A DNA stretch of 63,076 nucleotides from Candidatus Brocadiaceae bacterium (GTDB taxonomy: Bacteria; Planctomycetota; Brocadiia; Brocadiales; Brocadiaceae): the NCBI GenBank assembly GCA_015661205.1, contig JACVXV010000004.1, forward strand, positions 1 through 63,076. Direction: 5' to 3'. Shown here piece after piece: positions 1 to 63,076 of this stretch. The notes beneath the pieces are model-generated. The model was given only the letters and a program-made list of their open reading frames with translations, ran no database searches and was not told the origin of the DNA. The stretch's first letter is position 1, and each line of letters starts with the position of its first letter. Position numbers and translations under genes: made by a program.

Positions 1-106
1 TGGTTATAAATCACTGGATTGCCTGCAAACAGCCTTGTATCATACACTTGGTAATTTGCCGGAGCCAATACTTACCCACAGATTCTGCGGACGAGCCTTA
101 TGTCTA

Positions 107-156
107 CCCCCTGCTATGTCCTGTCGGCCTTTCAGGCCTGACTTTCAATTTCCTAT
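107..156. repeat. Fragment of composite palindromic repeat (family B)
   Basis: This stretch is nearly identical to 14442-14493. It carries the palindrome CGGCCTTTCAGGCC and ends in the boundary motif TTTCAATTTCCTAT. The rest of 1-388 has no convincing gene; the short open frame at 35-235 runs through this repeat and is not believed. Confidence 0.8.
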
Positions 157-292
157 CCTCTTAAATCCTTCCCAATGGTCTTTAAATATCTGCTTAAATG
201 TATTCCAACCTTTTATTTCGTGCGCGTCCATATAACACGTTATTATACCATCTTCTCTTTCTTATTACCACCACTACCCTTACAACCACATC

Positions 293-340
293 TCCCGCAA
301 ACCCGCATAAATAAAATGAAATTCCTATACAATTTAACAA
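293..340. repeat. Short repeat, second copy at 14663-14707
   Basis: The words CATAAATAAAATGAAA and ATTCCTATACAATT occur here and again near 14680-14705, each time downstream of a family B fragment. The function is unknown. Confidence 0.65.
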
Positions 341-388
341 CCTGATCCCGCCAGGGCTTCCCACCGTCCATTCAAGAGCCTTGTTCGG

Positions 389-604
389 CTATCTTGATCT
401 TGTTTCTCTGATTGCCTCAAGAATATCCCCAGTAGTTGCAGAAGTTCTTACTCCATGAACGTCAAACGGTGATTTTGGCGCTTTTTTAAAGACAAGCAAG
501 AATGTTTCGCCCCCTTTCCGTTTGATAATTACTTCCTCTTTACGTGCTATATCAAGGACTTTCGATAATTGCTGTCTAACTTCAGAATAGGTATATACTT
601 TCAT
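389..604 (-). CDS. Phd/YefM-type antitoxin-like protein
   Basis: A 71-residue protein with the N-terminal pattern of Phd/YefM antitoxins (MKVYTYSEVRQQLSKVLD, then a stretch on IIKRKGGETFLLVF). That fold binds DNA as a dimer and represses its own promoter, while the C-terminal tail masks a toxin. No toxin gene of the usual RelE, Doc or PIN type lies on either side; the next gene is an esterase 118 bases upstream. It is therefore an orphan antitoxin, a solitary regulator, or the survivor of a module whose toxin was lost in the repeat-rich DNA to its left. Family placement is fairly firm; the role is inferred. Confidence 0.75.
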   Translation of the reverse strand: MKVYTYSEVRQQLSKVLDIARKEEVIIKRKGGETFLLVFKKAPKSPFDVHGVRTSATTGDILEAIRETRSR

Positions 605-721
605 TTTAAAACTCCAACTTCATAGGTACACTTTTGCCTGTTTTTGTCAAGCCAAACGGAGGTATTCTGCAGCGGCTGCCGCTAAACAAAAACCTTTTGC
701 ACCTCAATCCAACCTGCCACC

Positions 722-1507
722 CTATCCTACGCGCAGCAAGAATTCCTTTATGGCGTTAAAAACGACGTCCTTTTCATCATCATACATAACCAGATGATGG
801 CTTCGCTCAAGCCACACTGAGCGTTTATCGGTAGAGCCTATGTGCTGAAACACGTATTTTGCGCTACCCGGAGCTGCAATGCGGTCTCTTTGAGAATGAA
901 TTATCAGGGCAGGGCTTTTTATATCTTTCAGGCCAGGTTTGATCGCCTTTGTTATTTGTTTGATTTCATGAAGCGTCTTTAATGAGTAGTGGGTGTCTAT
1001 CGGCTGGCGTAGATAGCCTGTGTAGCTTTTGGATTTCATGTAACACGTTCTTGGCCGTGTCTTCACCTTCTCTATAAATATCTTGCCAATCCTGACCAGG
1101 CTGTTTATAGGCAGATATCTTCGGATGAGGTAAATCGGCGTGCCCATAACGATAACGCCTTCCACCGGCTGTTTTATGGCCAATTGTAAGGCAAGCAAGG
1201 CGCCTAATGAAAACCCGATGACAACGACCTTGCTGTGCCTGCTTTTCAACTGAAAATATTCAGACGAAACTTTTTCCGCCCAATCGTGGAGAGAGCTGCG
1301 CGCAATGTCGCTCGTATCCCCGCAATGTCCCGGCAGAAGTATGCCCCTGGCAGTGAAGCCCCACGAACTTAGGTTTTCCGCAAGCTCCCGCATTTGAATG
1401 GGGCCGCAGCCGAGTCCATGGACGAGCAGGCACGCAGAAGCGCCGTCACCAAGGGTAAACTCCTCTCTGTATTTGGATAAATCATCAAGTACGGAATAGC
1501 GTAACAT
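722..1507 (-). CDS. Alpha/beta hydrolase (carboxylesterase/lipase-like)
   Basis: About 261 residues with an alpha/beta-hydrolase core: an oxyanion-hole LVHGLGCGP near the N-terminus, nucleophile elbow GFSLG, acid residue in HSQRDRIAAP, and catalytic His in LERSHHLVMYD near the C-terminus. The pattern and length match Est30-type carboxylesterases, which hydrolyse short acyl esters in the cytoplasm; the substrate cannot be read. The reading frame is open to 1558, but its first 17 codons lie mostly in a repeat (1521-1697). I therefore prefer the ATG at 1507, which has an AAAGG ribosome site just upstream and lies just outside the repeat. The gene stands alone between the antitoxin and the restriction genes. 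Confidence 0.8.
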   Translation of the reverse strand: MLRYSVLDDLSKYREEFTLGDGASACLLVHGLGCGPIQMRELAENLSSWGFTARGILLPGHCGDTSDIARSSLHDWAEKVSSEYFQLKSRHSKVVVIGFSLGALLALQLAIKQPVEGVIVMGTPIYLIRRYLPINSLVRIGKIFIEKVKTRPRTCYMKSKSYTGYLRQPIDTHYSLKTLHEIKQITKAIKPGLKDIKSPALIIHSQRDRIAAPGSAKYVFQHIGSTDKRSVWLERSHHLVMYDDEKDVVFNAIKEFLLRVG

Positions 1508-1520
1508 GCCTTTATTTGGG

Positions 1521-1697
1521 TGCATTCCCAAATTCTTGTAAACTCCTAGTCCTGACAATGTCGGCTAGAAATGCTAATGCTGTCAGCCGTCCCTACAGGA
1601 CTAGAAATTCCGGCCTCTGGCCCCACCGATAAATCGGCGGGCTATTTCCATCTGTCCCTACGGGACAAAATGCATATTTACAAGAAAGTGGGAATGT
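1521..1697. repeat. Repeat element with TGCATTCCCA ends, inverted copy at 12951-13105
   Basis: The element runs from TGCATTCCCA to GGGAATG. It contains two GTCCCTAC-type palindromes and CACCGATAAATCGG. Read in reverse, 12951-13105 matches it over almost its whole length, including the run CTGTCCCTACGGGAC. Terminal inverted repeats, internal palindromes and no coding capacity suggest a small non-autonomous mobile element. It separates the esterase start from the 3' end of the restriction endonuclease. Confidence 0.75.
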
Positions 1698-1724
1698 ACC
1701 CCCTTTATTTAGTACCCGCAGTTA

Positions 1725-2477
1725 TTATTTCTTTTTCTTTGGTTCTTCTGTTGCAGAGTTGAAACGAACCAGTTTACCCCAGTCAATCTCTCCGTTATCT
1801 TTGCAGAATATCTTTGCAAATTCTTTTGTGAATTTGTTAATCATCTGCGAATACGATTTTACAAAATCATCATTCTTTTCTTTGGCTTTGTGCCCAAGTG
1901 GTTCAATGATTTCTGTGAAAAGCTCACTGTCACCGGATATGAATTCCCAAAAACGTTGACCACAATACTTAAAATAGTCGCCTTTATCTGGTTTGTTGTC
2001 CCTACCGTAACAACAACCATTTACAGCAACAATGTTTAATTGTGAGTTGCTGGTTCTCAGTGTTTTTTTAGCAGTCTTGAAGTCTGCTACCATTTTCTTA
2101 ATCTGCGAACTATTGCCCCAATTTGGTCCTGATTTGACCGTTACGATGTTTCTTGTTCCATTGCTGTCAAATTCAAGATCAATGCCTGTAATTCCTGATT
2201 TCCGTCCACTATAAACCTTATTGTTTATAAAAATAGCAAGTCCTTCCAGCCAATCGCCAAAAATAGTTTCCTCGTTTGATGAGATATGTGCATCCACCAG
2301 ACCTTTTATAATCTGTTCAGCAGTCAATACATATTTTGCTTTGAACAAATATGGATTTTTTCGTTTGAGAACTTGTGACAACTTTAATCCGTCGAGGCTT
2401 TGAATACGCTTTTGATGGAATGTCCCGATGTTTTGTTCAACGTACTGAAGTATGTCTTTTAGGTTTAGTTTTTTCAT
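1725..2477 (-). CDS. Type II restriction endonuclease, PmeII family
   Basis: About 250 residues. Landmarks I recognise for the PmeII-like family are NIGTFHQKRIQSLDGLKL near the N-terminus, ETIFGDWLEGLAIF, a nuclease core GIDLEF followed by IVTVKSGPNWGNSSQIKKM, and NGCCYGRDNKPDKGDY with GQRFWEFISG. The D...(V)K arrangement fits a PD-(D/E)XK active site. The frame opens at 2510, but the ATG at 2477 starts the conserved MKKLNLKD and is preferred. It overlaps the 3' end of the methyltransferase by about 41 bases, so the pair is translationally coupled with the protective enzyme made first. The cut site cannot be read from the sequence. Confidence 0.85.
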   Translation of the reverse strand: MKKLNLKDILQYVEQNIGTFHQKRIQSLDGLKLSQVLKRKNPYLFKAKYVLTAEQIIKGLVDAHISSNEETIFGDWLEGLAIFINNKVYSGRKSGITGIDLEFDSNGTRNIVTVKSGPNWGNSSQIKKMVADFKTAKKTLRTSNSQLNIVAVNGCCYGRDNKPDKGDYFKYCGQRFWEFISGDSELFTEIIEPLGHKAKEKNDDFVKSYSQMINKFTKEFAKIFCKDNGEIDWGKLVRFNSATEEPKKKK

Positions 2478-3315
2478 AGTTTGCCTTTGGCTCAAATAAA
2501 TATAGTTCAACAGGCTTCAATTTCTTTTTCACCATTTCGCAATAATCAGGAATGATGTCGATGCCTATTGAATGCCGTTTCATTCGGTTTGCGACAATTA
2601 AGGTTGTCCCTGAACCCATAAACGGGTCAAGAACGGTGTCGTATTCTTTTGTAAAAAGCTTGATGAACCATTCAGGCAATTCTTCCGGAAAGGCTGCACT
2701 GTGGTTTTTATTATTACATTCTGTTGCTAAGTGTAACACGTTTGTCGGATAGGCTTTATCTCTATTAATCCAGTTTGATACGTTTTTGCCAAACCCGCTT
2801 CCTACTTTTGAAGTGTCACGGATTTTGTCAGTGCCTGAAAGTTTTTTCAGCCTTGAGTTTGCCCAGTCGCCCATGGGAACCATTACCTCTTCCTGATACA
2901 TATTGAAGTTACGGTTTTTGTTGAATTGCAGAAGTCTTTCCCAGGAATCCCGAAACCGATTGGGCCATTTTCCAGGATAGCAATTTTTCTTATGCCAAAT
3001 AAATTCTTCGGTCCAGAACCATCCCTGTTTGCGCATTTCCAAAACAAGTTCCATTACATAGGTACTGCGCTCTCCTGCAACCACTTTTTCTTTAATGTTT
3101 AAAATAAACGTTCCTGTAGGCTTAAGAACTCGTAAGAGATGCCAGGAAATAGGCAAGAACCATTCTACGTATTTATCATGCCGAATACCTCCGTAGGTAT
3201 TTTTTCGCTGGTCCGCGTAAGGTGGCGATGTTACGATAAGGTCAATCGAATTGTCTGCAAAAAACTTTAATTGTTCTTTGCTGTCTCCAAGATATACATC
3301 TGTAGTTATTTTCAT
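2437..3315 (-). CDS. Site-specific DNA methyltransferase of the type II R-M pair
   Basis: 292 residues. Catalytic motif TSPPYADQR lies near residue 29 and the AdoMet-binding motif DPFMGSGTTL near the C-terminus. This catalytic-first order marks a beta-class amino-methyltransferase, making N4-methylcytosine or N6-methyladenine; the SPPY form favours N4-cytosine. It modifies the recognition site of the overlapping downstream endonuclease. It is first in the two-gene operon, starting at ATG 3315. Length and motifs look complete, and the endonuclease frame is open, so the system appears functional. Confidence 0.9.
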   Translation of the reverse strand: MKITTDVYLGDSKEQLKFFADNSIDLIVTSPPYADQRKNTYGGIRHDKYVEWFLPISWHLLRVLKPTGTFILNIKEKVVAGERSTYVMELVLEMRKQGWFWTEEFIWHKKNCYPGKWPNRFRDSWERLLQFNKNRNFNMYQEEVMVPMGDWANSRLKKLSGTDKIRDTSKVGSGFGKNVSNWINRDKAYPTNVLHLATECNNKNHSAAFPEELPEWFIKLFTKEYDTVLDPFMGSGTTLIVANRMKRHSIGIDIIPDYCEMVKKKLKPVELYLFEPKANYEKTKPKRHTSVR

Positions 3316-3405
3316 TCTAGGTTCACTGTTTAAAAATAAAGTTCTTTCGTCTTATTTAAACTCGTTATTATAGCCCCGTAAGGTTGGCATAATTCAACCG
3401 CAGGC

Positions 3406-5058
3406 CTAATATCCCCTTTTTTCTTCATATTTGCCAAAAACCCCGCGCAACACGTCGCAGATATCGCCTACCGATGCGTAACAACGCACGGCGTCCAAAA
3501 TCAACGGCATCAAGTTCTCTTTTCCCCGCGCCGCTTCGTCTAATCTTGCCAGCGCCGTTTTTACCGCCCGGTTATCACGTTTTGCGCGTATATCGGCCAG
3601 TCGCTTTGTCTGGTTTTCCTCTACTGCTTTGTCTAATTTAAAAATACCCTGCGGAACCGATTCCTGTTCCTGAAAACAGTTGACCCCGACGATTGCCCGC
3701 TCGTTCCGGTCGATTTGCTGCTGGTATTGAAATGCGGATTCCTCAATCTGCCGTTGAATTTCTCCTGCTTCTATCGCGGCAATCATTCCACCCATGTGGT
3801 CGATTTTGTCAATCAATGCGGAGGCATCACGTTCTATCCTGTCCGTCAAACCTTCGATATAAAACGAACCGGCAAGGGGATCAACCGTGTTGCACACGCC
3901 GGATTCGCATGCAATAATCTGCTGCGTGCGGAGCGCCGTGCGGACGGATTCTTCAACGGGAAGCCCCAGCGCCTCATCGCGCGAGTTTGTGTGCAACGAC
4001 TGCGTGCCTCCGAGCACTGCGCCGAGCGCCTGCAGGGTCACGCGCACAATGTTGTTTTCGGCCTGCTGTGCAGTCAGGGTAAATCCGGCCGTTTGCGCGT
4101 GAAACCGCAGCATCTGGGCGGCGGGCTTTTTGGCGTGAAACCGTTCCTTCATCAACCTTGCCCAGAGCCGCCGGGCGGCGCGAAACTTCGCCACTTCTTC
4201 AAGGATATCAGAAGCGGCGCTGAAGAAGAAGGTCAGGCGCGGCGCAAAGGCATCGACGTCCAGCCCTGCCTGAATGGATGCCTGCACGTAAGCGCACGCA
4301 TCTGCCAGGGTGAATGCAACCTCTTGAACAGCAGTTGCCCCGGCCTCACGTATATGGTACCCGGAGACAGAAATGGTGTTGAACTGCGGCATCGCCTTAT
4401 TGCACCATGCCATAATGTCCGTCGTCAGCCGCAAACTGGGACGAGGCGGGAAAATATAGGTGCCCCTGGCAACGTACTCCTTTAAAATATCGTTTTGGAT
4501 CGTCCCCGTCAGCCGTTGCGGGTCAACGCCCTGTTTTTCACCAACCGCAACGTACATGGACAGGAGTATCGAGGCCGGCGCATTGATGGTCATCGAAGTA
4601 GAGACCTTGTCGAGCGGGATACCCTCAAAAAGCGCCTCCATATCCGCCAGCGTATCAATAGCCACCCCTACCCTGCCCACCTCGCCGTGGCTCATCGGAT
4701 GGTCGGAATCGTATCCGATTTGCGTCGGCAAATCGAAGGCTACCGAAAGACCCGTCGTTCCTTGTGACAGCAGGTAGCGATATCGCTTATTCGATTCTTC
4801 CGCGGTAGAAAAACCCGCATACTGCCGCATCGTCCAGAGACGCCCACGGTACATGGTTGGCTGAATCCCGCGGGTAAAGGGATATTGTCCGGGAAAGCCG
4901 AGTTTTGTGAGATATCTTTCGTCCAGCGTTTCAGGCAATGCAACGCGCTCGACCGGAATGCCGGAAGCCGTCCAGAACTCCTTTAGCCGTTCCGGCATAC
5001 GTTCCAAAACCTTTTTGAGGATATTCTCCTGCCATTCAACGAATGATGGATGTGCCAT
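3406..5058 (-). CDS. Methylmalonyl-CoA mutase, large (catalytic) subunit
   Basis: 550 residues covering the substrate-binding TIM-barrel part of methylmalonyl-CoA mutase but not the cobalamin domain, which is the separate gene at 5493-5921. Y80 in RQYAGFSTA and R198 in [10 protein letters not shown] match the Tyr and Arg that mark methylmalonyl-CoA mutases; isobutyryl- or 2-hydroxyisobutyryl-CoA mutases carry other residues at these sites. [10 protein letters not shown]-type and DEALGLP motifs are present ([19 protein letters not shown]). The enzyme interconverts (R)-methylmalonyl-CoA and succinyl-CoA using adenosylcobalamin. The ATG at 5058 has AAGG six bases upstream. A 434-base gap separates it from its partner gene upstream. 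Confidence 0.88.
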
Positions 5059-5492
5059 TTTTACCTTACTCCCCCCAACCCGAACAAGTCGGAAAAGATA
5101 ATTAACAATTATGTATTACTCTTTCGTTGTTTCAACAACGAAACGTTTCTGATGGCTCAAAGATTATTTTATGTAATTAAGTTCGGCTTGGTTATCAAAA
5201 AACCGGCAGTCAAACTTCTATCTCTTGGCTTATGAGTCTCGTATTACAAGGAAATCCCGTTAATAGCAATAATTTTTTAACAAAATACATCGAAATAATT
5301 TCTGGAAGATACTAGACCTTTTTTGAGATTTTACTCAAAAAAAGTGGTGCTGAAACGCAGTTGCAACTCCAATCACGCAAACGAATTACAGAACATCGAC
5401 AAAACTTTGTCGATATTGAGGCGCTAAGCGCCTAACAATCTGTGCAATCTGTGAAATCTGTGGTTCCAAACGTTTCTCATCGGCCTGAAGCC
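5059..5492. other. Intergenic spacer between the two mutase genes
   Basis: No gene seen. The right part (about 5425-5466) holds CAATCTGTGAAATCTGTGG, a word shared with 37070-37105 and, in part, with the inverted repeat at 23152-23280. The left part is AT-rich. The spacer is unusually long for two subunits of one enzyme and may have been enlarged by repeat insertion. Confidence 0.6.
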
Positions 5493-5921
5493 CTATCCCG
5501 ATCGTTTTCTTTCGCGGTATTCATGTGCAGCTTTTCTGAAGACATCCAGAATCGTTGGAAGCGGGGTTCCCGGCGTAAAGACTTCGCAAATACCCTCGTT
5601 TTTTAAACGAGAGATATCCTCTTCCGGAATAATGCCCCCTATTATTATCGGGATATCACTGCCGCCTGCCTGCCGCAGCGCCTTCAATACAGACGGAACG
5701 AGCTCGTTGTGAGCGCCCGAAAGAAGAGACAAGCCAATAACGTCCACATGCCCTTCAACGGCTGCCGATGCGACTTCTTCGGGCGTGTGGCGTATACCCG
5801 TATAGATAACCTCAAAGCCGTCTTCCCGCAGGCTGCGCGCAATGAGCCTTGCCCCACGGTCGTGGCCATCCAACCCCAGCTTGCCTATCAACACACTACC
5901 ACGTTGTTCCTGAATTCCCAT
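5493..5921 (-). CDS. Methylmalonyl-CoA mutase, cobalamin-binding subunit
   Basis: 142 residues forming one B12-binding domain. GLDGHDRGARLIARSL carries the D-x-H-x-x-G motif whose His replaces the lower axial ligand of cobalamin (base-off/His-on binding). VDVIGLSLLSGAH and IPIIIGGIIP complete the Rossmann-like fold. It provides the adenosylcobalamin for the large subunit encoded downstream on the same strand. Separate subunits are common in archaea and some bacteria; the fused form is usual elsewhere. No cobalamin riboswitch was recognised upstream. Confidence 0.9.
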   Translation of the reverse strand: MGIQEQRGSVLIGKLGLDGHDRGARLIARSLREDGFEVIYTGIRHTPEEVASAAVEGHVDVIGLSLLSGAHNELVPSVLKALRQAGGSDIPIIIGGIIPEEDISRLKNEGICEVFTPGTPLPTILDVFRKAAHEYRERKRSG

Positions 5922-6063
5922 ACCAGTACTTTTCCCAAAAAGCAGTTTTTATTCGATAACACGATAAGAGCAGGTATTCAACCATACTCACGGGAGGTAA
6001 CGCAAGGGTAATTTCGCTATCTGTTAGGGAGTTGACATTACATTAGGCCTTCGGCAACTCGTT

Positions 6064-6310
6064 TATGTTCACACGTGGGGACACGGGCACCGTGTCCCTA
6101 CAACCTGAAACAACCCAATCCGCGCCTATCCGCGTAAATCTGCGGCTAATTCATTCTTTTATCCCTCGACATTCGTTATTCCTTGTTCGATATTCGATAT
6201 TGGATTCCTTGCAAAAAATATCAAAACAACTTAGCGCTTATGGGGTGAAGCCCCTGGTAAAGAAACTAAAGACAACCAGCCCCGAAGGGGCGACAGAAAA
6301 GAAAGCTTAA
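6064..6310. repeat. Patchwork of intergenic repeats
   Basis: Four repeat words lie head to tail: GGGACACGGGCACCGTGTCC (also at 54810), CTATCCGCGTAAATCTGCGG (also near 46610), TTCCTTGTTCGATATTCG (also at 54750), and a family B end with GGGGTGAAGCCCC and CAGCCCCGAAGGGGCGACAG. An open frame at 6065-6310 runs through these repeats only and is rejected as a gene. Confidence 0.75.
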
Positions 6311-6353
6311 CATCGCAGGAATTCTTACCTGTGACCGTCCCCCGCCGCCGCAC

Positions 6354-7934
6354 TCATTGCCACCCCATTAATGGACAAAACAAACGCAACCCAAGCCAGA
6401 TGGTAATAAAACCGCACACATCAAACAAAAACCCCGCCCGCACCATCTTGGGGATGGAGATCAGCCCGCTGCCGTAAACGATTGCGTTGGGAGGGGTTGA
6501 CACCGGCAGCATAAATCCGAAACTGGCGCCAAGGCACGCCCCAAGCGCCGGAGGAAGCGGGTTGACGCCTGCCGACCCGGCAAGGGTAATAACTACCGGG
6601 ATAATCATGTTTGCCGATGCGACGTTTGAAGTCATCTCGCTCAGCACAATCGCTATGGCAATTGACAGCGCTGTCAATCCCCACAGAGATTGCGCCCCCA
6701 GCATAAGAGCGGCATTTTTGCCGATGGCCTCTGCTACCCCCGTAGAAAACATCAGCCCACCGAGACTCATCCCACCCCCCATCAGAATAATCGTCCCCCA
6801 ATCAATCTGCATGGCTTCATGCCAGGTGATGGTAAACTTGCCCTGTTTACGGTCTACCGGTAATAGGAAAAGAATACCTACCGCAATAAGCGCGACCATC
6901 CCTTCAGGAAGATTTTTATCGGCAAATATAACGCACGGGTGATCCTTCCCGAAGGCAATCGAGAGTATACCAGGTGCAATCCACATCAAGACGGCCGTTC
7001 CGAAGGCGATAAGCGTGTTGATCTGTCCTCTGGTCCACCCGCCGAGCGACCTGCGTTCCGCATCAAGGTATTCGGCTATTTGAGGGGCGTCCAGCCCCTT
7101 TTGTGATTTTCCATTATGCAGCAGAGAGAGGAGCGTAAAAAGCACGCCGTACATGACCACGCACAAGGGAACGCCCAGGGACATCCATTGAAAAAAACTA
7201 ATATCCACACCGGTCAGTCTATTAATCAATCCGATGCCAATGAGATTTGGCGGGGTACCGATAGGGGTGCCTATACCGCCCACTGAGGCGGCGAATGCGG
7301 TCATCAGCATCAATCCTGTTGCGAAAGGGGTCTCCAACAAATCTTTTGCTATCTCGGATTGCCCATCTTCCGGCCTGTTCATCCCCTGAATGGCACGGAG
7401 TATCCCCAGGGCAATAGGCATCATCATAGCGGTGGCCGCCGAGTTGGATATCCACATCGAAACAACGGCAGTTACCAGGCCAAAAGCGCCTAGAATCCGG
7501 GCACGGCTCCCGCCAACGCCGCGAAGCGAAAGAATGGCAAGCGCAAAACGGCGGTCAAGATGGTGCAGCGTCATTGCGCGTGCAATAATAAATCCGCCGA
7601 TGAATAGGAATATGATAGGGTCTGCAAAAGGTGCAAATACCACCCTGGCGTCAGCGACGCCCAGAAGGATACAGAGGCATGCGCCCAGCATCGCCGTTAC
7701 CGGAAGCGGGATGGCCTCTGTCATCCACAGCACTAAAACAGCGGCCAATATTGCGCTTAAACAATTGCCACCGGGTGACAGTTTGCCATGGGTAAGCCAA
7801 AAAACCGCGCCAAAGGCCATCGGCGCCAAATACAGGCCGATCCTCCTGCGCAGGCGGTTGAATCGCTCCTCCGCCCTCGATACCGTCTCAATCCCCGTTT
7901 GTTTGGCTTTTGGGAATGAATTTGTCTCATCCAT
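6354..7934 (-). CDS. DASS-family (SLC13) sodium/anion symporter
   Basis: 526 residues, strongly hydrophobic, with about 12 or more membrane spans. Features of the divalent anion:Na+ symporter family are the SNSAATAMMMPIALGIL segment near the middle of the first half, PIGTPPNLIGIG, and the mirrored second copy with TSNVASANMIIPVV and LPVSTPPNAIVYGSG. The SNT-like plus P-x-x-N pairs form the substrate and sodium sites of this family, which carries C4-dicarboxylates, citrate or sulfate. A charged cytoplasmic N-terminus of about 30 residues precedes the first span. Substrate is undecided; a succinate or malate role would fit the nearby methylmalonyl-CoA mutase, malate dehydrogenase and SDH anchors, but that is inference. 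Confidence 0.85.
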   Translation of the reverse strand: MDETNSFPKAKQTGIETVSRAEERFNRLRRRIGLYLAPMAFGAVFWLTHGKLSPGGNCLSAILAAVLVLWMTEAIPLPVTAMLGACLCILLGVADARVVFAPFADPIIFLFIGGFIIARAMTLHHLDRRFALAILSLRGVGGSRARILGAFGLVTAVVSMWISNSAATAMMMPIALGILRAIQGMNRPEDGQSEIAKDLLETPFATGLMLMTAFAASVGGIGTPIGTPPNLIGIGLINRLTGVDISFFQWMSLGVPLCVVMYGVLFTLLSLLHNGKSQKGLDAPQIAEYLDAERRSLGGWTRGQINTLIAFGTAVLMWIAPGILSIAFGKDHPCVIFADKNLPEGMVALIAVGILFLLPVDRKQGKFTITWHEAMQIDWGTIILMGGGMSLGGLMFSTGVAEAIGKNAALMLGAQSLWGLTALSIAIAIVLSEMTSNVASANMIIPVVITLAGSAGVNPLPPALGACLGASFGFMLPVSTPPNAIVYGSGLISIPKMVRAGFLFDVCGFITIWLGLRLFCPLMGWQ

Positions 7935-8244
7935 AACATTACCTATTCATAAGTCAAAGTGTATTGCATTAAGAATGGCGCGTAGGGTTTGTAGCTAAAT
8001 AAAAGAAGATTTCCATGTTCAAACCGGTAAATACAAGGACGCCGTGCCTGGGTTTTTCAAAACAGAAGCCTTTTTCTCCATTCTCCCCCAAAGAGTTGCC
8101 AGTAATGGCGGGAATCGGAAGGTACAAACGTAGCCGGATTGTACCACAAAATGTACCTGTTTACAATCGGCCATCGGGATGGCTGCCAGTCAATTGAGGC
8201 AAAGCATGTCAATATGAGGGGTGTTATGGGTATTTGCGTGAGAG
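7935..8244. other. Intergenic, no gene recognised
   Basis: About 310 bases between the start of the symporter gene and the terminator of the glycyl-radical gene. Short frames on both strands show no family pattern. A piece near 8045-8075 (TTTTTCAAAACAGAAGC) resembles one near 40955, hinting at a decayed repeat. Confidence 0.5.
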
Positions 8245-8293
8245 AGGAAAAACAAGAGCCATTGCAACGACAACCAATGCTGCAATGGCTCTT
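8245..8293 (-). terminator. Rho-independent terminator of the NrdD-like gene
   Basis: On the minus strand a perfect 13-bp stem (AAGAGCCATTGCA at 8281-8293 and its complement at 8254-8266) with a 14-base loop is followed by GTTTTTCCT. It lies 38 bases beyond the stop codon at 8331. Confidence 0.85.
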
Positions 8294-8330
8294 TTGGGTA
8301 AAGGTGTTCTTGGGAGAAGACAACCCTTAT

Positions 8331-8735
8331 CTACTTAACTGAATATCTTCCGAGGTGTCTGTCGTTTAATTCGCCGATTTTCGACTTATTCCAGTTGGAA
8401 ACCCTGCTGTAATAGCCGACAATCCTCGTTACGCCATGAAGACGTGTAGAAATGCCTGTTTCGAGCGCCGATACGACATGCTCTAAATCCTGACGAATCA
8501 CTGCGTCAATGCTTATGGAAAATGCAGCCTCCAGTTTATGGTTAATAATCTTCAGTGCATGTTCCTGTGGCGTATTTCCGCTAATATCGCCATCGATCTC
8601 AAGGAACTCGTGTCCTTCAATCGTTGCATCAAAAGCATTGAGCTTTTCTTCGATAAACATCTGTACGTCATCGTTTTTAATCCTGCCACCGGCCCTCTTT
8701 GATACTACGGGCATTTCCAGCATAGCCATCGTCAT
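8331..8735 (-). CDS. Standalone glycyl-radical domain like the C-terminus of class III ribonucleotide reductase NrdD
   Basis: 134 residues. The last 35 (VTRIVGYYSRVSNWNKSKI, then GELNDR) match the C-terminal glycyl-radical loop of anaerobic ribonucleoside-triphosphate reductases; G107 would be the radical glycine. The protein contains no cysteine at all, so it lacks both the active-site thiols and the zinc site of full NrdD and cannot be a reductase by itself. Residues 20-95 are helical and charged (FIEEKLNAFDATIEGHEFLE). It may act as a spare radical domain, as YfiD does for pyruvate formate-lyase, or be a relic with a new role. No nrdG activase or full nrdD is nearby. The gene stands alone with its own terminator and a 500-base upstream region. 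Confidence 0.65.
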   Translation of the reverse strand: MTMAMLEMPVVSKRAGGRIKNDDVQMFIEEKLNAFDATIEGHEFLEIDGDISGNTPQEHALKIINHKLEAAFSISIDAVIRQDLEHVVSALETGISTRLHGVTRIVGYYSRVSNWNKSKIGELNDRHLGRYSVK

Positions 8736-8874
8736 TTCTCATCATCTCCTTATAATAAAATCCAGTTAATACCATTATCAATACAGAACAGAAGTCTTTA
8801 ATATATCCACCCCAAGCCTACCCCATTTCAGAAAAACAGCTTTTCGGCCACCACTCTTCCACAGAATATCTGGT

Positions 8875-8888
8875 TACTATATATAGTA
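8875..8888. promoter_or_regulatory. 14-bp perfect palindrome, possible operator
   Basis: TACTATATATAGTA is its own reverse complement. It lies 140 bases upstream of the NrdD-like start in an AT-rich gap (8736-9294) between two divergent genes. No known regulator consensus was matched; the rest of the gap holds no gene that I can support. Confidence 0.35.
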
Positions 8889-9294
8889 TATCGCAGATTA
8901 TTGGACTGATAGTACCATAAATAAAAATATTGTCAAGCGAAAATACCATATTTTGTATGCAATAATATCGAATAATACCACCTATCGCAAAAAGAACGCC
9001 TCCTTACAGCCATTTTACAAGCCTGGAAGGCGTTTGCGGCTGCTATACCTGTTGTATGTCCATCGGCAGCAGGTAGAACGATTATTTTTGACACAGGTAA
9101 TCAAACAGGGTACACTACTTGAGCGATAAACATAGCCAAAGGCCTCTGTTTTTCGAAAAATACGGGAAAAAGCTCCTGTATCCACCCGTTCAAGCGTCGA
9201 AAATCTTACACACTTGGCTATAATTTGGTCGCATAAAATTATGGATATCTTTAGCACATTTACAAATGTAACCCCTTTTAATCAATAAATAATC

Positions 9295-10914
9295 ATGACT
9301 GATTCACACAACTTATTTCGCTCCGCAAGGATTATCAGCATGTGCACCCTGCTCAGCCGCATACTCGGTCTTATCAGGGATATGGTATGCGCAAGCATCT
9401 TTGGAACAGGAATGGTTTGGGACGCCTTTACCGTCGCCTTCAAAATCCCCAACCTGTTTCGGCGGCTCTTCGGAGAAGGCGCATTTAGTGCGGCCTTTAT
9501 TCCCATTTTCACGGAGCATATAGAAAAACGCGGCAGGGCTGAGGCGCTGGCGTTTGCCAATATCATAGCAACCGCGCTGGTCATTATCGTTGGCAGCATC
9601 GTCCTGGTGGGGGAAGGCGCCTTTTTCACCATCCCCAAAATATTTCAAATGCAGGAGAAATGGCAGCTTGTGTTTAAGCTGCTCATTATCATGTTTCCCT
9701 ACGTCTTCTTCGTTTGCCTTGTCGCTTTTATGGCAGCCGTGCTGAATACGTTCCACCACTTTTTGATGCCTGCGCTTTCCCCGATAGCCATGAACGTCTG
9801 CTGGATTTTGGGGGCGGTTTTGGCGCCTTATACGGGAAAAACCCTGGAGAAAATGATCTATGCCGTTGCCATATCCACCTTTCTGTCCGGCCTTGTCCAG
9901 ATGGTAATCCACCTGCCCACGTTGCGAAAGCAGGAGATCATTTACCGTTTCATACCGCAATTTTCCCATCCTGATTTTAAGGCGGTGATGTCTCGCATGG
10001 CGCCCGTCGTCTTTGGGCTGGGTATCGTACAACTGAACGTCCTGATAGACAGCATCACCGCCATCGGATTTTCCGCGCCGCAAGGCGGATGGGACCATTT
10101 CACCATATTGGGAATAAATGTTTCCTTTCCTATGAAAGCCGGCGCCGCATCCGTGTTGTACTATAGTGACCGGTTAATTCAATTTCCCCTCGGTGTATTT
10201 GGCATTGCAATGGCGACGGTAGTGTTTCCCCTCTTTTCCACCCACGTGGTGCGAGAGGATTGGAACAACTTCTACACTACTTTTAATAAGGCGTTGAAAT
10301 TTATACTCTTCATCGGCATCCCTGCCTCTTTGGGGATGATCATACTCCGGGATCCCATCATAGACCTTCTTTACAGAAGGAACCAGTTTAATGCGGAATC
10401 CGCTTACCGGACGTCGCGCGTCATCCTCCTTTATGCCGTTGGAATATGGGCATATTGCGGTCTGCACGTCATAATACGGGCATTCTATTCTCTGAAAGAC
10501 ACCGTCACACCGGTAAAAGTGGGCATTGTGTGCATTGGCATACATATCGTTTTAAATCTTTCGCTTATATGGGTATTGCAGGAGGGAGGACTAGCCCTTT
10601 CCACGGCAATAAGCGCCATCGCGCACATTATTATTTTAACGGTTATTTTGCAAAAAAGGCTTCGGATAAAAATAGAGAAAACCGTCGCCGTTTCACTCCT
10701 AAAAACGGTTATCGCCTCAACGGTAATGGCGATTACGTGCTGGTTTGTTTTACAGAGGTTCTCTCCTATAAATGGCGAAGGAGGGATATCCCTCAAAGCG
10801 GCCAGACTTTTCGTCCCGATGATTTCCGCGCTGGCAGCATTCGCCGCAACGTCCTACGCCCTCAAATCGGAAGAGTTCAGATACCTGGCAAGCAAGTCAT
10901 TGAAAAAAACATAG
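9295..10914 (+). CDS. murJ: Lipid II flippase MurJ
   Basis: 539 residues with about 14 membrane spans. The N-terminus has the family hallmarks: MCTLLSRILGLIRDMVCA, then WDAFTVAFKIPNLFRRLF and EGAFSAAFIP, with the Arg residues of the central cavity. Further on, YYSDRLIQFPLGVFGIAMATV is the second highly conserved block. MurJ moves lipid II, the undecaprenyl-linked peptidoglycan unit, across the inner membrane. Its presence with rodA in this window fits the peptidoglycan now accepted for anammox planctomycetes. ATG 9295 is the start; a TATAAT at 9219-9224 could be the -10 box, but no good -35 is seen. Confidence 0.93.
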   Translation: MTDSHNLFRSARIISMCTLLSRILGLIRDMVCASIFGTGMVWDAFTVAFKIPNLFRRLFGEGAFSAAFIPIFTEHIEKRGRAEALAFANIIATALVIIVGSIVLVGEGAFFTIPKIFQMQEKWQLVFKLLIIMFPYVFFVCLVAFMAAVLNTFHHFLMPALSPIAMNVCWILGAVLAPYTGKTLEKMIYAVAISTFLSGLVQMVIHLPTLRKQEIIYRFIPQFSHPDFKAVMSRMAPVVFGLGIVQLNVLIDSITAIGFSAPQGGWDHFTILGINVSFPMKAGAASVLYYSDRLIQFPLGVFGIAMATVVFPLFSTHVVREDWNNFYTTFNKALKFILFIGIPASLGMIILRDPIIDLLYRRNQFNAESAYRTSRVILLYAVGIWAYCGLHVIIRAFYSLKDTVTPVKVGIVCIGIHIVLNLSLIWVLQEGGLALSTAISAIAHIIILTVILQKRLRIKIEKTVAVSLLKTVIASTVMAITCWFVLQRFSPINGEGGISLKAARLFVPMISALAAFAATSYALKSEEFRYLASKSLKKT

Positions 10915-11000
10915 CGATGGTATCATTTTTTCCCTTTACTCTTCAGACTCATTCGGGTTAAGATTTAGGGTCATGTCACCATGTATTTTTGTTGTGGCCC

Positions 11001-11045
11001 GGCGTGGACAAATAAAGATTGTCCATGCCACCCGCAAATCTTTTT
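11001..11045 (+). terminator. Hairpin between murJ and mdh, possible terminator
   Basis: GGCGTGGACAA at 11001-11011 pairs with TTGTCCATGCC at 11019-11029 (one G-T pair) around a 7-base loop. A short T-run follows only 11 bases later, so termination is possible but weak. The hairpin could also belong to the repeat families. Confidence 0.4.
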
Positions 11046-11110
11046 AAATAAAATTTCCAAAAAACCATTTTAAAGATATGTTTTCAATCGGCAAGCAAAA
11101 GGAGTTATCC

Positions 11111-12055
11111 GTGGCAAGGAAAAAAATAACCGTCATCGGCGCCGGAAACGTTGGCGCCACAACAGCGCAACGTCTGGCTGAAAAAGAAATGGGAGACGTC
11201 GTTTTATTGGATATCGTACAGGACATGCCGCAGGGAAAGGCGCTGGACATCCTTGAATCAGGGCCTATTTACGGCTACAACACCTCCATCATCGGCACAA
11301 ACGGATATGAAGAGACAAGGAATTCCGATATCGTAATTATTACCTCCGGCGTAGCCAGAAAGCCGGGGATGAGCCGGGACGACCTGCTCAAGATCAACAC
11401 GGGGATTGTAAAAGGCGTAGCGGAAAACGTGGCAAAAACATCGCCCAACGCCATCCTGATCCTCGTCTCTAATCCGCTGGACGCCATGACCTACGTGGCC
11501 TACAAGGCCAGCCGCTTTCCGAAAAACCGCATCATTGGCATGGCTGGCGTGCTTGACGCCGCCCGCTTCAGCGCCTTCATCGCCCTGGAACTGAACGTGT
11601 CCGTTGAAAACATCCATGCCTTCGTGCTGGGCGGACATGGCGACACGATGGTACCGTCCACACGATACACGACCGTAGCAGGGGTTCCCCTGGAGGATTT
11701 GATACCCGTAGCGCGCCTGGAAGCCATAGTAAAGCGTACGAGAGAGGGCGGCGCGGAGATTGTCAACCTGCTGAAAACGGGCAGCGCATTTTACGCCCCG
11801 TCAGCGGCCGTCGTGGACATGGTGGAGGCCATCATAAAGGACAAAAAGAAGATATTACCCTGCGCGGCCTTGTGCGAAGGGGAATATGGCATCGATAGCC
11901 TCTTTGTGGGCGTGCCGGTAAAATTGGGAGCAAAAGGCATTGAGCAGATTTTTGAAATCAAACTGAACGCCGATGAATCGTCCGCCCTGAAACGTTCCGC
12001 CGATGCGGTCAAAACCCTGTGTGAGCAGGTGGACAAATTATTGGCAACGGGCTAG
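11111..12055 (+). CDS. mdh: Malate dehydrogenase (LDH-like, NAD-dependent)
   Basis: 314 residues from the chosen GTG. The NAD-binding [11 protein letters not shown] is at the N-terminus. [11 protein letters not shown] carries the Arg that selects oxaloacetate over pyruvate, the proton-relay Asp lies upstream of the catalytic His in GGHGDTMVP, and [10 protein letters not shown] holds the conserved Asn. It interconverts malate and oxaloacetate in the citric acid cycle. The frame is open from 11078, but AAAAGGAG at 11097-11104 sits six bases before GTG 11111, which also gives the usual family length. The two SDH-type anchor genes follow 63 bases downstream, suggesting one transcript. Confidence 0.93.
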
Positions 12056-12118
12056 TTTTTGGCGTAACAGTTCGGACGGTATTAAATGAACTTTGAATAA
12101 TTCTTACAATAAATAACT

Positions 12119-12478
12119 ATGGGAAATAGAGGTTTTTGGTCGTGGTATCTGCAAAGGATTACAGCCCTGCTGCTGGTTATGGGGATGGCGGTTCACTTCT
12201 TTACCTTTCACTTTAGTCCCGGACGGTATTCTGCCCGCTATTACGACGAAATCGTAAACCGTTTCTGTTCACCCGGCTGGATTGCCTTTCACCTTTGCCT
12301 CCTGTCACTCGTCGTCTTTCACGGCCTAAATGGGCTTTGGGGCATAGTGATGGATTTTCGTATAAGCAAAAAGGCCGCCTGCTTGCTCAAGGGGGGCCTC
12401 TGGGTTGCAGGAATTATCTTATTCGGCGCCGGGCTTTACGTTTCGATCTTGTTTGCAAGGCAAAACGGCAGTTTTTAA
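12119..12478 (+). CDS. Succinate dehydrogenase/fumarate reductase membrane anchor subunit
   Basis: 119 residues with three predicted membrane helices. WSWYLQRITALLLVMGMAVHF has the R-x-T/S and His pattern near the first helix; FHLCLLSLVVFHGLNGLWGI carries the FHxxNGxW motif of the second helix, whose His is a heme b ligand in SdhC/SdhD families. It should anchor a flavoprotein/iron-sulfur pair to the membrane and pass electrons to or from quinone. SdhC versus SdhD naming is not safe. It follows mdh and is separated from the second anchor by a 59-base stretch carrying a repeat. Confidence 0.82.
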   Translation: MGNRGFWSWYLQRITALLLVMGMAVHFFTFHFSPGRYSARYYDEIVNRFCSPGWIAFHLCLLSLVVFHGLNGLWGIVMDFRISKKAACLLKGGLWVAGIILFGAGLYVSILFARQNGSF

Positions 12479-12479
12479 T

Positions 12480-12512
12480 TTCTACCGATATTTTGTCCCT
12501 ACGGGACGTTTA
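12480..12512. repeat. Short repeat with GTCCCTACGGGAC palindrome
   Basis: CTACCGATATTTTGTCCCTA plus CGGGACGTTTAA lies between the two anchor genes. Copies occur at 40885-40918 and, reversed, at 41370-41402 and 58812-58845. It sits inside what should be one operon. Confidence 0.8.
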
Positions 12513-12536
12513 ACAAACAGATTTCGTATAACTATT

Positions 12537-12911
12537 ATGATCGCTCAAAAACTAACGGCAGTCTTTAAAAACCTTTCAAGAAACCGGTTTGCCGGCGCTT
12601 ATGCCTTCTGGATCCACCGGATAACAGGCATCATTATCACCCTGTTTTTGTTTTTACATATTTGGACGCTCTGCTCCGTCTTTCGCGGTAAGGCCGCCTA
12701 TGATTACGCCATCACCAAGTTCGACACCAAGTTCGGATACGCCTTTCAATACGCGCTACTCCTCATAGTAGCAGCCCATCTGCTCAACGGTATAAGGATC
12801 ACGGTAGTTGATCTCTGCCAGGTTACCCGTGCGCAGAAGAAATTGCTGTGGGCGTCACTGTTTCTTTTTGCCGTTATCGCAAGCGTCGGTGTCTTTACAG
12901 TACTACTTTAA
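12537..12911 (+). CDS. Succinate dehydrogenase cytochrome b-type anchor subunit
   Basis: 124 residues with three membrane helices. FAGAYAFWIHRITGIIITLF matches the SdhC signature (H-R-x-T/S-G), and LLIVAAHLLNGIRITVVD holds the second-helix His expected to bind heme b. It would pair with the 119-residue anchor upstream. The frame opens at 12405, but the ATG at 12537 begins the conserved part and avoids overlap with the upstream gene. No sdhA or sdhB follows; the next 280 bases are repeats and then carbamate kinase on the other strand. The catalytic subunits must be encoded elsewhere. Confidence 0.82.
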   Translation: MIAQKLTAVFKNLSRNRFAGAYAFWIHRITGIIITLFLFLHIWTLCSVFRGKAAYDYAITKFDTKFGYAFQYALLLIVAAHLLNGIRITVVDLCQVTRAQKKLLWASLFLFAVIASVGVFTVLL

Positions 12912-12950
12912 TTTGTAACAAACCCTCCGGTATCCAAGCTCGCATTATGC

Positions 12951-13105
12951 GCATTCCCATTTTCCTGTAAATATGCATTTTGTCCCGTAGGGACAGATAG
13001 AAATAACCCACCGATTTATCGGTGGGGACAGACTCCAGAACTTCTAGTCCCGTAAGGACGGCTAACTTCATTGATAATTCTCGTTGGCCGGAATTTGGGA
13101 ATGCA
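12951..13105. repeat. Repeat element with GCATTCCCA ends, inverted copy of 1521-1697
   Basis: It starts GCATTCCCA and ends TGGGAATGCA. It contains TTTGTCCCGTAGGGACAG, CACCGATTTATCGGTG and TAGTCCCGTAAGGAC. Reversed, it aligns with 1521-1697 along its length. The remaining bases to 13191 hold no gene. Confidence 0.75.
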
Positions 13106-13191
13106 CCCCTCGCAGTCGTGCATCATGCATCGCGTATCACGCATCAAAAACACCCGATTAATTTATGAAGATAAATCACAGACAAAAGTTT

Positions 13192-14139
13192 TTAAACATG
13201 TCTAATTATCGTCCCCCTCCTGCCTTCCATTGCCTCTTCAGCCCCATCAAGAGAGGTAATAATAGCCACGTCTCCGCCCCAAGTCAGAAAATTAATGGCA
13301 GCCCGCACCTTTGGTTCCATACTTCCCGGCAAAAAATGGCCTTCTTCCAGATACCTTACGGCGTCACTTACCGTCAATTTGCTTAACGCCCGTTCGTTCG
13401 GTTTCCGGTAATTTAGACAGGCCTGTTCCACGCCGGTAAGCATCACCAGTCGCTCCGCGTTAATACCCCTGGCCAGGACGCTGGACGCAAGATCTTTATC
13501 AATCACCACGTCCACCCCCTCCAGGTCGCCATTTTCCCTTTGAACTACAGGGATGCCGCCACCGCCGGCCGCAATAACAATATCTCCGGCCTCCAGCAAG
13601 GTTTTTATGGCGCGTTCCTCCACAATTTTTAATGGGTTAGGAGAGGCAACAACCCGGCGGTACCCCCTGTGGCTATCTTCCACAATCTGCCAACCCTTTT
13701 CCCGTTGAAAACGCTCGGCATCGTCCTTCCGGAAAAAAGGTCCGATGGGTTTGGTAGGATTTGTAAATGCCTTGTCGTTCTTATCGACAATGACCTGGGT
13801 AAGCACGGTTACGACACATCGGTCAATCCCCTCCCGCCGCAGCCGGTTTGTTAGAGATTGCTGAATCATGTAACCAATAGCGCCCTCAGTATCCGCCACA
13901 CAAACACCAAGGGGAATTTCAGGCACGCTGCCCCTGCTGGCCTCAACCATAAGCAGCATGTTTCCCACCTGGGGGCCGTTTCCATGCGTGATAACCACGC
14001 GATATCCTTGCTTCAGGCAGTATATGATACCATCCAGGCTTCTTTGCACGTTCTCAAACTGCTCCGCATTCGCGCCGCGCTGTCCTTCCCTGATAAGGGC
14101 ATTCCCTCCCAGTGCAATAACGATGACTTTATTATTCAT
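13192..14139 (-). CDS. arcC: Carbamate kinase
   Basis: 315 residues from ATG 14139. VIALGGNALIREGQ at the N-terminus, THGNGPQVGNML, EAGDIVIAAGGGGIPV and the C-terminal GSMEPKVRAAINFL are hallmarks of carbamate kinase. The enzyme makes ATP and carbamate from carbamoyl phosphate and ADP, or runs in reverse to make carbamoyl phosphate from ammonia and bicarbonate. No arginine deiminase (arcA) or ornithine carbamoyltransferase (arcB) lies next to it, so a classical ADI operon is absent; in an ammonium-rich organism the reverse direction is conceivable but unproven. The frame runs on to 14208 through a repeat; AAGAGAA before 14139 supports the shorter start. Confidence 0.93.
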   Translation of the reverse strand: MNNKVIVIALGGNALIREGQRGANAEQFENVQRSLDGIIYCLKQGYRVVITHGNGPQVGNMLLMVEASRGSVPEIPLGVCVADTEGAIGYMIQQSLTNRLRREGIDRCVVTVLTQVIVDKNDKAFTNPTKPIGPFFRKDDAERFQREKGWQIVEDSHRGYRRVVASPNPLKIVEERAIKTLLEAGDIVIAAGGGGIPVVQRENGDLEGVDVVIDKDLASSVLARGINAERLVMLTGVEQACLNYRKPNERALSKLTVSDAVRYLEEGHFLPGSMEPKVRAAINFLTWGGDVAIITSLDGAEEAMEGRRGTIIRHV

Positions 14140-14155
14140 AGGTTCTCTTTTGTAT

Positions 14156-14227
14156 GTAGGGCAAGGCTTCAGCCTTGCTCCTGTTTGAACACGCATCCGG
14201 GGTGGCAACCCTAACGGGTCGCCCTAC
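14156..14227. repeat. Repeat family D with GTAGGGC...GCCCTAC ends
   Basis: 72 bases bounded by GTAGGGC and GCCCTAC, with an internal GGCTTCAGCC palindrome. Copies are at 41214-41285 and, imperfect, at 45666-45743. It begins 17 bases upstream of the carbamate kinase start and may hold its promoter region. Confidence 0.8.
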
Positions 14228-14590
14228 AACAGGCCCGAAGGGCTGAAAGGATATAGCCAGGGGTAAAGCCCCTGGTAAATGTAATAACATAGCCAGCCCC
14301 GAAGGGGTGACAGAAAAGGACGCATAACATGGTCAGGACACCTATTTTTTCTGGAATTTAGTATTGTTTTAGTCACGAAAACAAAACATCCTGCCACCCC
14401 TTCGGGGCTTGTATTATTTTGTGATCTTCACAGGGGGCTTCACCCCCTGCTATATCCTGTCGGCCTTTCAGGCCTGACTTTCAATTTCCTATACAGGTCG
14501 CTCCTACGGAGCTTTTGCGGTGTTTAGATTCTCTATTCTACAAATAGGTCGCCCCTTTGGGGCTATATTCGTCCAACTCCGGCAGTCTTT
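14228..14590. repeat. Composite palindromic repeat, family B, full-length
   Basis: A chain of palindromic words: GGGGTAAAGCCCC, CAGCCCCGAAGGGGTGACAG, CCACCCCTTCGGGGCTTG, GGGGCTTCACCCC and CGGCCTTTCAGGCCTGA, ending in CAATTTCCTATAC, then GGTCGCCCCTTTGGGGC. The order recurs at 26989-27243, 40975-41210, 45248-45560 and 53560-53870. No coding capacity. Confidence 0.8.
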
Positions 14591-14958
14591 GGTTTAGCGC
14601 TTAGACATAAAATAATTACAATCACTCTATCTTACCATCACCAAGTTACTTACATTCGCACCCCCCCGCAAGCCCTCATAAATAAAATGAAAATTCCTAT
14701 ACAATTAAATTATTCGTTTCTTGTTATATGTTATTCATTAAACGCATATTATTCCCCCAGAGCAGTGGGCTACGGTTGTATTGCCCCTAACGGGGCATTT
14801 TGCATACTACACGGTAGGCCAACCGTCCCCGGTTGACATAATGTTTTTTCCTGATTCTCCTCCTGGGAGGGATACAGCGATGTAGTGTCGGTCATTGCCT
14901 GCCATAAACAAGCACGCAGCGAGGAACATCCATTATTGACCACCATTCAGGCAATCTG
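14591..14958. repeat. Intergenic with repeat remnants
   Basis: 14663-14707 repeats 293-340. Near 14770-14840 lie GCCCCTAACGGGGC and a GTGGGCTACGG word also seen near 59350. The rest, up to the AIPR remnant, shows no gene. Confidence 0.55.
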
Positions 14959-16087
14959 TTATTGAGTGTAATTCCATCCCCGAATCTCTGCTTCTTCCCA
15001 AATTCTTTTACAAAGAATGCTCAATGTAACAGGCGGTTCTTTACCCTTTTGGAGAAAGTTAACCATATTGAAACTTTGAAAACGCTCATTCGGGGTCAAG
15101 AACCTCCCTGCCCTGAGCCATTTATATAATTCAAGCCATCCTTTGCTGCCTTTGTTCTTACAGAATTCAACAACTTTGTTTTCATTCAAAATGGTCGGAT
15201 CGTACTTCCCGCAACTGATTTCCGAGATATATTCATCACGGATACTTCCCGGCAACACAAAATCCCTGGCTTTCAATGTGTCCCAACATTCCTCTCACTT
15301 GCAGTACTCTGTTACATTCTGCTGGGTGTTACGGATATGTTCGTTTACAATCCCTGACATAGACTCCAATACATCAAGAATTGGTTCTCCAATGTTATAG
15401 GCACAGAACATGTCAGGTTCTTTCAGTATGGTTTCCCTGATTCCTTTATTGACATTGCCGCGGGCAGAGAGAAAGACGCGTACATTCATATCGAGCATTT
15501 TGATACCCCATCTGGCATACATGTTTGCGAGTGCTATGCCAGGAATGAATCCAAGATATGTGGAATAGATGTTCGTTTCGTTTTTTCTAACAACACATGG
15601 TAATGGTCCACCGCAGTATTCCATAAATTCAATGGTTATCTTCTCCCTCTCCCCCCGTTCGACAATAACGGCACGATCTTTCAATATCCCAGATGGTACG
15701 GATAATCTCAATGCCGTCAATATCATCTATATCCGCAGGCCTCTTCTGGGTTATTCCGTTTGTAATCAAAACAATCTTTGCAGTCCTGATATCACCTTTG
15801 CACTCAGTTGTAAGGCTGGCAAGTTCATGTGCCTCGTTCGAGATATCAATTTTATTTTGCAGGTCTTTAAGGCTTCGCGTCAGAAAATTTGTCGCACTCC
15901 TGAATAAAGAGTTTACTTCATCATTGGAAACCCGTGCTTTTGAGGGATCATCCTCGTCCAGGAAATGTGATACGATAAGTGTAAAATCCTTAAACTCATC
16001 ATCATAGTGGTAAGCATCAACTTTTATGTCCTTGCTTTTATACGGACAGAGAACAAGACTTTCTATTTCTCCATTAATGCCTACCAC
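14959..16087 (-). pseudogene. Broken AIPR-family (abortive infection phage resistance) gene
   Basis: Three open pieces read as one decayed protein. 16087-15629 ends with EIIRTIWDIERS. A frameshift near 15670-15685 moves to the frame of 15726-15295, which carries VIVERGEREKITIEF and the AIPR signature MYARWGIKMLDMNVRVFL, then NVNKGIRETI and FCAYN. The usual NNG region and about 200 following residues are missing after AYN, so there is also an internal deletion. A TGA at 15297-15295 then interrupts the same frame, which continues as EECWDTLKARDFVLPGSIRD to 14959. AIPR proteins act in phage defence. It lies directly behind the SNF2-type helicase gene and may once have been its partner. The signature is clear; the exact lesions should be checked against reads. 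Confidence 0.7.
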
Positions 16088-16208
16088 ATATTGTTTATCA
16101 AGAAATAATTTATCAATATATAGTATACCACCAACCGTACAAACGTATTCTCAGACAGCCAGGAAAGAGTCGCTCCACAATCTCCACCTTGTTTTCCTTT
16201 CCATGGAT

Positions 16209-18974
16209 TCATTGTGTTAGTATGGCCGCAACGAGTGGTATGACCGCATACCGAAGACCCACGCGCATCTGCTCGTCGCTCGGTCGCCGCAAGCTCTGAA
16301 GCAACGCCTGCTCGTGACGAGTCATGCTATTTGTGAATTCTTCTGCAATGTCAGGACGCAAACGAGGGGTTGCGTTGTGCAGGCATTTCATCGCAGCAGC
16401 TTTTTCTGCTCCCCTTACTTCCGAAACCAAACCATCGCAGGAAATCCGATAGCAGAGCAGATTGGAACTCTGTTCAGTCCATCCTGCTTGTTGTTCTGCT
16501 TGCAAGACCTGCCGTAATAACCACAAAAAGCCGCATGGGCCTTGATCAAGGCGGAGAGGAATCACATCAGATTCTGCTGCTTTGAGATAGGCAGCACCTG
16601 TGGTCACCTTCGGAAACGCACACCGACGCAGAGCATCGGCCACTGTTGGAAGATTGAGACCCGCTCGTTCCACCATTTGTCCGTTAGGCCCTTCGTTAAG
16701 CGAACTCCCCGCATCCCCTAATAGCAACCGCTGCCCGGTGGGTAGTGCTACAACTTCAGCGGCTTCGTTGACTTCTTCGATCAAACCATTTCGTCGCTCG
16801 AAGCGCCAACTTGAGTAACCGTCGGCCTGCTTGGCGTCCATATAAAATTCTAGGAATCGTTTTAAGTCGTTCCAATCCGTGAGGCCAGGATTTTGTGATC
16901 GAATTTCGTTTTGAACTTTGGAGTATTTCTCATGAAACTCGTTCCACGCCTTGAATCCACCCTCCACCATGGCGGAAACGCGTTGCCGTTCTTCGGCACT
17001 AAGTGGAGCAGTTGCGCTGCCAATCAGAACTTCCTGTAGTTCCTCTGGCGAGACCAAACACATCACGCGTGAGAAAATTACCTCGAAACGTTCCGGCCCA
17101 ACAATCGAACTGGCGATTAAGCGCAGACGCTCACGTGCAACCCGATAAGCATCCTGCTCCCGACTGTCTTTCACGACAAGGGTATCAACCAAAATGGTTT
17201 TCTTCGATCCAAACCGGTGAACGCGTCCAACTCTTTGCTCAAGTTCCATCGGGTTCCAGGGCACATCAATATGAACAAGCCGTCGTGCTACTTGCAAATT
17301 GATGCCTTCGCCACCCGCTCGCGAAGAAACCAGGAATTGAGGGCCATCCTTTCGCAAAAATCGCTCTTCTACTTTGCACCGCTCAACATCGGTTTGTCCG
17401 CCGATGATGATCGCCGGCTTAACACCCGTTCGCAGCTCAAGATAGCGTGCCAACGCAGTAACCGTCTCGATTGGTTGGGCAAATAGCACCACCTTCTCGC
17501 CGTTTGCGCCATCCAGAATCTTTTCTCGTAAGAATTCCCACTTTATGTCGGGAGAGTCCTGAACTATAACCACGCCTTCTCGTAGTAAGGAATCCAACTG
17601 GGCGTGCTGGCTGGTAGTCATGTTGGTTTTGGCAGAATCTTCATCCTCTATGTCTTCAACGTCACCATACTCGGCCTGCCACGAAACTTCCTTGGCAATT
17701 CTCGCGAAAAGTTCTTCGGCGGATTCTGCGAGATGACCATTCCGATACGGCCTCAAAGCGAGAATGGCCTCTCTCAGGTGGTAATCTTCCAGTTTCCATC
17801 CAGCGCGAAGCGCCTGACGCACCAAATAACCAAGGCCCGCCTGTGGACTGGAAGCGGCCCACTGAAGTGCTTGGGCGCACCGCCAACCCGCCGCCCGTTG
17901 ACGTGGAGTCTCGCCGTCACTGCTGTGCTTGGGGCTTGGACGATAGAACTCGTGAATGTTCTTCATCCACTGTTTGTAAGAGTGTCCCAGATCAATGACC
18001 AACGGCTCATTGACCTGCCTCAACGGAAACAAAGGTTTTCCATTCCAATCTTGAACATCCTCCTTTGTTCGATAAATGACACGCCCTGCAACGGATTCAG
18101 AAGCCTCGTTTTGTCGCCGTAACAAGCCAAGGAGATTGTCAAAGCGATGAATGTGACCCTGATGTGGGGTTCCGCTCAACAAAAGCAGCCGTGAATCAGG
18201 TTTTTGCCGGGCAACCAAGTCTCGTACCAAACGGAATTTTTCGACTGGATCACCACCTCCCGCAGCCCAGTCCGACAGGTGGTGGCATTCGTCAACAACG
18301 ATCACATCCCAAGGTTCAGTTGCAAGAATTTTGGGGTAGTTGTTGCTGTGAACCGCCCGATGAATGCTTGCGATGATTCGAGTGTCGGACAGTCTTGCGT
18401 CAGACTCACCCGCCCGCCAAAGACGAAAGTTTAACTCCAGGCGGTCGAATTCTCTGGCGACGTTAGGCACTAGGCGGGCCGGAGCCAGATACAATACACG
18501 AAGCCCCGGCTTTGCTTCCAGCAATTGCTTTACAAGGAGACCAACTTCAACTGTCTTGCCCAGCCCTACTTCGTCAGCAATAAGAACCCGCCGCAAATGA
18601 GAGTTCTCCAAAATATGCTGAACAAGACTTACCTGATGTGAAAGCGTTATGACTCTACGCGCGTCCATGCGACGCTGTGGGTCTTCACAAATCAAGTAAT
18701 GAGCAAACAATCGTGCGACACTCCGCTTGGTTTGCGCTGTCCAATTATCACCTTCAGGAAGTGCGCGTAGCAATGCCGCAGGGGTTGGGCTGGACGATAC
18801 GCGATTGCAGTCTACGCCCGACACAACTATGGCTTTGGCGTTCGGTTGATCCGCCCAAAAGCGGCTCGGAGGAGCAACCAAATCGACCGTGCGAATGCCC
18901 CACTCTTCGTACTCTCGTAAAACAGCGTAGAGCGAGCCATCACGATTAACGATTGTTCCTAAATTCTGACTCAT
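16209..18974 (-). CDS. SNF2/RapA-like DEAD-box helicase, likely defence associated
   Basis: 921 residues. Walker A ADEVGLGKT is near 133-141, Walker B VVDECHH near 226-232, motif III LLLSGTPHQG near 260, and the C-terminal helicase lobe has LVSSRAGGEGINLQ and motif VI QRVGRVHRFG near residue 578. The first 100 residues and the last 300 match nothing I know. SNF2-type translocases of this size occur in DISARM, Dpd and other defence clusters; neighbours here (AIPR remnant, HNH, Vsr, methyltransferase stub) support a defence role. The start codon overlaps the stop of the 199-residue gene upstream by four bases (ATGA), so the two are coupled. Host repair cannot be excluded. Confidence 0.8.
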   Translation of the reverse strand: MSQNLGTIVNRDGSLYAVLREYEEWGIRTVDLVAPPSRFWADQPNAKAIVVSGVDCNRVSSSPTPAALLRALPEGDNWTAQTKRSVARLFAHYLICEDPQRRMDARRVITLSHQVSLVQHILENSHLRRVLIADEVGLGKTVEVGLLVKQLLEAKPGLRVLYLAPARLVPNVAREFDRLELNFRLWRAGESDARLSDTRIIASIHRAVHSNNYPKILATEPWDVIVVDECHHLSDWAAGGGDPVEKFRLVRDLVARQKPDSRLLLLSGTPHQGHIHRFDNLLGLLRRQNEASESVAGRVIYRTKEDVQDWNGKPLFPLRQVNEPLVIDLGHSYKQWMKNIHEFYRPSPKHSSDGETPRQRAAGWRCAQALQWAASSPQAGLGYLVRQALRAGWKLEDYHLREAILALRPYRNGHLAESAEELFARIAKEVSWQAEYGDVEDIEDEDSAKTNMTTSQHAQLDSLLREGVVIVQDSPDIKWEFLREKILDGANGEKVVLFAQPIETVTALARYLELRTGVKPAIIIGGQTDVERCKVEERFLRKDGPQFLVSSRAGGEGINLQVARRLVHIDVPWNPMELEQRVGRVHRFGSKKTILVDTLVVKDSREQDAYRVARERLRLIASSIVGPERFEVIFSRVMCLVSPEELQEVLIGSATAPLSAEERQRVSAMVEGGFKAWNEFHEKYSKVQNEIRSQNPGLTDWNDLKRFLEFYMDAKQADGYSSWRFERRNGLIEEVNEAAEVVALPTGQRLLLGDAGSSLNEGPNGQMVERAGLNLPTVADALRRCAFPKVTTGAAYLKAAESDVIPLRLDQGPCGFLWLLRQVLQAEQQAGWTEQSSNLLCYRISCDGLVSEVRGAEKAAAMKCLHNATPRLRPDIAEEFTNSMTRHEQALLQSLRRPSDEQMRVGLRYAVIPLVAAILTQ

Positions 18975-19570
18975 GCCGCTACTTCCTCAGCTTTTGCTTC
19001 CCACGGCAGGGGACAATTGCTGATCACAGTTTCGAGAGCGCCAAGCACGGTCTCGCGCTTCTTCTTATCCGACCGGCGGAGTTTCTCTTTATGGGAGGTA
19101 ACTATTGCGTTCGACGCAGCAGTAATCGGGTCGTTATATTCTTGGTGTTCATTAAACACATTGAGGATTTGTTTCTCCACTGCACGAAAACGCTCAGTCA
19201 GCAGCTCGATTGCAGGATCTGTTGCTGCTTCAATTGTTTCATCAGCAAGTTCCCTGAAAAGATCGAGAATTCGCATCTTCACCCCAGGTCCGATGTGCTG
19301 ATTCTTTTCGACAAAGCTCTTGCACCGATTGCGAATTGGATTCTCAATCTTCTTAATTAGGCTATTCTTTACCTCTTCACGGAGTTCATCGACCGCCTCT
19401 TTGCCGACGGCGTTGATCTTTTGGGCATCCGCCTTGATGACCTCCACCTGTGCTTCAAGCACATTAGTCTTTACCTTTGTCCCTTGTTGCTTTGCCCAAG
19501 CAAGTATCCGCTCCACGTGCCTAACAGAATCATCGGCGTGTCTTCTGGTCGGGCTTTTTGCTACAATCAT
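18971..19570 (-). CDS. Unknown coiled-coil protein, partner of the SNF2-type helicase
   Basis: 199 residues, almost wholly alpha-helical by composition and rich in Lys, Glu and Ala, with likely coiled coils (for example AVGKEAVDELREEVKNSL near the middle). No membrane span and no catalytic motif is visible. Arg/Lys clusters near the C-terminus (KEKLRRSDKKKRE) could bind nucleic acid. It overlaps the helicase start by four bases, so both are made from one mRNA and probably act together. I do not recognise the family. Confidence 0.7.
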   Translation of the reverse strand: MIVAKSPTRRHADDSVRHVERILAWAKQQGTKVKTNVLEAQVEVIKADAQKINAVGKEAVDELREEVKNSLIKKIENPIRNRCKSFVEKNQHIGPGVKMRILDLFRELADETIEAATDPAIELLTERFRAVEKQILNVFNEHQEYNDPITAASNAIVTSHKEKLRRSDKKKRETVLGALETVISNCPLPWEAKAEEVAA

Positions 19571-19635
19571 TTATCCAAAACACCTTACCAATCCAGCAAA
19601 AAGGATTTTTCATTCAATCCATCATGCAAAAAATA

Positions 19636-20406
19636 TTATCCCTTGAAAACTGAATCAAAATGATATTGGAGAAAATCTTTTCTGGGATGATATTTTTTAG
19701 GAAGCAATAATTTGGTTCCTGGCAAATGAGAAAAGTATTTTGAATAATAATCTTCTTTTCCTTTTTTCTTCAAAGCGGATGAAATTAGAACTTCATACTT
19801 TTCAGTGATAGCAATGTATCCTTTATCAAATGCCTTGTCATATAAAGCAGAAAAACAAATTCCGTTTTCCGGATTCAATCTTTCTTCTTCATTTTTTGAC
19901 CAGGGAATAATGTGACTTGCTACAAGCAAGTCTGAAATATCAATTCCCGTGATTGCACATTTTCCTGAATAGTTTGCAATAACAACTTGCCTGAAAAAAT
20001 TCTGATTGACTCTTGTTTTTACTTCTCTGATTTTGTTTTCGCCCTTTAGATCTTTAGTGTCGTAAAGAATTTCAGAAAACTTTGTTTCAATTGTTATGTT
20101 TTCTTTTTCTGCTAAAATCTTTTCACTTTCAAAAATCAGCTTTTCTTTATCGTTGATAAATTCATTCCAAATAGGTTCAACTTGTTTTCTTCCACCTGAC
20201 ATTCCTTTAACGCCTCTTTGTTGATGATACGGATCAATGTGTGCAAAGTTTGTCAGGCGAATTGCAACTGAATCTGGGGTTCTTCCAATAATGTTAGCTA
20301 AACGAATAATCTCTGGAGTGCGGCTGTGCATTTTGCCAAATGGCAATTTCAGATAAAGATTAAAAGCAAGTATTAACTCATCTCTTGACCAAAGATTTAT
20401 TGTCAT
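19636..20406 (-). CDS. HNH endonuclease, restriction type
   Basis: 256 residues. The N-terminal part (WSRDELILAFNLYLKLPFGK, RTPEIIRLANIIGRTPDSVA) is a helical DNA-recognition region typical of one family of HNH restriction proteins. The C-terminal part has the nuclease: GKCAITGIDIS (C150), ASHIIPWS (H165), LNPENGICFSALYDKAFDKG. This protein is expected to cut DNA lacking a matching methylation. The methyltransferase remnant directly upstream suggests it was the endonuclease of a 5-methylcytosine R-M system with vsr. With the methylase lost, its continued activity would be toxic unless it targets something else. Confidence 0.82.
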   Translation of the reverse strand: MTINLWSRDELILAFNLYLKLPFGKMHSRTPEIIRLANIIGRTPDSVAIRLTNFAHIDPYHQQRGVKGMSGGRKQVEPIWNEFINDKEKLIFESEKILAEKENITIETKFSEILYDTKDLKGENKIREVKTRVNQNFFRQVVIANYSGKCAITGIDISDLLVASHIIPWSKNEEERLNPENGICFSALYDKAFDKGYIAITEKYEVLISSALKKKGKEDYYSKYFSHLPGTKLLLPKKYHPRKDFLQYHFDSVFKG

Positions 20407-20439
20407 ATTCTTTAAATGTCATTTTGATTTTTCTTTTAG

Positions 20440-20602
20440 CTATCGTTGATATTCTTCTGCAATTTCATAAGAAGGCTTTTCATTGAAAACGGCGTGGTAC
20501 GTTGCTTTACCTTTGTACTCTTTTATAACATTTTTTCCATTGTTACCTTTTAAAACATTCTGAGAAACCACCTGCTCCTGCAAACAAATCAATATATCTC
20601 AT
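20440..20602 (-). pseudogene. Stub of a DNA cytosine-5 methyltransferase
   Basis: From ATG 20602 the frame reads MRYIDLFAGAGGFSECFKR and stops at 20543. DLFAGAGG(L/F)S is motif I, the AdoMet-binding start of 5-methylcytosine methyltransferases such as Dcm. Nothing of the catalytic PC motif or target-recognition domain follows. One base out of frame, an open stretch to TAG at 20442-20440 (VIKEYKGKATYHAVFNEKPS in part) may be the other end of the gene or of another lost gene. The order vsr - methylase stub - HNH is that of a cytosine R-M system after a large internal deletion. Confidence 0.75.
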
Positions 20603-20618
20603 TTTGTTAATCTCGTTG

Positions 20619-20966
20619 CTAAACGGGCAGGATTTTCCAGCCAAGTTTTTTTAATTTCCTTATGTTTTCGGTATCAAGCTGCTTATTCCGGTTAATTTTC
20701 TCAAGCCACCATTTTTTACGGGTCTTAGGTACTACGAAATACTTACATCCATCATGACCATGCCAGAAACAACCATGTATAAATATTATCGTTTTATATT
20801 TCGGGAAAACAAGGTCTGGTGTACCAGGTAGCATTTTATCATGAAGTTTATATCGAAAGCCATTCCCAAACAGGAATTTTCTGACCATAATTTCCGGCTT
20901 TGTGTCCTTGCTCCGGATCATGGACATGTTATAACTTCTGGTTTTCTTGTTGTGAACGTCTGACAT
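20619..20966 (-). CDS. vsr: Very short patch repair endonuclease (Vsr)
   Basis: 115 residues. SYNMSMIRSKDTKPEIMVRK, GTPDLVFPKYKTIIFIHGCF, WHGHDGC and KNRNKQLDTENI-like motifs (KINRNKQLDTENIRKLKKLG) match Vsr, which nicks T:G mismatches left when 5-methylcytosine deaminates. The catalytic Asp (PGTPDLVF) and zinc-binding His/Cys residues are present. It ends ILPV, where homologues normally continue with a Trp. The stop TAG at 20621-20619 could be a mutated TGG; four more codons follow before the next stop. So the enzyme has probably lost only a few residues. Its usual partner methylase is reduced to the stub just downstream. Confidence 0.88.
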   Translation of the reverse strand: MSDVHNKKTRSYNMSMIRSKDTKPEIMVRKFLFGNGFRYKLHDKMLPGTPDLVFPKYKTIIFIHGCFWHGHDGCKYFVVPKTRKKWWLEKINRNKQLDTENIRKLKKLGWKILPV

Positions 20967-21060
20967 GAATTCTACTTTCTTGAGTTGGGGTTTTTTCGTT
21001 TTTGCGGAATACGATCACTATTTTCTGATTCTCAGTCTTCCATCCTTATAAACGCAGAAT

Positions 21061-21300
21061 TTATTTGGCAACTTCAAATACCTGTTCTTCACTTACCAAT
21101 TCAGCCGCATAAAGCAAAACAGCCTGAATATCTTCGGGTTCTAATTCAGGATAGTCTTCAAGAATCTCCTGAGTTGCAATCCCGCGAGCCAATGCCTTCA
21201 AAATTTGTTCAACAGTAATTCTTAAACCTCTGATGGTTGGCTTGCCAACCATCACTTCGGGATTAATGGTAATTCTGTCTAATAACTGTTTGTCATTCAT
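21061..21300 (-). CDS. DUF433 protein, antitoxin-like
   Basis: 79 residues: DRITINPEVMVGKPTIRGLR followed by ITVEQILKALARG and ILEDYPELEPEDIQAVLLYA. This is the compact winged-helix pattern of DUF433, often found as the antitoxin of a DUF5615 PIN-like toxin (VapBC-like pairs). No DUF5615 gene is next to it. A second, different DUF433 gene lies 170 bases upstream on the same strand. Confidence 0.88.
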   Translation of the reverse strand: MNDKQLLDRITINPEVMVGKPTIRGLRITVEQILKALARGIATQEILEDYPELEPEDIQAVLLYAAELVSEEQVFEVAK

Positions 21301-21303
21301 TTT

Positions 21304-21501
21304 TCATTCATTTTTTTCATGTGTCTCTGTGTCGTTAAATTTAAGTACCAACCCTTTTTCTCTAAAATCTTGCACAAGTGCTTGCCTGAAATACTTTTTA
21401 TACAGCAATTTCTGGAGTCGAATTGCGAAAGTCGGGTTAATACACTCACCAACGCTCAATTTGTTCATTTCAACGAATATTATTCCCCAGAATGGTTGCA
21501 T
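21304..21501 (-). CDS. Small hypothetical protein between two DUF433 genes
   Basis: 65 residues with no clear family. LYKKYFRQALVQDFREKGL faintly recalls the helical part of GxxExxY proteins, but the motif itself is missing. The frame starts inside the 3' end of the upstream DUF433 gene (32-base overlap) and ends three bases before the next ATG. It may be a remnant of a lost toxin gene or not a gene at all. Confidence 0.3.
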   Translation of the reverse strand: MQPFWGIIFVEMNKLSVGECINPTFAIRLQKLLYKKYFRQALVQDFREKGLVLKFNDTETHEKNE

Positions 21502-21781
21502 GTTCTTTCTTCATACCTTCTGTGTCTCGCATTGCGGCCTTCCATGCACTGTCAATCTCGTCCTTGTGTTCATGGTAATAAGAAAGTGCGTCATGAACTT
21601 GTGGCAAATTTATCTGTGGCAGTGCGACTATTATATCTTCCGGAGACTGTCCCATGATTTCGTATCGAATAACTATGTCTAGCACCCGGATACCGGTACC
21701 TGAAATAACAGGTACACCACCTCTTAATTTTTTATTCCTTGTGATATAGGGATGCTTCATTTGTTTTATTACCGTACTCAT
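21470..21781 (-). CDS. DUF433 protein, second copy
   Basis: 103 residues with the DUF433 pattern (PYITRNKKLRGGVPVISGTG, IRVLDIVIRYEIMGQSPEDI, LPQVHDALSYYHEH). It is more divergent and longer than the copy at 21061-21300, with a C-terminal helical tail. Same likely role as a DNA-binding antitoxin; no toxin is recognised beside it. Confidence 0.85.
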   Translation of the reverse strand: MSTVIKQMKHPYITRNKKLRGGVPVISGTGIRVLDIVIRYEIMGQSPEDIIVALPQINLPQVHDALSYYHEHKDEIDSAWKAAMRDTEGMKKEHATILGNNIR

Positions 21782-21951
21782 TCCATATTCTCCTCATTTT
21801 CATTTTTTAGAGATTTAAAAGCGTATTTATAGTCTTCAGATTTCTTATCAAAGTTTGTTTTTGGGTAACGCGAACCCACACAACAACCGTAGCCCACTGC
21901 GCAAACGGTGGGTCAACGAGAAACACACCATAGCTTTTGGCTATACCAAAG

Positions 21952-23061
21952 CTATCCCATTTTGTAAAGGTGGGGTGATGCCAGTTCTATCTTTGAGCGC
22001 ATCTTGACGTTGAACATGATGGAGAGTGCAATAAAGGACGTAAGCATAGATGAGCCGCCGTAGCTGATAAAAGGGAGTGTGATGCCGACAATGGGGGCCA
22101 CGCCCATGGTCATGCCGATGTTTGTTATGATCTGAAACGCAAACATGGTGACAAAGCCGATTACGATCAGCCTTCCGTAAGGCTCTCGCGTGTTTCTGGC
22201 AATGCCAATGCCGCAGGTAATAAAACCGAGATAGAGAAATAGCAGCAGGCATACCCGCAAAAATCCCCACTCTTCTGCAATAACGGCAAAGATAAAGTCC
22301 GTGTGCCGTTCCGGGAGAAATTTCATTTGGCTCTGGATGCCCTCCCCCCAGCCTTCTCCCCACAGCCCACCGGAACCTATGGCTATAAGGGATTGAAGCC
22401 GATGGTATCCCGCGCCCCAGTCAGACGTCTTATCGGGCCAAAGGAATCCCACGATTCTCAATTTTTGATAGGGCTTCAGCATAAACATCCAAAGCAAAGG
22501 CGAAATAGCCGCCCCGGTTCCCATAAGCAAAAACAAGTAGAAGATTCCGACACCCGCGGCGTACATCATAGCAAGCATGATGGGGAGTAAAATCAGCGCG
22601 GAACCGAGGTCTGGTTGTTTTATAATGAGCGCCATCGGTATGCAGGTCAAAAGAAGCACACACCCGATGTCGAAAAGGCCTATGCCGTATTTGTTGTAAC
22701 GAAAAAATCTTGCAAGAGTGAGTACCAGGGCAATCTTCATAAATTCGGAGGGCTGAATGGAGAACGTTCCCAGGGAGAGCCATCGCTGCGACCCCTTCAC
22801 GGAAAGTCCGATCCCCAATAGTATGACCAGAACACAGATTAACCCCCCATAAATCATATACGCATAGTAGGCAAATGAGAGGTAATCAATAAAGAGCAGC
22901 ATAAAAAAAAGGGTAAACCCCATGATTACCCAAACAATCTGTTTGAATACAAACTTCTCCGACGACGCGCTCCAGATAAAGCAAATCCCTATCGTAAGAA
23001 GGAGGCACACGATCAAAAACATGAGCCAATCAAAATTTCTTATACTTACTCTATCTGTCAT
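21952..23061 (-). CDS. rodA: SEDS-family peptidoglycan glycosyltransferase RodA
   Basis: 369 residues with about ten membrane spans. SQRWLSLGTFSIQPSEFMKI, IIKQPDLGSALIL (with the essential Asp), FLPERHTDFIFAVIAEEWG and GITLPFISYGGSSML are the landmark loops of the RodA/FtsW/SpoVE family. The HTDFIFAVIAEE form fits RodA better than FtsW. It polymerises lipid II during side-wall growth together with a class b penicillin-binding protein. No pbp2, mreB or mreC gene is adjacent. With murJ at 9295 it shows a working peptidoglycan pathway. Confidence 0.92.
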   Translation of the reverse strand: MTDRVSIRNFDWLMFLIVCLLLTIGICFIWSASSEKFVFKQIVWVIMGFTLFFMLLFIDYLSFAYYAYMIYGGLICVLVILLGIGLSVKGSQRWLSLGTFSIQPSEFMKIALVLTLARFFRYNKYGIGLFDIGCVLLLTCIPMALIIKQPDLGSALILLPIMLAMMYAAGVGIFYLFLLMGTGAAISPLLWMFMLKPYQKLRIVGFLWPDKTSDWGAGYHRLQSLIAIGSGGLWGEGWGEGIQSQMKFLPERHTDFIFAVIAEEWGFLRVCLLLFLYLGFITCGIGIARNTREPYGRLIVIGFVTMFAFQIITNIGMTMGVAPIVGITLPFISYGGSSMLTSFIALSIMFNVKMRSKIELASPHLYKMG

Positions 23062-23151
23062 GAGGATAATTATAGCAAAAACTTATTTGAAATGTATTAT
23101 TATCTTTAGAATTCCCGGCGAAGTAGAGCCGCAGACTGATTAAAAACGTTC

Positions 23152-23280
23152 GGAACCACAGATTACACAGATTTTGGATTATTAAATCCCCCACGAGAAG
23201 GTGGGACGTAGTGGCCACATCCCTGTTTTTTTAATACCATCTGAACGATTACGGTTTTTATCTGTGTAATCTGTGGTTCC
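23152..23280. repeat. 129-bp inverted repeat with perfect 20-bp arms
   Basis: GGAACCACAGATTACACAGA at 23152-23171 is the exact reverse complement of 23261-23280. The middle includes CCCCCACGAGAAGGTGGG. Related words occur at 5440-5466 and 37075-37102. It lies between the ABC transporter 3' end and the rodA start and has no coding capacity. Confidence 0.85.
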
Positions 23281-23339
23281 TGTCGTTCTTTTCAAAACCA
23301 GACTATTTTGTAAAAATAAACACCGGATAAAATATTTCT

Positions 23340-25142
23340 TTACGCCCTCATCGCCAGTTCATCTTTTATGTATATCTTATACAACTGGCTGTAAAGCCCG
23401 CCCGTTTTCAGCAACGCTTCGTGGTTTCCCTCTTCAATTTTCTCACCCTTGCTGAGGACAATGATTTTGTCACAGTGGAGGATCGTGGAGAGTCGATGGG
23501 CAATAAAAAGAGAGGTTCTCCCCTGTGTTACCTTTTGAAGGGCATCCTGTATTAACACCTCAGAAATCGGGTCCATGCTGGAGGTTGCTTCATCAAGGAT
23601 GATGATACACGGGTTATAAAGAATGATCCTGGTAAGAGAAATAAACTGGCGCTCCCCAACGGAAAGATTTGCTCCACGCTCGGATATCCTGGTATCCAGG
23701 CCGTCCTGCATACGGTTTATAAATGGCATGAGTCCCAGTGACTCAACGGTTTCGATGACTTTCGTGTCTGCTATGGGGTTGAACAGGGTAATGTTGTCCC
23801 GTAGGTTGCCTGAAAACAAAAAGACGTCCTGGCTTACTAATCCGATAATGTACCGCAACGCCGTCTTCTCAATGTTACGTATGTCTATCCCATCCAGCCA
23901 TATCGCGCCTTTTTGAATTTCATAGAGCCGGGTCAATACGCTCGCAATGGACGTTTTCCCGCTGCCCGTTACGCCTACGAGTGCGACAGATTGCCCTGGT
24001 TCAATCCGGAACGATAGGTCTTTCAGCACGTACTCGCTACCGGTATAGGAAAACCAAACGTTTTCAAATTGTATGTCGCCCCCAACGCCCTCTTTAGAAA
24101 TTTTTTGGAATAGTTGAGAACCAGGGAGTCCGGCTTCCGGCTGTTCGTCCAGGAGGGTAAAGACCCGTTCGGATGAAGCCATTGCGCCCTGAAAAATGTT
24201 ATATTTTTCCACAATGTCTCTGATAGGCTCGAATAGATCGTGGATATACGCCAAAAACGTCACCAGGACGCCCAGGGTAAGAAAGCCTTGTACGTACTTC
24301 CCCGCCCCGTACCACAGCACAAGACTCACCACCAACGCGCTCACAACAGCAATCGATGGCTGGAATATGGCAAAATAGCGGATATACTTGACCTGCTCCT
24401 TTAAATAGTCCTTGTTAATCGCATCAAAATTTTCATAATTCTTTTTCTCGCGGTTAAAGAGTTGTATGACCTTTATCCCCGTGATATTTTCATTGAGATA
24501 TGCGTTAATACGCGCCAATTTACGCCGTATCTCACGAAAGGAGTTCTTCATGCGACCGCCAAACCAGAGGGCAATTATCACCATAAGGGGAAAGGTTGCC
24601 AGGGTTATCAAGGCAAGTTTCACGTGGAGCATAAACATGGCAATAAAGATGCCGATGATGATGCAGACGTCCCCGATAACAACAATAACACCTGCCGAGA
24701 AGAGTTCTCCGATGGCAGCAATGTCGTTTGTCAGACGTGTGACAATCCGGCCTACGGGGGTTTTGTCGAAGAAGGAAACCGGGAGCGACTGCACGTGGTT
24801 GAAGAGGTCCATACGCATATCTAGCATCACCTTCTGCCCAATCATCTGAATAAAATAACTTTGCACCACGACCAGCAACAAACGCAAGGCCTCTATTCCG
24901 AGCAGGACAAGCGCGATTTTATAAACCAGCGATTTATCTCCCTTGGCAATGCCATGATCAATGGCATATCCGAAGAGATAGGGACACAGCAGGAAGAGGG
25001 CGGTGGTAATCATTACCAGGAAGATGGAGAGCATCCCGGTTGCCTTGTAGCGTAGGACGTACGCCAGCAATCTTTTTACCACGGCGCTGTTGTACAGCTT
25101 GCCGGATAAGACGTCTTCGCTAAAAAATTCATCGTTTTTCAT
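23340..25142 (-). CDS. ABC exporter, fused permease and ATPase (MsbA/MdlB-like)
   Basis: 600 residues. About six membrane helices occupy residues 35-320. The ATPase follows with Walker A GVTGSGKTS near 390, Q-loop SQDVFLFSGNLRDN, signature LSVGERQF near 490, Walker B CIIILDEATSSMD near 517 and switch His in AHRLSTI. Such half-transporters dimerise and export lipids, drugs or peptides. The order is typical of MsbA/MdlB-type proteins; the substrate is unknown. ATG 25142 is preceded by AGGA with eight-base spacing. No transporter partner gene is adjacent, so a homodimer is likely. Confidence 0.9.
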   Translation of the reverse strand: MKNDEFFSEDVLSGKLYNSAVVKRLLAYVLRYKATGMLSIFLVMITTALFLLCPYLFGYAIDHGIAKGDKSLVYKIALVLLGIEALRLLLVVVQSYFIQMIGQKVMLDMRMDLFNHVQSLPVSFFDKTPVGRIVTRLTNDIAAIGELFSAGVIVVIGDVCIIIGIFIAMFMLHVKLALITLATFPLMVIIALWFGGRMKNSFREIRRKLARINAYLNENITGIKVIQLFNREKKNYENFDAINKDYLKEQVKYIRYFAIFQPSIAVVSALVVSLVLWYGAGKYVQGFLTLGVLVTFLAYIHDLFEPIRDIVEKYNIFQGAMASSERVFTLLDEQPEAGLPGSQLFQKISKEGVGGDIQFENVWFSYTGSEYVLKDLSFRIEPGQSVALVGVTGSGKTSIASVLTRLYEIQKGAIWLDGIDIRNIEKTALRYIIGLVSQDVFLFSGNLRDNITLFNPIADTKVIETVESLGLMPFINRMQDGLDTRISERGANLSVGERQFISLTRIILYNPCIIILDEATSSMDPISEVLIQDALQKVTQGRTSLFIAHRLSTILHCDKIIVLSKGEKIEEGNHEALLKTGGLYSQLYKIYIKDELAMRA

Positions 25143-25214
25143 AAAGGGAATCCTTGAAAGGGTAATTTACCACCTCCACTTACCTTTTGCAAGCATTCTA
25201 TGAAAGGCTGTTTG

Positions 25215-25265
25215 CATTTTCTACAAACAGGTCGCTCCTATGGGGCTACATTCGTCCAACTCCGA
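25215..25265. repeat. Repeat fragment shared with 14535-14585
   Basis: TCTACAAACAGGTCGCTCC and ATTCGTCCAACTCCG are found again near 14535-14583. The rest of the 25143-25429 gap shows no gene. Confidence 0.7.
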
Positions 25266-25429
25266 GGCTAGTTCATTAATAACAGAGACAGATATGAAAT
25301 CTCTTGCCTCAAGGAAAAAACTACTATATAATTGATTCGCTCTCATAGCGCCAACTGAGGTAATTTCCTGTACGTTTATACCCTGTTTTGTGGTTGTAGC
25401 CACCCCAGTTTCCTTCGAGGTTAATTTAA

Positions 25430-26941
25430 GTGTACAAACGTTCTCCTGCTCCTGAAAAAAACGGCTCTATCAATACCGTGGGGCTGGAATTTATTATGAA
25501 AACACTCGACGCAGACTTATCGGACTACAGGAAAGCTATTGGCAACGCCTTCGAAGCATCGCAATCTCATGTCTTTAGATGGTGGAACGAAATATCAAAA
25601 CAGGAAAAAAAACACCTTTTACATCAAATCGCCACCATGGATTTCCCGTTTATTCACAACCTCTTCATGAATAAATCTCTTTGTAAAACACAACCGGACA
25701 CACGCACTGCCGGCCTGCAATTAACACCCCCAAACGTTATACCAGTTCCCGTGAATGATCAGGAAAAGATTTCTGCCTTAGAGGCAAGGCGCATTGGCGA
25801 AGAGTCGTTGCGAAAGGGAGAAATTGCCGTTCTTACCGTTGCGGGAGGCGACGGCACCCGGTTAGGCATCGGTAAGCCGAAGGGCATGCTTTCCGTGGCG
25901 CCGCTCAGTGGAAAAAGCATTTTCCAACTCCACGCGGAAAAAATATACACCATGCAGAAGAAATTCCGGGTTACGATTCCCTGGTACCTCATGACGAGTG
26001 AAACCAACGACTTCGCAACGCGGGAGTTCTTCCGTGTCATGCATTTCTTTGGCCTGGACCCGAAGCAAGTACACTTCTTTGTCCAACGTATGCTCCCGGT
26101 CATTGACTTACATGGCAACCTACTGATGAATTCAAAAGCAAACATTATCATGAGTCCCAATGGCCATGGGGGAACAATCACCGCACTTAAGGAGAAGGGT
26201 ATCCTTAGTAATATGAAGGAAAACGGCATCAAAAATATCTTTTACCATCAGGTAGATAACGTTTTAGTTAGAATGGTTGACCCTGTTTTTATTGGATACC
26301 ACTTAAAAAACCGGTCGGAAATATCGTTAAAAAGTGTTAAAAAGCACCATCCGGAAGAAAAGGTGGGCGTGATAGGGTATATTAACGGAAAGTTGCATAT
26401 CATCGAATACAGCGAACTATCTCATGCGGATATGTATGCACAAAATGCGGATGGCTCGTTGAAATATAATGCAGCGAATACGGCGATTCATCTGATGAAC
26501 ACAGATTTCCTTGAGCATATATGTCAGGATGGCACGAAGCTTCCCTATCATGCCGCCAAAAAAAAAGTAACCTATCTGAATGCGGCTGGTGAAATAATAG
26601 CGCCAAAGGAAAACAATGCCGTGAAATTTGAGTGTTTTATATTCGATATACTTAAGCATGTTAAAAGAGGTATTGTAATGGAGGTGTTGCGTGAGGACGA
26701 ATTTTCTCCCCTAAAAAACACGGAAGGAGATAACTCTCCCGTGACCGTGGTGCGAGATATAAACAACCTCTTTGGCAAATGGCTAAGGAATGCAGGTATT
26801 CCTATTCCCGTTGATGCACAGGGAAACGTAATCGGCTCCATTGAAATAGGGGCTGCTTATGCTATCGACGAAGAGATGTTGCGGAATAAAATAGACAAAG
26901 GATTGCGTTTTAGTGGAACTTTGAATTTACAGGCCCCTTAA
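25430..26941 (+). CDS. UDPGP-family sugar-1-phosphate uridylyltransferase (UAP1-like)
   Basis: 503 residues. The nucleotide-binding loop VAGGDGTRLGIGKPKGML is near 137-154; FHQVDNVLVRMVDPVFIG-type and KEKVGVIGYINGKL-type blocks (YHQVDNVLVRMVDPVFIGYH, EEKVGVIGYI) match UDP-N-acetylglucosamine pyrophosphorylases of the eukaryotic UAP1 kind rather than bacterial GlmU. It would make UDP-GlcNAc or a related UDP-sugar from UTP. The family consensus has GGQGTRLG; here the Gln is Asp, which may change the nucleotide or sugar contact. The frame starts at GTG 25430; ATG 25496 (MKTLDADLSD) is a possible alternative. It lies upstream of dnaA but is cut off from it by repeats. Confidence 0.85.
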   Translation: MYKRSPAPEKNGSINTVGLEFIMKTLDADLSDYRKAIGNAFEASQSHVFRWWNEISKQEKKHLLHQIATMDFPFIHNLFMNKSLCKTQPDTRTAGLQLTPPNVIPVPVNDQEKISALEARRIGEESLRKGEIAVLTVAGGDGTRLGIGKPKGMLSVAPLSGKSIFQLHAEKIYTMQKKFRVTIPWYLMTSETNDFATREFFRVMHFFGLDPKQVHFFVQRMLPVIDLHGNLLMNSKANIIMSPNGHGGTITALKEKGILSNMKENGIKNIFYHQVDNVLVRMVDPVFIGYHLKNRSEISLKSVKKHHPEEKVGVIGYINGKLHIIEYSELSHADMYAQNADGSLKYNAANTAIHLMNTDFLEHICQDGTKLPYHAAKKKVTYLNAAGEIIAPKENNAVKFECFIFDILKHVKRGIVMEVLREDEFSPLKNTEGDNSPVTVVRDINNLFGKWLRNAGIPIPVDAQGNVIGSIEIGAAYAIDEEMLRNKIDKGLRFSGTLNLQAP

Positions 26942-26951
26942 TTAAGTCGCC

Positions 26952-27243
26952 TCGGCCTTTCAGGCCTAACTTTGAAATTCCTATACGTCAAAGTTAGGCC
27001 TGAAAGGCCGACAGGATGTTTTTTTTTCGTGATCAAAGCAATAATAAATTTTAGTAAAAATAGACATCCCAGCCATGTTATGCGTACTTTTCTGTCTCCC
27101 CTTCGGGGCTGGTTGTCTTTTGTTTCTTAACCAGGGGCTTCACCCCTGGCTTACTGCCCTTCGGGCTTGTTGTAGAGCGAAGAAGCTCTTCGCTCTACAT
27201 GAAAAAACTGTCGCCATAGGCGACCTAATTTAAATTTCCTATA
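26952..27243. repeat. Composite repeat, family B, with perfect 23-bp hairpin
   Basis: 26952-26974 is the exact reverse complement of 26989-27011 around a 14-base loop holding AAATTCCTATACG. From 26989 the full element follows: GGCCTGAAAGGCCGACAGGA, CTCCCCTTCGGGGCTGG, GGGGCTTCACCCC, GAAGAAGCTCTTCGC, GTCGCCATAGGCGAC, closing with AATTTCCTATAC. The first hairpin lies just behind the stop of the uridylyltransferase gene and could act as its terminator. Confidence 0.85.
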
Positions 27244-27284
27244 CATAAATTTAGCAGCATTTTTTGGTACATACCATTTAACTT

Positions 27285-28685
27285 ATGTCAAGTAATACGG
27301 ACATTATTAATGCAGGTTTTGCCACTTCAATCCAAAACGCAACCACTACATCTGTCGCTGAAAGAAACTTTATATTAAAAAACATTCTTTCTGAAATAAA
27401 GAAGCTTGTTTCTGCCCAGCAATTTGATATGTGGTTCTCCGGTGTGAAACTCAGTTTCATTACAGAAAATAGTATTACCTTTGTTGCCCCGAATGACTTT
27501 ATTAAAGAATGGCTTTATACTAATTACCTGGATACTTTTTCTAACGCAGCTTACAAGGTGCTAAATTCTCTGCGAGAAGTTGTATTCTCGACAGATAGCG
27601 AGATACAAGATCACTCCACCTATCTACCAATAGAAAATAATACCTTCAACGCGTCACAAGACGGTAACTATACCGGTTCTTTAAATAAACATTACTGTTT
27701 TGAAACCTTCGTCGTTGGGCAATGTAATAGGCTAGCGCACGCTGCCGCTGTTGCTGTTGCTGAGTCGCCTGGACAGGCTTATAACCCGCTTTTTATACAT
27801 GGAGCCTCCGGCCTCGGCAAAACACATCTTCTCCATGCAATAAACAACATCTTACAAATAAAGCACGGCATGAATACCTTTTATCTCTCCTGTGAGCGTT
27901 TTATAAGCCACTATATCTCAACGATACGTTCAAACAGTTGGGGGGTCTTTAGAAGCCTCTACAGCGGCATTGATGCCCTCCTCATTGATGATATACAGCT
28001 CTTCGAGAATTCTCAGGGAAGCAGAGATGAATTCTTTCACATATTTAACGCACTTTATAACGCAAAAAAACAGATTGTCATTACAAGTGACTGTCCGCCC
28101 GATTCTATAAAATCCCTTGAGGACAGGTTGATTTCAAGGTTTAAATGGGGGCTTCTTTGCAGTATAAATCCACCAACCATTGAGACACGTATTGCTATCT
28201 TCGAGAAAAAAGCCCTTTTACTGGGTATCGATCTACCTTATGAATTCGCTTCATATTTAGCGGAAAATGTAACAGGAAACACACGGGAAATTGAGGGTAC
28301 GATAGCAAGATTAAATAAAGAACTAAGACTGACAAAAAGTAACATCACGCTAAGCACTATTAAGAGAATAGTTCATGAGCTATCCAACGGTAGAAAATTG
28401 GTAAGCATAGAGGCTATATTAGATGCCGTCTCTAAGCGATACAATGTAAGTGTATCACAAGTATTATCAAAACAACGATTAAGAAGTATAACATTACCCA
28501 GGCAGGTAGCTATGCATCTATCGAGAAAACACACAGGTCTGTCTTTATCTGAAATTGGTGGTTACATAGGCGGAAGAGATCACTCAACAGTAATCCATGC
28601 AGATGGAAAGATATCAACCTTAGCAAAAAAGGACAAAAACCTTCTTCTTATTTTACAAAAATTGGAGAGCGAATTGTTAAGATAA
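27285..28685 (+). CDS. dnaA: Chromosomal replication initiator DnaA
   Basis: 466 residues. Domain I near 25-95 (QQFDMWFSGVKLSFI, NDFIKEWLYTNYL), a short variable domain II, AAA+ domain with Walker A GASGLGKT at 173-180 and Walker B ALLIDDIQLF, and C-terminal DNA-binding domain with the signature GRDHSTVIHADGKI from 430. It binds DnaA boxes and opens the origin in the ATP form. The ATG at 27285 has only a weak ribosome site. It heads the dnaA - dnaN - DUF721 - gyrB cluster, which usually marks the chromosomal origin. Confidence 0.95.
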   Translation: MSSNTDIINAGFATSIQNATTTSVAERNFILKNILSEIKKLVSAQQFDMWFSGVKLSFITENSITFVAPNDFIKEWLYTNYLDTFSNAAYKVLNSLREVVFSTDSEIQDHSTYLPIENNTFNASQDGNYTGSLNKHYCFETFVVGQCNRLAHAAAVAVAESPGQAYNPLFIHGASGLGKTHLLHAINNILQIKHGMNTFYLSCERFISHYISTIRSNSWGVFRSLYSGIDALLIDDIQLFENSQGSRDEFFHIFNALYNAKKQIVITSDCPPDSIKSLEDRLISRFKWGLLCSINPPTIETRIAIFEKKALLLGIDLPYEFASYLAENVTGNTREIEGTIARLNKELRLTKSNITLSTIKRIVHELSNGRKLVSIEAILDAVSKRYNVSVSQVLSKQRLRSITLPRQVAMHLSRKHTGLSLSEIGGYIGGRDHSTVIHADGKISTLAKKDKNLLLILQKLESELLR

Positions 28686-28935
28686 CATGTTAATTGCCTG
28701 TAGATTGTATAACGATAGAATTTGCTAAAATTGGCTGTAGCCTCTTTTTCTTCAAAAGTATAGATATATTATCTACAGGTAACTTTTTAATTTATGTCTT
28801 TATCATAAGGGCATTTGTATGCTATAAGTGTTATCTATTGTCATGATATAGTACTACTTTATATAAATATATTAAATTATTATCTACGTTACTTACTTTA
28901 GGTAAATGTAATAATTATTAAAGTGAGGATATCGA
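28686..28935. other. Candidate replication origin (oriC) between dnaA and dnaN
   Basis: 250 very AT-rich bases without a gene. DnaA-box-like 9-mers: TTATCTACA at 28769-28777, TTATCTACG at 28880-28888, TTATCTATT at 28831-28839 and, reversed, TGTAGATTG at 28699-28707. They resemble the consensus TTATCCACA with a C-to-T change at position 6. AT-rich tracts (28851-28880) could be the unwinding element. Location between dnaA and dnaN is typical for origins. Function is inferred. Confidence 0.55.
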
Positions 28936-30045
28936 ATGAAAGCAAGTTTTATTGGTGATGATTTATTTAAAGGTTTTAATCTGGTTGCTAGTGTAGTACC
29001 CTCATCGGCAATTAAACAAATATTGGGTGGAGTGAAGATAAGTATTGTAAATGGCGTTGCAAATTTAATGGCAACGGACCTGGAAATATTGGTTAGAAGT
29101 GAGATAGGTACAACTAGTTGTGATGGGGATGGAAGTATTGTGTTACCCGCAACAAGGGTGAATAATATTCTTAGAGAATGGGCGTCAAGCAGAGAAATAT
29201 TGATGGAGATGGGTGATGGAAACTGCCTTTTAAAATCAGGTGGTGGATATTTTAAAATACTCGGAGAAGATGCAGGCCGATTCCCTGAGATTGGGCCTAC
29301 AGAAATAGGGGGTTTTTTTGAAGTAGAGGGCAGCATAATAAGTAATATGGTGTCAAAAGTTATACATGCGGTGTCTATGGTAAAGATAAAAAGCGTACTG
29401 AGCGGCATTCTTATGATTGTGGAGGGAGATACGATTATACTGGTTGCTGCCGATGGTAATAGATTATCGGTTATAAAGCGTAAGGTGGCAAATCCATCAG
29501 GTATTTCAGTGCGTGGAATAATTCCGCTAAGGTGTTTGACGTTATTGCAACGTTTTGCATCGGATTGGGATGGGGTAATAAAAATAGGGATGAGTGAGTC
29601 AAGGGTACAGTTTGTGGGTGGAAAAGTAGAGATAGTATCCCAATTGATAGATGGACAATATCCGAACTACGATGATATCATTCCAAAAAGAAATGATAAA
29701 AAGATAGAAATTAAAAAAGACGACGTGGTTTCTGCCCTGAAAATGGCGTCTTTTATGACGGATGAAGGATATCGTGTCGTTGAATGTGTCTTTGAAAAAA
29801 ACAAGCTTAAGCTTTCATCCAGGGCGATGGCCGTTGGAGAGACGGAATTAGAGGTAAATATTAATTATGAGGGCCCAACATTTAAGTTAAATGTTAACCC
29901 GGATTATATCCTGGACGTACTGAAATCATCTGATGAAGATATAATACCGACGGAATTTGGTGACAAAGAAAGCGCTATATTATTCAGGGCGGGCCATGAA
30001 CACATAAGTGTCGTAATGCCTATGGAAACAGAGGAAGCGGCATAA
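28936..30045 (+). CDS. dnaN: DNA polymerase III sliding clamp, beta subunit
   Basis: 369 residues in three similar domains. Landmarks: VASVVPSSAIKQILGGVKI, NLMATDLEILVRSEI, MIVEGDTIILVAADGNRLSV, QFVGGKVEIVSQLIDGQYPN with the YPNYDDIIP motif, and the C-terminal ISVVMPME, a variant of the usual hydrophobic VMPMR/L end. The ring-shaped dimer tethers polymerase to DNA. GAGG eight bases before ATG 28936 supports the start. It follows the candidate origin. Confidence 0.94.
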   Translation: MKASFIGDDLFKGFNLVASVVPSSAIKQILGGVKISIVNGVANLMATDLEILVRSEIGTTSCDGDGSIVLPATRVNNILREWASSREILMEMGDGNCLLKSGGGYFKILGEDAGRFPEIGPTEIGGFFEVEGSIISNMVSKVIHAVSMVKIKSVLSGILMIVEGDTIILVAADGNRLSVIKRKVANPSGISVRGIIPLRCLTLLQRFASDWDGVIKIGMSESRVQFVGGKVEIVSQLIDGQYPNYDDIIPKRNDKKIEIKKDDVVSALKMASFMTDEGYRVVECVFEKNKLKLSSRAMAVGETELEVNINYEGPTFKLNVNPDYILDVLKSSDEDIIPTEFGDKESAILFRAGHEHISVVMPMETEEAA

Positions 30046-30100
30046 GAAGGTTGAAAGGTATTAAAAAAATGTTTTTTATAAGGCGCGAAGGGATGTTGAA

Positions 30101-32885
<2,785 letters not shown>

Positions 32886-32913
32886 TTTTTTGCAATTAGG
32901 AGTTATTTGTCTC

Positions 32914-33399
32914 ATGCAAAGCAAAGAGTTGAAGCAGATGGAAGCCCTTCTTTTAGCCAAAAAAAGCGCGCTATTAAAAGACGTGGAAGAACGGTTCAAG
33001 AAACAAAAAGACGACAATAACGAAAAGCTCACCGACGTTGCCGAGATTGCGTCAAGCAGCTTAAGCAGCGATATGGAGATGCACCTTGTTGAGGAAGACG
33101 CCAGGGAACTGAAACAAATAGAAGACGCGCTCGCGCGAATAAAGGCAGGACACTACGGCACCTGCGAACAGTGCGGCCTCCTCATAAAAAAAGCACGATT
33201 AAAGGCGATACCTTTTACAACACTCTGCATAACCTGCAAAGAGGAAGAGGAAAAAGAAGACAACGTAAGAGAAACCAAGTCAAAATATAATCTTGATGAG
33301 GCGCTTGGCAGCAGTGATCTCCGTGATGTAGATGATATGGATAAAAAGCGCATGAGAAACAAAATGATGGAAATGGAAATGGACGATAGTAAGGGTTAG
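32914..33399 (+). CDS. DksA/TraR-family C4 zinc-finger protein
   Basis: 161 residues from ATG 32914 (AGGAG upstream at 32897; the frame opens at TTG 32890). N-terminal coiled coil, then IEDALARIKAGHYGTCEQCG and LKAIPFTTLCITC, which form the four-Cys finger. The family binds the RNA polymerase secondary channel and tunes the stringent response, or has unknown roles in members of this size. The acidic DVAEIASSS loop at the coiled-coil tip has an Asp but not the exact DxxDxA of true DksA. The C-terminal tail is Met- and Asp-rich (MMEMEMDDSKG), which is odd. It follows gyrB by 28 bases. Confidence 0.82.
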   Translation: MQSKELKQMEALLLAKKSALLKDVEERFKKQKDDNNEKLTDVAEIASSSLSSDMEMHLVEEDARELKQIEDALARIKAGHYGTCEQCGLLIKKARLKAIPFTTLCITCKEEEEKEDNVRETKSKYNLDEALGSSDLRDVDDMDKKRMRNKMMEMEMDDSKG

Positions 33400-33516
33400 T
33401 CATAAAGAGATAAGCAATAATTCCACCGGTATGAAAGACACTCCTACCTGTAAAGACCAATGTCACCGGAATGCAAAAATAAACCTCAAAGAAAATAATA
33501 TCGTAATAAAATTTAC

Positions 33517-34974
33517 ATGACACTGGTAACCGCTTTTTTAAATACGTGCAAGAGACTCCCGGGAAAAACCGCCGTCATTGATCAAAATGGGGAGATAACC
33601 TTTGATGAGCTTTGGCGCGAGGCCACGCAATATGCAGGGCGGCTGTCATCTGCAAACGTAAGTAAACATGTAGGAATACTCCTTCACAACTGCAAAGAGT
33701 TCGTTGCCGCATTTTACGGCATCCTCATGACCGGGAAGACACCCGTTCCGCTGAATTACCTGCTTTCACCGGCGCAACTCGCGTTTGTCATCCAAAATGC
33801 AGACATCAATACCATCTTTACCAACAACCTGTTTAAACCCCATGTTGCTAACGAAGCAGCTAACGTCTTCCTTGTTGAAGAAAACAACTCAGCCACAGCA
33901 GTGGCGTGCCAAGCAAAAGATATAAAACAGGAAAACGATGAAGAGTTAGCCGCGTTACTCTATACATCAGGTACCAGCGCCAATCCTAAAGGGGTTATGC
34001 TGACCCACAAAAATTTTCTCAGTAACCTCGACGGTTGTGCGACCGCCTTTAAATTTACGGAAAAAGACGTGCTGCTCGGCGTGCTCCCCCTCTTTCATAC
34101 CTATGCATTAACCACCAACCTGATACTCCCGATGTGCAAGGGCGCAACGGCTGTCTATCTCGCCCGGTTTTCCGGACCGAAGGTGGTGGAGATGATCGAG
34201 AAACTCAAAATCACGTCCATGTTCGCCATTCCCTCTATGTACCGCGTACTCCTGCGAACCCTGGAATCCGTCAAAAACGACCTGAGCACCCTGCGGCTCT
34301 GCACGTCCGGCGGCGAGCTTTTGCCCGGTGACGTGTTACAGGCATTCAACAAGACGTTTCCTGTCCCTTTAACCGAAGGGTACGGCTTAACCGAATCCAC
34401 TGCGATAGTCTCGGTAAATCTACCGGAAAAATGCCGGGCAGGCAGCATCGGCCCTCCCCTGAAAAACCTCCAGGTAAAAATCGTAGGTGATGAAGGAACA
34501 GACCTGCGTCCAAACGACGTTGGCGAAATATGGGTAAAAGGTCCAAACGTCATGAAAGGCTACTACAAGCTGCCTGCAGAAACAGCGGAAACGATAACGC
34601 CCGATGGTTGGCTCAAAACAGGGGATTACGGTAAGCTGGACGAAGACGGCTTCTTGTGGATTACCGGTAGAAAAAAAGAATTAATCATCATTAGCGGCGA
34701 GAACGTATCGCCCAACGAAATAGAACACGTCATAAGCGGCCACGAAAAGGTCTTTGAGGTTGCTGTTGTTGGCGTAGCGGACAAAGTACGCGGAGAGACG
34801 CCCAAGGCGTTTATCGCCCTACGCGAACAAGCGGTGTGCAGCGAGGAAGAGATGCGGGAGTATTGCACGCAAAGGCTTCCGCACTATAAAGTCCCAAGAT
34901 ATTTCGAATTCCTCAAAGAACTGCCACACGGTCCTACAGGCAAGGTCTTAAAAAGGGCGCTGAAACGGCAATAG
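33517..34974 (+). CDS. AMP-forming acyl-CoA synthetase (fatty acid-CoA ligase-like)
   Basis: 485 residues of the ANL superfamily. P-loop-like LYTSGTSANPKGVMLTHKN begins near 148; LTEGYGLTESTAIVS and DGWLKTGDYGKLDEDGFLWI (near 361) are the adenylation motifs; GRKKELIIISGENVSP is the hinge; PTGKVLKRALK at the C-terminus holds the catalytic Lys. It activates a carboxylic acid with ATP and CoA. The length is short for long-chain ligases and nearer to medium or aryl types; substrate unknown. Anammox cells carry several such genes, and a link to ladderane lipids is speculation. Confidence 0.88.
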   Translation: MTLVTAFLNTCKRLPGKTAVIDQNGEITFDELWREATQYAGRLSSANVSKHVGILLHNCKEFVAAFYGILMTGKTPVPLNYLLSPAQLAFVIQNADINTIFTNNLFKPHVANEAANVFLVEENNSATAVACQAKDIKQENDEELAALLYTSGTSANPKGVMLTHKNFLSNLDGCATAFKFTEKDVLLGVLPLFHTYALTTNLILPMCKGATAVYLARFSGPKVVEMIEKLKITSMFAIPSMYRVLLRTLESVKNDLSTLRLCTSGGELLPGDVLQAFNKTFPVPLTEGYGLTESTAIVSVNLPEKCRAGSIGPPLKNLQVKIVGDEGTDLRPNDVGEIWVKGPNVMKGYYKLPAETAETITPDGWLKTGDYGKLDEDGFLWITGRKKELIIISGENVSPNEIEHVISGHEKVFEVAVVGVADKVRGETPKAFIALREQAVCSEEEMREYCTQRLPHYKVPRYFEFLKELPHGPTGKVLKRALKRQ

Positions 34975-35180
34975 CACATAGATTGTTCATGTTGTCTTTT
35001 TCTTGCAAACAGAACCAGCGCTACCCATTCTACAGGTAGTGCGAAGAACCTTTTCGCGCCACAAGAAACCTGAAAGGAATAAAGCTCTGGCCCGTTAGGG
35101 ACAGCAAAATCGTTGCTCAACATGTAAGCAGCGAATTTAGTAGTAATTACTTTTGTATTTCAACGGAGAGGAGATACTAT

Positions 35181-35417
35181 ATGCAAGGCGAACATCACGA
35201 CCTGGTTCACGAATTCCCGGAGTTTCGTGAAAAAATTCATACCCTGAAAATGACAAACGAACACTTTAAACACTTGTTTGATCAATATCACAAGATTGAC
35301 CGTGAAACATATCGTGTAGAATATAATATTGAGCCGAGAAATCATTGTGCGTTGGAAGATCTCAAAAAACGAAGGCTTAGCTTAAAAGATCAACTTTTCC
35401 AAATACTGCAGCATTAA
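35181..35417 (+). CDS. DUF465/YdcH-family small protein
   Basis: 78 residues, two long helices. LVHEFPEFREKIHTLKMTNE and HFKHLFDQYHKIDRETYRVE match the DUF465 pattern; KKRRLSLKDQLFQIL closes it. The family is widespread, small and of unknown function. A strong AGGAG lies before ATG 35181. The bases between the ligase and this gene (34975-35180) hold a weak repeat piece with GAAGAACCTTTTCGC. Confidence 0.85.
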   Translation: MQGEHHDLVHEFPEFREKIHTLKMTNEHFKHLFDQYHKIDRETYRVEYNIEPRNHCALEDLKKRRLSLKDQLFQILQH

Positions 35418-35467
35418 CTCTGGAACGCACGCAAAAAACCTTTGTATTTTAAGGGTAATAAATTATA

Positions 35468-36778
35468 ATGGCAAAAATTATACCCCGGAAATTGATGCGA
35501 GAGCGAGTGGTTACTATGCCTTTTTATCCGTCAAAAAGAACCTTTGTGCGACAAATATGCCTTGTCGCACCGGTTGTTTTTTTGGCTGTTATCTTTCACA
35601 CCATCGCCCTTGCCCAAACCTCGTCGTTCCTCATGCCTCCAGCGGAATTCCAGGCCTTTGATACCCCGAACGATGCAGGCGACTCCATATCGCTAACATG
35701 GTCAACCTCACCCAATGACGCACCAGACGTCTTTTACGTGGTTTACATCGACAAAGAGAAAGACGGCGCGTTTACGGTAGAAGCCGCACGAATACCGTCA
35801 AATAGCGGCTACCGGACGGGCGTCCCCGAAATATACGGATATAAAAAAGGGAACAGCAACTATCATTATGTTCAAATCTTCCCCCAAAAGGTTTTCCATA
35901 GTGAAACGTCGGAACGGAATCAGACCTATTATTTTAAATTAGCGATCCTGGCTGACAGCACTCAAATTATGCTGAGTACGGTAGCTTCGGCCACCGCTAA
36001 GGGCAATTGGATAGATACGAAAAAGATTAATAATTTTGTCATTATGGTGATACTCTGCGCCATTATCCTCCATTTCATTGTCCACGCACGTCGAAGCCCA
36101 AATATGTTTCTTCGGAAGATTGCCGGGCTGGACGCAGTGGACGAGGCGCTGGGCAGGGCAACGGAAATGGGCAAACCCGTGCTGTTTGTGCACGGGCTTA
36201 CCGGTATGGGGAGCATTTCTACCATCGCTGCAACGAGCATCTTGGGCAGGATTGCGCGAAAGATCGCCGACTACGACGCCAATCTGAAGGTGGTTAACAA
36301 TGACCCCATCGTTATGTCGGTAAGCCAGGAGGTGGTGAAGGAATCTTACCTTGAGGCGGGACGTCCCGACGCCTATAATCCGGACAATGTCTTTCTCGTT
36401 GCGTCTGAACAGTTTCCTTACGTGGCTGCAGTGGGTGGTATTATGACCCGTGAGAAACCGGCCGCTAATTTCTTTGTAGGATATTTCTACGCGGAGGCGT
36501 TGATACTGGCCGAAACGGGTGCGTCTACGGGTGCTATCCAGATTGCCGGCACGGACGCCTACACGCAATTGCCGTTTTTTATTACCACCTGCGACTACAC
36601 CCTGATCGGAGAAGAACTTTATGCGGCAAGCGCCTACTTATCAAGAGAACCGATGCTCATGGGAACACTCCGGGCGCAGGACGTGGGAAAAGGAGTGCTT
36701 ATCATCATATTAATACTCGGCACCATCCTGGCCAGTTTTGGGCTGGAGTTTATCACGAGTTTGTTTGTGGCGGTGTAG
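35468..36778 (+). CDS. Membrane protein with FN3-like outer domain (DUF6754-like), first gene of a four-gene membrane operon
   Basis: 436 residues. A signal peptide or anchor covers about residues 25-50 (QICLVAPVVFLAVIFHTIAL). Residues 55-170 look like a fibronectin type III fold (FQAFDTPNDAGDSISLTWST, FYVVYIDKEKDG). A membrane helix at about 190-205 leads into a long cytoplasmic domain (GLDAVDEALGRATEMGKPVL, GASTGAIQIAGTDAYTQLPF), and a last helix ends at the C-terminus. I associate the cytoplasmic part with DUF6754, a family without known function. Three more membrane-protein genes follow on the same strand after a repeat. The start at 35468 could be moved to the Met at residue 17. Confidence 0.7.
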   Translation: MAKIIPRKLMRERVVTMPFYPSKRTFVRQICLVAPVVFLAVIFHTIALAQTSSFLMPPAEFQAFDTPNDAGDSISLTWSTSPNDAPDVFYVVYIDKEKDGAFTVEAARIPSNSGYRTGVPEIYGYKKGNSNYHYVQIFPQKVFHSETSERNQTYYFKLAILADSTQIMLSTVASATAKGNWIDTKKINNFVIMVILCAIILHFIVHARRSPNMFLRKIAGLDAVDEALGRATEMGKPVLFVHGLTGMGSISTIAATSILGRIARKIADYDANLKVVNNDPIVMSVSQEVVKESYLEAGRPDAYNPDNVFLVASEQFPYVAAVGGIMTREKPAANFFVGYFYAEALILAETGASTGAIQIAGTDAYTQLPFFITTCDYTLIGEELYAASAYLSREPMLMGTLRAQDVGKGVLIIILILGTILASFGLEFITSLFVAV

Positions 36779-36799
36779 TAAATAGCGCAGCAAAGCCTT

Positions 36800-37110
36800 T
36801 TTGTTCCAGCGGAACTTAATGGTAATAGGCAGGCAATTTATTGCCTGTGCGACAACAACACCGTTGATTAGTCCCATCGGGACGACAGATGTTACACAAG
36901 CAAGGTTCATTCGGTGGGTATTAGCCCTTTATAATGCTTTGTTTTCAGCCGTCCCTACGGGACTTTATCGTTCGTTTACGTGAAACAGGCAATGAATTGC
37001 CTGCCTATTAGCAGTTGCCCCTACGGGGCATATACAGACAGCCGGAAAATTTTATTTAAGAGATAACCTTAAATCTGTGTAATCTGTGAAATCTGTGGTT
37101 CCAGAATGTC
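36800..37110. repeat. Repeat cluster inside the membrane operon
   Basis: Palindromic words GGCAGGCAATTTATTGCCTG, CCCATCGGGACGACAG, CGTCCCTACGGGACTTTA, CAGGCAATGAATTGCCTG and GCCCCTACGGGGCATATAC, then AATCTGTGAAATCTGTGG. Parts recur at 41285-41360 and 5440-5466. It fills most of the 385-base gap between the first and second gene of the operon. Confidence 0.75.
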
Positions 37111-37163
37111 TTTATTTGAGCCGGGGCACAGCCTCGCTCGTTTTTAGGTGAAAACTTTATATC

Positions 37164-37817
37164 ATGAACTTTCTCAAACGCACTGTTCCGCTCGTCATTG
37201 CATTTGTCATGGGCGTGCTCATGACCATGCAATATTACATTCCCAGCAGATACTCGCAAAACCTACTGGAGGTTGTAACCCGGTGGGATCGAATTATCGC
37301 CGGCTTTGCCGTCTTTATTGGTGCATACAGCCTCTTCCACCTCCATTGGACAAGGATTAAAAGAAGGGTGGAGGGCTGGGGATACAGCGTTTTCGTCTAT
37401 TTCGGGGCGATCATCACCCTCATATTTGGATGCCTGAATGGCGGAAAATTCTTCTGGAGCGATAAACAGGATGGCACCATGTTCGACTGGCTGTACTTCT
37501 ACGTGCAGGTGCCGGCGGGCGCCACGATCTTCTCCATATTGGCCTTCTTTATTGCCTCGGCGGCATATCGCACCTTCCGCGCGCGCACAAGAGAGTCCAC
37601 CGTTTTGTTGGTTGCGGCAGTCCTCGTCATGCTGGGCAGGGTGCCGATTGGGAATTACATCTCTCACTATATCCCGGCAATAGCCGACTGGATTATGGCC
37701 GTGCCGAACCTTGCGGCAAAGCGTGGCATCCTCCTGGGCGTAAGCCTGGGGGCGGTTGCCACCTCACTTAAAATCATCATCGGTATTGAGCGGTCTTATC
37801 TGGGCGGAGGTGACTAA
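37164..37817 (+). CDS. Unknown integral membrane protein of the four-gene operon
   Basis: 217 residues with about five or six membrane helices (for example TVPLVIAFVMGVLMTMQYYI near the N-terminus, FGAIITLIFGCLNGG, VLLVAAVLVMLGRVPIG). A loop with FWSDKQDGTMFDWLYFYVQV lies in the middle. No transport or enzyme motif is seen. Its stop codon overlaps the next start (TAATG), so the two are coupled. Family not recognised. Confidence 0.7.
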   Translation: MNFLKRTVPLVIAFVMGVLMTMQYYIPSRYSQNLLEVVTRWDRIIAGFAVFIGAYSLFHLHWTRIKRRVEGWGYSVFVYFGAIITLIFGCLNGGKFFWSDKQDGTMFDWLYFYVQVPAGATIFSILAFFIASAAYRTFRARTRESTVLLVAAVLVMLGRVPIGNYISHYIPAIADWIMAVPNLAAKRGILLGVSLGAVATSLKIIIGIERSYLGGGD

Positions 37818-38644
37818 TGGCGGTGGAAAAGTATCTACGGATAGATCGCCGCATCATCTTTGCGATCATAACGGTGGCGGTAATTGCCTCCCTTATTGTA
37901 AAATTCGAGTTGCCCATACCCGCCTCGGAGCCGGTTCAGGGGATTTACGAAAAAATAGACTCTCTTCCGCAAGGCTCTCGCGTCATGATCTCCTTTGATT
38001 ACGACCCCTCTTCCAAAGAAGAGCTGCAGCCAATGGCCATTGCCTTTCTCCACCACTGCTTCAGCAAGGATTTGAAGGTGATCGGGATGACCCACTACAC
38101 CGGGGCGCCCGGCCTTGCAGACCTGGCAATGAACTCTGTAGCCAAGCAATACCAGAAAACGTATGGAGAAGATTACGTCTTTTTGGGCTACAAACCTGGC
38201 GGCGCCTCCCTCATCATCAACATGGGCGAAAACCTGTATACCGCATTCCCCAAGGATTTTTACGGGAAAGACACCGCAACGCTGCCCGCCTTACAGGGTG
38301 TAGATTCGCTCCGGCAGATTAACTACCTTTTCGACCTCGCCGCGGGAACCATGATAGAAACCTGGCTTGTGTATGGAAAAGAGAAATACAAATTCGAGAT
38401 GGGCGCTGGTTGCACGGCGGTGATGGGTCCCGATATGTATCCCTTTCTCCAATCCAAACAGTTGAACGGCCTGCTGGGCGGACTCAAAGGCGCGGCGGAG
38501 TACGAGGCATTGGTGAACAAAAAGGCAAACGCGGTAAGCGGGATGCGCCCTCAGAGCGTGGTGCACGTCATTATCATCATCTTTGTTATATTTGGCAACG
38601 TAGTATTTTTCATTTCTAAGAGGTCAGGGGTACGAAATGCGTAG
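37817..38644 (+). CDS. Unknown membrane-anchored protein of the four-gene operon
   Basis: 275 residues. One helix near the N-terminus (RIIFAIITVAVIASLIVKF), a soluble domain of about 200 residues with an alternating beta/alpha look (GSRVMISFDYDPSSKEELQP, KVIGMTHYTGAPGLADLAMN, YVFLGYKPGGASLIINMGEN), and a last helix (VVHVIIIIFVIFGNVVFFI). The soluble part probably faces the periplasm or a vesicle lumen. No known catalytic motif. It overlaps its neighbours by one and eight bases. Confidence 0.7.
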   Translation: MAVEKYLRIDRRIIFAIITVAVIASLIVKFELPIPASEPVQGIYEKIDSLPQGSRVMISFDYDPSSKEELQPMAIAFLHHCFSKDLKVIGMTHYTGAPGLADLAMNSVAKQYQKTYGEDYVFLGYKPGGASLIINMGENLYTAFPKDFYGKDTATLPALQGVDSLRQINYLFDLAAGTMIETWLVYGKEKYKFEMGAGCTAVMGPDMYPFLQSKQLNGLLGGLKGAAEYEALVNKKANAVSGMRPQSVVHVIIIIFVIFGNVVFFISKRSGVRNA

Positions 38645-39386
38645 GGACACAAACTTTTTTATCCTGATAGGAACCGTTGGGTTGTTCGTGCTCGCCAACA
38701 TCATCTTAATGGCGTTTGGCAAGCTCCCCTTTTCCTCGGATGGTTTTGGCATCATCCTCGGGGCGGGCATTACCCTGGCTATTTACAGCTTCCTTTACCA
38801 GGACAACCCTGCATTCAAAATTGCGGAGAACCTTTACGTAGGCGTCTCCCTGGGCTACACCATCATCATCACCTGGTTTAACTTCTTAAAACCCGACCTG
38901 TACGAGCCGCTCATCGTCCCCCTGTTTTCCAGCGCGGCAGAGAAGTCCCCGCAGTATGCGTTACTCTGTCCTTCATTGCTGGGACTCTTCATGCTCCTGA
39001 GATTTTCGAGGAAGTTGTCGTGGCTGAGCCGTTGGACATTTGCGTTTGTCGTCGGACTCGGCGCCGGCATCAGCATACCGCGAGTCATTTCCGCATTTAT
39101 CCTGCAGCAGATAAAACCTTCCTTACACCCCGTCTTTTCCGGCGGTGAAACCTTCCTCTCCAGCATCAACACCTTAATAATTCTGCTGGGTGTCATTTCC
39201 GTCCTTATCTATTTCATATTTTCCGTCGAACACAAAGGCGCCATCGGCAAGATGTCGAAGATCGGCATCTGGTTCCTCATGATCTCCTTCGGCGCATCCT
39301 TCGGTTATACGGTCATGGGCCGGTTGTCGTTGCTCATCGGGCGTATCCAGTTTTTGTTGAAGGACTGGTTGGGGATTTTGCAGTAA
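38637..39386 (+). CDS. Unknown polytopic membrane protein, last gene of the four-gene operon
   Basis: 249 residues, about eight membrane helices and short loops (FFILIGTVGLFVLANIILMA, IILGAGITLAIYSFLY, FAFVVGLGAGISIPRVISAF, LIILLGVISVLIYFIFSVE). The gene overlaps the previous one by eight bases. The C-terminus has SFGYTVMGRLSLLIGRIQFL-like hydrophobic text. No family is recognised. The tight packing of three genes argues that their products form one membrane complex with the FN3-like protein. Confidence 0.7.
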   Translation: MRRDTNFFILIGTVGLFVLANIILMAFGKLPFSSDGFGIILGAGITLAIYSFLYQDNPAFKIAENLYVGVSLGYTIIITWFNFLKPDLYEPLIVPLFSSAAEKSPQYALLCPSLLGLFMLLRFSRKLSWLSRWTFAFVVGLGAGISIPRVISAFILQQIKPSLHPVFSGGETFLSSINTLIILLGVISVLIYFIFSVEHKGAIGKMSKIGIWFLMISFGASFGYTVMGRLSLLIGRIQFLLKDWLGILQ

Positions 39387-39502
39387 TTGTTTAGCCACAA
39401 ATTGGTACAAACGGACACGAATGATAAAAAATAGGAAGTTCAAATGTATGATATAGAGCAAAGGGGTTATTTGCTTTACATGAAAAGACGCCGAAAAACT
39501 AA

Positions 39503-40796
39503 TTTAGTGAAAGCGAAAGCATAGATGAAAAGAAAAAGTTTGAAATTGTAGGTGTGGGCGATGCTCACCAGTTACAAGAAGAGATTAGCGATATAGTTGC
39601 CTCCCAAATGGAACCTGCCTTGCGTCCCGAGTTTACCGTAGCTAAAGTAAATGATAAAACAATAGTAACGGTAGAAGTGTCTGCACTTCCTGCCGAGCAG
39701 AAACCGTGTTTTTACAAACCTGCTGGTCTCCAGAAAGGCTCTTATATACGTGTGGGCAATACTAATCGACAAATGTCGGATTACGAAATTTTCAGTTATA
39801 TCAGTTCACGTACACAGCCAACATTTGACGAAGAACTGATGCAGCCTGCCACCCTCGACGACCTGAGTCGAGAAAAATTAGATGAATATCTTGAACAGTT
39901 ACGCCGTACACGTCCACAGGCTACGTATCTAAATCACTCCTTTGAACAAGTACTGAAGCAATTGCGCATCGTTCAAGAGATTAATGGAATAATACGTCCA
40001 ACATTGGCAGGTTTACTCGTGTTTGGTAATTATCCACAGTCGTTTGAGCCACAGTTGATGATCACTTTTCTCCAATACTACGGGACTACTGAAACAGAAA
40101 AGACCCCACGTGGCGAGCGTTTTCTGGACAATCGTAAATTTGAAGGCAGAATACCAGAAATGATTGAAAGTGCAGTCCACTACATACTTACAAGCATGCG
40201 TAGAAGTGGCTTGATTGAAGGGCTTTGGCGGAGAGATATTCCTGAGTATCCTGCTGAAGCTGTGCGCGAGGCAATTGTCAACTCAATAGCGCACCGCGAT
40301 TACAGCAACTTTGTACGAGGAAGTTATGTACAGGTGCGACTTTTTGCTGATCGATTAGAAATACAAAGCCCCGGTGGCTTGTATGGGAATGTAACCGTGG
40401 ACACCTTGGAAGAAGAGCAATCTACAAGAAACCGCATACTAATGCGATTGATGGAAGAATTTCACCTGGTAGAAAATCGTGGTACCGGCATTCGTACAAT
40501 GTTTGAAGCCATGCGCAACGCAAATCTAGAACCACCACGTTTTCAAGACAACGCGACGGTGGGCTTATTATACATTGAAGACATCTTCCGAAGTGAAAAC
40601 ACCTGAGATTACACAAACGGAGGAAGAAAAGATTTTAGCCTACATAAAGGAAAAAGGATCGATTAACAATACAGAATGTCGTGTTCTACTCGGCGTCGGG
40701 TCTTCACGTGCTTGGTATTTGTTAAAAAAAATGTATACACAGGCATTGCTAAAGCGTAGTGGTGAAAAAAGATGGTTGCGATACTATTTACCCTGA
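39503..40796 (+). pseudogene. Degraded AlbA_2/Schlafen-type DNA-binding and ATPase-like regulator
   Basis: The main frame (39554-40606) has the C-terminal ATPase-like part: GIIRPTLAGLLVFGNYPQSF, EAVREAIVNSIAHRDYSN and ENRGTGIRTMFEAM. The N-terminal AlbA_2 domain begins SESESID (after a stop at 39500-39502) but jumps to FEIVGVGDAHQLQEEI, missing roughly 30-40 residues that hold the domain core. Near 40575-40606 a frameshift separates the last 65 residues (EEEKILAYIKEKGSINNTEC), a winged helix that homologues carry in the same chain. So the gene is broken twice. Intact members act as transcriptional regulators or defence-linked proteins. Confidence 0.7.
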
Positions 40797-40879
40797 ACAG
40801 CTATCCAAATCTATCCAAAATCATTATGGATAGATTTTGGATAGTCCCATTCCTGTAGATTCATAAATGCAGAATGGGA

Positions 40880-41402
40880 AATATTTCTACCGATATTTTG
40901 TCCCTACGGGACGCTTAAGCCGGTAAATGCAGGTAAATCCAGTCTGGTTTTTTGAAAAACAGAAGCTCCTGTTTCATTTTGTTTTCGGGAACAAAACAAT
41001 GGTAAATTTCAGAAAAGATACGTGTTCCAGCCATAGTAAGCATCCTTTTCTGTCGCCCCTTCAGGGCTTGTTATAGTATCCCATTTACCAGGGGCTTCAC
41101 CCCTGGCTATATCCTTTCAGCCCTTCGGGCCTGTTGTAGCGCGAAGAGGCTCTTCGCGCTACATGAAAATTCGTCGAAGTCCCAATTAAACGTATAGGAA
41201 ATTCAAAGCAACGGTAGGGCGCCCCTTTAGGGTTGCAATCCCTGGTGTGTATTCAGAGAGTGGCAAGGCTAAAGCCTTGCCCTACGTATAAACAAACAGG
41301 CAATGAATTGCCTGTCTAGTGGCAGTAGCCCCTACGGGGCATATACAGACAGCAGAATGGTGTTTTTTAAATGTCCCGAAGGGACGAAATATCGGTAGAA
41401 CA
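40880..41402. repeat. Mixed repeat cluster (families A, B, D and E)
   Basis: In order: CTACCGATATTTTGTCCCTA (40885), a family B stretch with CGCCCCTTCAGGGCTTG, GGGGCTTCACCCC and GTATAGGAAATTCAAAG (41191-41207), the family D copy 41214-41285 with GTAGGGC/GCCCTAC ends, CAGGCAATGAATTGCCTG, GCCCCTACGGGGC, and a reversed ATATCGGTAGAA. No gene; the frames here are repeat artefacts. Confidence 0.8.
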
Positions 41403-41482
41403 AGGGTACGCAAACATACATGCCGTAGGCATGATATAGTTAACATTCTATTGCATATCCGCCGAGCAAGATAACACACGCA

Positions 41483-41878
41483 TCAGTAAGCCGCCGCACC
41501 GGCTTCTGCTACTGAGTGGTCTTGTTCCCCGGAGCCGCCGCTTACGCCTATAGCTCCGACTACTTTGCCGTTACGTTTAAGGGGTATTCCGCCGGCGAAT
41601 ATCATGATGCGGCCGTCGTTGGATGCATGGATGCCAAAGAACTGCCCGCCGGATTGGGAATGGCCGGCCAGGTCTTTTGTGGCTATGTCGAAGGCGCGCG
41701 ACGTATACGCCTTTTTTATGGAGATGTCGATGCTTCCAATCCATGCGCCATCCATACGCACGTGTGCCACCAGGTTTCCTCCGGCGTCGGCGATGGCGAC
41801 GTTCATGGGCTGACCGATTTCGTTTGCCTTCTTTTCTGCTGCGGCAATAATTCTCTTTGCGTCATTTAGGGTAATCAT
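41483..41878 (-). CDS. GlcG/HbpS-family (DUF336) protein
   Basis: 131 residues from ATG 41878, with AAAGGAG just upstream; the frame extends to 41932 but without a ribosome site. MNVAIADAGGNLVAHVRMDG, RAFDIATKDL and GGIPLKRNGKVVGAIGVSGG are hallmarks of the family, which includes the heme-binding HbpS and the glycolate-operon protein GlcG. Members are small octameric proteins that bind heme or small molecules and may sense oxidative stress. No operon partner is nearby. In a heme-rich anammox cell a heme role is attractive but unproven. Confidence 0.85.
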   Translation of the reverse strand: MITLNDAKRIIAAAEKKANEIGQPMNVAIADAGGNLVAHVRMDGAWIGSIDISIKKAYTSRAFDIATKDLAGHSQSGGQFFGIHASNDGRIMIFAGGIPLKRNGKVVGAIGVSGGSGEQDHSVAEAGAAAY

Positions 41879-42021
41879 GGAGTCTCCTTTAAAAAATAGT
41901 GAGGTAGGGCCTCGGACTGATGCACGATGCATAATACTGGATGATTGTATTTGGGCATCCGGTATTGGGAAAACAGATGTTGTTTTTAAACGTAACTTAT
42001 TTGCGAAGATACAAGACTTAT

Positions 42022-42570
42022 TTATATCAGGTGGTTACTCCCCCCATGGCAATCCTTCATAAAAAGCCTTAACGCCCTTCCAGCTTCTTTGTCTACAAAC
42101 GAAAAGATGCGGTGGATGGAATCGTGGGTGCTGGAGCGAGAATGCCCCGCCACCTTAATAACTTCAAATCCCAGGGCGTCATAAAATTCGTAAAACTTGC
42201 GGTAGAGGCAGGCATTCTTTAGCGGGCGTTCCGTTCTGCCACTGCAAAACCCATGCATCTCAAGGCGATCTCTCCTCCGCAGGAGTCCTGTCACGCACTG
42301 GGAGTCGGAATAGACGTCCAGCGTCCCGAACCTTGATCCCGATGCCTCTTTTTGGAAATCCTCAAGCGCCCACAAAAGGGTTTGAACTTCAAGCTTTGTC
42401 GATGAGGTTGCGTCAAACCTTCGGAGCTTGACCTGCTTGGCAAATTCCGGTTGCACCAGTCCTTCCGGTGATGTTTCCAAAACCGAAGAGGGTATGAGAA
42501 GATACGCCCCAAATCCAAGCCTTAGGCCGGGGTTTAAACTCACGTCGCTGAAAAGCGCATAACGGTTCAT
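42022..42570 (-). CDS. RNase H-fold protein
   Basis: 182 residues. The acidic residues of a type 1 RNase H active site are placed as expected: D in ALFSDVSLNPGLRLGFGAYL, E in SSTKLEVQTLLWALEDF, D in LDVYSDSQCV, and D/H in HDSIHRIFSFVDKEA near the C-terminus. LFSDVSLNPG replaces the usual TDGS, so it is a divergent member. It may cleave RNA in hybrids or be a viability-type relative of unknown substrate. ATG 42570 has AAGGAA six bases upstream. It stands alone. Confidence 0.75.
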   Translation of the reverse strand: MNRYALFSDVSLNPGLRLGFGAYLLIPSSVLETSPEGLVQPEFAKQVKLRRFDATSSTKLEVQTLLWALEDFQKEASGSRFGTLDVYSDSQCVTGLLRRRDRLEMHGFCSGRTERPLKNACLYRKFYEFYDALGFEVIKVAGHSRSSTHDSIHRIFSFVDKEAGRALRLFMKDCHGGSNHLI

Positions 42571-42590
42571 AAGGTGTTCCTTGTTATTTT

Positions 42591-42705
42591 AGTAACTCCT
42601 CAGGCTTTTAGACTGAAGGCTGAAGGTTAAAAGCCTTCGCCTGCCGAAAATTTTGTGTAATCACACATGATTCAGCCTTCAGCCTGTCTACCGGAGTAGT
42701 TACTT
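42591..42705. repeat. 115-bp element with imperfect terminal inverted repeats
   Basis: The left end AGTAACTCCTCAGG and inner GACTGAAGGCTGAAGG face the right end GGAGTAGTTACT and inner TTCAGCCTTCAGCCTG. Central GTGTAATCACAC is palindromic. It lies just upstream of the RNase H-like start. 42706-42917 shows no gene. Confidence 0.65.
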
Positions 42706-42917
42706 ATTTTATCTGAAAAAAAATAAGATGCACGGGAAAAAATGGGTTAAACGCCAACGGGCGACAGTGTCCTGCAACATCTTCGGTGACTTTCTTACCG
42801 TAGTGAGTCACAAACAGGCACGGACAAACAGGGTTTGCCCATACCACCTGGTACGATTCGCACTCAATAATGCATCCTTCAAAATTCCACTCGTAGGAAA
42901 GGTACAGGGCATACGTA

Positions 42918-43190
42918 TCAAGTTAAGAAACCTATAATTACCACCAAACCTTTGTTTCTGTTAGCCCTGAAGGGGCGAAATAGCTTAGCCCAGGGCAACG
43001 CCCTGGGGACACGGAAAAACCAACAAGCCCTGAAAGGGCGTAATACGGAGTGAACCGTTATTTTGCCCCCAATATCGCCCCTTCAGGGCTTGTTTTGCTA
43101 ATCAATGTTAAACCCAGGGCGCTGCCCTGGGCTGTCGTATTGCGCCCCTTTGGGGCTGTGTTGCTAGTACGGTCAGGCTGAGTTTGTTCT
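42918..43190. repeat. MITE-like repeat, family C, copy with decayed right end
   Basis: It begins CAAGTTAAGAAACCTATAAT and carries the same ordered hairpins as the full copy at 44967-45247: GCCCTGAAGGGGCG, GCCCAGGGCAACGCCCTGGG, GCCCTGAAAGGGCG, then mirrored CGCCCCTTCAGGGC, CCCAGGGCGCTGCCCTGGG and CGCCCCTTTGGGGC. The terminal inverted repeat is lost at the right. A third copy begins at 62893. Confidence 0.8.
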
Positions 43191-43320
43191 TTTTTTCTCT
43201 CCGTTGGTATGCTATTTAGTTAAAAAAATAAAAAAATAGTAATCTTCCCCGTTTTTTGTTTAAATATCGCCAGAAAAGGGGAAAGGCTGCTTCCTATCAT
43301 CATTATTGAAAGGGCGATAA

Positions 43321-43767
43321 ATGGAAATAGTAGCAACGTTGTTTTCGCGCTTAGGAGTTACCACGTTGTTTGATGATAATATCAAAGAATCGAAGTCTTG
43401 TTTCAAACGGGGAGTACATAAATGGATTTCGCAAAACTACCCGGGGGCTGCCCGGGATTTAAGTAAAGCAATCGAGCTTAATCCTAAATATGCAGAGGCT
43501 TACTGCTATCGGGGGGTTGTTAAATGTTTTTTAAAGGACCACGCAGGGGCTATCCAGGATTTAAGTAAAGCACTAAAACTTAATCCTAAATATGCATGGG
43601 CTTACTACGGGCGAGGGCAGGCTAAATATGATTTACAGGACTACACCGGGGCTGTCCAGGATTACAGTAAAGCAATCGAACATAAGCCTAATACTAAATA
43701 TCCATTGGCTTACTACGGGCAAGGGCATACTAAAGAAATAGTAAATGACAAAGAGGGTGTATTATAG
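43321..43767 (+). CDS. Small TPR-repeat protein
   Basis: 148 residues with three or four tetratricopeptide repeats from about residue 25 (AARDLSKAIELNPKYAEAYC, AIQDLSKALKLNPKYAWAYY, AVQDYSKAIEHKPNTKYPLA). TPRs are helical pairs that bind protein partners. No signal peptide or other domain is visible. The gene may be complete or the leftover of a longer TPR protein. No operon partner. Confidence 0.8.
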   Translation: MEIVATLFSRLGVTTLFDDNIKESKSCFKRGVHKWISQNYPGAARDLSKAIELNPKYAEAYCYRGVVKCFLKDHAGAIQDLSKALKLNPKYAWAYYGRGQAKYDLQDYTGAVQDYSKAIEHKPNTKYPLAYYGQGHTKEIVNDKEGVL

Positions 43768-43937
43768 CCAAACAAATCAGGTTTTCAAAATAGTTCACCA
43801 ATCCGCTACAATTAAATTACCTTGAATGGCTTGAAAATATTAGTAAAATGAAGACACATCATGGGAACACAAAAAGGACAAAAACAGGCAAAAAAGTCCT
43901 GTAAACTTCTTATAATTATTTTTTCACGGGTAAAAAT

Positions 43938-44882
43938 TTGAATATTATTTTTGATATAGCAGGATTGCGAAAAAAAATTCCCAATCCTGTGGCTACACTA
44001 GGGATGTTCGATGGTGTGCATCTGGGACACCAAAAGGTCATCGAATGTGTAAACCATTTTGCCGCAGAAAAGCAAGGCGAGTCGGTGGTTATCACCTTTG
44101 ATCGCCATCCGAAGAGTATTACTGAAAACAGACCCGCATCCTTTATCACCTCCCTAAACCACCGCCTGTCTCTACTTGAACGCCTGGGGGTGGATAACGC
44201 CGTGGTGCTTGGTTTTGATCAGAAGCTGGCGCAAATGGCCGCCGGGGATTTCATTAAGGAAATTATGGTAGAGCGGCTGGGCGTAAAATGCGTTGTGTTA
44301 GGTTTTAACTGCCGCTTTGGAAAAAACCGTGAGGGAAACAGCGCGCTGGTCAATACGTTGGCGGCTCAGTACGGCTTTGAAGTGCATGGATGTCCGCCTG
44401 TTGCTTACAAAGAGCAGGTAATCAGCAGCACGGCTATCCGGCAGGCCATTCTTGACGGCGACCTGGAGAAGGCCGCCGGGATGCTCGGCAGACCGGTCTC
44501 TATCATTGGCACGGTAGTAAAAAAAGCCGGCAGGGGAAGGATATTAGGATATCCGACCGCCAACCTGAATTTGCACCATGAGGTCAGGCCGCCCCGCGGC
44601 GTATATGGCACGAGGGCTTACTGGTCCGGCCAATGGCATCCGGCTTTAACTAATATAGGTATGAGACCCACCTTTGCAAAAGAAGCGCCCGTCAGCGAAA
44701 GCGAAACCATGGAGATCGAGGTGCATATCGTCAGTTTTCAGGAAAACCTCTACGGATGCGACCTGGAGGTGCAGTTCCTCTTTAAAATACGGAACGAGAT
44801 GTCCTTCGAAACGGCTGAAGAACTTAAGGCACAGATTAAAAAAGATGAAGATGCCCTCCTTAAAGGAATGCCTGACGTTTAG
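43938..44882 (+). CDS. ribF: Bifunctional riboflavin kinase / FAD synthetase RibF
   Basis: 314 residues. N-terminal FAD synthetase: ATLGMFDGVHLGHQKVI (HxGH nucleotidyltransferase motif), VITFDRHPKS, VLGFNCRFGKNREG and SSTAIRQAILDGDLEKA. C-terminal flavokinase: GRGRILGYPTANLNL (PTAN motif) and PRGVYGTRAYW. It converts riboflavin to FMN and FAD. The start is TTG 43938; no in-frame ATG fits better. It stands alone after a short gap behind the TPR gene. Confidence 0.94.
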   Translation: MNIIFDIAGLRKKIPNPVATLGMFDGVHLGHQKVIECVNHFAAEKQGESVVITFDRHPKSITENRPASFITSLNHRLSLLERLGVDNAVVLGFDQKLAQMAAGDFIKEIMVERLGVKCVVLGFNCRFGKNREGNSALVNTLAAQYGFEVHGCPPVAYKEQVISSTAIRQAILDGDLEKAAGMLGRPVSIIGTVVKKAGRGRILGYPTANLNLHHEVRPPRGVYGTRAYWSGQWHPALTNIGMRPTFAKEAPVSESETMEIEVHIVSFQENLYGCDLEVQFLFKIRNEMSFETAEELKAQIKKDEDALLKGMPDV

Positions 44883-44966
44883 GTGTGTCTCTTTGAAAAA
44901 AGTAATTTTGTGTGTGGTTTCCAGCGTGCAGTGCAATGCGGAGTCCATCAGGGCTGAAGCCCATAG

Positions 44967-45247
44967 GTGTTAAGTTAAGAAACCGATAATTACCGCAAAA
45001 CCCTTGTTTTTATTAGCCCTGAAGGGGCGGAATAGCTCAGCCCAGGGCAACGCCCTGGGTAACAAGATAAAACCATCAAGCCCTGAAGGGGCGCAATACG
45101 GAATGAACGGTTGTTTTGCCCTCAATGTCGCCCCTTGATGCTCAACCCAGGGCGTTGCCCTGGGCTGTCATATTACGCCCCTTTGGGGCTGTGTTTCTAA
45201 TACGATTGGGCAGAATTTGTCCACCTTTTCAATTCTTAACTTAACAC
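44967..45247. repeat. 281-bp MITE-like element with perfect 15-bp terminal inverted repeats
   Basis: GTGTTAAGTTAAGAA at 44967-44981 is the exact complement of TTCTTAACTTAACAC at 45233-45247. The symmetry continues outward imperfectly (GGCTGAAGCCCATAG against CCCATAC). Inside lie three hairpins on each side of a centre near 45100 in mirrored order. No coding capacity and no transposase. It sits in a family B repeat, as the flanks GGGCTGAAGCCC and GGGGTGAAGCCCC show. Copies: 42918-43190 and 62893 to the window end. Confidence 0.85.
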
Positions 45248-45560
45248 GTATGGGGTGAAGCCCCCTGTAAAGATAATAAAAGAATACAAGCCCCGAAGGG
45301 GCGGCAGGATGCACTCTCGTTCCCAAGCTCCAGCTTGGGAATGTGCCTGTGCCAGAAGCTCCTGCTTCATTTTGTTTTCGTGATAAAAACAAGGGTAGAT
45401 TGCAGGAAAGATATGTGTCCCAGCCATGTTAAGCGCCTTTTCTGTCGCCCCTTCGGGGCTTGTTATATTATTGCATTTACCAGGGGCTTCACCCCTGGCT
45501 ATATTCTTTCAGCCCTTCGGGCCTGTTGTAGAGCGAAGAGGTTCTTCGCTCTACAGGGAA
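45248..45560. repeat. Composite repeat, family B
   Basis: GGGGTGAAGCCCCCTG, AGCCCCGAAGGGGCGGCAGG, CGCCCCTTCGGGGCTTG, GGGGCTTCACCCCTGGC and GAAGAGGTTCTTCGC in the standard order. It also contains CCCAAGCTCCAGCTTGGG (45323-45340). No gene. Confidence 0.8.
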
Positions 45561-45624
45561 AAGTTGTCGAACGTCTGATTATATTATGAATTCCAAATTC
45601 AGGGGAACAAGGAAAAGGCATAAT

Positions 45625-45743
45625 ATGGTGGATACGCTTCGCTTAATCCATCTTACGCATTGCCGGTAGGGATAGGGCGACCCTTTAGGGTTGCAATCAC
45701 TGGTGTGAATTCGGAGAGTGGCAAGGCTGAAGCCTTGCCCTAT
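45625..45743. repeat. Repeat words that reach into the kinase stop codon
   Basis: GGTGGATACGCTTCGCTTAA (45629-45648, reversed at 49498-49521) is followed by a family D copy, 45666-45743, ending GCCTTGCCCTATG. The stop codon of the kinase gene (45742-45740) lies in this end. Confidence 0.7.
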
Positions 45744-46585
45744 GTATTGCTCTTCCTCTTTAGAATCTCTCGTACTTCTGCGTCTAAACCGTTTCGCCAC
45801 TCCCGGTATTTTCTGGGAAAGGGGCTGTCTTTCTTTAACGTTTTATACAAATAGAGGATCCGCGACTCCACCATCAGTTTTGCAAGGTCTTTGTTATCTT
45901 GTATGTAGGTATCTATTAACCGTAATATCTTGTCTTTGTTCTCATACAATCTTTCGATTATGTCCACCACGTGCGGCATATCGGAGATAACGTTACGGGA
46001 AAGAAAGTTTACAATAACGTCAGAAAAAGATAGGATATCGTCTTCGGAGGAAATAATAAGGCTTGCATTGTGATCGATGGCGTGCAGCTTTCCGTCGGAC
46101 GTAAACAAGACGTTTCCCAGATGTCTGTCGCTATTCCCGATCACAAAATCAAAGATTCTCAGACGGTCAAAGTCTTTTTTTTCCTCGGTGGTGAATTTCT
46201 CGATTGCATATCCATCCTTGGCGTCGTGAATCCAGTCTTGTATGGAGCCATCGTACCGGACGTTGTTAATCGTGTCGTCTATCACCAACGTTTTTGGCAC
46301 CAGGCCGAGTCCGATAATCCTGTCGATTTGATAGGCAATCGCCTCCCGGATCGGGGTGTCGGGGTTTTGCGCCATCCAATAATGCCGGATGTCACACTTA
46401 AACATTACCGCGCTGCCGTCCTTAAAAATGATTTTTTCAGGCCCGCGCGCCCCGCCCTGCCAGCGGTCGTAAACGATATGGTCGATCACCCTATCTTTTA
46501 TACTGCCAAAAATACCTTCTCTGGTTCCTTCTTCAAGAACCTTATTACTTTTTCCCGTAGTTGTAGGTATATTTTCGTTGTCCAT
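45740..46585 (-). CDS. PI3/PI4-kinase-like (HipA-like fold) protein kinase
   Basis: 281 residues from ATG 46585 (AGAGG upstream; the frame also opens at TTG 46591). FDFVIGNSDRHLGNVLF is the catalytic loop (D and N), and HAIDHNASLI supplies the metal-binding Asp. Near residue 50, GPEKIIFKDGSAVMFKCD probably carries the ATP-binding Lys. The fold belongs to PI3/4-kinase and HipA-like enzymes; bacterial members usually phosphorylate proteins and few are characterised. No HipB-like antitoxin or other partner is adjacent. The final codon and stop are provided by a repeat, so the C-terminus may have been changed by its insertion. Confidence 0.7.
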   Translation of the reverse strand: MDNENIPTTTGKSNKVLEEGTREGIFGSIKDRVIDHIVYDRWQGGARGPEKIIFKDGSAVMFKCDIRHYWMAQNPDTPIREAIAYQIDRIIGLGLVPKTLVIDDTINNVRYDGSIQDWIHDAKDGYAIEKFTTEEKKDFDRLRIFDFVIGNSDRHLGNVLFTSDGKLHAIDHNASLIISSEDDILSFSDVIVNFLSRNVISDMPHVVDIIERLYENKDKILRLIDTYIQDNKDLAKLMVESRILYLYKTLKKDSPFPRKYREWRNGLDAEVREILKRKSNT

Positions 46586-46604
46586 AAACAACCTCTTTAT
46601 TACA

Positions 46605-46811
46605 ATCCGTGTCTATCCGCGTAAATCCGCGGCGAGTTTTTTTACCACGGCATCAAGCTTCAGCGTTATAAACAAGGGCCATTTAGCCGCGGATTTACGC
46701 TGATTTTCGCGGATTCATTCATAGCTTGCCGCAAAGACTTGTTTTTATGGAATCTGCATGATTTTATCCTGTTCCTATGGTAGAGACGCCCTGTCAGGGC
46801 GCCTCTACCCT
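46605..46811. repeat. Intergenic repeats and a palindrome
   Basis: GTCTATCCGCGTAAATCCGC and, reversed, GCGGATTTACGCTGATTT flank TTTTTTTACC, making an inverted repeat. Further right GGTAGAGACGCCCTG pairs with CAGGGCGCCTCTACC (46779-46811, one mismatch). The latter lies 24 bases behind the DUF542 stop and could help end its transcript, though no T-run follows. Confidence 0.65.
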
Positions 46812-46834
46812 TTGGGAACCTGAGTAGTTATTTA

Positions 46835-47053
46835 TTAGCAGCAGCATGAACCGGATGAACCGGCAGCCTTGTTGAGCGCGGCCATTAAGGCGACGATGTC
46901 CACCCCGCTCATACCGGCCGTCTTTTCGATACTGCCTGCGCCACCGCAGCAGGAATCCACTTTAAACTTACTAAAGACCGTGATGGTCTTTGGATGTTTT
47001 TTAACGACGTCATTGATGGTCATGTTTTTCGTGATTAGGGTATGTTCTGCCAT
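46835..47053 (-). CDS. DUF542 protein (ScdA/RIC N-terminal domain only)
   Basis: 72 residues. MTINDVVKKHPKTITVFSKF followed by KVDSCCGGAGSIEKTA is the DUF542 domain found at the N-terminus of the iron-sulfur repair proteins ScdA/YtfE/RIC. The hemerythrin-like diiron domain that normally follows is absent. Standalone forms are common in anaerobes and are often annotated as hybrid-cluster or nitrosative-stress linked. The chain ends SSGSCCC, a cluster of three Cys that could bind metal. GGAG precedes ATG 47053. Confidence 0.88.
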   Translation of the reverse strand: MAEHTLITKNMTINDVVKKHPKTITVFSKFKVDSCCGGAGSIEKTAGMSGVDIVALMAALNKAAGSSGSCCC

Positions 47054-47211
47054 TTTTTAATCTCCACAGGTGTTCGGTTCTCAAAATAAAGGCGCGGAGC
47101 AAGTCCGTGCGCACAAAAAATAATTATAGTGGCTGAGGACTTAAATACAAGGAAAAACATGCCCGCCGCAAATGGCGAACCTATTTTCATTTTGACAAAA
47201 AGAGCGGATTT

Positions 47212-47598
47212 TTGATACTATCGTACCTTATGCATTTACCAACCCTTCTCTCAAAGATACGTGCACGCTTTCCGGGACTGGATAGCGCTTCTATCCGGCA
47301 AGGGTTGTGCCACGCCTTCAGCACGGGGACGTCGCCGGAAAGCACGACGTTAAACGAAAAGGAGTTGGCCCTTATTACGAAGCTGATTGCCGTGGTGCAG
47401 AAGAGAAGGCTTACCATTCCCACCTCAATGTTTCTTGAATGCATGCAACCGCTCAATTATATAGGGAGCCAGGCAATGGCCTTTTTCAGGCCGTTTCTCA
47501 CCTTTTTTTTCACCCCGGCGGAATATGATTTGTTTCAGGGTATCCTTGAAAAGAGGGATGGCATTAAGAGAATCATTGAAGAGTTAGAAATGGTGTGA
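47212..47598 (+). CDS. Conserved hypothetical protein upstream of the GlmL/MutL-like gene
   Basis: 128 residues from TTG 47212, or 122 from ATG 47230 (MHLPTLLSKIRARF), which I prefer. The C-terminal half QPLNYIGSQAMAFFRPFLTF followed by LEKRDGIKRIIEELE resembles small unnamed proteins I have seen in several anaerobe genomes. No motif gives a function. It precedes the MutL-like ATPase by about 100 bases of simple repeat text and may share its transcript. Confidence 0.65.
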   Translation: MILSYLMHLPTLLSKIRARFPGLDSASIRQGLCHAFSTGTSPESTTLNEKELALITKLIAVVQKRRLTIPTSMFLECMQPLNYIGSQAMAFFRPFLTFFFTPAEYDLFQGILEKRDGIKRIIEELEMV

Positions 47599-47699
47599 AG
47601 GTTTCAGGTTTCGGATTTCGAGTTTCGAGTGTCGGATTTCAGGTTTAGGGGTTTTGGGTTGTGCAGCGGTTGTGCTGCGGGAACTAAGAGGGATTTATC

Positions 47700-49487
47700 G
47701 TGAATGTTATTATTGCTACCGATTGTGGAAGCACCACGACAAAGGCCATTTTGATTGAGATGAAGGACGGGGAGTACCGGCAGACCTTTCGGGGAGAGTC
47801 ACCCACTACGGTTGAAGCGCCCTTTGAGGACGTGACGCGCGGCGTCCTAAACGCCTTTGCCGAGGTGGAAGAGCTTTCCGGACGAAAAATACTGGACGGT
47901 GAAAGGATTATTACCCCCGCAAACGGAAACGTCGGTGTGGACATCTACGTTTCCACGAGCAGTGCGGGCGGCGGGTTGCAAATGATGGTGGCGGGCGCCG
48001 TAAAGACAATGACGGGTGAAAGCGCTCAGCGCGCCGCGCTTGGGGCAGGCGCAATCGTTATGGACGTGATTGCGTCCAACGACCAGCGGCTCCCGCACGA
48101 AAAGATAGACCGCATCCGGCACTTAAGGCCGGATATGATCCTCCTTTCCGGCGGAACGGACGGTGGAACCGTTACCCACGTGGTTGAATTGGCAGAGTAT
48201 ATTTCCGCAGCCAACCCAAAGCCCAGGCTCGGCATGAGCTTCCAATTGCCCGTTATTTACGCCGGCAATAAGGAGGCGCGAGAGAAGGTAAAAGAGATTT
48301 TGGGTGAAAAGACATCCCTTCACATTACGGACAATATCCGCCCGACGCTTGAGCGGGAGAACCTCTTTCCGGCGCGGCAGGAAGTCCAGAAGCTTTTTCT
48401 CGAACACGTCATGGCACAGGCCCCCGGCTATAAAAAACTTATGTCCTGGACGGGCGCGCCCATTATGCCCACGCCGGGCGCCGTCGGGCTCATCATGCAG
48501 ACGATTGCCAGGAAAAGCAACATCAACGTAGTTGGCGTGGATATTGGCGGCGCGACAACGGACGTGTTTTCGGTGTATGGCGAGGTTTTTAACCGCACGG
48601 TAAGCGCAAACCTCGGCATGAGCTACAGCATTTCAAACGTCCTGGCCGAGGCCGGGCTTGAGAATATCCTGCGATGGGTGCCGTTCGACATTGAAGAATC
48701 AGACCTCCGGAACCGGATCAAAAACAAGATGATCCGCCCCACCACAATCCCCCAAACCCTTGAAGAATTGAAGATCGAGCAGGCAATAGCGCGTGAGGCG
48801 CTCAGGGTCTCCTTTGAGCAGCATAAGGCCCTGGCCGTGGGGCTCAAGGGTGTGCAAAGGGAACGCGACATCTCCGAGGCATTTAAGCAAGACGGTGCCG
48901 GTGACACGGTAATCGACATGCTGATGCTTGACCTGTTGGTTGGGAGCGGCGGCGTGCTTTCCCATGCGCCGCGCAGGTCTCAGGCGATGCTTATGATGAT
49001 TGACGCCTTCCAGCCCGAAGGCATAACGAGGATCGCCGTTGACAGCATCTTCATGATGCCGCACCTCGGCGTCCTTTCCACGGTAAACGAACAGGCCGCT
49101 ACGGAGGTTTTTGAGAAGGACTGCCTCATCTATTTGGGCGCCTGTGTGTCTCTTACCAAAAACAGCGTCGGCAAACCGCGGGAAAAATGTCTCTCATACA
49201 AACTCACCATGCCTGATGGCAAAAAGATAGAGGATGCACTCCCCTTTGGTGAGCTGCGCGTCCACCCGCTCGGCGCTGATCAATCGGCGGAGATCGAGGT
49301 CGTACCCGCAAAAAATTTCGACGTTGGCGCGGGAAAGGGCAAGCCCCTTACGAAAAAGGTCTTTGGCGGGGTTGTTGGTGTCGTCATTGATACCCGCGGC
49401 AAGCCCATTGCATTTGCAAAGGACAAGGCGTCGAGGGTAGCTCAGCTCCGGCAGTGGACAAAGGCAATCAACGCGTATCCCGAATAA
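47700..49487 (+). CDS. GlmL/MutL-like ASKHA ATPase (mutase reactivation type)
   Basis: 595 residues. The N-terminal phosphate-binding loop ATDCGSTTTKAILIE and the second loop VVGVDIGGATTDVFSVYG define an actin/Hsp70-like (ASKHA) ATPase of the MutL/GlmL family, related to hydantoinase A and glutamate-mutase accessory proteins. GlmL is encoded beside glutamate mutase in clostridia and is thought to reactivate the cobalamin enzyme. Here no glutamate mutase is adjacent; the cobalamin mutase in the window is methylmalonyl-CoA mutase 42 kb away. GTG 47700 has GAGG eight bases upstream. Function with a B12 mutase is inference. Confidence 0.82.
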   Translation: MNVIIATDCGSTTTKAILIEMKDGEYRQTFRGESPTTVEAPFEDVTRGVLNAFAEVEELSGRKILDGERIITPANGNVGVDIYVSTSSAGGGLQMMVAGAVKTMTGESAQRAALGAGAIVMDVIASNDQRLPHEKIDRIRHLRPDMILLSGGTDGGTVTHVVELAEYISAANPKPRLGMSFQLPVIYAGNKEAREKVKEILGEKTSLHITDNIRPTLERENLFPARQEVQKLFLEHVMAQAPGYKKLMSWTGAPIMPTPGAVGLIMQTIARKSNINVVGVDIGGATTDVFSVYGEVFNRTVSANLGMSYSISNVLAEAGLENILRWVPFDIEESDLRNRIKNKMIRPTTIPQTLEELKIEQAIAREALRVSFEQHKALAVGLKGVQRERDISEAFKQDGAGDTVIDMLMLDLLVGSGGVLSHAPRRSQAMLMMIDAFQPEGITRIAVDSIFMMPHLGVLSTVNEQAATEVFEKDCLIYLGACVSLTKNSVGKPREKCLSYKLTMPDGKKIEDALPFGELRVHPLGADQSAEIEVVPAKNFDVGAGKGKPLTKKVFGGVVGVVIDTRGKPIAFAKDKASRVAQLRQWTKAINAYPE

Positions 49488-49488
49488 A

Positions 49489-49522
49489 CCACGTAGGGTG
49501 GATTAAGCGAAGCGTATCCACC
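49489..49522. repeat. Short repeat GTAGGGTGGATTAAGCGAAG, reversed at 45629
   Basis: The word AGGGTGGATTAAGCGAAGCG followed by TATCCACC is a near palindrome and recurs reversed at 45628-45650. It lies directly behind the GlmL-like stop. Confidence 0.75.
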
Positions 49523-49578
49523 AGATGATAACTTTTCCTTATTCCCTGGAAAGCCTTATTTCCAAGAAAGGACATTAG

Positions 49579-49734
49579 CATGATGACGCTGCCTTCTATG
49601 GGGTAGAAGAAGAATTGATTTGGTTTAACTGCAATTATCAATCGTCTGCGGGTAAGATTGGCCGTTATGCTCTGAAAAATGGTGACAAATCCGTAGGTTT
49701 TATATGGTGTAAATATGAAACATCAAGAGAATAA
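49579..49734 (+). other. 51-codon open remnant of an unknown gene
   Basis: After a stop at 49576-49578 the frame stays open for 51 codons to TAA 49732-49734. It reads as normal protein (EEELIWFNCNYQSSAGKIGR, NGDKSVGFIWCKY) but lacks a plausible start. It ends three bases before the ATG of the HTH-ImmA gene. It looks like the 3' end of a gene whose front is gone, replaced by repeat DNA. Confidence 0.45.
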
Positions 49735-49737
49735 AGA

Positions 49738-50910
49738 ATGTCAGACAATGCCTATATAACCCCCAAAGTACTTCAATGGGCAAGAGAATCCGCCCGGATG
49801 TCATTGGAGACCGCCGCAGCTAAGGTTCACGTTGCCCTGGAGAAGCTTGTCGAATGGGAAGCAGGCTCCAGCCTGCCTACCATCAAACAGGCAGAAACAT
49901 TGGCAAAGGCATACAAAAGGTCTTTTGCTATTTTTTTTCTGCCCGAAGTGCCAAGAGATTTCACCCCTTTACAGGATTTTCGTAAAACGAATGCCAAACC
50001 GCTTGGAACAGCATCGATATTTATCATAAGAGAAGTTCAGCAAAAACAAGCGTGGATTAGAGAGGTGTTTGAAAGTAATAATGAATCCGCTCTCCCCTTT
50101 GTGGGTAAATCCTCTATCCGTGATGACCCGGTAAAAGTTGCCGCCGACATACTTGATACGCTTCAAATTAATAAAAATAATTATTTGTTAGACGGTCCGA
50201 TAAGTGAATGGATTGACAAGGCAGAAGCAAGGGGGATTTTTATATCTAAAACCAGTTTCATTCATACGAGATTAAAGTTAGACAGCGAAGAAATACAAGG
50301 TTTTGCCATTGCCGACGCCTATGCCCCCTTTATTTTTATTAATTCGGAAGATTGGGCTGCCGCGCAGCTCTTTACTCTGGTTCATGAACTTGCGCATATT
50401 TGGATTGCAGAATCCGGTATTTCCAATGAAATTGAACCTGAGTTAAAACACAAAGGAAAAACGCATCCTACAGAGCTGTTCTGCAATGAAGTGGCTGCAA
50501 ATGCTTTAATGCCTGTAGGAGAGATAAAAAAGTTGGGCTCATCAGTTTTTAGTTCATTTCCTGAAGTTTTGAAAACTTCCAAAAAACTAGGTGTAAGCTC
50601 CATTGCTTTTTTGGTTAGACTACTCAATTTGAATATCATTTCATCAGCCAAATACCATGAACTAAAAGCATTGGCTGATAACGCTTTTAAGGATTATTTA
50701 CAACAAGCGGAGGAAAAAAAAGCTAAACAAAAAAAACAAAAAGGCGGCCCGAACCCTTACTTGCTGCGATTAAATAAAAACGGACGATTGTTTACCCAAG
50801 TGGTGTTAGACGCTTTTAGGGGTGGTTTTGTTGAGCCAACGCTGGCAAGCTGTTTGTTAAATACGCATATAAATAAATTTTCAAAACTGGAAGCTTTCCT
50901 AAAATTATGA
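49738..50910 (+). CDS. HTH-XRE plus ImmA/IrrE metallopeptidase (antitoxin-type)
   Basis: 390 residues. Residues about 8-65 form a Cro/cI-type helix-turn-helix (ESARMSLETAAAKVHVALEK, LPTIKQAETLAKAYKR). The peptidase part has HEXXH in LVHELAHIWIAESG (H216, E217, H220) and further FCNEVAANALMP with the third ligand region. Such proteins bind their own operator and may degrade a repressor or toxin. The next gene, a DUF4411 PIN-like protein, overlaps by four bases, a pairing known for type II toxin-antitoxin modules. Confidence 0.88.
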   Translation: MSDNAYITPKVLQWARESARMSLETAAAKVHVALEKLVEWEAGSSLPTIKQAETLAKAYKRSFAIFFLPEVPRDFTPLQDFRKTNAKPLGTASIFIIREVQQKQAWIREVFESNNESALPFVGKSSIRDDPVKVAADILDTLQINKNNYLLDGPISEWIDKAEARGIFISKTSFIHTRLKLDSEEIQGFAIADAYAPFIFINSEDWAAAQLFTLVHELAHIWIAESGISNEIEPELKHKGKTHPTELFCNEVAANALMPVGEIKKLGSSVFSSFPEVLKTSKKLGVSSIAFLVRLLNLNIISSAKYHELKALADNAFKDYLQQAEEKKAKQKKQKGGPNPYLLRLNKNGRLFTQVVLDAFRGGFVEPTLASCLLNTHINKFSKLEAFLKL

Positions 50911-51413
50911 GAACACAACATAAAAAGTATTGCTTGGATGCGAACGTACTTATTCGGGCCTGGAGGGACTACTATGCACCAAAGTTTTGCTTAGATTACT
51001 GGGAGGTACTTAATGAATTAGGCGCTGAAGGTAGGATTTTTCTTCCGCAAATGGTGTATGAAGAAATTACCCGAACAGATGACGATTTAACAAATTGGTT
51101 AAAAAACAGCAGAATCGCTGCACATAAAATAGATGGCCCTGTTACGGAATGTTTGAAAAAGATTTACGCCACAAACCCAGCACATGAAAACCTTGTAGAT
51201 AATACCAGAAACCGTTCTTTAGCTGACCCGTGGGTGATTGCCCATGCCTTAAAAGAGGATGCAGTTGTTGTTACCAAAGAAGAAAAAGTAACTGCTGTCA
51301 ACACGACCAAGATTAAAATACCTAATGTTTGTGATAATATGGGGGTCCGTTGTATAAACGATTTTGACTTTGTTAAGGAATTGAATATTCAATTTTCCTG
51401 CCATATTCCTTGA
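50907..51413 (+). CDS. DUF4411 PIN-like toxin
   Basis: 168 residues. YCLDANVLIRAWRDYYAP begins a PIN-like fold; D11 is the first acidic residue. PQMVYEEITRTDDDLTNWL carries a conserved Glu, and RSLADPWVIAHALKEDAVVV the central Asp of the active site. PIN proteins cut RNA with magnesium. It starts four bases before the stop of the HTH-ImmA gene (ATGA overlap). Together they form a likely toxin-antitoxin operon; target unknown. Complete length. Confidence 0.85.
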   Translation: MRTQHKKYCLDANVLIRAWRDYYAPKFCLDYWEVLNELGAEGRIFLPQMVYEEITRTDDDLTNWLKNSRIAAHKIDGPVTECLKKIYATNPAHENLVDNTRNRSLADPWVIAHALKEDAVVVTKEEKVTAVNTTKIKIPNVCDNMGVRCINDFDFVKELNIQFSCHIP

Positions 51414-51591
51414 TGAAGAATGCATGGCAAAACTCTTCAAATATATTTCCCCGTTCAATTCCTACCGCTAAAATAATTAAAAACCCTTGCAATATACCTC
51501 ATTTTTGCTATAGTGATTTTTAACGTGATCAGCAATTCTTTACAGAATAAAACAATACTATTCACTATGGGTTAGGAGGTGTAAAAGGATA

Positions 51592-53361
51592 ATGGAAACG
51601 GCCCGCAAACAGTCAAAGAAATTCTGCCTTGTACTCATAAAACCGTCACATTACGACGATGAAGGTTACGTTATCCAGTGGTATCGCTCGGCAATCCCAT
51701 CGAATTCGATGGCGGTAATATACGGGTTGGCGTTGGAATGCGCCGAACAGAAGGTACTCGGTCCAGACGTAGAACTGGAGATTCATGCCTTTGACGAGAC
51801 CAACACGCGTATCCGTCCGGCGTACATTGCGTCGCTTGTGGAAAGCGCCGGATCGGGGATGGTAATGCTGGTTGGCGTGCAATCGAACCAGTTCCCGCGC
51901 GCCCTTGATATCGCTGCCCCTCTGCGCCGACGTGGCATTATGGTGGCAATCGGCGGTTTCCACGTTTCGGGCACCATTGCCATGCTTGCCGAACGGGAGG
52001 CTTCCGTGCTCAAGGCGCAGAATATGGGCATATCTCTTTTCGCCGGTGAAGCCGAAGGCCGCCTCGCACGGGTACTGTGCGATGCCGCCTCCGGGCAACT
52101 CGCGCCGCTTTATAGCTACATAAACGACCTGCCGGGTATTGGCGGTGTGGCAACGCCGCTGATGCCGGCGGAGCGGGTTTATTTGACGCTGGGCGCAACG
52201 ACGAGCTTCGACGCCGGGCGCGGCTGTCCTTATCAATGTTCGTTCTGCACCGTCATTAACGTTCAGGGGAGAAAATCGAGACGCCGTACGCCGGACGATA
52301 TCGAGCATATCGTGCGCGCAAATTTAGCGCAAGGGTTGCATTCGTTTTTAATCGCGGACGACAACTTTTCCCGCAATAAGGACTGGGAGGCGATACTGGA
52401 CAGGCTTATTCATCTGCGCGAGGTTGAAAAGCAAAAGATCAGCTTCACTATCCAGGTTGACGCTATGTGCCACAAGCTGCCGAACTTCATTACTAAATGC
52501 GCCCGTGCGGGCGTTAAACGCGCCTTCATTGGGCTGGAGAATATCAATCCCGACAATCTGCTCAGTGCGAAAAAACAACAAAACAACATTACCGAGTACC
52601 GCAAGATGCTGCTCGCCTGGAAACGGTCGAAGGTCATCACCTATTGCGGCTATATCATAGGCTTTCCCGCCGACACCCCTGAAACGATTATGCGCGACAT
52701 CCGCATCATTCAGAAGGAATTGCCGATTGATTTGGTGGAATTCTTTTACCTGACGCCGTTGCCCGGTTCCGAAGACCACCGGCGCTTACATGAGACCGGT
52801 GTTGCTATGGAGGCCGACTTAAACATGTATGACCTCAACCATATCACGACGGCCCACCCGCTTATGTCGAAGGAGGTGTGGGAGAAGACGTACATTCGGG
52901 CCTGGGACGCATATTACACGCCTGAGCATGTAGAGACGGTTCTCAGGCGCGCAAAGGCGACAGGCTCCAGCCCCGGCAAGACGTTGTTCTACATGTCCTG
53001 GTTCAAGGGCTGCATCAGCATTGAAAAGGTACATCCGATTGAAGGTGGTTTTCTGCGTCTCAAGTACCGCCAGGACCGCCGTCCCGGGCTTCCCCTGGAA
53101 CCTGCCGTGCTGTTTTATCCAAAATACTTTGCCGGTATGCTTTGGAAGCAGATACGGTGGGTTGCGCTTTACATGCGCTTGCGGATGATTTATATGAAGA
53201 TCAAGCGCGACCCGAATCGCCGCAACTACACGGATAGCACACTGGAGCCGGTAATTGACAGCGAGGTTGAGACACGAGAAATGTTCCAATCCGAGGGCGC
53301 TCAGGCCTACGTGACTCAATCGCAGCAAAATGATATGGAGCGTCGGGGTGAAGCGGGTTAA
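51592..53361 (+). CDS. B12-binding-domain radical SAM enzyme
   Basis: 589 residues. Residues about 10-190 form a cobalamin-binding domain (SGMVMLVGVQSNQFPRALDI, GIMVAIGGFHVSG) lacking an obvious D-x-H-x-x-G. The radical SAM cluster C212-x3-C216-x2-C219 (RGCPYQCSFCTV) follows, then FLIADDNFSRN, IGLENINPDNL and GYIIGFPADTPETI. The last 150 residues are unusual: rich in Arg and aromatics (MYMRLRMIYMKIKRDPNRR-like text), possibly membrane-associated. Such enzymes methylate or rearrange unactivated carbons, as in hopanoid or bacteriochlorophyll synthesis. AGGAGG and AAAGG precede ATG 51592. It stands alone. Involvement in ladderane lipid synthesis has been proposed for radical SAM proteins in general; nothing here proves it. 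Confidence 0.82.
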   Translation: METARKQSKKFCLVLIKPSHYDDEGYVIQWYRSAIPSNSMAVIYGLALECAEQKVLGPDVELEIHAFDETNTRIRPAYIASLVESAGSGMVMLVGVQSNQFPRALDIAAPLRRRGIMVAIGGFHVSGTIAMLAEREASVLKAQNMGISLFAGEAEGRLARVLCDAASGQLAPLYSYINDLPGIGGVATPLMPAERVYLTLGATTSFDAGRGCPYQCSFCTVINVQGRKSRRRTPDDIEHIVRANLAQGLHSFLIADDNFSRNKDWEAILDRLIHLREVEKQKISFTIQVDAMCHKLPNFITKCARAGVKRAFIGLENINPDNLLSAKKQQNNITEYRKMLLAWKRSKVITYCGYIIGFPADTPETIMRDIRIIQKELPIDLVEFFYLTPLPGSEDHRRLHETGVAMEADLNMYDLNHITTAHPLMSKEVWEKTYIRAWDAYYTPEHVETVLRRAKATGSSPGKTLFYMSWFKGCISIEKVHPIEGGFLRLKYRQDRRPGLPLEPAVLFYPKYFAGMLWKQIRWVALYMRLRMIYMKIKRDPNRRNYTDSTLEPVIDSEVETREMFQSEGAQAYVTQSQQNDMERRGEAG

Positions 53362-53374
53362 TCGCTGCAATCCC

Positions 53375-53870
53375 ACGCAGGGCGTGGGATTGTGTTGGCG
53401 TAGGGACACGGCGCCCGTGTCCTTACGTGTGAACACAAATAGGTCGCCGAAGGCCTAATTTAATGTATAGGAAATTCAAAGTTGTAGAACGAAGCGATTG
53501 CTTCGTCATGGGCGAAGTGGCACTTCGCCCCACATCGAAAAAGCCGCCGAAGGTCTGATTTAATGTATAAGAATTTCAAAGTTAGGCCTGAAAGGCCGGC
53601 AGGATATAGCGGGGGGTGAAGCCCCCCGTAAAGATGGCAAAACAATACAAGCCCCGAAGGGGAGGCAGGACGTTTTGTTTTCGTGACCAAAACAAAAATT
53701 TTAGAAAAAATAGGCGTCCCAGCCATGTTGTGCATCCTTTTCTGTCGCCCCTTCGGGGCTGGTTATCTTTTGTTTCTTTACCAGGGGCTTCACCCCCTGG
53801 CTATATCCTTTCAGCCCTTCGGGCCTGTTGTAGAGCGAAGAGCCTCTTCGCTCTACATGAAAAAACCTGT
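53375..53870. repeat. Tandem repeat cluster with full family B element
   Basis: GCAATCCCACGCAGGGCGTG and GGGACACGGCGCCCGTGTCC come first, then AGGTCGCCGAAGGCCTAATT, GAAGCGATTGCTTCG, GGGCGAAGTGGCACTTCGCC. From about 53560 the full family B order follows (AAAGTTAGGCCTGAAAGGCC, GGGGGGTGAAGCCCCCC, AGCCCCGAAGGGGAGGCAGG, CGCCCCTTCGGGGCTGG, GAAGAGCCTCTTCGC). An open frame from 53616 passes through it, but those codons are repeat text, not protein. Confidence 0.8.
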
Positions 53871-53984
53871 TTGTCCGTGCCTGCTTGTGCTTCAATGATG
53901 AAAGATGCGAGACGTGGATTTGTCCGCGCCTTATCCGATGGATTAGATGGTGTTTTTAATAACAATGATGGGGGGGGGTCTTTT

Positions 53985-54434
53985 ATGAAAATGGAGTATC
54001 TCAGAAAAGGGCGTGTGTTGTTAATGCTCCTGGTGGTGTCATTTTTGGCGAGTAATGGTTTCTCCGTCAGCCATGCGGCAGAAAAGATGAAGAAAGAAGA
54101 CCCGGCAAAGGCTAAGGGGGTTACTATCGTTGCGCTGGACGTTCCCATGCGGGCAACCGTAGGGAAAAAGGTTAACGTTGAGATTGTCATAGGTAATGAA
54201 AGGGCGGAGAAGGTAACGACCATATTAACGGTAACCTGCCCTACAACAAAGCAACAGATCGGTAGAGAAGCGGAAACACTGGATGGCTTCACTTCCCAGA
54301 AAATCGTCTATACCTGGAATACGGAGGGACAGAAGGAAGGGTGTTACATTATCAAGGCAGAGTTAACCAGTGCGCCGGATGAGACCTACACGGAAGATAA
54401 CGTAAGGCAGGTAGACATTCTTTTAGTCAAGTAG
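53985..54434 (+). CDS. Secreted protein with CARDB-like beta-sandwich domain
   Basis: 149 residues from ATG 53985. A signal peptide is clear: MKMEYLRKGR, hydrophobic VLLMLLVVSFLASN, cleavage near SHAAE. The mature part resembles a CARDB/Ig-like domain (ALDVPMRATVGKKVNVEIVI, TSQKIVYTWNTEGQKEGCYI, RQVDILLVK). Such domains mediate adhesion or protein contacts outside the membrane. The upstream region carries a run of nine G (53970-53978), seven bases before the ATG, where the ribosome site should be. Longer reading to 53616 is rejected because it is repeat DNA. Confidence 0.75.
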   Translation: MKMEYLRKGRVLLMLLVVSFLASNGFSVSHAAEKMKKEDPAKAKGVTIVALDVPMRATVGKKVNVEIVIGNERAEKVTTILTVTCPTTKQQIGREAETLDGFTSQKIVYTWNTEGQKEGCYIIKAELTSAPDETYTEDNVRQVDILLVK

Positions 54435-54897
54435 ACACCGTGTTAAACGGCCTTTTGCAGCGTTTTTTGCAGCGCCGGCCTTTATGGCCGGCAATGGCAT
54501 TGGGAATGCACGCCAGGCTGGGGATGAACTAAGTTAAGGAACGTGCTATAAGCACTATGGCAACCGTAAGTTGCGATTAACACAAAATCGAATATCGAAC
54601 AAGGAATTACGAATGTCGAATGATAAAAGATATTCCCCCGATAACCATCAATGAACGCTAATAAACTCGAAGCAACGAAAAGTATTAACGTTTAGTCACG
54701 GTTTGTGTAGTGAAACGGCGTTCCGTATCCATACTTCGTAATTCCTTGTTCGATATTCGTTATTCATTGCACGGTTACAGTAATCTGTAATTTTAACTTG
54801 GCGCTTATGGGACACGGGCACCGTGTCCCTACATCGCATCTCGACGGGGGCAGTGCAATCCGCGTCTATCCGCGGCTTATGGTTTTTTGCCCAAACA
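54435..54897. repeat. Intergenic repeat patchwork
   Basis: GCCGGCCTTTATGGCCGGC (54473-54491), TTGGGAATGCACGCCAGGCT, TCGAATATCGAACAAGGAAT and its reverse near 54745, GGGACACGGGCACCGTGTCC (54809-54828), and AATCCGCGTCTATCCGCGG. No gene is seen. Confidence 0.7.
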
Positions 54898-56613
54898 CTA
54901 TCTATCCAACGCCTCCCGCACCTTTTCCAAAAGCTTTAGTGGTGAAACGGGTTTCGGAATATAGTCTAATCCTTCATGGATAATATCAATTTTATTGGAA
55001 ATGCTGTCATCATAGCCGCTCATAAAAACAACTTTAATGTCAGGGTTTATCTTTTTTATTTCTTCGTATGCCTGTTTACCGCTTTTGAAGGGCATTATTA
55101 TGTCAAAGAGCAGGAGATGGATTTTGTCCCTATTCTGCATGAATTTCTCCACGGCATCACTCCCGTTCACCGCAGTTATCACCCCGTATCCGTTTTTTTC
55201 AAACACGGTTTTTATTAATTCGCTTACATAAAGTTCATCTTCCGCCAGTAGCACCGTTTCCGTACCCGCTTTCAGCGCTATCTCCGTTTCTGTTTTTAAG
55301 CGGCTTCCAGCCGTAACGGCCGGCAAATATATCCTGAAGGTGGTGCCGATACCTTTCTTGCTCTCCACGTCTATGTGGCCGTGGTGCTGTTTGATAATCC
55401 CATACACCGTCGCAAGTCCAAGCCCCGTACCCTTTCCAACCTCCTTCGTGGTAAAGAAGGGTTCGAATATCCTCAATCGTGTATTTTCATCCATTCCCAC
55501 TCCCGTATCAGAAAAGGATGTCAGCACGTATTTCCCTGTTGTACCAAAACCATGCGCCTTTACAAAGGCGTCGTCCATATCCACAACTTCCGTGCTGATT
55601 TTCAATTCTCCGCCATTGGGCATGGCGTCCCGTGCATTGGTGGCAAGGTTTATCAATACGTGCGTTATCTGGTCACTATCGGCCATCACGAAACAGTCTT
55701 TTTCGGTAAACGTCATTTTGCATTTACTGTTTTCTCTCATCAGTTTCGGCAGCATGTCTTCGGTGTTTTTTATAATGGTATTCACATTGACCGCCTGCAG
55801 ATGGACGGGCTTTTTTCTGCTGAACGCAAGGAGGTCCTTGGATAAATTGCCTGCCATTTGTGTTGCATGGATAATTCTTTGCGCATATCCCCCGAGCGGG
55901 CCACCCTTCTCCAGTTCCATCTGTAAGATGGTTGCATATCCCATTACTACCATGAGGAGATTGTTGAAATTATGGGCGACGCCTCCCGCCAGGATGCCAA
56001 CAGATGCCAAATTCTGCGCGTGGGAAAGCTGGTCTTTCAGTCTTGCCTCTTCATCCTGGGCGTGTTTTTGCTTTGTAATATCGACAACGGCAATCTGGCA
56101 GTATATTACGTCACCATCGCCATTACGCATAGAAATGCCTTCCAGATAGGCATACAATAGGGGTGCATCTTTCTTCACAAGCCTCAGTTCACTGGTTTGC
56201 TTGACGTCAGACTCGAACACCCGGTTGCAAAAGGTATTGAATTCGGAACGAGAACCCGTCTCGACAAAAAGCTGGAATCGCCGCCGGACTAAAGATTCTC
56301 TTTCAACTCCCAGGAGAGCAGCCCCGGACAGATTCACCTCAAGGATTGTGGTCTGTTTATCCAGGGTGAAATACCCAATGGGCGAGAATTCGTACAGTTC
56401 GAGGTATTTATTCCGCGATTCTTCCAGTTCCAGCCGGGAGCGTTTCAGCTCTTCGTTCTGCATTTCCAGTTCGGTTTGTTGCACCAGTAGTTCGTGTACT
56501 GAGGCAAAGGCGTCAGCACCCGTCAACTCCTTGCTTTTTTCCTTGCTCAGCAATTCCTCTGCGCGAAGGCGTAATTCGCTGAGCCAGTCTGGTTTTGGTT
56601 TGGGGGTTTTCAT
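54898..56613 (-). CDS. Hybrid PAS histidine kinase with receiver domain
   Basis: 571 residues. N-terminal coiled coil (ELTGADAFASVHELLVQQTE), PAS domain at about 65-190 (YEFSPIGYFTLDKQTTILEV), HisKA with H214 in GGVAHNFNNLL, ATPase with N327 in INLATNARDA, FSDTGVGMDEN and GKGTGLGLATVYGI, then a receiver with D504 in LLLFDIIMP and the conserved K near the end (IPKPVSP). No membrane span, so it senses an internal signal. The H box reads HNFNN, where HDFNN is more common. No partner regulator gene adjoins, which fits a hybrid kinase. The N-terminal half closely resembles that of the PAS protein at 57314-58786, suggesting duplication. Confidence 0.92.
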   Translation of the reverse strand: MKTPKPKPDWLSELRLRAEELLSKEKSKELTGADAFASVHELLVQQTELEMQNEELKRSRLELEESRNKYLELYEFSPIGYFTLDKQTTILEVNLSGAALLGVERESLVRRRFQLFVETGSRSEFNTFCNRVFESDVKQTSELRLVKKDAPLLYAYLEGISMRNGDGDVIYCQIAVVDITKQKHAQDEEARLKDQLSHAQNLASVGILAGGVAHNFNNLLMVVMGYATILQMELEKGGPLGGYAQRIIHATQMAGNLSKDLLAFSRKKPVHLQAVNVNTIIKNTEDMLPKLMRENSKCKMTFTEKDCFVMADSDQITHVLINLATNARDAMPNGGELKISTEVVDMDDAFVKAHGFGTTGKYVLTSFSDTGVGMDENTRLRIFEPFFTTKEVGKGTGLGLATVYGIIKQHHGHIDVESKKGIGTTFRIYLPAVTAGSRLKTETEIALKAGTETVLLAEDELYVSELIKTVFEKNGYGVITAVNGSDAVEKFMQNRDKIHLLLFDIIMPFKSGKQAYEEIKKINPDIKVVFMSGYDDSISNKIDIIHEGLDYIPKPVSPLKLLEKVREALDR

Positions 56614-56667
56614 AGATTTACCAACCTTTCGAGTTTCGAGTTTCGGGTTTATCGTTCAGTATTCCAT

Positions 56668-57317
56668 TTACCATTTCATTTTCAAAAACGCCTCTGTCAC
56701 CTGCGGGTCGAAGTGTGTGCCTGCAAGTGATTTGATGTGTTCCCGCACCTTTTCTTCCGGCCAGCCTTTCCGGTACGGGCGATCGGAACGCAGGGCATCC
56801 CACACGTCCACCACGGCAAAGATACGCGCTGCCAGCGGTATCTCTTCACCTTTGAGTTCCCTCGGATATCCGGCGCCATCCCACTGCTCATGATGACAAT
56901 AAGGAATATCCAACGCCGGACCTAGATAGGTAATGCGTGAAAGTAATTTATAGGCATAAACGGGATGTTTACGCATAATTACCCACTCCTCATCGGTAAG
57001 CGGCTCAACCTTAAGCAGTATATCCTTGGGAAATTAGCGTCCTTTGTAACATCGGCAATCCAGAATGGCTTCCCGTCCGCCCAGACGCGGCCAGGCAATC
57101 CAACGCCGGGCGAAAAGGTCATTTTCCGGCTCACTGCCTCAAATTCAGGCGCTTTAACCGGCGGCAAATACCAACTTTCCACCAGACGCAGCACATTATT
57201 CCCGGAATCTATCATCCAGAGTTCGCCAATGTCCCATTCAAGGCATTCACAGATGGTCTGAAGGATTTCTGGCGACGCCTCTGCGATACCGGCTGCTTCT
57301 GCCAGTATTTGCGTCAC
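56668..57317 (-). pseudogene. Broken GAF and HD-GYP segments of a sensor protein
   Basis: 57317-56979 reads as the first part of a GAF domain (TQILAEAAGIAEASPEILQT, ECLEWDIGELWMID, GLPGRVWADGKPFWIADV) and then slips out of frame near 57030. 56976-56668 gives the C-terminal half of an HD-GYP phosphodiesterase (HHEQWDGAGYPRELKGEEIP, IFAVVDVWDALRSDRPYRKG). The bases in between translate in another frame as ILLKVEPLTDEEWVIMRKHP, the normal lead-in to that half. The rest of GAF and the HD motif are deleted. The upstream PAS gene ends RRLNAQQ, and one base shift would continue TVTQILAEA, so all pieces were probably one PAS-GAF-HD-GYP protein for cyclic-di-GMP turnover. Confidence 0.72.
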
Positions 57318-58786
57318 GGTTGCTGGGCGTTCAAACGCCGTTCGGCCTGCTTACGGTCGCTGATGTCTTCCTTAATCCCTACAAAACTGACAATAGTTCC
57401 TTTCGTGTCCCTGACAGGCGAAATCACGGCATGTTCCCAGTAAAATCCACCACACTTTTTCTTGTTATGAAACTCCCCGCGCCACACGCCGCCTGACGTA
57501 ACGGTATCCCATAGCCGTTTGTATTCCTCCTTCGGCATCTCATCTGACTTTAAGACACGGGGATTCTTCCCGATTACCTCGTCTACGGTGTATCCTGTTA
57601 TGGCAGTATACTTTTTATTGACATATTCGATAGCACCCTTTGTGTTGGTAACCACAATACTCGTTGGACTTTGTTCTACCACTTGCGATAAAACATTGAG
57701 TTTGTCTTCTGTTCGTTTTTGTTCGGTTATATCACGAAAGACGACAACCCCGCCTTTTAAAACCCCTCTTTCGTCTAAAAGAGGTCTTGCCGTAACACTT
57801 ATCCATACGCTTATTGGCTCTTTTACCTGCTGCACAAACACCTCTGCCACATCTACCGAATCGCCGCGTATGTCCCTTGAAAGAGGAAAATCTTCCGCCT
57901 GATAGGGTGTTACCATATCAGGCCAATAAAACCGGTATTGTTCCGACCATTTATACGCAGTCCCCTTCCTTAAACCCTTCCCAAGTATCTTCTCTGCCGT
58001 TGGGTTAATGTAGATAAATTTCCCCTGTATATCGGCTACAACCAAACCGTCGCCCATGTTGTCAAGAATGGCCCGCAAACTGCATAAGGTTTCATCAGAA
58101 AGGCTCAATTCCATGGTACGCCGGCGAAGTTCCTCATTTGCCAGCCTCAATTGCCCCTCCGCGTGCTTCCTGTCAGTAACGTCAATCATTGCTACCCGAA
58201 TTTGTTTACCATTCCCGCCGGCGTCATGCACGGCCACACCTTCCATGAGTACATACATTGGAGACTTGTTGTTCCTGAGCAATAGTTCACCCGTCTGTTT
58301 ATCGTCAGTCTCTGATATGCGCTTGCAAAAAGCATTGAACTCTGCTATGGAATTCGATTCAACAAAAAATCGAAATTGACTTTTTATCAAAGAATCTCGT
58401 TCGACGCCCAGAAGTTTTGCGCCAGCCAGGTTTACCTCAAGGATTGTTCCCTGCCCGTCAAAGGTAAAATATCCTACGGGGGCAAAGTCATACAGGTCTG
58501 TGTACCTGCCCAATGCGTCTTCAGCCTCTGCGCGGGCGCGTTTCAGTTCTTCGTTCTGCATTTCCAGTTCGATTTGATGCACCTGCAGTTCGTGAGCCAG
58601 TGCGCGCACCTCTGCATCGTCCATCTTCTGGATTTTATTGGTTTTTTTCTTATGCAACCGTTCTTCCGCTTTGCGGCGCAGGTCTTCGGATTTATCGGTA
58701 TTAGGCCTATCTTTTTTCATGGATTTGTTTCCAGTTTCCTGTTTTGGATTTCGGGTTTTGCAACACTTTAGTTTTTTGAAAAACAA
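57314..58786 (-). CDS. Three-PAS sensor protein, output domain lost by frameshift
   Basis: 490 residues. Coiled N-terminus, then three PAS domains at roughly 95-210 (YDFAPVGYFTFDGQGTILEV), 240-355 (ILDNMGDGLVVADIQGKFIY) and 365-485 (VVEQSPTSIVVTNTKGAIEY, with the PAC tail FVGIKEDISDRKQAERR). No kinase or cyclase follows in this frame; it stops at 57314, overlapping the GAF remnant by four bases. Homologous proteins continue into GAF and an output domain. The product may still be made but would lack an output. N-terminal residues 1-30 may be extended; MKKDRPNTDKSEDLRRK at residue 23 is another possible start. Confidence 0.75.
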   Translation of the reverse strand: MFFKKLKCCKTRNPKQETGNKSMKKDRPNTDKSEDLRRKAEERLHKKKTNKIQKMDDAEVRALAHELQVHQIELEMQNEELKRARAEAEDALGRYTDLYDFAPVGYFTFDGQGTILEVNLAGAKLLGVERDSLIKSQFRFFVESNSIAEFNAFCKRISETDDKQTGELLLRNNKSPMYVLMEGVAVHDAGGNGKQIRVAMIDVTDRKHAEGQLRLANEELRRRTMELSLSDETLCSLRAILDNMGDGLVVADIQGKFIYINPTAEKILGKGLRKGTAYKWSEQYRFYWPDMVTPYQAEDFPLSRDIRGDSVDVAEVFVQQVKEPISVWISVTARPLLDERGVLKGGVVVFRDITEQKRTEDKLNVLSQVVEQSPTSIVVTNTKGAIEYVNKKYTAITGYTVDEVIGKNPRVLKSDEMPKEEYKRLWDTVTSGGVWRGEFHNKKKCGGFYWEHAVISPVRDTKGTIVSFVGIKEDISDRKQAERRLNAQQP

Positions 58787-58799
58787 CTCCGATTCAATC

Positions 58800-59395
58800 T
58801 GTGTCTGTTTTTTAAATGTCCCGTAGGGACAAAATATTGGTAAAATCAGCCTAGCCGTAGTAACAACACAGCCCCAAAGGGGCGCAATACAACAGCCCAG
58901 GGCCGCGCCCTGGGCTTAGCATTATAATCACAACAAGCAACGAATGCCATGTCTTCTTCCCATTATCATCAGGGCTAAAGCCAATTCAGTGGTCATCACG
59001 AACCCCAGCCTGAAGGCTGGGGTTAATACAAAAGCGCTACGGCAGCTATACACGTAGCGTCCATCACGAATCGCAGCCTAAAGGCTGGGGTCATGGCCGG
59101 ATGGTTTGGACACAAGCAATATGGAGTTATCTACGATCTGCCGTTCATTAACCCCAGCCTTCAGGCTGGGGTGCAGACACACGCCAATCCGGGCTTTAGC
59201 CCTGACGGCACGCAACATGGCATGTTCATACACTTGAGCGAAAAGATGTGTATAAACCTGTGGGCGTTGCCCTGGGCTGAGTTATTTCGCCCCTACGGGG
59301 CTAAAATAATGGTTATTTCTCTTACCCACCGCTTACGCAGTGGGCTACGGTTGTTACGCCCCGAAGGGGCGGCACAAATACCGAAGCAATAACAA
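58800..59395. repeat. Large repeat cluster with GGCTGGGGTT palindromes
   Basis: In order: TGTCCCGTAGGGACAAAATA, a family C piece (GCCCCAAAGGGGCGCAATAC, GCCCAGGGCCGCGCCCTGGG), then three hairpins of AACCCCAGCCTGAAGGCTGG type at about 58985-59012, 59070-59095 and 59150-59175, GCGCTACGGCAGC..., GCCCCTACGGGGC and CGCCCCGAAGGGGCGGC. Nearly 600 bases with no gene. Confidence 0.75.
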
Positions 59396-59398
59396 ACC

Positions 59399-62300
59399 TT
59401 AACGCCTTTTATTATGCTCCGTAATATCCTCTATAGCAAGGAGTATCATTTGTATGCCGGCGCCTTCCCGTATTATTTGTTGGGCATTGAGGAGCATCAC
59501 CCTGCGGCCGATTTCGGGGAAGTCATGCTCTATCTTGTAGTCATTAATTTGGTTGTTTTTCGGAAGAATATCCTCCAAAAGCCGCCTCAGCGCAGGAATA
59601 TCCCACTGCCTGTTTCCCAATTCATATAGTAAACTATTCTTAGTCTCCTCCGGTGACACATGAAATGTCCGGTAAAATGACCGGTTAGCCGAAACAACCC
59701 TCAGCTCTGCATCCATGATAAGCAAAGGTTCTCGTATGGTTTCCACAATACTCTCGGCAAATCTACAGGCCTCTTGTATTACTTCGCTCTCCCGCAGCGA
59801 CGCCTCCAATCGTTTCACACCGGTAATTTCAGTAAAAGTTGCCACTACGCCGCCAATAATGTTATCAAGCGTTCGATAGGGCATAATACGCATAAGGTAC
59901 CAGCGTCCGTCCTTGGTTTGTACCTGCGCGTCTTTGAATACCAGCGTTTGAAGCACCGCCTTTATATCGTCAAGCAATGCCTCATATTTCAGATTTGAGA
60001 CAATATGGCTGATCGGACGTCCCACGTCTGACGGAATCAGATTCAGTATCTTCGTTGTCTGCGGTGTGAATCGCCTGACATTCAGGTCGTCGTCCAAAAA
60101 GATCGTTGCAATTTCTACATTGTTGAGGAGATTCTGCATATCATTGTTTGCGCCCGCCAATTCATCAATTTTCGTCTGCAGTTCGGTATTGACGGTTACC
60201 AGTTCTTCGTTCATGGATTGCAACTCCTCCTTGGACGTTGTCAATTCCTCATTGGTGCTCTGTAGTTCCTCATTGGTTGACTGCAATTCCTCGTTCGATG
60301 ATTTGAGCTCTTCCCTGGAGGTTTCCATCTCTTCCACGGTCGTCTGAAGGCGCTCCCGGGTAAAGGCAAGTTCCTTCTCCAGTTCTTTATACATCTTGCC
60401 CTGGCGGGAAGCCGAACCGGTCTTCGCTTTGCCTGATGCTGCCCGTTTGGAAGGGGCGCCAACGTCCCCGAATACCACCATCAATAAGCCCTTCATACCT
60501 TCAGATTCGCTGAAGGGTTTGACGGTAAGGTCCATGGCTTGGTGGTTGCCGTTGGTCTTGACCATCAAATCCTTCATGGTTATGGTTTTTTTCTGCGCAA
60601 TTGCCCTGCGGATGGCGACCTCCAGTTCGCTTCTTAACCCCTCGCGCGCCATGGCAAAGATATTTATATTGGTCTTTCCGGCAGCCGGTTCCAGATATTT
60701 ACCGGTGCGCCCGCTTATGTACACAATGTCTCCCTTTTCATTAATAATCACTGCGGGAGGGGTGAAATGTTCCGAAAGAACCTGTTGTGCCGTGTCCGAA
60801 ATGGTGGTTTCAATGCTTTTACGCGCCTTTGGCGCGTGCTGTGGCTGGTCTTCTCCATGAAACAATGGAGACACCGGCAGTTCAAACATACCCATACGGG
60901 CGGATGCTGATTCTTTACGCCGGTAAATCCTCCATTTATTATCCACCGTAGAAAAGAGGTCGGTCAGGCTGCCAATGGTCTCGGAAACGCCCAAAAAGAG
61001 AAGTCCTCCGGGATTGAGGGCATAATGCAAGAGCGGGAGGAGCTTTTTCTGCAGTTCCGCCGTCATATAAATGAGAACATTTCTGCAGCTAACCAGGTCT
61101 AATTTGGTAAACGGCGGGTCCATAATGACATTCTGTGGCGCAAAGATTACCATCTCGCGGATTTCTTTCTTGAGCCGGTAACCGTTGCCTTCCTTTATAA
61201 AAAACCGTTGCAGCCGTTCCGGGGAGACGTCTGCGGCAATGTTGGACGCATAAACTCCCTGGCGGGCTTTATCAATGGCGTCTTTGTCAATATCCGTGGC
61301 AAAAACCTGGATTTTACAAACTCCCCTTTGTTTCACCTTTGCCATACACTCCAGGAGAATGATGGCAATAGAATAGGCCTCTTCACCCGTTGAGCAGCCT
61401 GGAACCCATATCCGCAATACGTTTCCCCTCGCCCTGTCTTTCAGTATTTGCAGAAGGGCATTTTCTTTGAGCGCTTCAAATGCCTCATGGTCTCTGAAAA
61501 AGTTGGTTACCCCAATCAGCAGTTCCTTGAAAAGTAACTCAATCTCCTGCGGGTTCTCCCGCAAATAACGAATATACACGTCTATATTGGTGATTTTATG
61601 AACACACATCCGCCTTTCAATGCGGCGGACGAGGGTATTCTTTTTGTAGAAAGAAAAGTCATGCCCGGTTTGATCCCTGAGAAGAACGGTTATCTTTTGT
61701 ATCGCATTTGTTTGTTTCTCTTCTGCGATCGGTTTCTGTTTAAGGGTTGCAGATGGGTGCTTCGCATAATCGAGCAGTTTAGCGGGCAGTTCTTTTACCG
61801 GCCCAATATAATCCACAATTCCGGTATCAATAGCGCTCCGCGGCATGCCGTCAAACTTAGCCGAGGCGGGGTCCTCCACCATTACCATACCCAGTTTTTC
61901 CCTGATAGCCTTAATGCCCAGGGTGCCGTCCGTTCCCATGCCGGAAAGGATGACGCCAACGGCGCGTTCTTCCTGGTCTTCCGCCAGGTGCCGGAAGAAA
62001 AAATCAATCGGCAGCCGCAAACCGCGGGGCGACGATGTCTCCAGCAATTGAAGGGTTCCGTGCAGTATGGACATATCCCTGTTCGGAGGGATGACATAGA
62101 CACAGTTCGGACAGACCTCCATCCCGTCTTTTACCTGAAAGACCTGCATCCTGGTGAAACGCTGGAGCAGTTCAGGCATCATGCCTTTTTGGGTTGGGTC
62201 AAGATGAGAGACAAGGACAAACGCCATTCCGCTGTCGATGGGCATATTGGTAAAAAACTGTCCAAATGCCTCCAATCCGCCGGCAGAGCCGCCCATGCCG

Positions 62301-62413
62301 ATGATGTAAAATGGCGTTTTTTTTGGACTTTTAACCGGTGGTTTCTTTTTTGCGGATAGTGAAAGGGCAGTTGGGGATTTTTTTAGAACGGGTTTCTTTT
62401 TGTTGGTTTTCAT
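59399..62413 (-). CDS. CheB-CheR fusion with coiled coil and PAS domains
   Basis: 1004 residues. A Lys-rich, Pro/Ser-rich start, then CheB methylesterase with S43 (GMGGSAGGLEAF), H70 (VSHLDPTQKG) and D162 (SGMGTDGTLG); CheR methyltransferase at about 235-500 (WVPGCSTGEEAYSIAIILLE, FATDIDKDAI, VSCRNVLIYM); a long coiled coil near 690-775 with repeats of SNEELQSTNEE; and two PAS-like regions to the end. It adds and removes methyl groups on receptor glutamates or signals in a related way. Related proteins often continue into a histidine kinase; this one ends after the second PAS (AIEDITEHNKRR). No receptor or CheA gene is near. Confidence 0.92.
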   Translation of the reverse strand: MKTNKKKPVLKKSPTALSLSAKKKPPVKSPKKTPFYIIGMGGSAGGLEAFGQFFTNMPIDSGMAFVLVSHLDPTQKGMMPELLQRFTRMQVFQVKDGMEVCPNCVYVIPPNRDMSILHGTLQLLETSSPRGLRLPIDFFFRHLAEDQEERAVGVILSGMGTDGTLGIKAIREKLGMVMVEDPASAKFDGMPRSAIDTGIVDYIGPVKELPAKLLDYAKHPSATLKQKPIAEEKQTNAIQKITVLLRDQTGHDFSFYKKNTLVRRIERRMCVHKITNIDVYIRYLRENPQEIELLFKELLIGVTNFFRDHEAFEALKENALLQILKDRARGNVLRIWVPGCSTGEEAYSIAIILLECMAKVKQRGVCKIQVFATDIDKDAIDKARQGVYASNIAADVSPERLQRFFIKEGNGYRLKKEIREMVIFAPQNVIMDPPFTKLDLVSCRNVLIYMTAELQKKLLPLLHYALNPGGLLFLGVSETIGSLTDLFSTVDNKWRIYRRKESASARMGMFELPVSPLFHGEDQPQHAPKARKSIETTISDTAQQVLSEHFTPPAVIINEKGDIVYISGRTGKYLEPAAGKTNINIFAMAREGLRSELEVAIRRAIAQKKTITMKDLMVKTNGNHQAMDLTVKPFSESEGMKGLLMVVFGDVGAPSKRAASGKAKTGSASRQGKMYKELEKELAFTRERLQTTVEEMETSREELKSSNEELQSTNEELQSTNEELTTSKEELQSMNEELVTVNTELQTKIDELAGANNDMQNLLNNVEIATIFLDDDLNVRRFTPQTTKILNLIPSDVGRPISHIVSNLKYEALLDDIKAVLQTLVFKDAQVQTKDGRWYLMRIMPYRTLDNIIGGVVATFTEITGVKRLEASLRESEVIQEACRFAESIVETIREPLLIMDAELRVVSANRSFYRTFHVSPEETKNSLLYELGNRQWDIPALRRLLEDILPKNNQINDYKIEHDFPEIGRRVMLLNAQQIIREGAGIQMILLAIEDITEHNKRR

Positions 62414-62740
62414 GGAGATATCGGGTTGTAGGCTGAAGGCATGTGAGCGCTCAATAAGGGTAATTTACTACCGTCCGGTGGAGGCTGATTTTCGTATCAA
62501 TGTCTGCGATTATACACATCATCCTTAATACACAAGTTCCAAAAGCCTGTGAAATCGATAGAATTGTAATATAACAAACAAATTTATTACAGCGCCAACA
62601 CGTGTGAAGAGCCGATAGATATGCGGTTTGCCGCATTATGGCGCAACGTCAACCGGACAGCAATGATTTTGATTATACAATATTTTATATAAATTACGCG
62701 GAAAATTTATTATTTATAGCCAAAAGCCTCATGTAATTTC
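62414..62740. other. Intergenic, probable promoter region of the CheB-CheR gene
   Basis: About 330 bases, AT-rich to the right (62660-62715). No gene or clear promoter box is seen. Confidence 0.5.
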
Positions 62741-63076
62741 AAAGCTGTAGCGCGGGGGTTCATCCCCAATGCCGTTGCCGGCCATGAAGGCCGGCGCTAC
62801 AAACGATATCGCCGTTGGCGACCTAATTCAACGTACAGGAAATTCAAAGTTAGGCCTGAAAGGCCGACAGGATATAGCGGGGAGGGGTGAAGCCCATAGG
62901 TGTTAAGTTAAGAAACCTATGGCAACCACCAAACCCTTGTTTTTGTTAGCCCTGAAGGGGCGAAATAGCTTAGCCCAGGGCAACGCCCTGGGGGATACGG
63001 AAAAACCAACAAGCCCTGAAAGGGCGTAATACGGAATTACACGTTAGTTTATACCTTTATATCGCCCTTTCAGGGC
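62741..63076. repeat. Family B fragment joined to a third MITE-like (family C) copy cut by the window edge
   Basis: GCCGGCCATGAAGGCCGGCG, GATATCGCCGTTGGCGACC, CAGGAAATTCAAAGTTAGGC and GGGGAGGGGTGAAGCCCATA lead into GTGTTAAGTTAAGAAACC at about 62907, the exact left end of the element at 44967. It continues with GCCCTGAAGGGGCG, GCCCAGGGCAACGCCCTGGG and GCCCTGAAAGGGCG until the window ends. The insertion point, GTGAAGCCCATAG, is like that at 44955. Confidence 0.8.

Follow-up and report, generated by a model that had tools for sequence, protein, structure and literature searches.

A standalone glycyl-radical protein of anammox bacteria and phages as a putative trans-acting subunit of class III ribonucleotide reductase

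A small gene in the window (the whole stretch of 63,076 nucleotides that was analysed, one contig of a 3.9-Mb assembly) probably encodes a trans-acting glycyl-radical subunit of the class III (anaerobic) ribonucleotide reductase (RNR), a reading to which we assign a probability of roughly 80%. The protein, encoded on the minus strand at positions 8331..8735, is called GRD here. Five observations made directly on sequences underlie this proposal: the separate gene, the invariant glycine, the repeated loss of the in-cis glycine from NrdD with the catalytic residues kept, the gene order and the operator-like sites. On a wider scale it is likely that class III RNR exists as a two-chain enzyme whose radical glycine resides on an exchangeable small subunit, that NrdD has repeatedly lost its own glycine in lineages bearing this subunit, and that phages encode only this subunit and use it to drive the NrdD of their hosts. 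The window's host is presumably an anammox bacterium, as the records of its relatives are named Brocadia, Jettenia and Kuenenia. The gene and its signals are as follows.

8254..8293, minus strand: terminator hairpin of 15 bp followed by a U-rich stretch (folding: -24.6 kcal/mol, z -5)
8331..8735, minus strand: GRD gene, with ATG at 8735 and the stop codon ending at 8331; 134 aa, Cys-free
8343..8429, minus strand: NrdD-like radical loop and tail, residues 103-131, TRIVGYYSRVSNWNKSKIGELNDRHLGRY; NRDD profile 533-560
8415..8417, minus strand: GGC codon of Gly107, the predicted radical glycine, conserved in homologues
8451..8675, minus strand: N-terminal domain, residues 21-95, predicted alpha-beta-beta-beta-alpha (AlphaFold2); proposed docking domain
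8746..8751, minus strand: Shine-Dalgarno sequence AAGGAG, 10 nt 5' of the GRD ATG
8874..8889, minus strand: second NrdR-box-like site, ATACTATATATAGTAA, 13/16, 3' of the -10
8909..8936, minus strand: sigma-70-type promoter TTGACA-16-TACTAT, a consensus match only
8943..8958, minus strand: NrdR-box-like site, ATACAAAATATGGTAT, 12/16, just 5' of the -35

The neighbours of the GRD gene encode a transporter-like protein and a large membrane protein; the GRD gene itself is monocistronic with its own promoter. An earlier note on this DNA had described an isolated but real gene for a Cys-free, standalone glycyl-radical domain with its own terminator, and each of these points held up, given the signals listed above and the conservation described below. 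A terminator scan passed over the hairpin, whose loop exceeds the limit of the scan, and it was detected by folding. The C-terminus of GRD resembles the radical loop of NrdD (GVTRIVGYYSRVSNWNKSKIGEL). In a Pfam profile search, residues 99-127 matched positions 533-560/562 of the NRDD model (E 6.5e-5), with a score under the curated cut-off because the tail alone is present, and the NCBIfam NrdD models matched the same tail. No Pfam model other than NRDD matched GRD at E<=10, which includes Gly_radical (PF01228)/YfiD. The comparison with NrdD C-termini and YfiD that the earlier note had proposed thus favoured NrdD, and membership of the pyruvate formate-lyase (PFL)/YfiD family was rejected. The zinc-binding Cys4 site that precedes the loop in NrdD is absent from GRD, as are the ten-stranded barrel and the catalytic cysteines; the barrel is encoded by a separate gene.

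Single-chain AlphaFold2 models of the window's GRD and of one Elusimicrobial GRD (mean pLDDT 83-84 for both) show a helix, three strands, further helices, a hairpin around the glycine and a last helix. A Foldseek search of the PDB gave no confident counterpart of the N-terminal domain among solved structures (best E 0.45), and phmmer against the PDB returned nothing significant for it. BFVD yielded one viral homologue of 163 aa.

Whole-length homologues were found in 55 of the 59 Brocadiales genomes, the window's included, and every one of them is a separate ORF. By record name, the carriers comprise Brocadia, Jettenia, Kuenenia, Loosdrechtia, Scalindua and Anammoxibacter. The same two-part protein, with an alpha-beta3-alpha domain and a radical loop, also occurs in other Planctomycetota, in Elusimicrobia and in uncultured phages. 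Among Brocadiales GRDs the pattern TRIVGYxSRxxNWNxSKxxELxDRxxGxY is nearly invariant, while overall identity falls to ~35%. Gly107, whose conservation the earlier note had left to be checked, is invariant among the 67 aligned homologues, and the columns of the loop and tail are invariant or nearly so; such invariance over phyla rules out a chance resemblance to the NrdD loop. Within Brocadiaceae, the codon of Gly107 varies synonymously (GGC in the window; GGA, GGG or GGT in others), and dN/dS is ~0.09 overall and 0.05 for the C-terminal part, values that are rough because synonymous sites are near saturation.

A Pfam NRDD search found a full-length NrdD in nearly all GRD carriers. These partner proteins are ATP-cone NrdDs with the CC and RFC cysteines and a Cys4 zinc site. 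The glycine of the in-cis RxxGY motif is missing from 34 of the 65 aligned NrdDs, including those of lineages f2, f3, f4, f5, f39 and others, and the NRDD match ends at 529-555 in f39 and others. The altered C-termini are diverse: YGIRRLVSHDKVNNW in the Scalindua type, FGIERLDSYDHRLANW in f2, YGINKGGCCSKKVNYW in f5 and, for example, GIQRIDETEVGGAKW in f39. The glycine is replaced by S, T, D, N, C, E, H, I, K, P, L or A; in f39 and Elusimicrobia the loop as a whole is missing or displaced, and the Gly-less Elusimicrobial NrdDs stop a few residues past the zinc site. In all aligned Gly-less NrdDs the YC, CC and RFC cysteines and the four zinc cysteines are retained, which is unlike a decaying gene. 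One f2 genome (G040) retains RTDGY in its NrdD; most Brocadiaceae NrdDs keep RIVGYFSR, and in the Brocadiaceae genome G007 the NrdD reads RIGDYFSR (RIGDY) beside a standalone GRD with an intact RIVGY. On the NrdD tree the glycine label switches 8 times, of which at least 4 are on well-supported branches.

GRD is present in 31 of 34 genomes with a Gly-less NrdD versus 11 of 25 with a Gly-containing NrdD (genomes of known status; Fisher p 1e-4, uncorrected for ancestry). The association is clustered by ancestry, and an independent-pairs test had too few pairs to reach significance. As eleven genomes with a Gly-containing NrdD have GRD too, the protein is not simply a compensation for the lost glycine. 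Gly-less NrdDs without a detectable GRD occur in G033 (96% complete), G034 (77%) and G110 (73%). Two divergent planctomycete NrdDs (in G183 and G118) have RIADY for RIVGY, and no standalone domain was detected with them. In four genomes that combine a Gly-less NrdD with GRD (G149, G179, G036 and G422), no class I/II RNR (PF02867) was found, so that the Gly-less NrdD is apparently the sole RNR there, within the completeness of these assemblies (91-93% where known). These sequences suggest that GRD is apparently obligatory where NrdD has lost its glycine.

The genes are linked in some Elusimicrobia. In two of them the order is nrdG, Gly-less nrdD, GRD, and in a third the Gly-less nrdD and GRD overlap or abut; in other Elusimicrobia NrdD contains the glycine and GRD is unlinked. 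At Brocadiales GRD promoters, operator-like sites were scored against an NrdR-box consensus, and the scores were compared with those of dinucleotide shuffles. Pairs of NrdR-box-like palindromes exactly 31 bp apart were found at 18 of 21 promoters, and most end just 5' of TTGAC, e.g., CTACAACATGTTGTGT-15-ATACAAAATATTGTGT. Similar pairs are found in the nrdR-nrdD regions of some relatives, and the background is low. The promoter in the window has two single boxes; the partner of the box 5' of the -35 is degenerate, and the pair at this place scores no better than chance. NrdR itself was present in 14/14 genomes tested.

In the window's genome, the full-length nrdD is split over two contig ends, C45 (profile positions 1-433) and C128 (353-561). 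Over the 100 residues that both halves cover there are 6 differences, indicating either mixed strains in the assembly or two gene copies. The C128 half retains an in-cis loop (RIVGYFSRINNWNKSKIGELADRHKGNY) and is followed by nrdG, which encodes a radical-SAM protein; the N-terminal half is preceded by nrdR (C45:15291-15728). The earlier note had asked for the full nrdD and its state, and the gene is thus present with its glycine loop kept. This genome also encodes a second RNR, a PF02867 frame of 598 aa (C154:24244-25650). PF02867 was also found in G009 but not in several other complete Brocadiaceae; the complete or near-complete genomes G004, G010, G012, G020 and G024 gave no match.

Because the in-cis glycine is mostly kept in the window's family, GRD is there most plausibly a second or replacement radical carrier, judging from these loops. 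A narrower possibility, which we hold tentatively, is that GRD in this family is purely an oxygen-repair part that, like YfiD, replaces the tip of an NrdD cleaved by oxygen at its glycine. The intact RIVGYFSR of most Brocadiaceae NrdDs and the monocistronic gene with its own promoter are consistent with it, and there is precedent: spare parts have been validated for PFL only, in the form of YfiD and Y06I, which act in this manner, and such parts for other glycyl radical enzymes are speculative suggestions, a question left open by Andorfer et al. 2021 (PMC8683613). However, a pure repair role leaves the relatives with a Gly-less NrdD and the nrdD-GRD gene order unexplained, and the NrdR-box-like sites point to dNTP demand, not oxygen, as the controlling signal. 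The earlier note had proposed such a spare domain for oxygen-damaged NrdD. That GRD is a standalone glycyl-radical domain of NrdD type, with NrdD as its likely partner, is borne out, but the reading was too narrow: NrdD is Gly-less in many relatives, where GRD would be a required separate subunit and not a repair part. Repair of oxygen-damaged NrdD by GRD is plausible.

A purely regulatory or decoy role, in which GRD would bind NrdG or occlude the active site of NrdD and never carry a catalytic radical, is unlikely. The coexistence of GRD with Gly-containing NrdDs in the window's family would fit this, but the radical glycine itself is invariant, and Gly-less NrdDs would be left without a radical, even in those of their genomes where no class I/II RNR was found. 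Slightly more doubtful still is that the Gly-less NrdDs use Ser, Thr or Ala as aminoacyl radical while GRD serves another purpose. Some anammox NrdDs do have Ser or Thr at the place of the glycine, and within the PFL-like branch there are enzymes that use an aminoacyl radical on Ser, Thr or Ala (PMC11528403). These enzymes do not explain the variety of the NrdD replacements, which extends to loops that are gone or shifted, and Elusimicrobia encode GRD adjoining nrdD. Finally, GRD as a fragment, pseudogene or decaying duplicate of nrdD, a concern of the earlier note that its clearly NrdD-like C-terminal 30 residues would fit, is ruled out by the conservation across the order and the low dN/dS, a conserved N-terminal domain foreign to NrdD, its own promoter and regulation, and the full-length nrdD elsewhere in the genomes.

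For the trans-acting subunit, the following mechanism can be envisaged. The alpha-beta3-alpha domain would anchor GRD to NrdD, probably close to the Cys4 zinc site that NrdD retains; the chain is split behind this site. The GRD loop would then sit in the NrdD active site beside the conserved cysteines. Once the loop is in place, NrdG would abstract a hydrogen from Gly107, and the radical would pass in trans from GRD to the cysteines of NrdD. Where NrdD has lost its glycine, in Scalindua-type anammox bacteria, many other Planctomycetota and some Elusimicrobia, GRD would be the only radical carrier, and in the window's family it would most likely replace the function of NrdDs inactivated at their own glycine.

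Phages carry the domain as well. We retrieved 61 loci from IMG/VR, mostly standalone GRDs, with three full NrdDs among them (L269, L276 and L277). The retrieval patterns leave out the glycine, and all 61 loci have Gly at the position of Gly107. In 33 of the 34 viral records tested no separate NrdD scored above the cut-off, although these records may be fragments; in phages with GRD but no NrdD, GRD would act on the NrdD of the host. The neighbouring genes vary: portal-, capsid- and tail-like genes surround one GRD (L255; judged by reading the sequences rather than by profile search), glutaredoxin, a radical-SAM protein and ThyX are found near a second (L223), and a primase-helicase near a third (L246). 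In one phage (G450) NrdD lacks its glycine and probably bears an intein, and GRD is encoded separately. Among the cultured phages of INPHARED no GRD homologue was found, the lone weak match being a full nrdD. Several viral NrdD frames are 1206-1676 aa long (L269, L276, L277 and L299) and are probably interrupted by inteins. On another viral contig (L225:4989-7406), a glycyl-radical domain shares one open frame of 806 aa with a family A DNA polymerase. The second GRD copy of Candidatus Brocadia sapporoensis (L045/L078) is identical in protein sequence to a viral copy (L275), so extra Brocadiaceae copies may be prophage-borne.

The closest known parallels are YfiD/GrcA of Escherichia coli and Y06I of phage T4. 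Like GRD, these are small standalone proteins of ~14 kDa in which the C-terminus, with a conserved radical glycine near its end, repeats the radical-bearing tip of a large enzyme, and they too are known from a bacterium and a phage; Y06I parallels the GRDs carried by phages. GRD differs in that its tip is of the NrdD and not the PFL type, its large enzyme is often without a tip of its own, and its gene has NrdR-box-like sites in most Brocadiales examined; its N-terminal domain is predicted to be folded, whereas that of YfiD is disordered (PMC8683613). The NrdDs of T4, T. maritima and P. copri share the RxxGY radical loop and tail with GRD. In described NrdDs the glycine lies in cis at the C-terminus, and RNR family analyses place the glycyl-radical domain within the NrdD chain (PMC9531940, PMC9669993), whereas GRD places it on a second gene; no account of a class III RNR whose glycyl radical resides on a separate subunit turned up in the open-access papers searched. 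The split class II RNR NrdJa/NrdJb of Pseudomonas likewise divides a single-chain RNR over two chains (PMC4520616, PMC9669993), but it is of another class and cofactor, and its split carries no radical residue. In phages, nrdD can also be broken into several pieces, by introns, inteins or endonucleases (PMC3653736); unlike those interrupted genes, GRD has an extra domain, its own promoter and a separate genome position.

If this reading holds, GRD is a natural candidate case of a separate radical carrier in an enzyme essential for making DNA precursors, in anammox bacteria and other organisms, and would explain why some NrdD sequences appear inactive. Through GRD, the transfer of a radical in trans becomes testable in RNR, with the Gly-containing and Gly-less NrdDs that share the same subunit as natural controls. 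The phage gene may act on the nucleotide supply of the host.

A further pair of genes was seen on a different contig (L166:1-1063, on G333:C81). There, a second, different NrdD-type gene ends without a glycine loop, and ~40 bp behind it a 52-codon ORF with its own AAAGGAGG site encodes RRITGYLVGTIDKWNDAKKAEEAERVKHD. This pair is apparently an independent split of another NrdD subtype.
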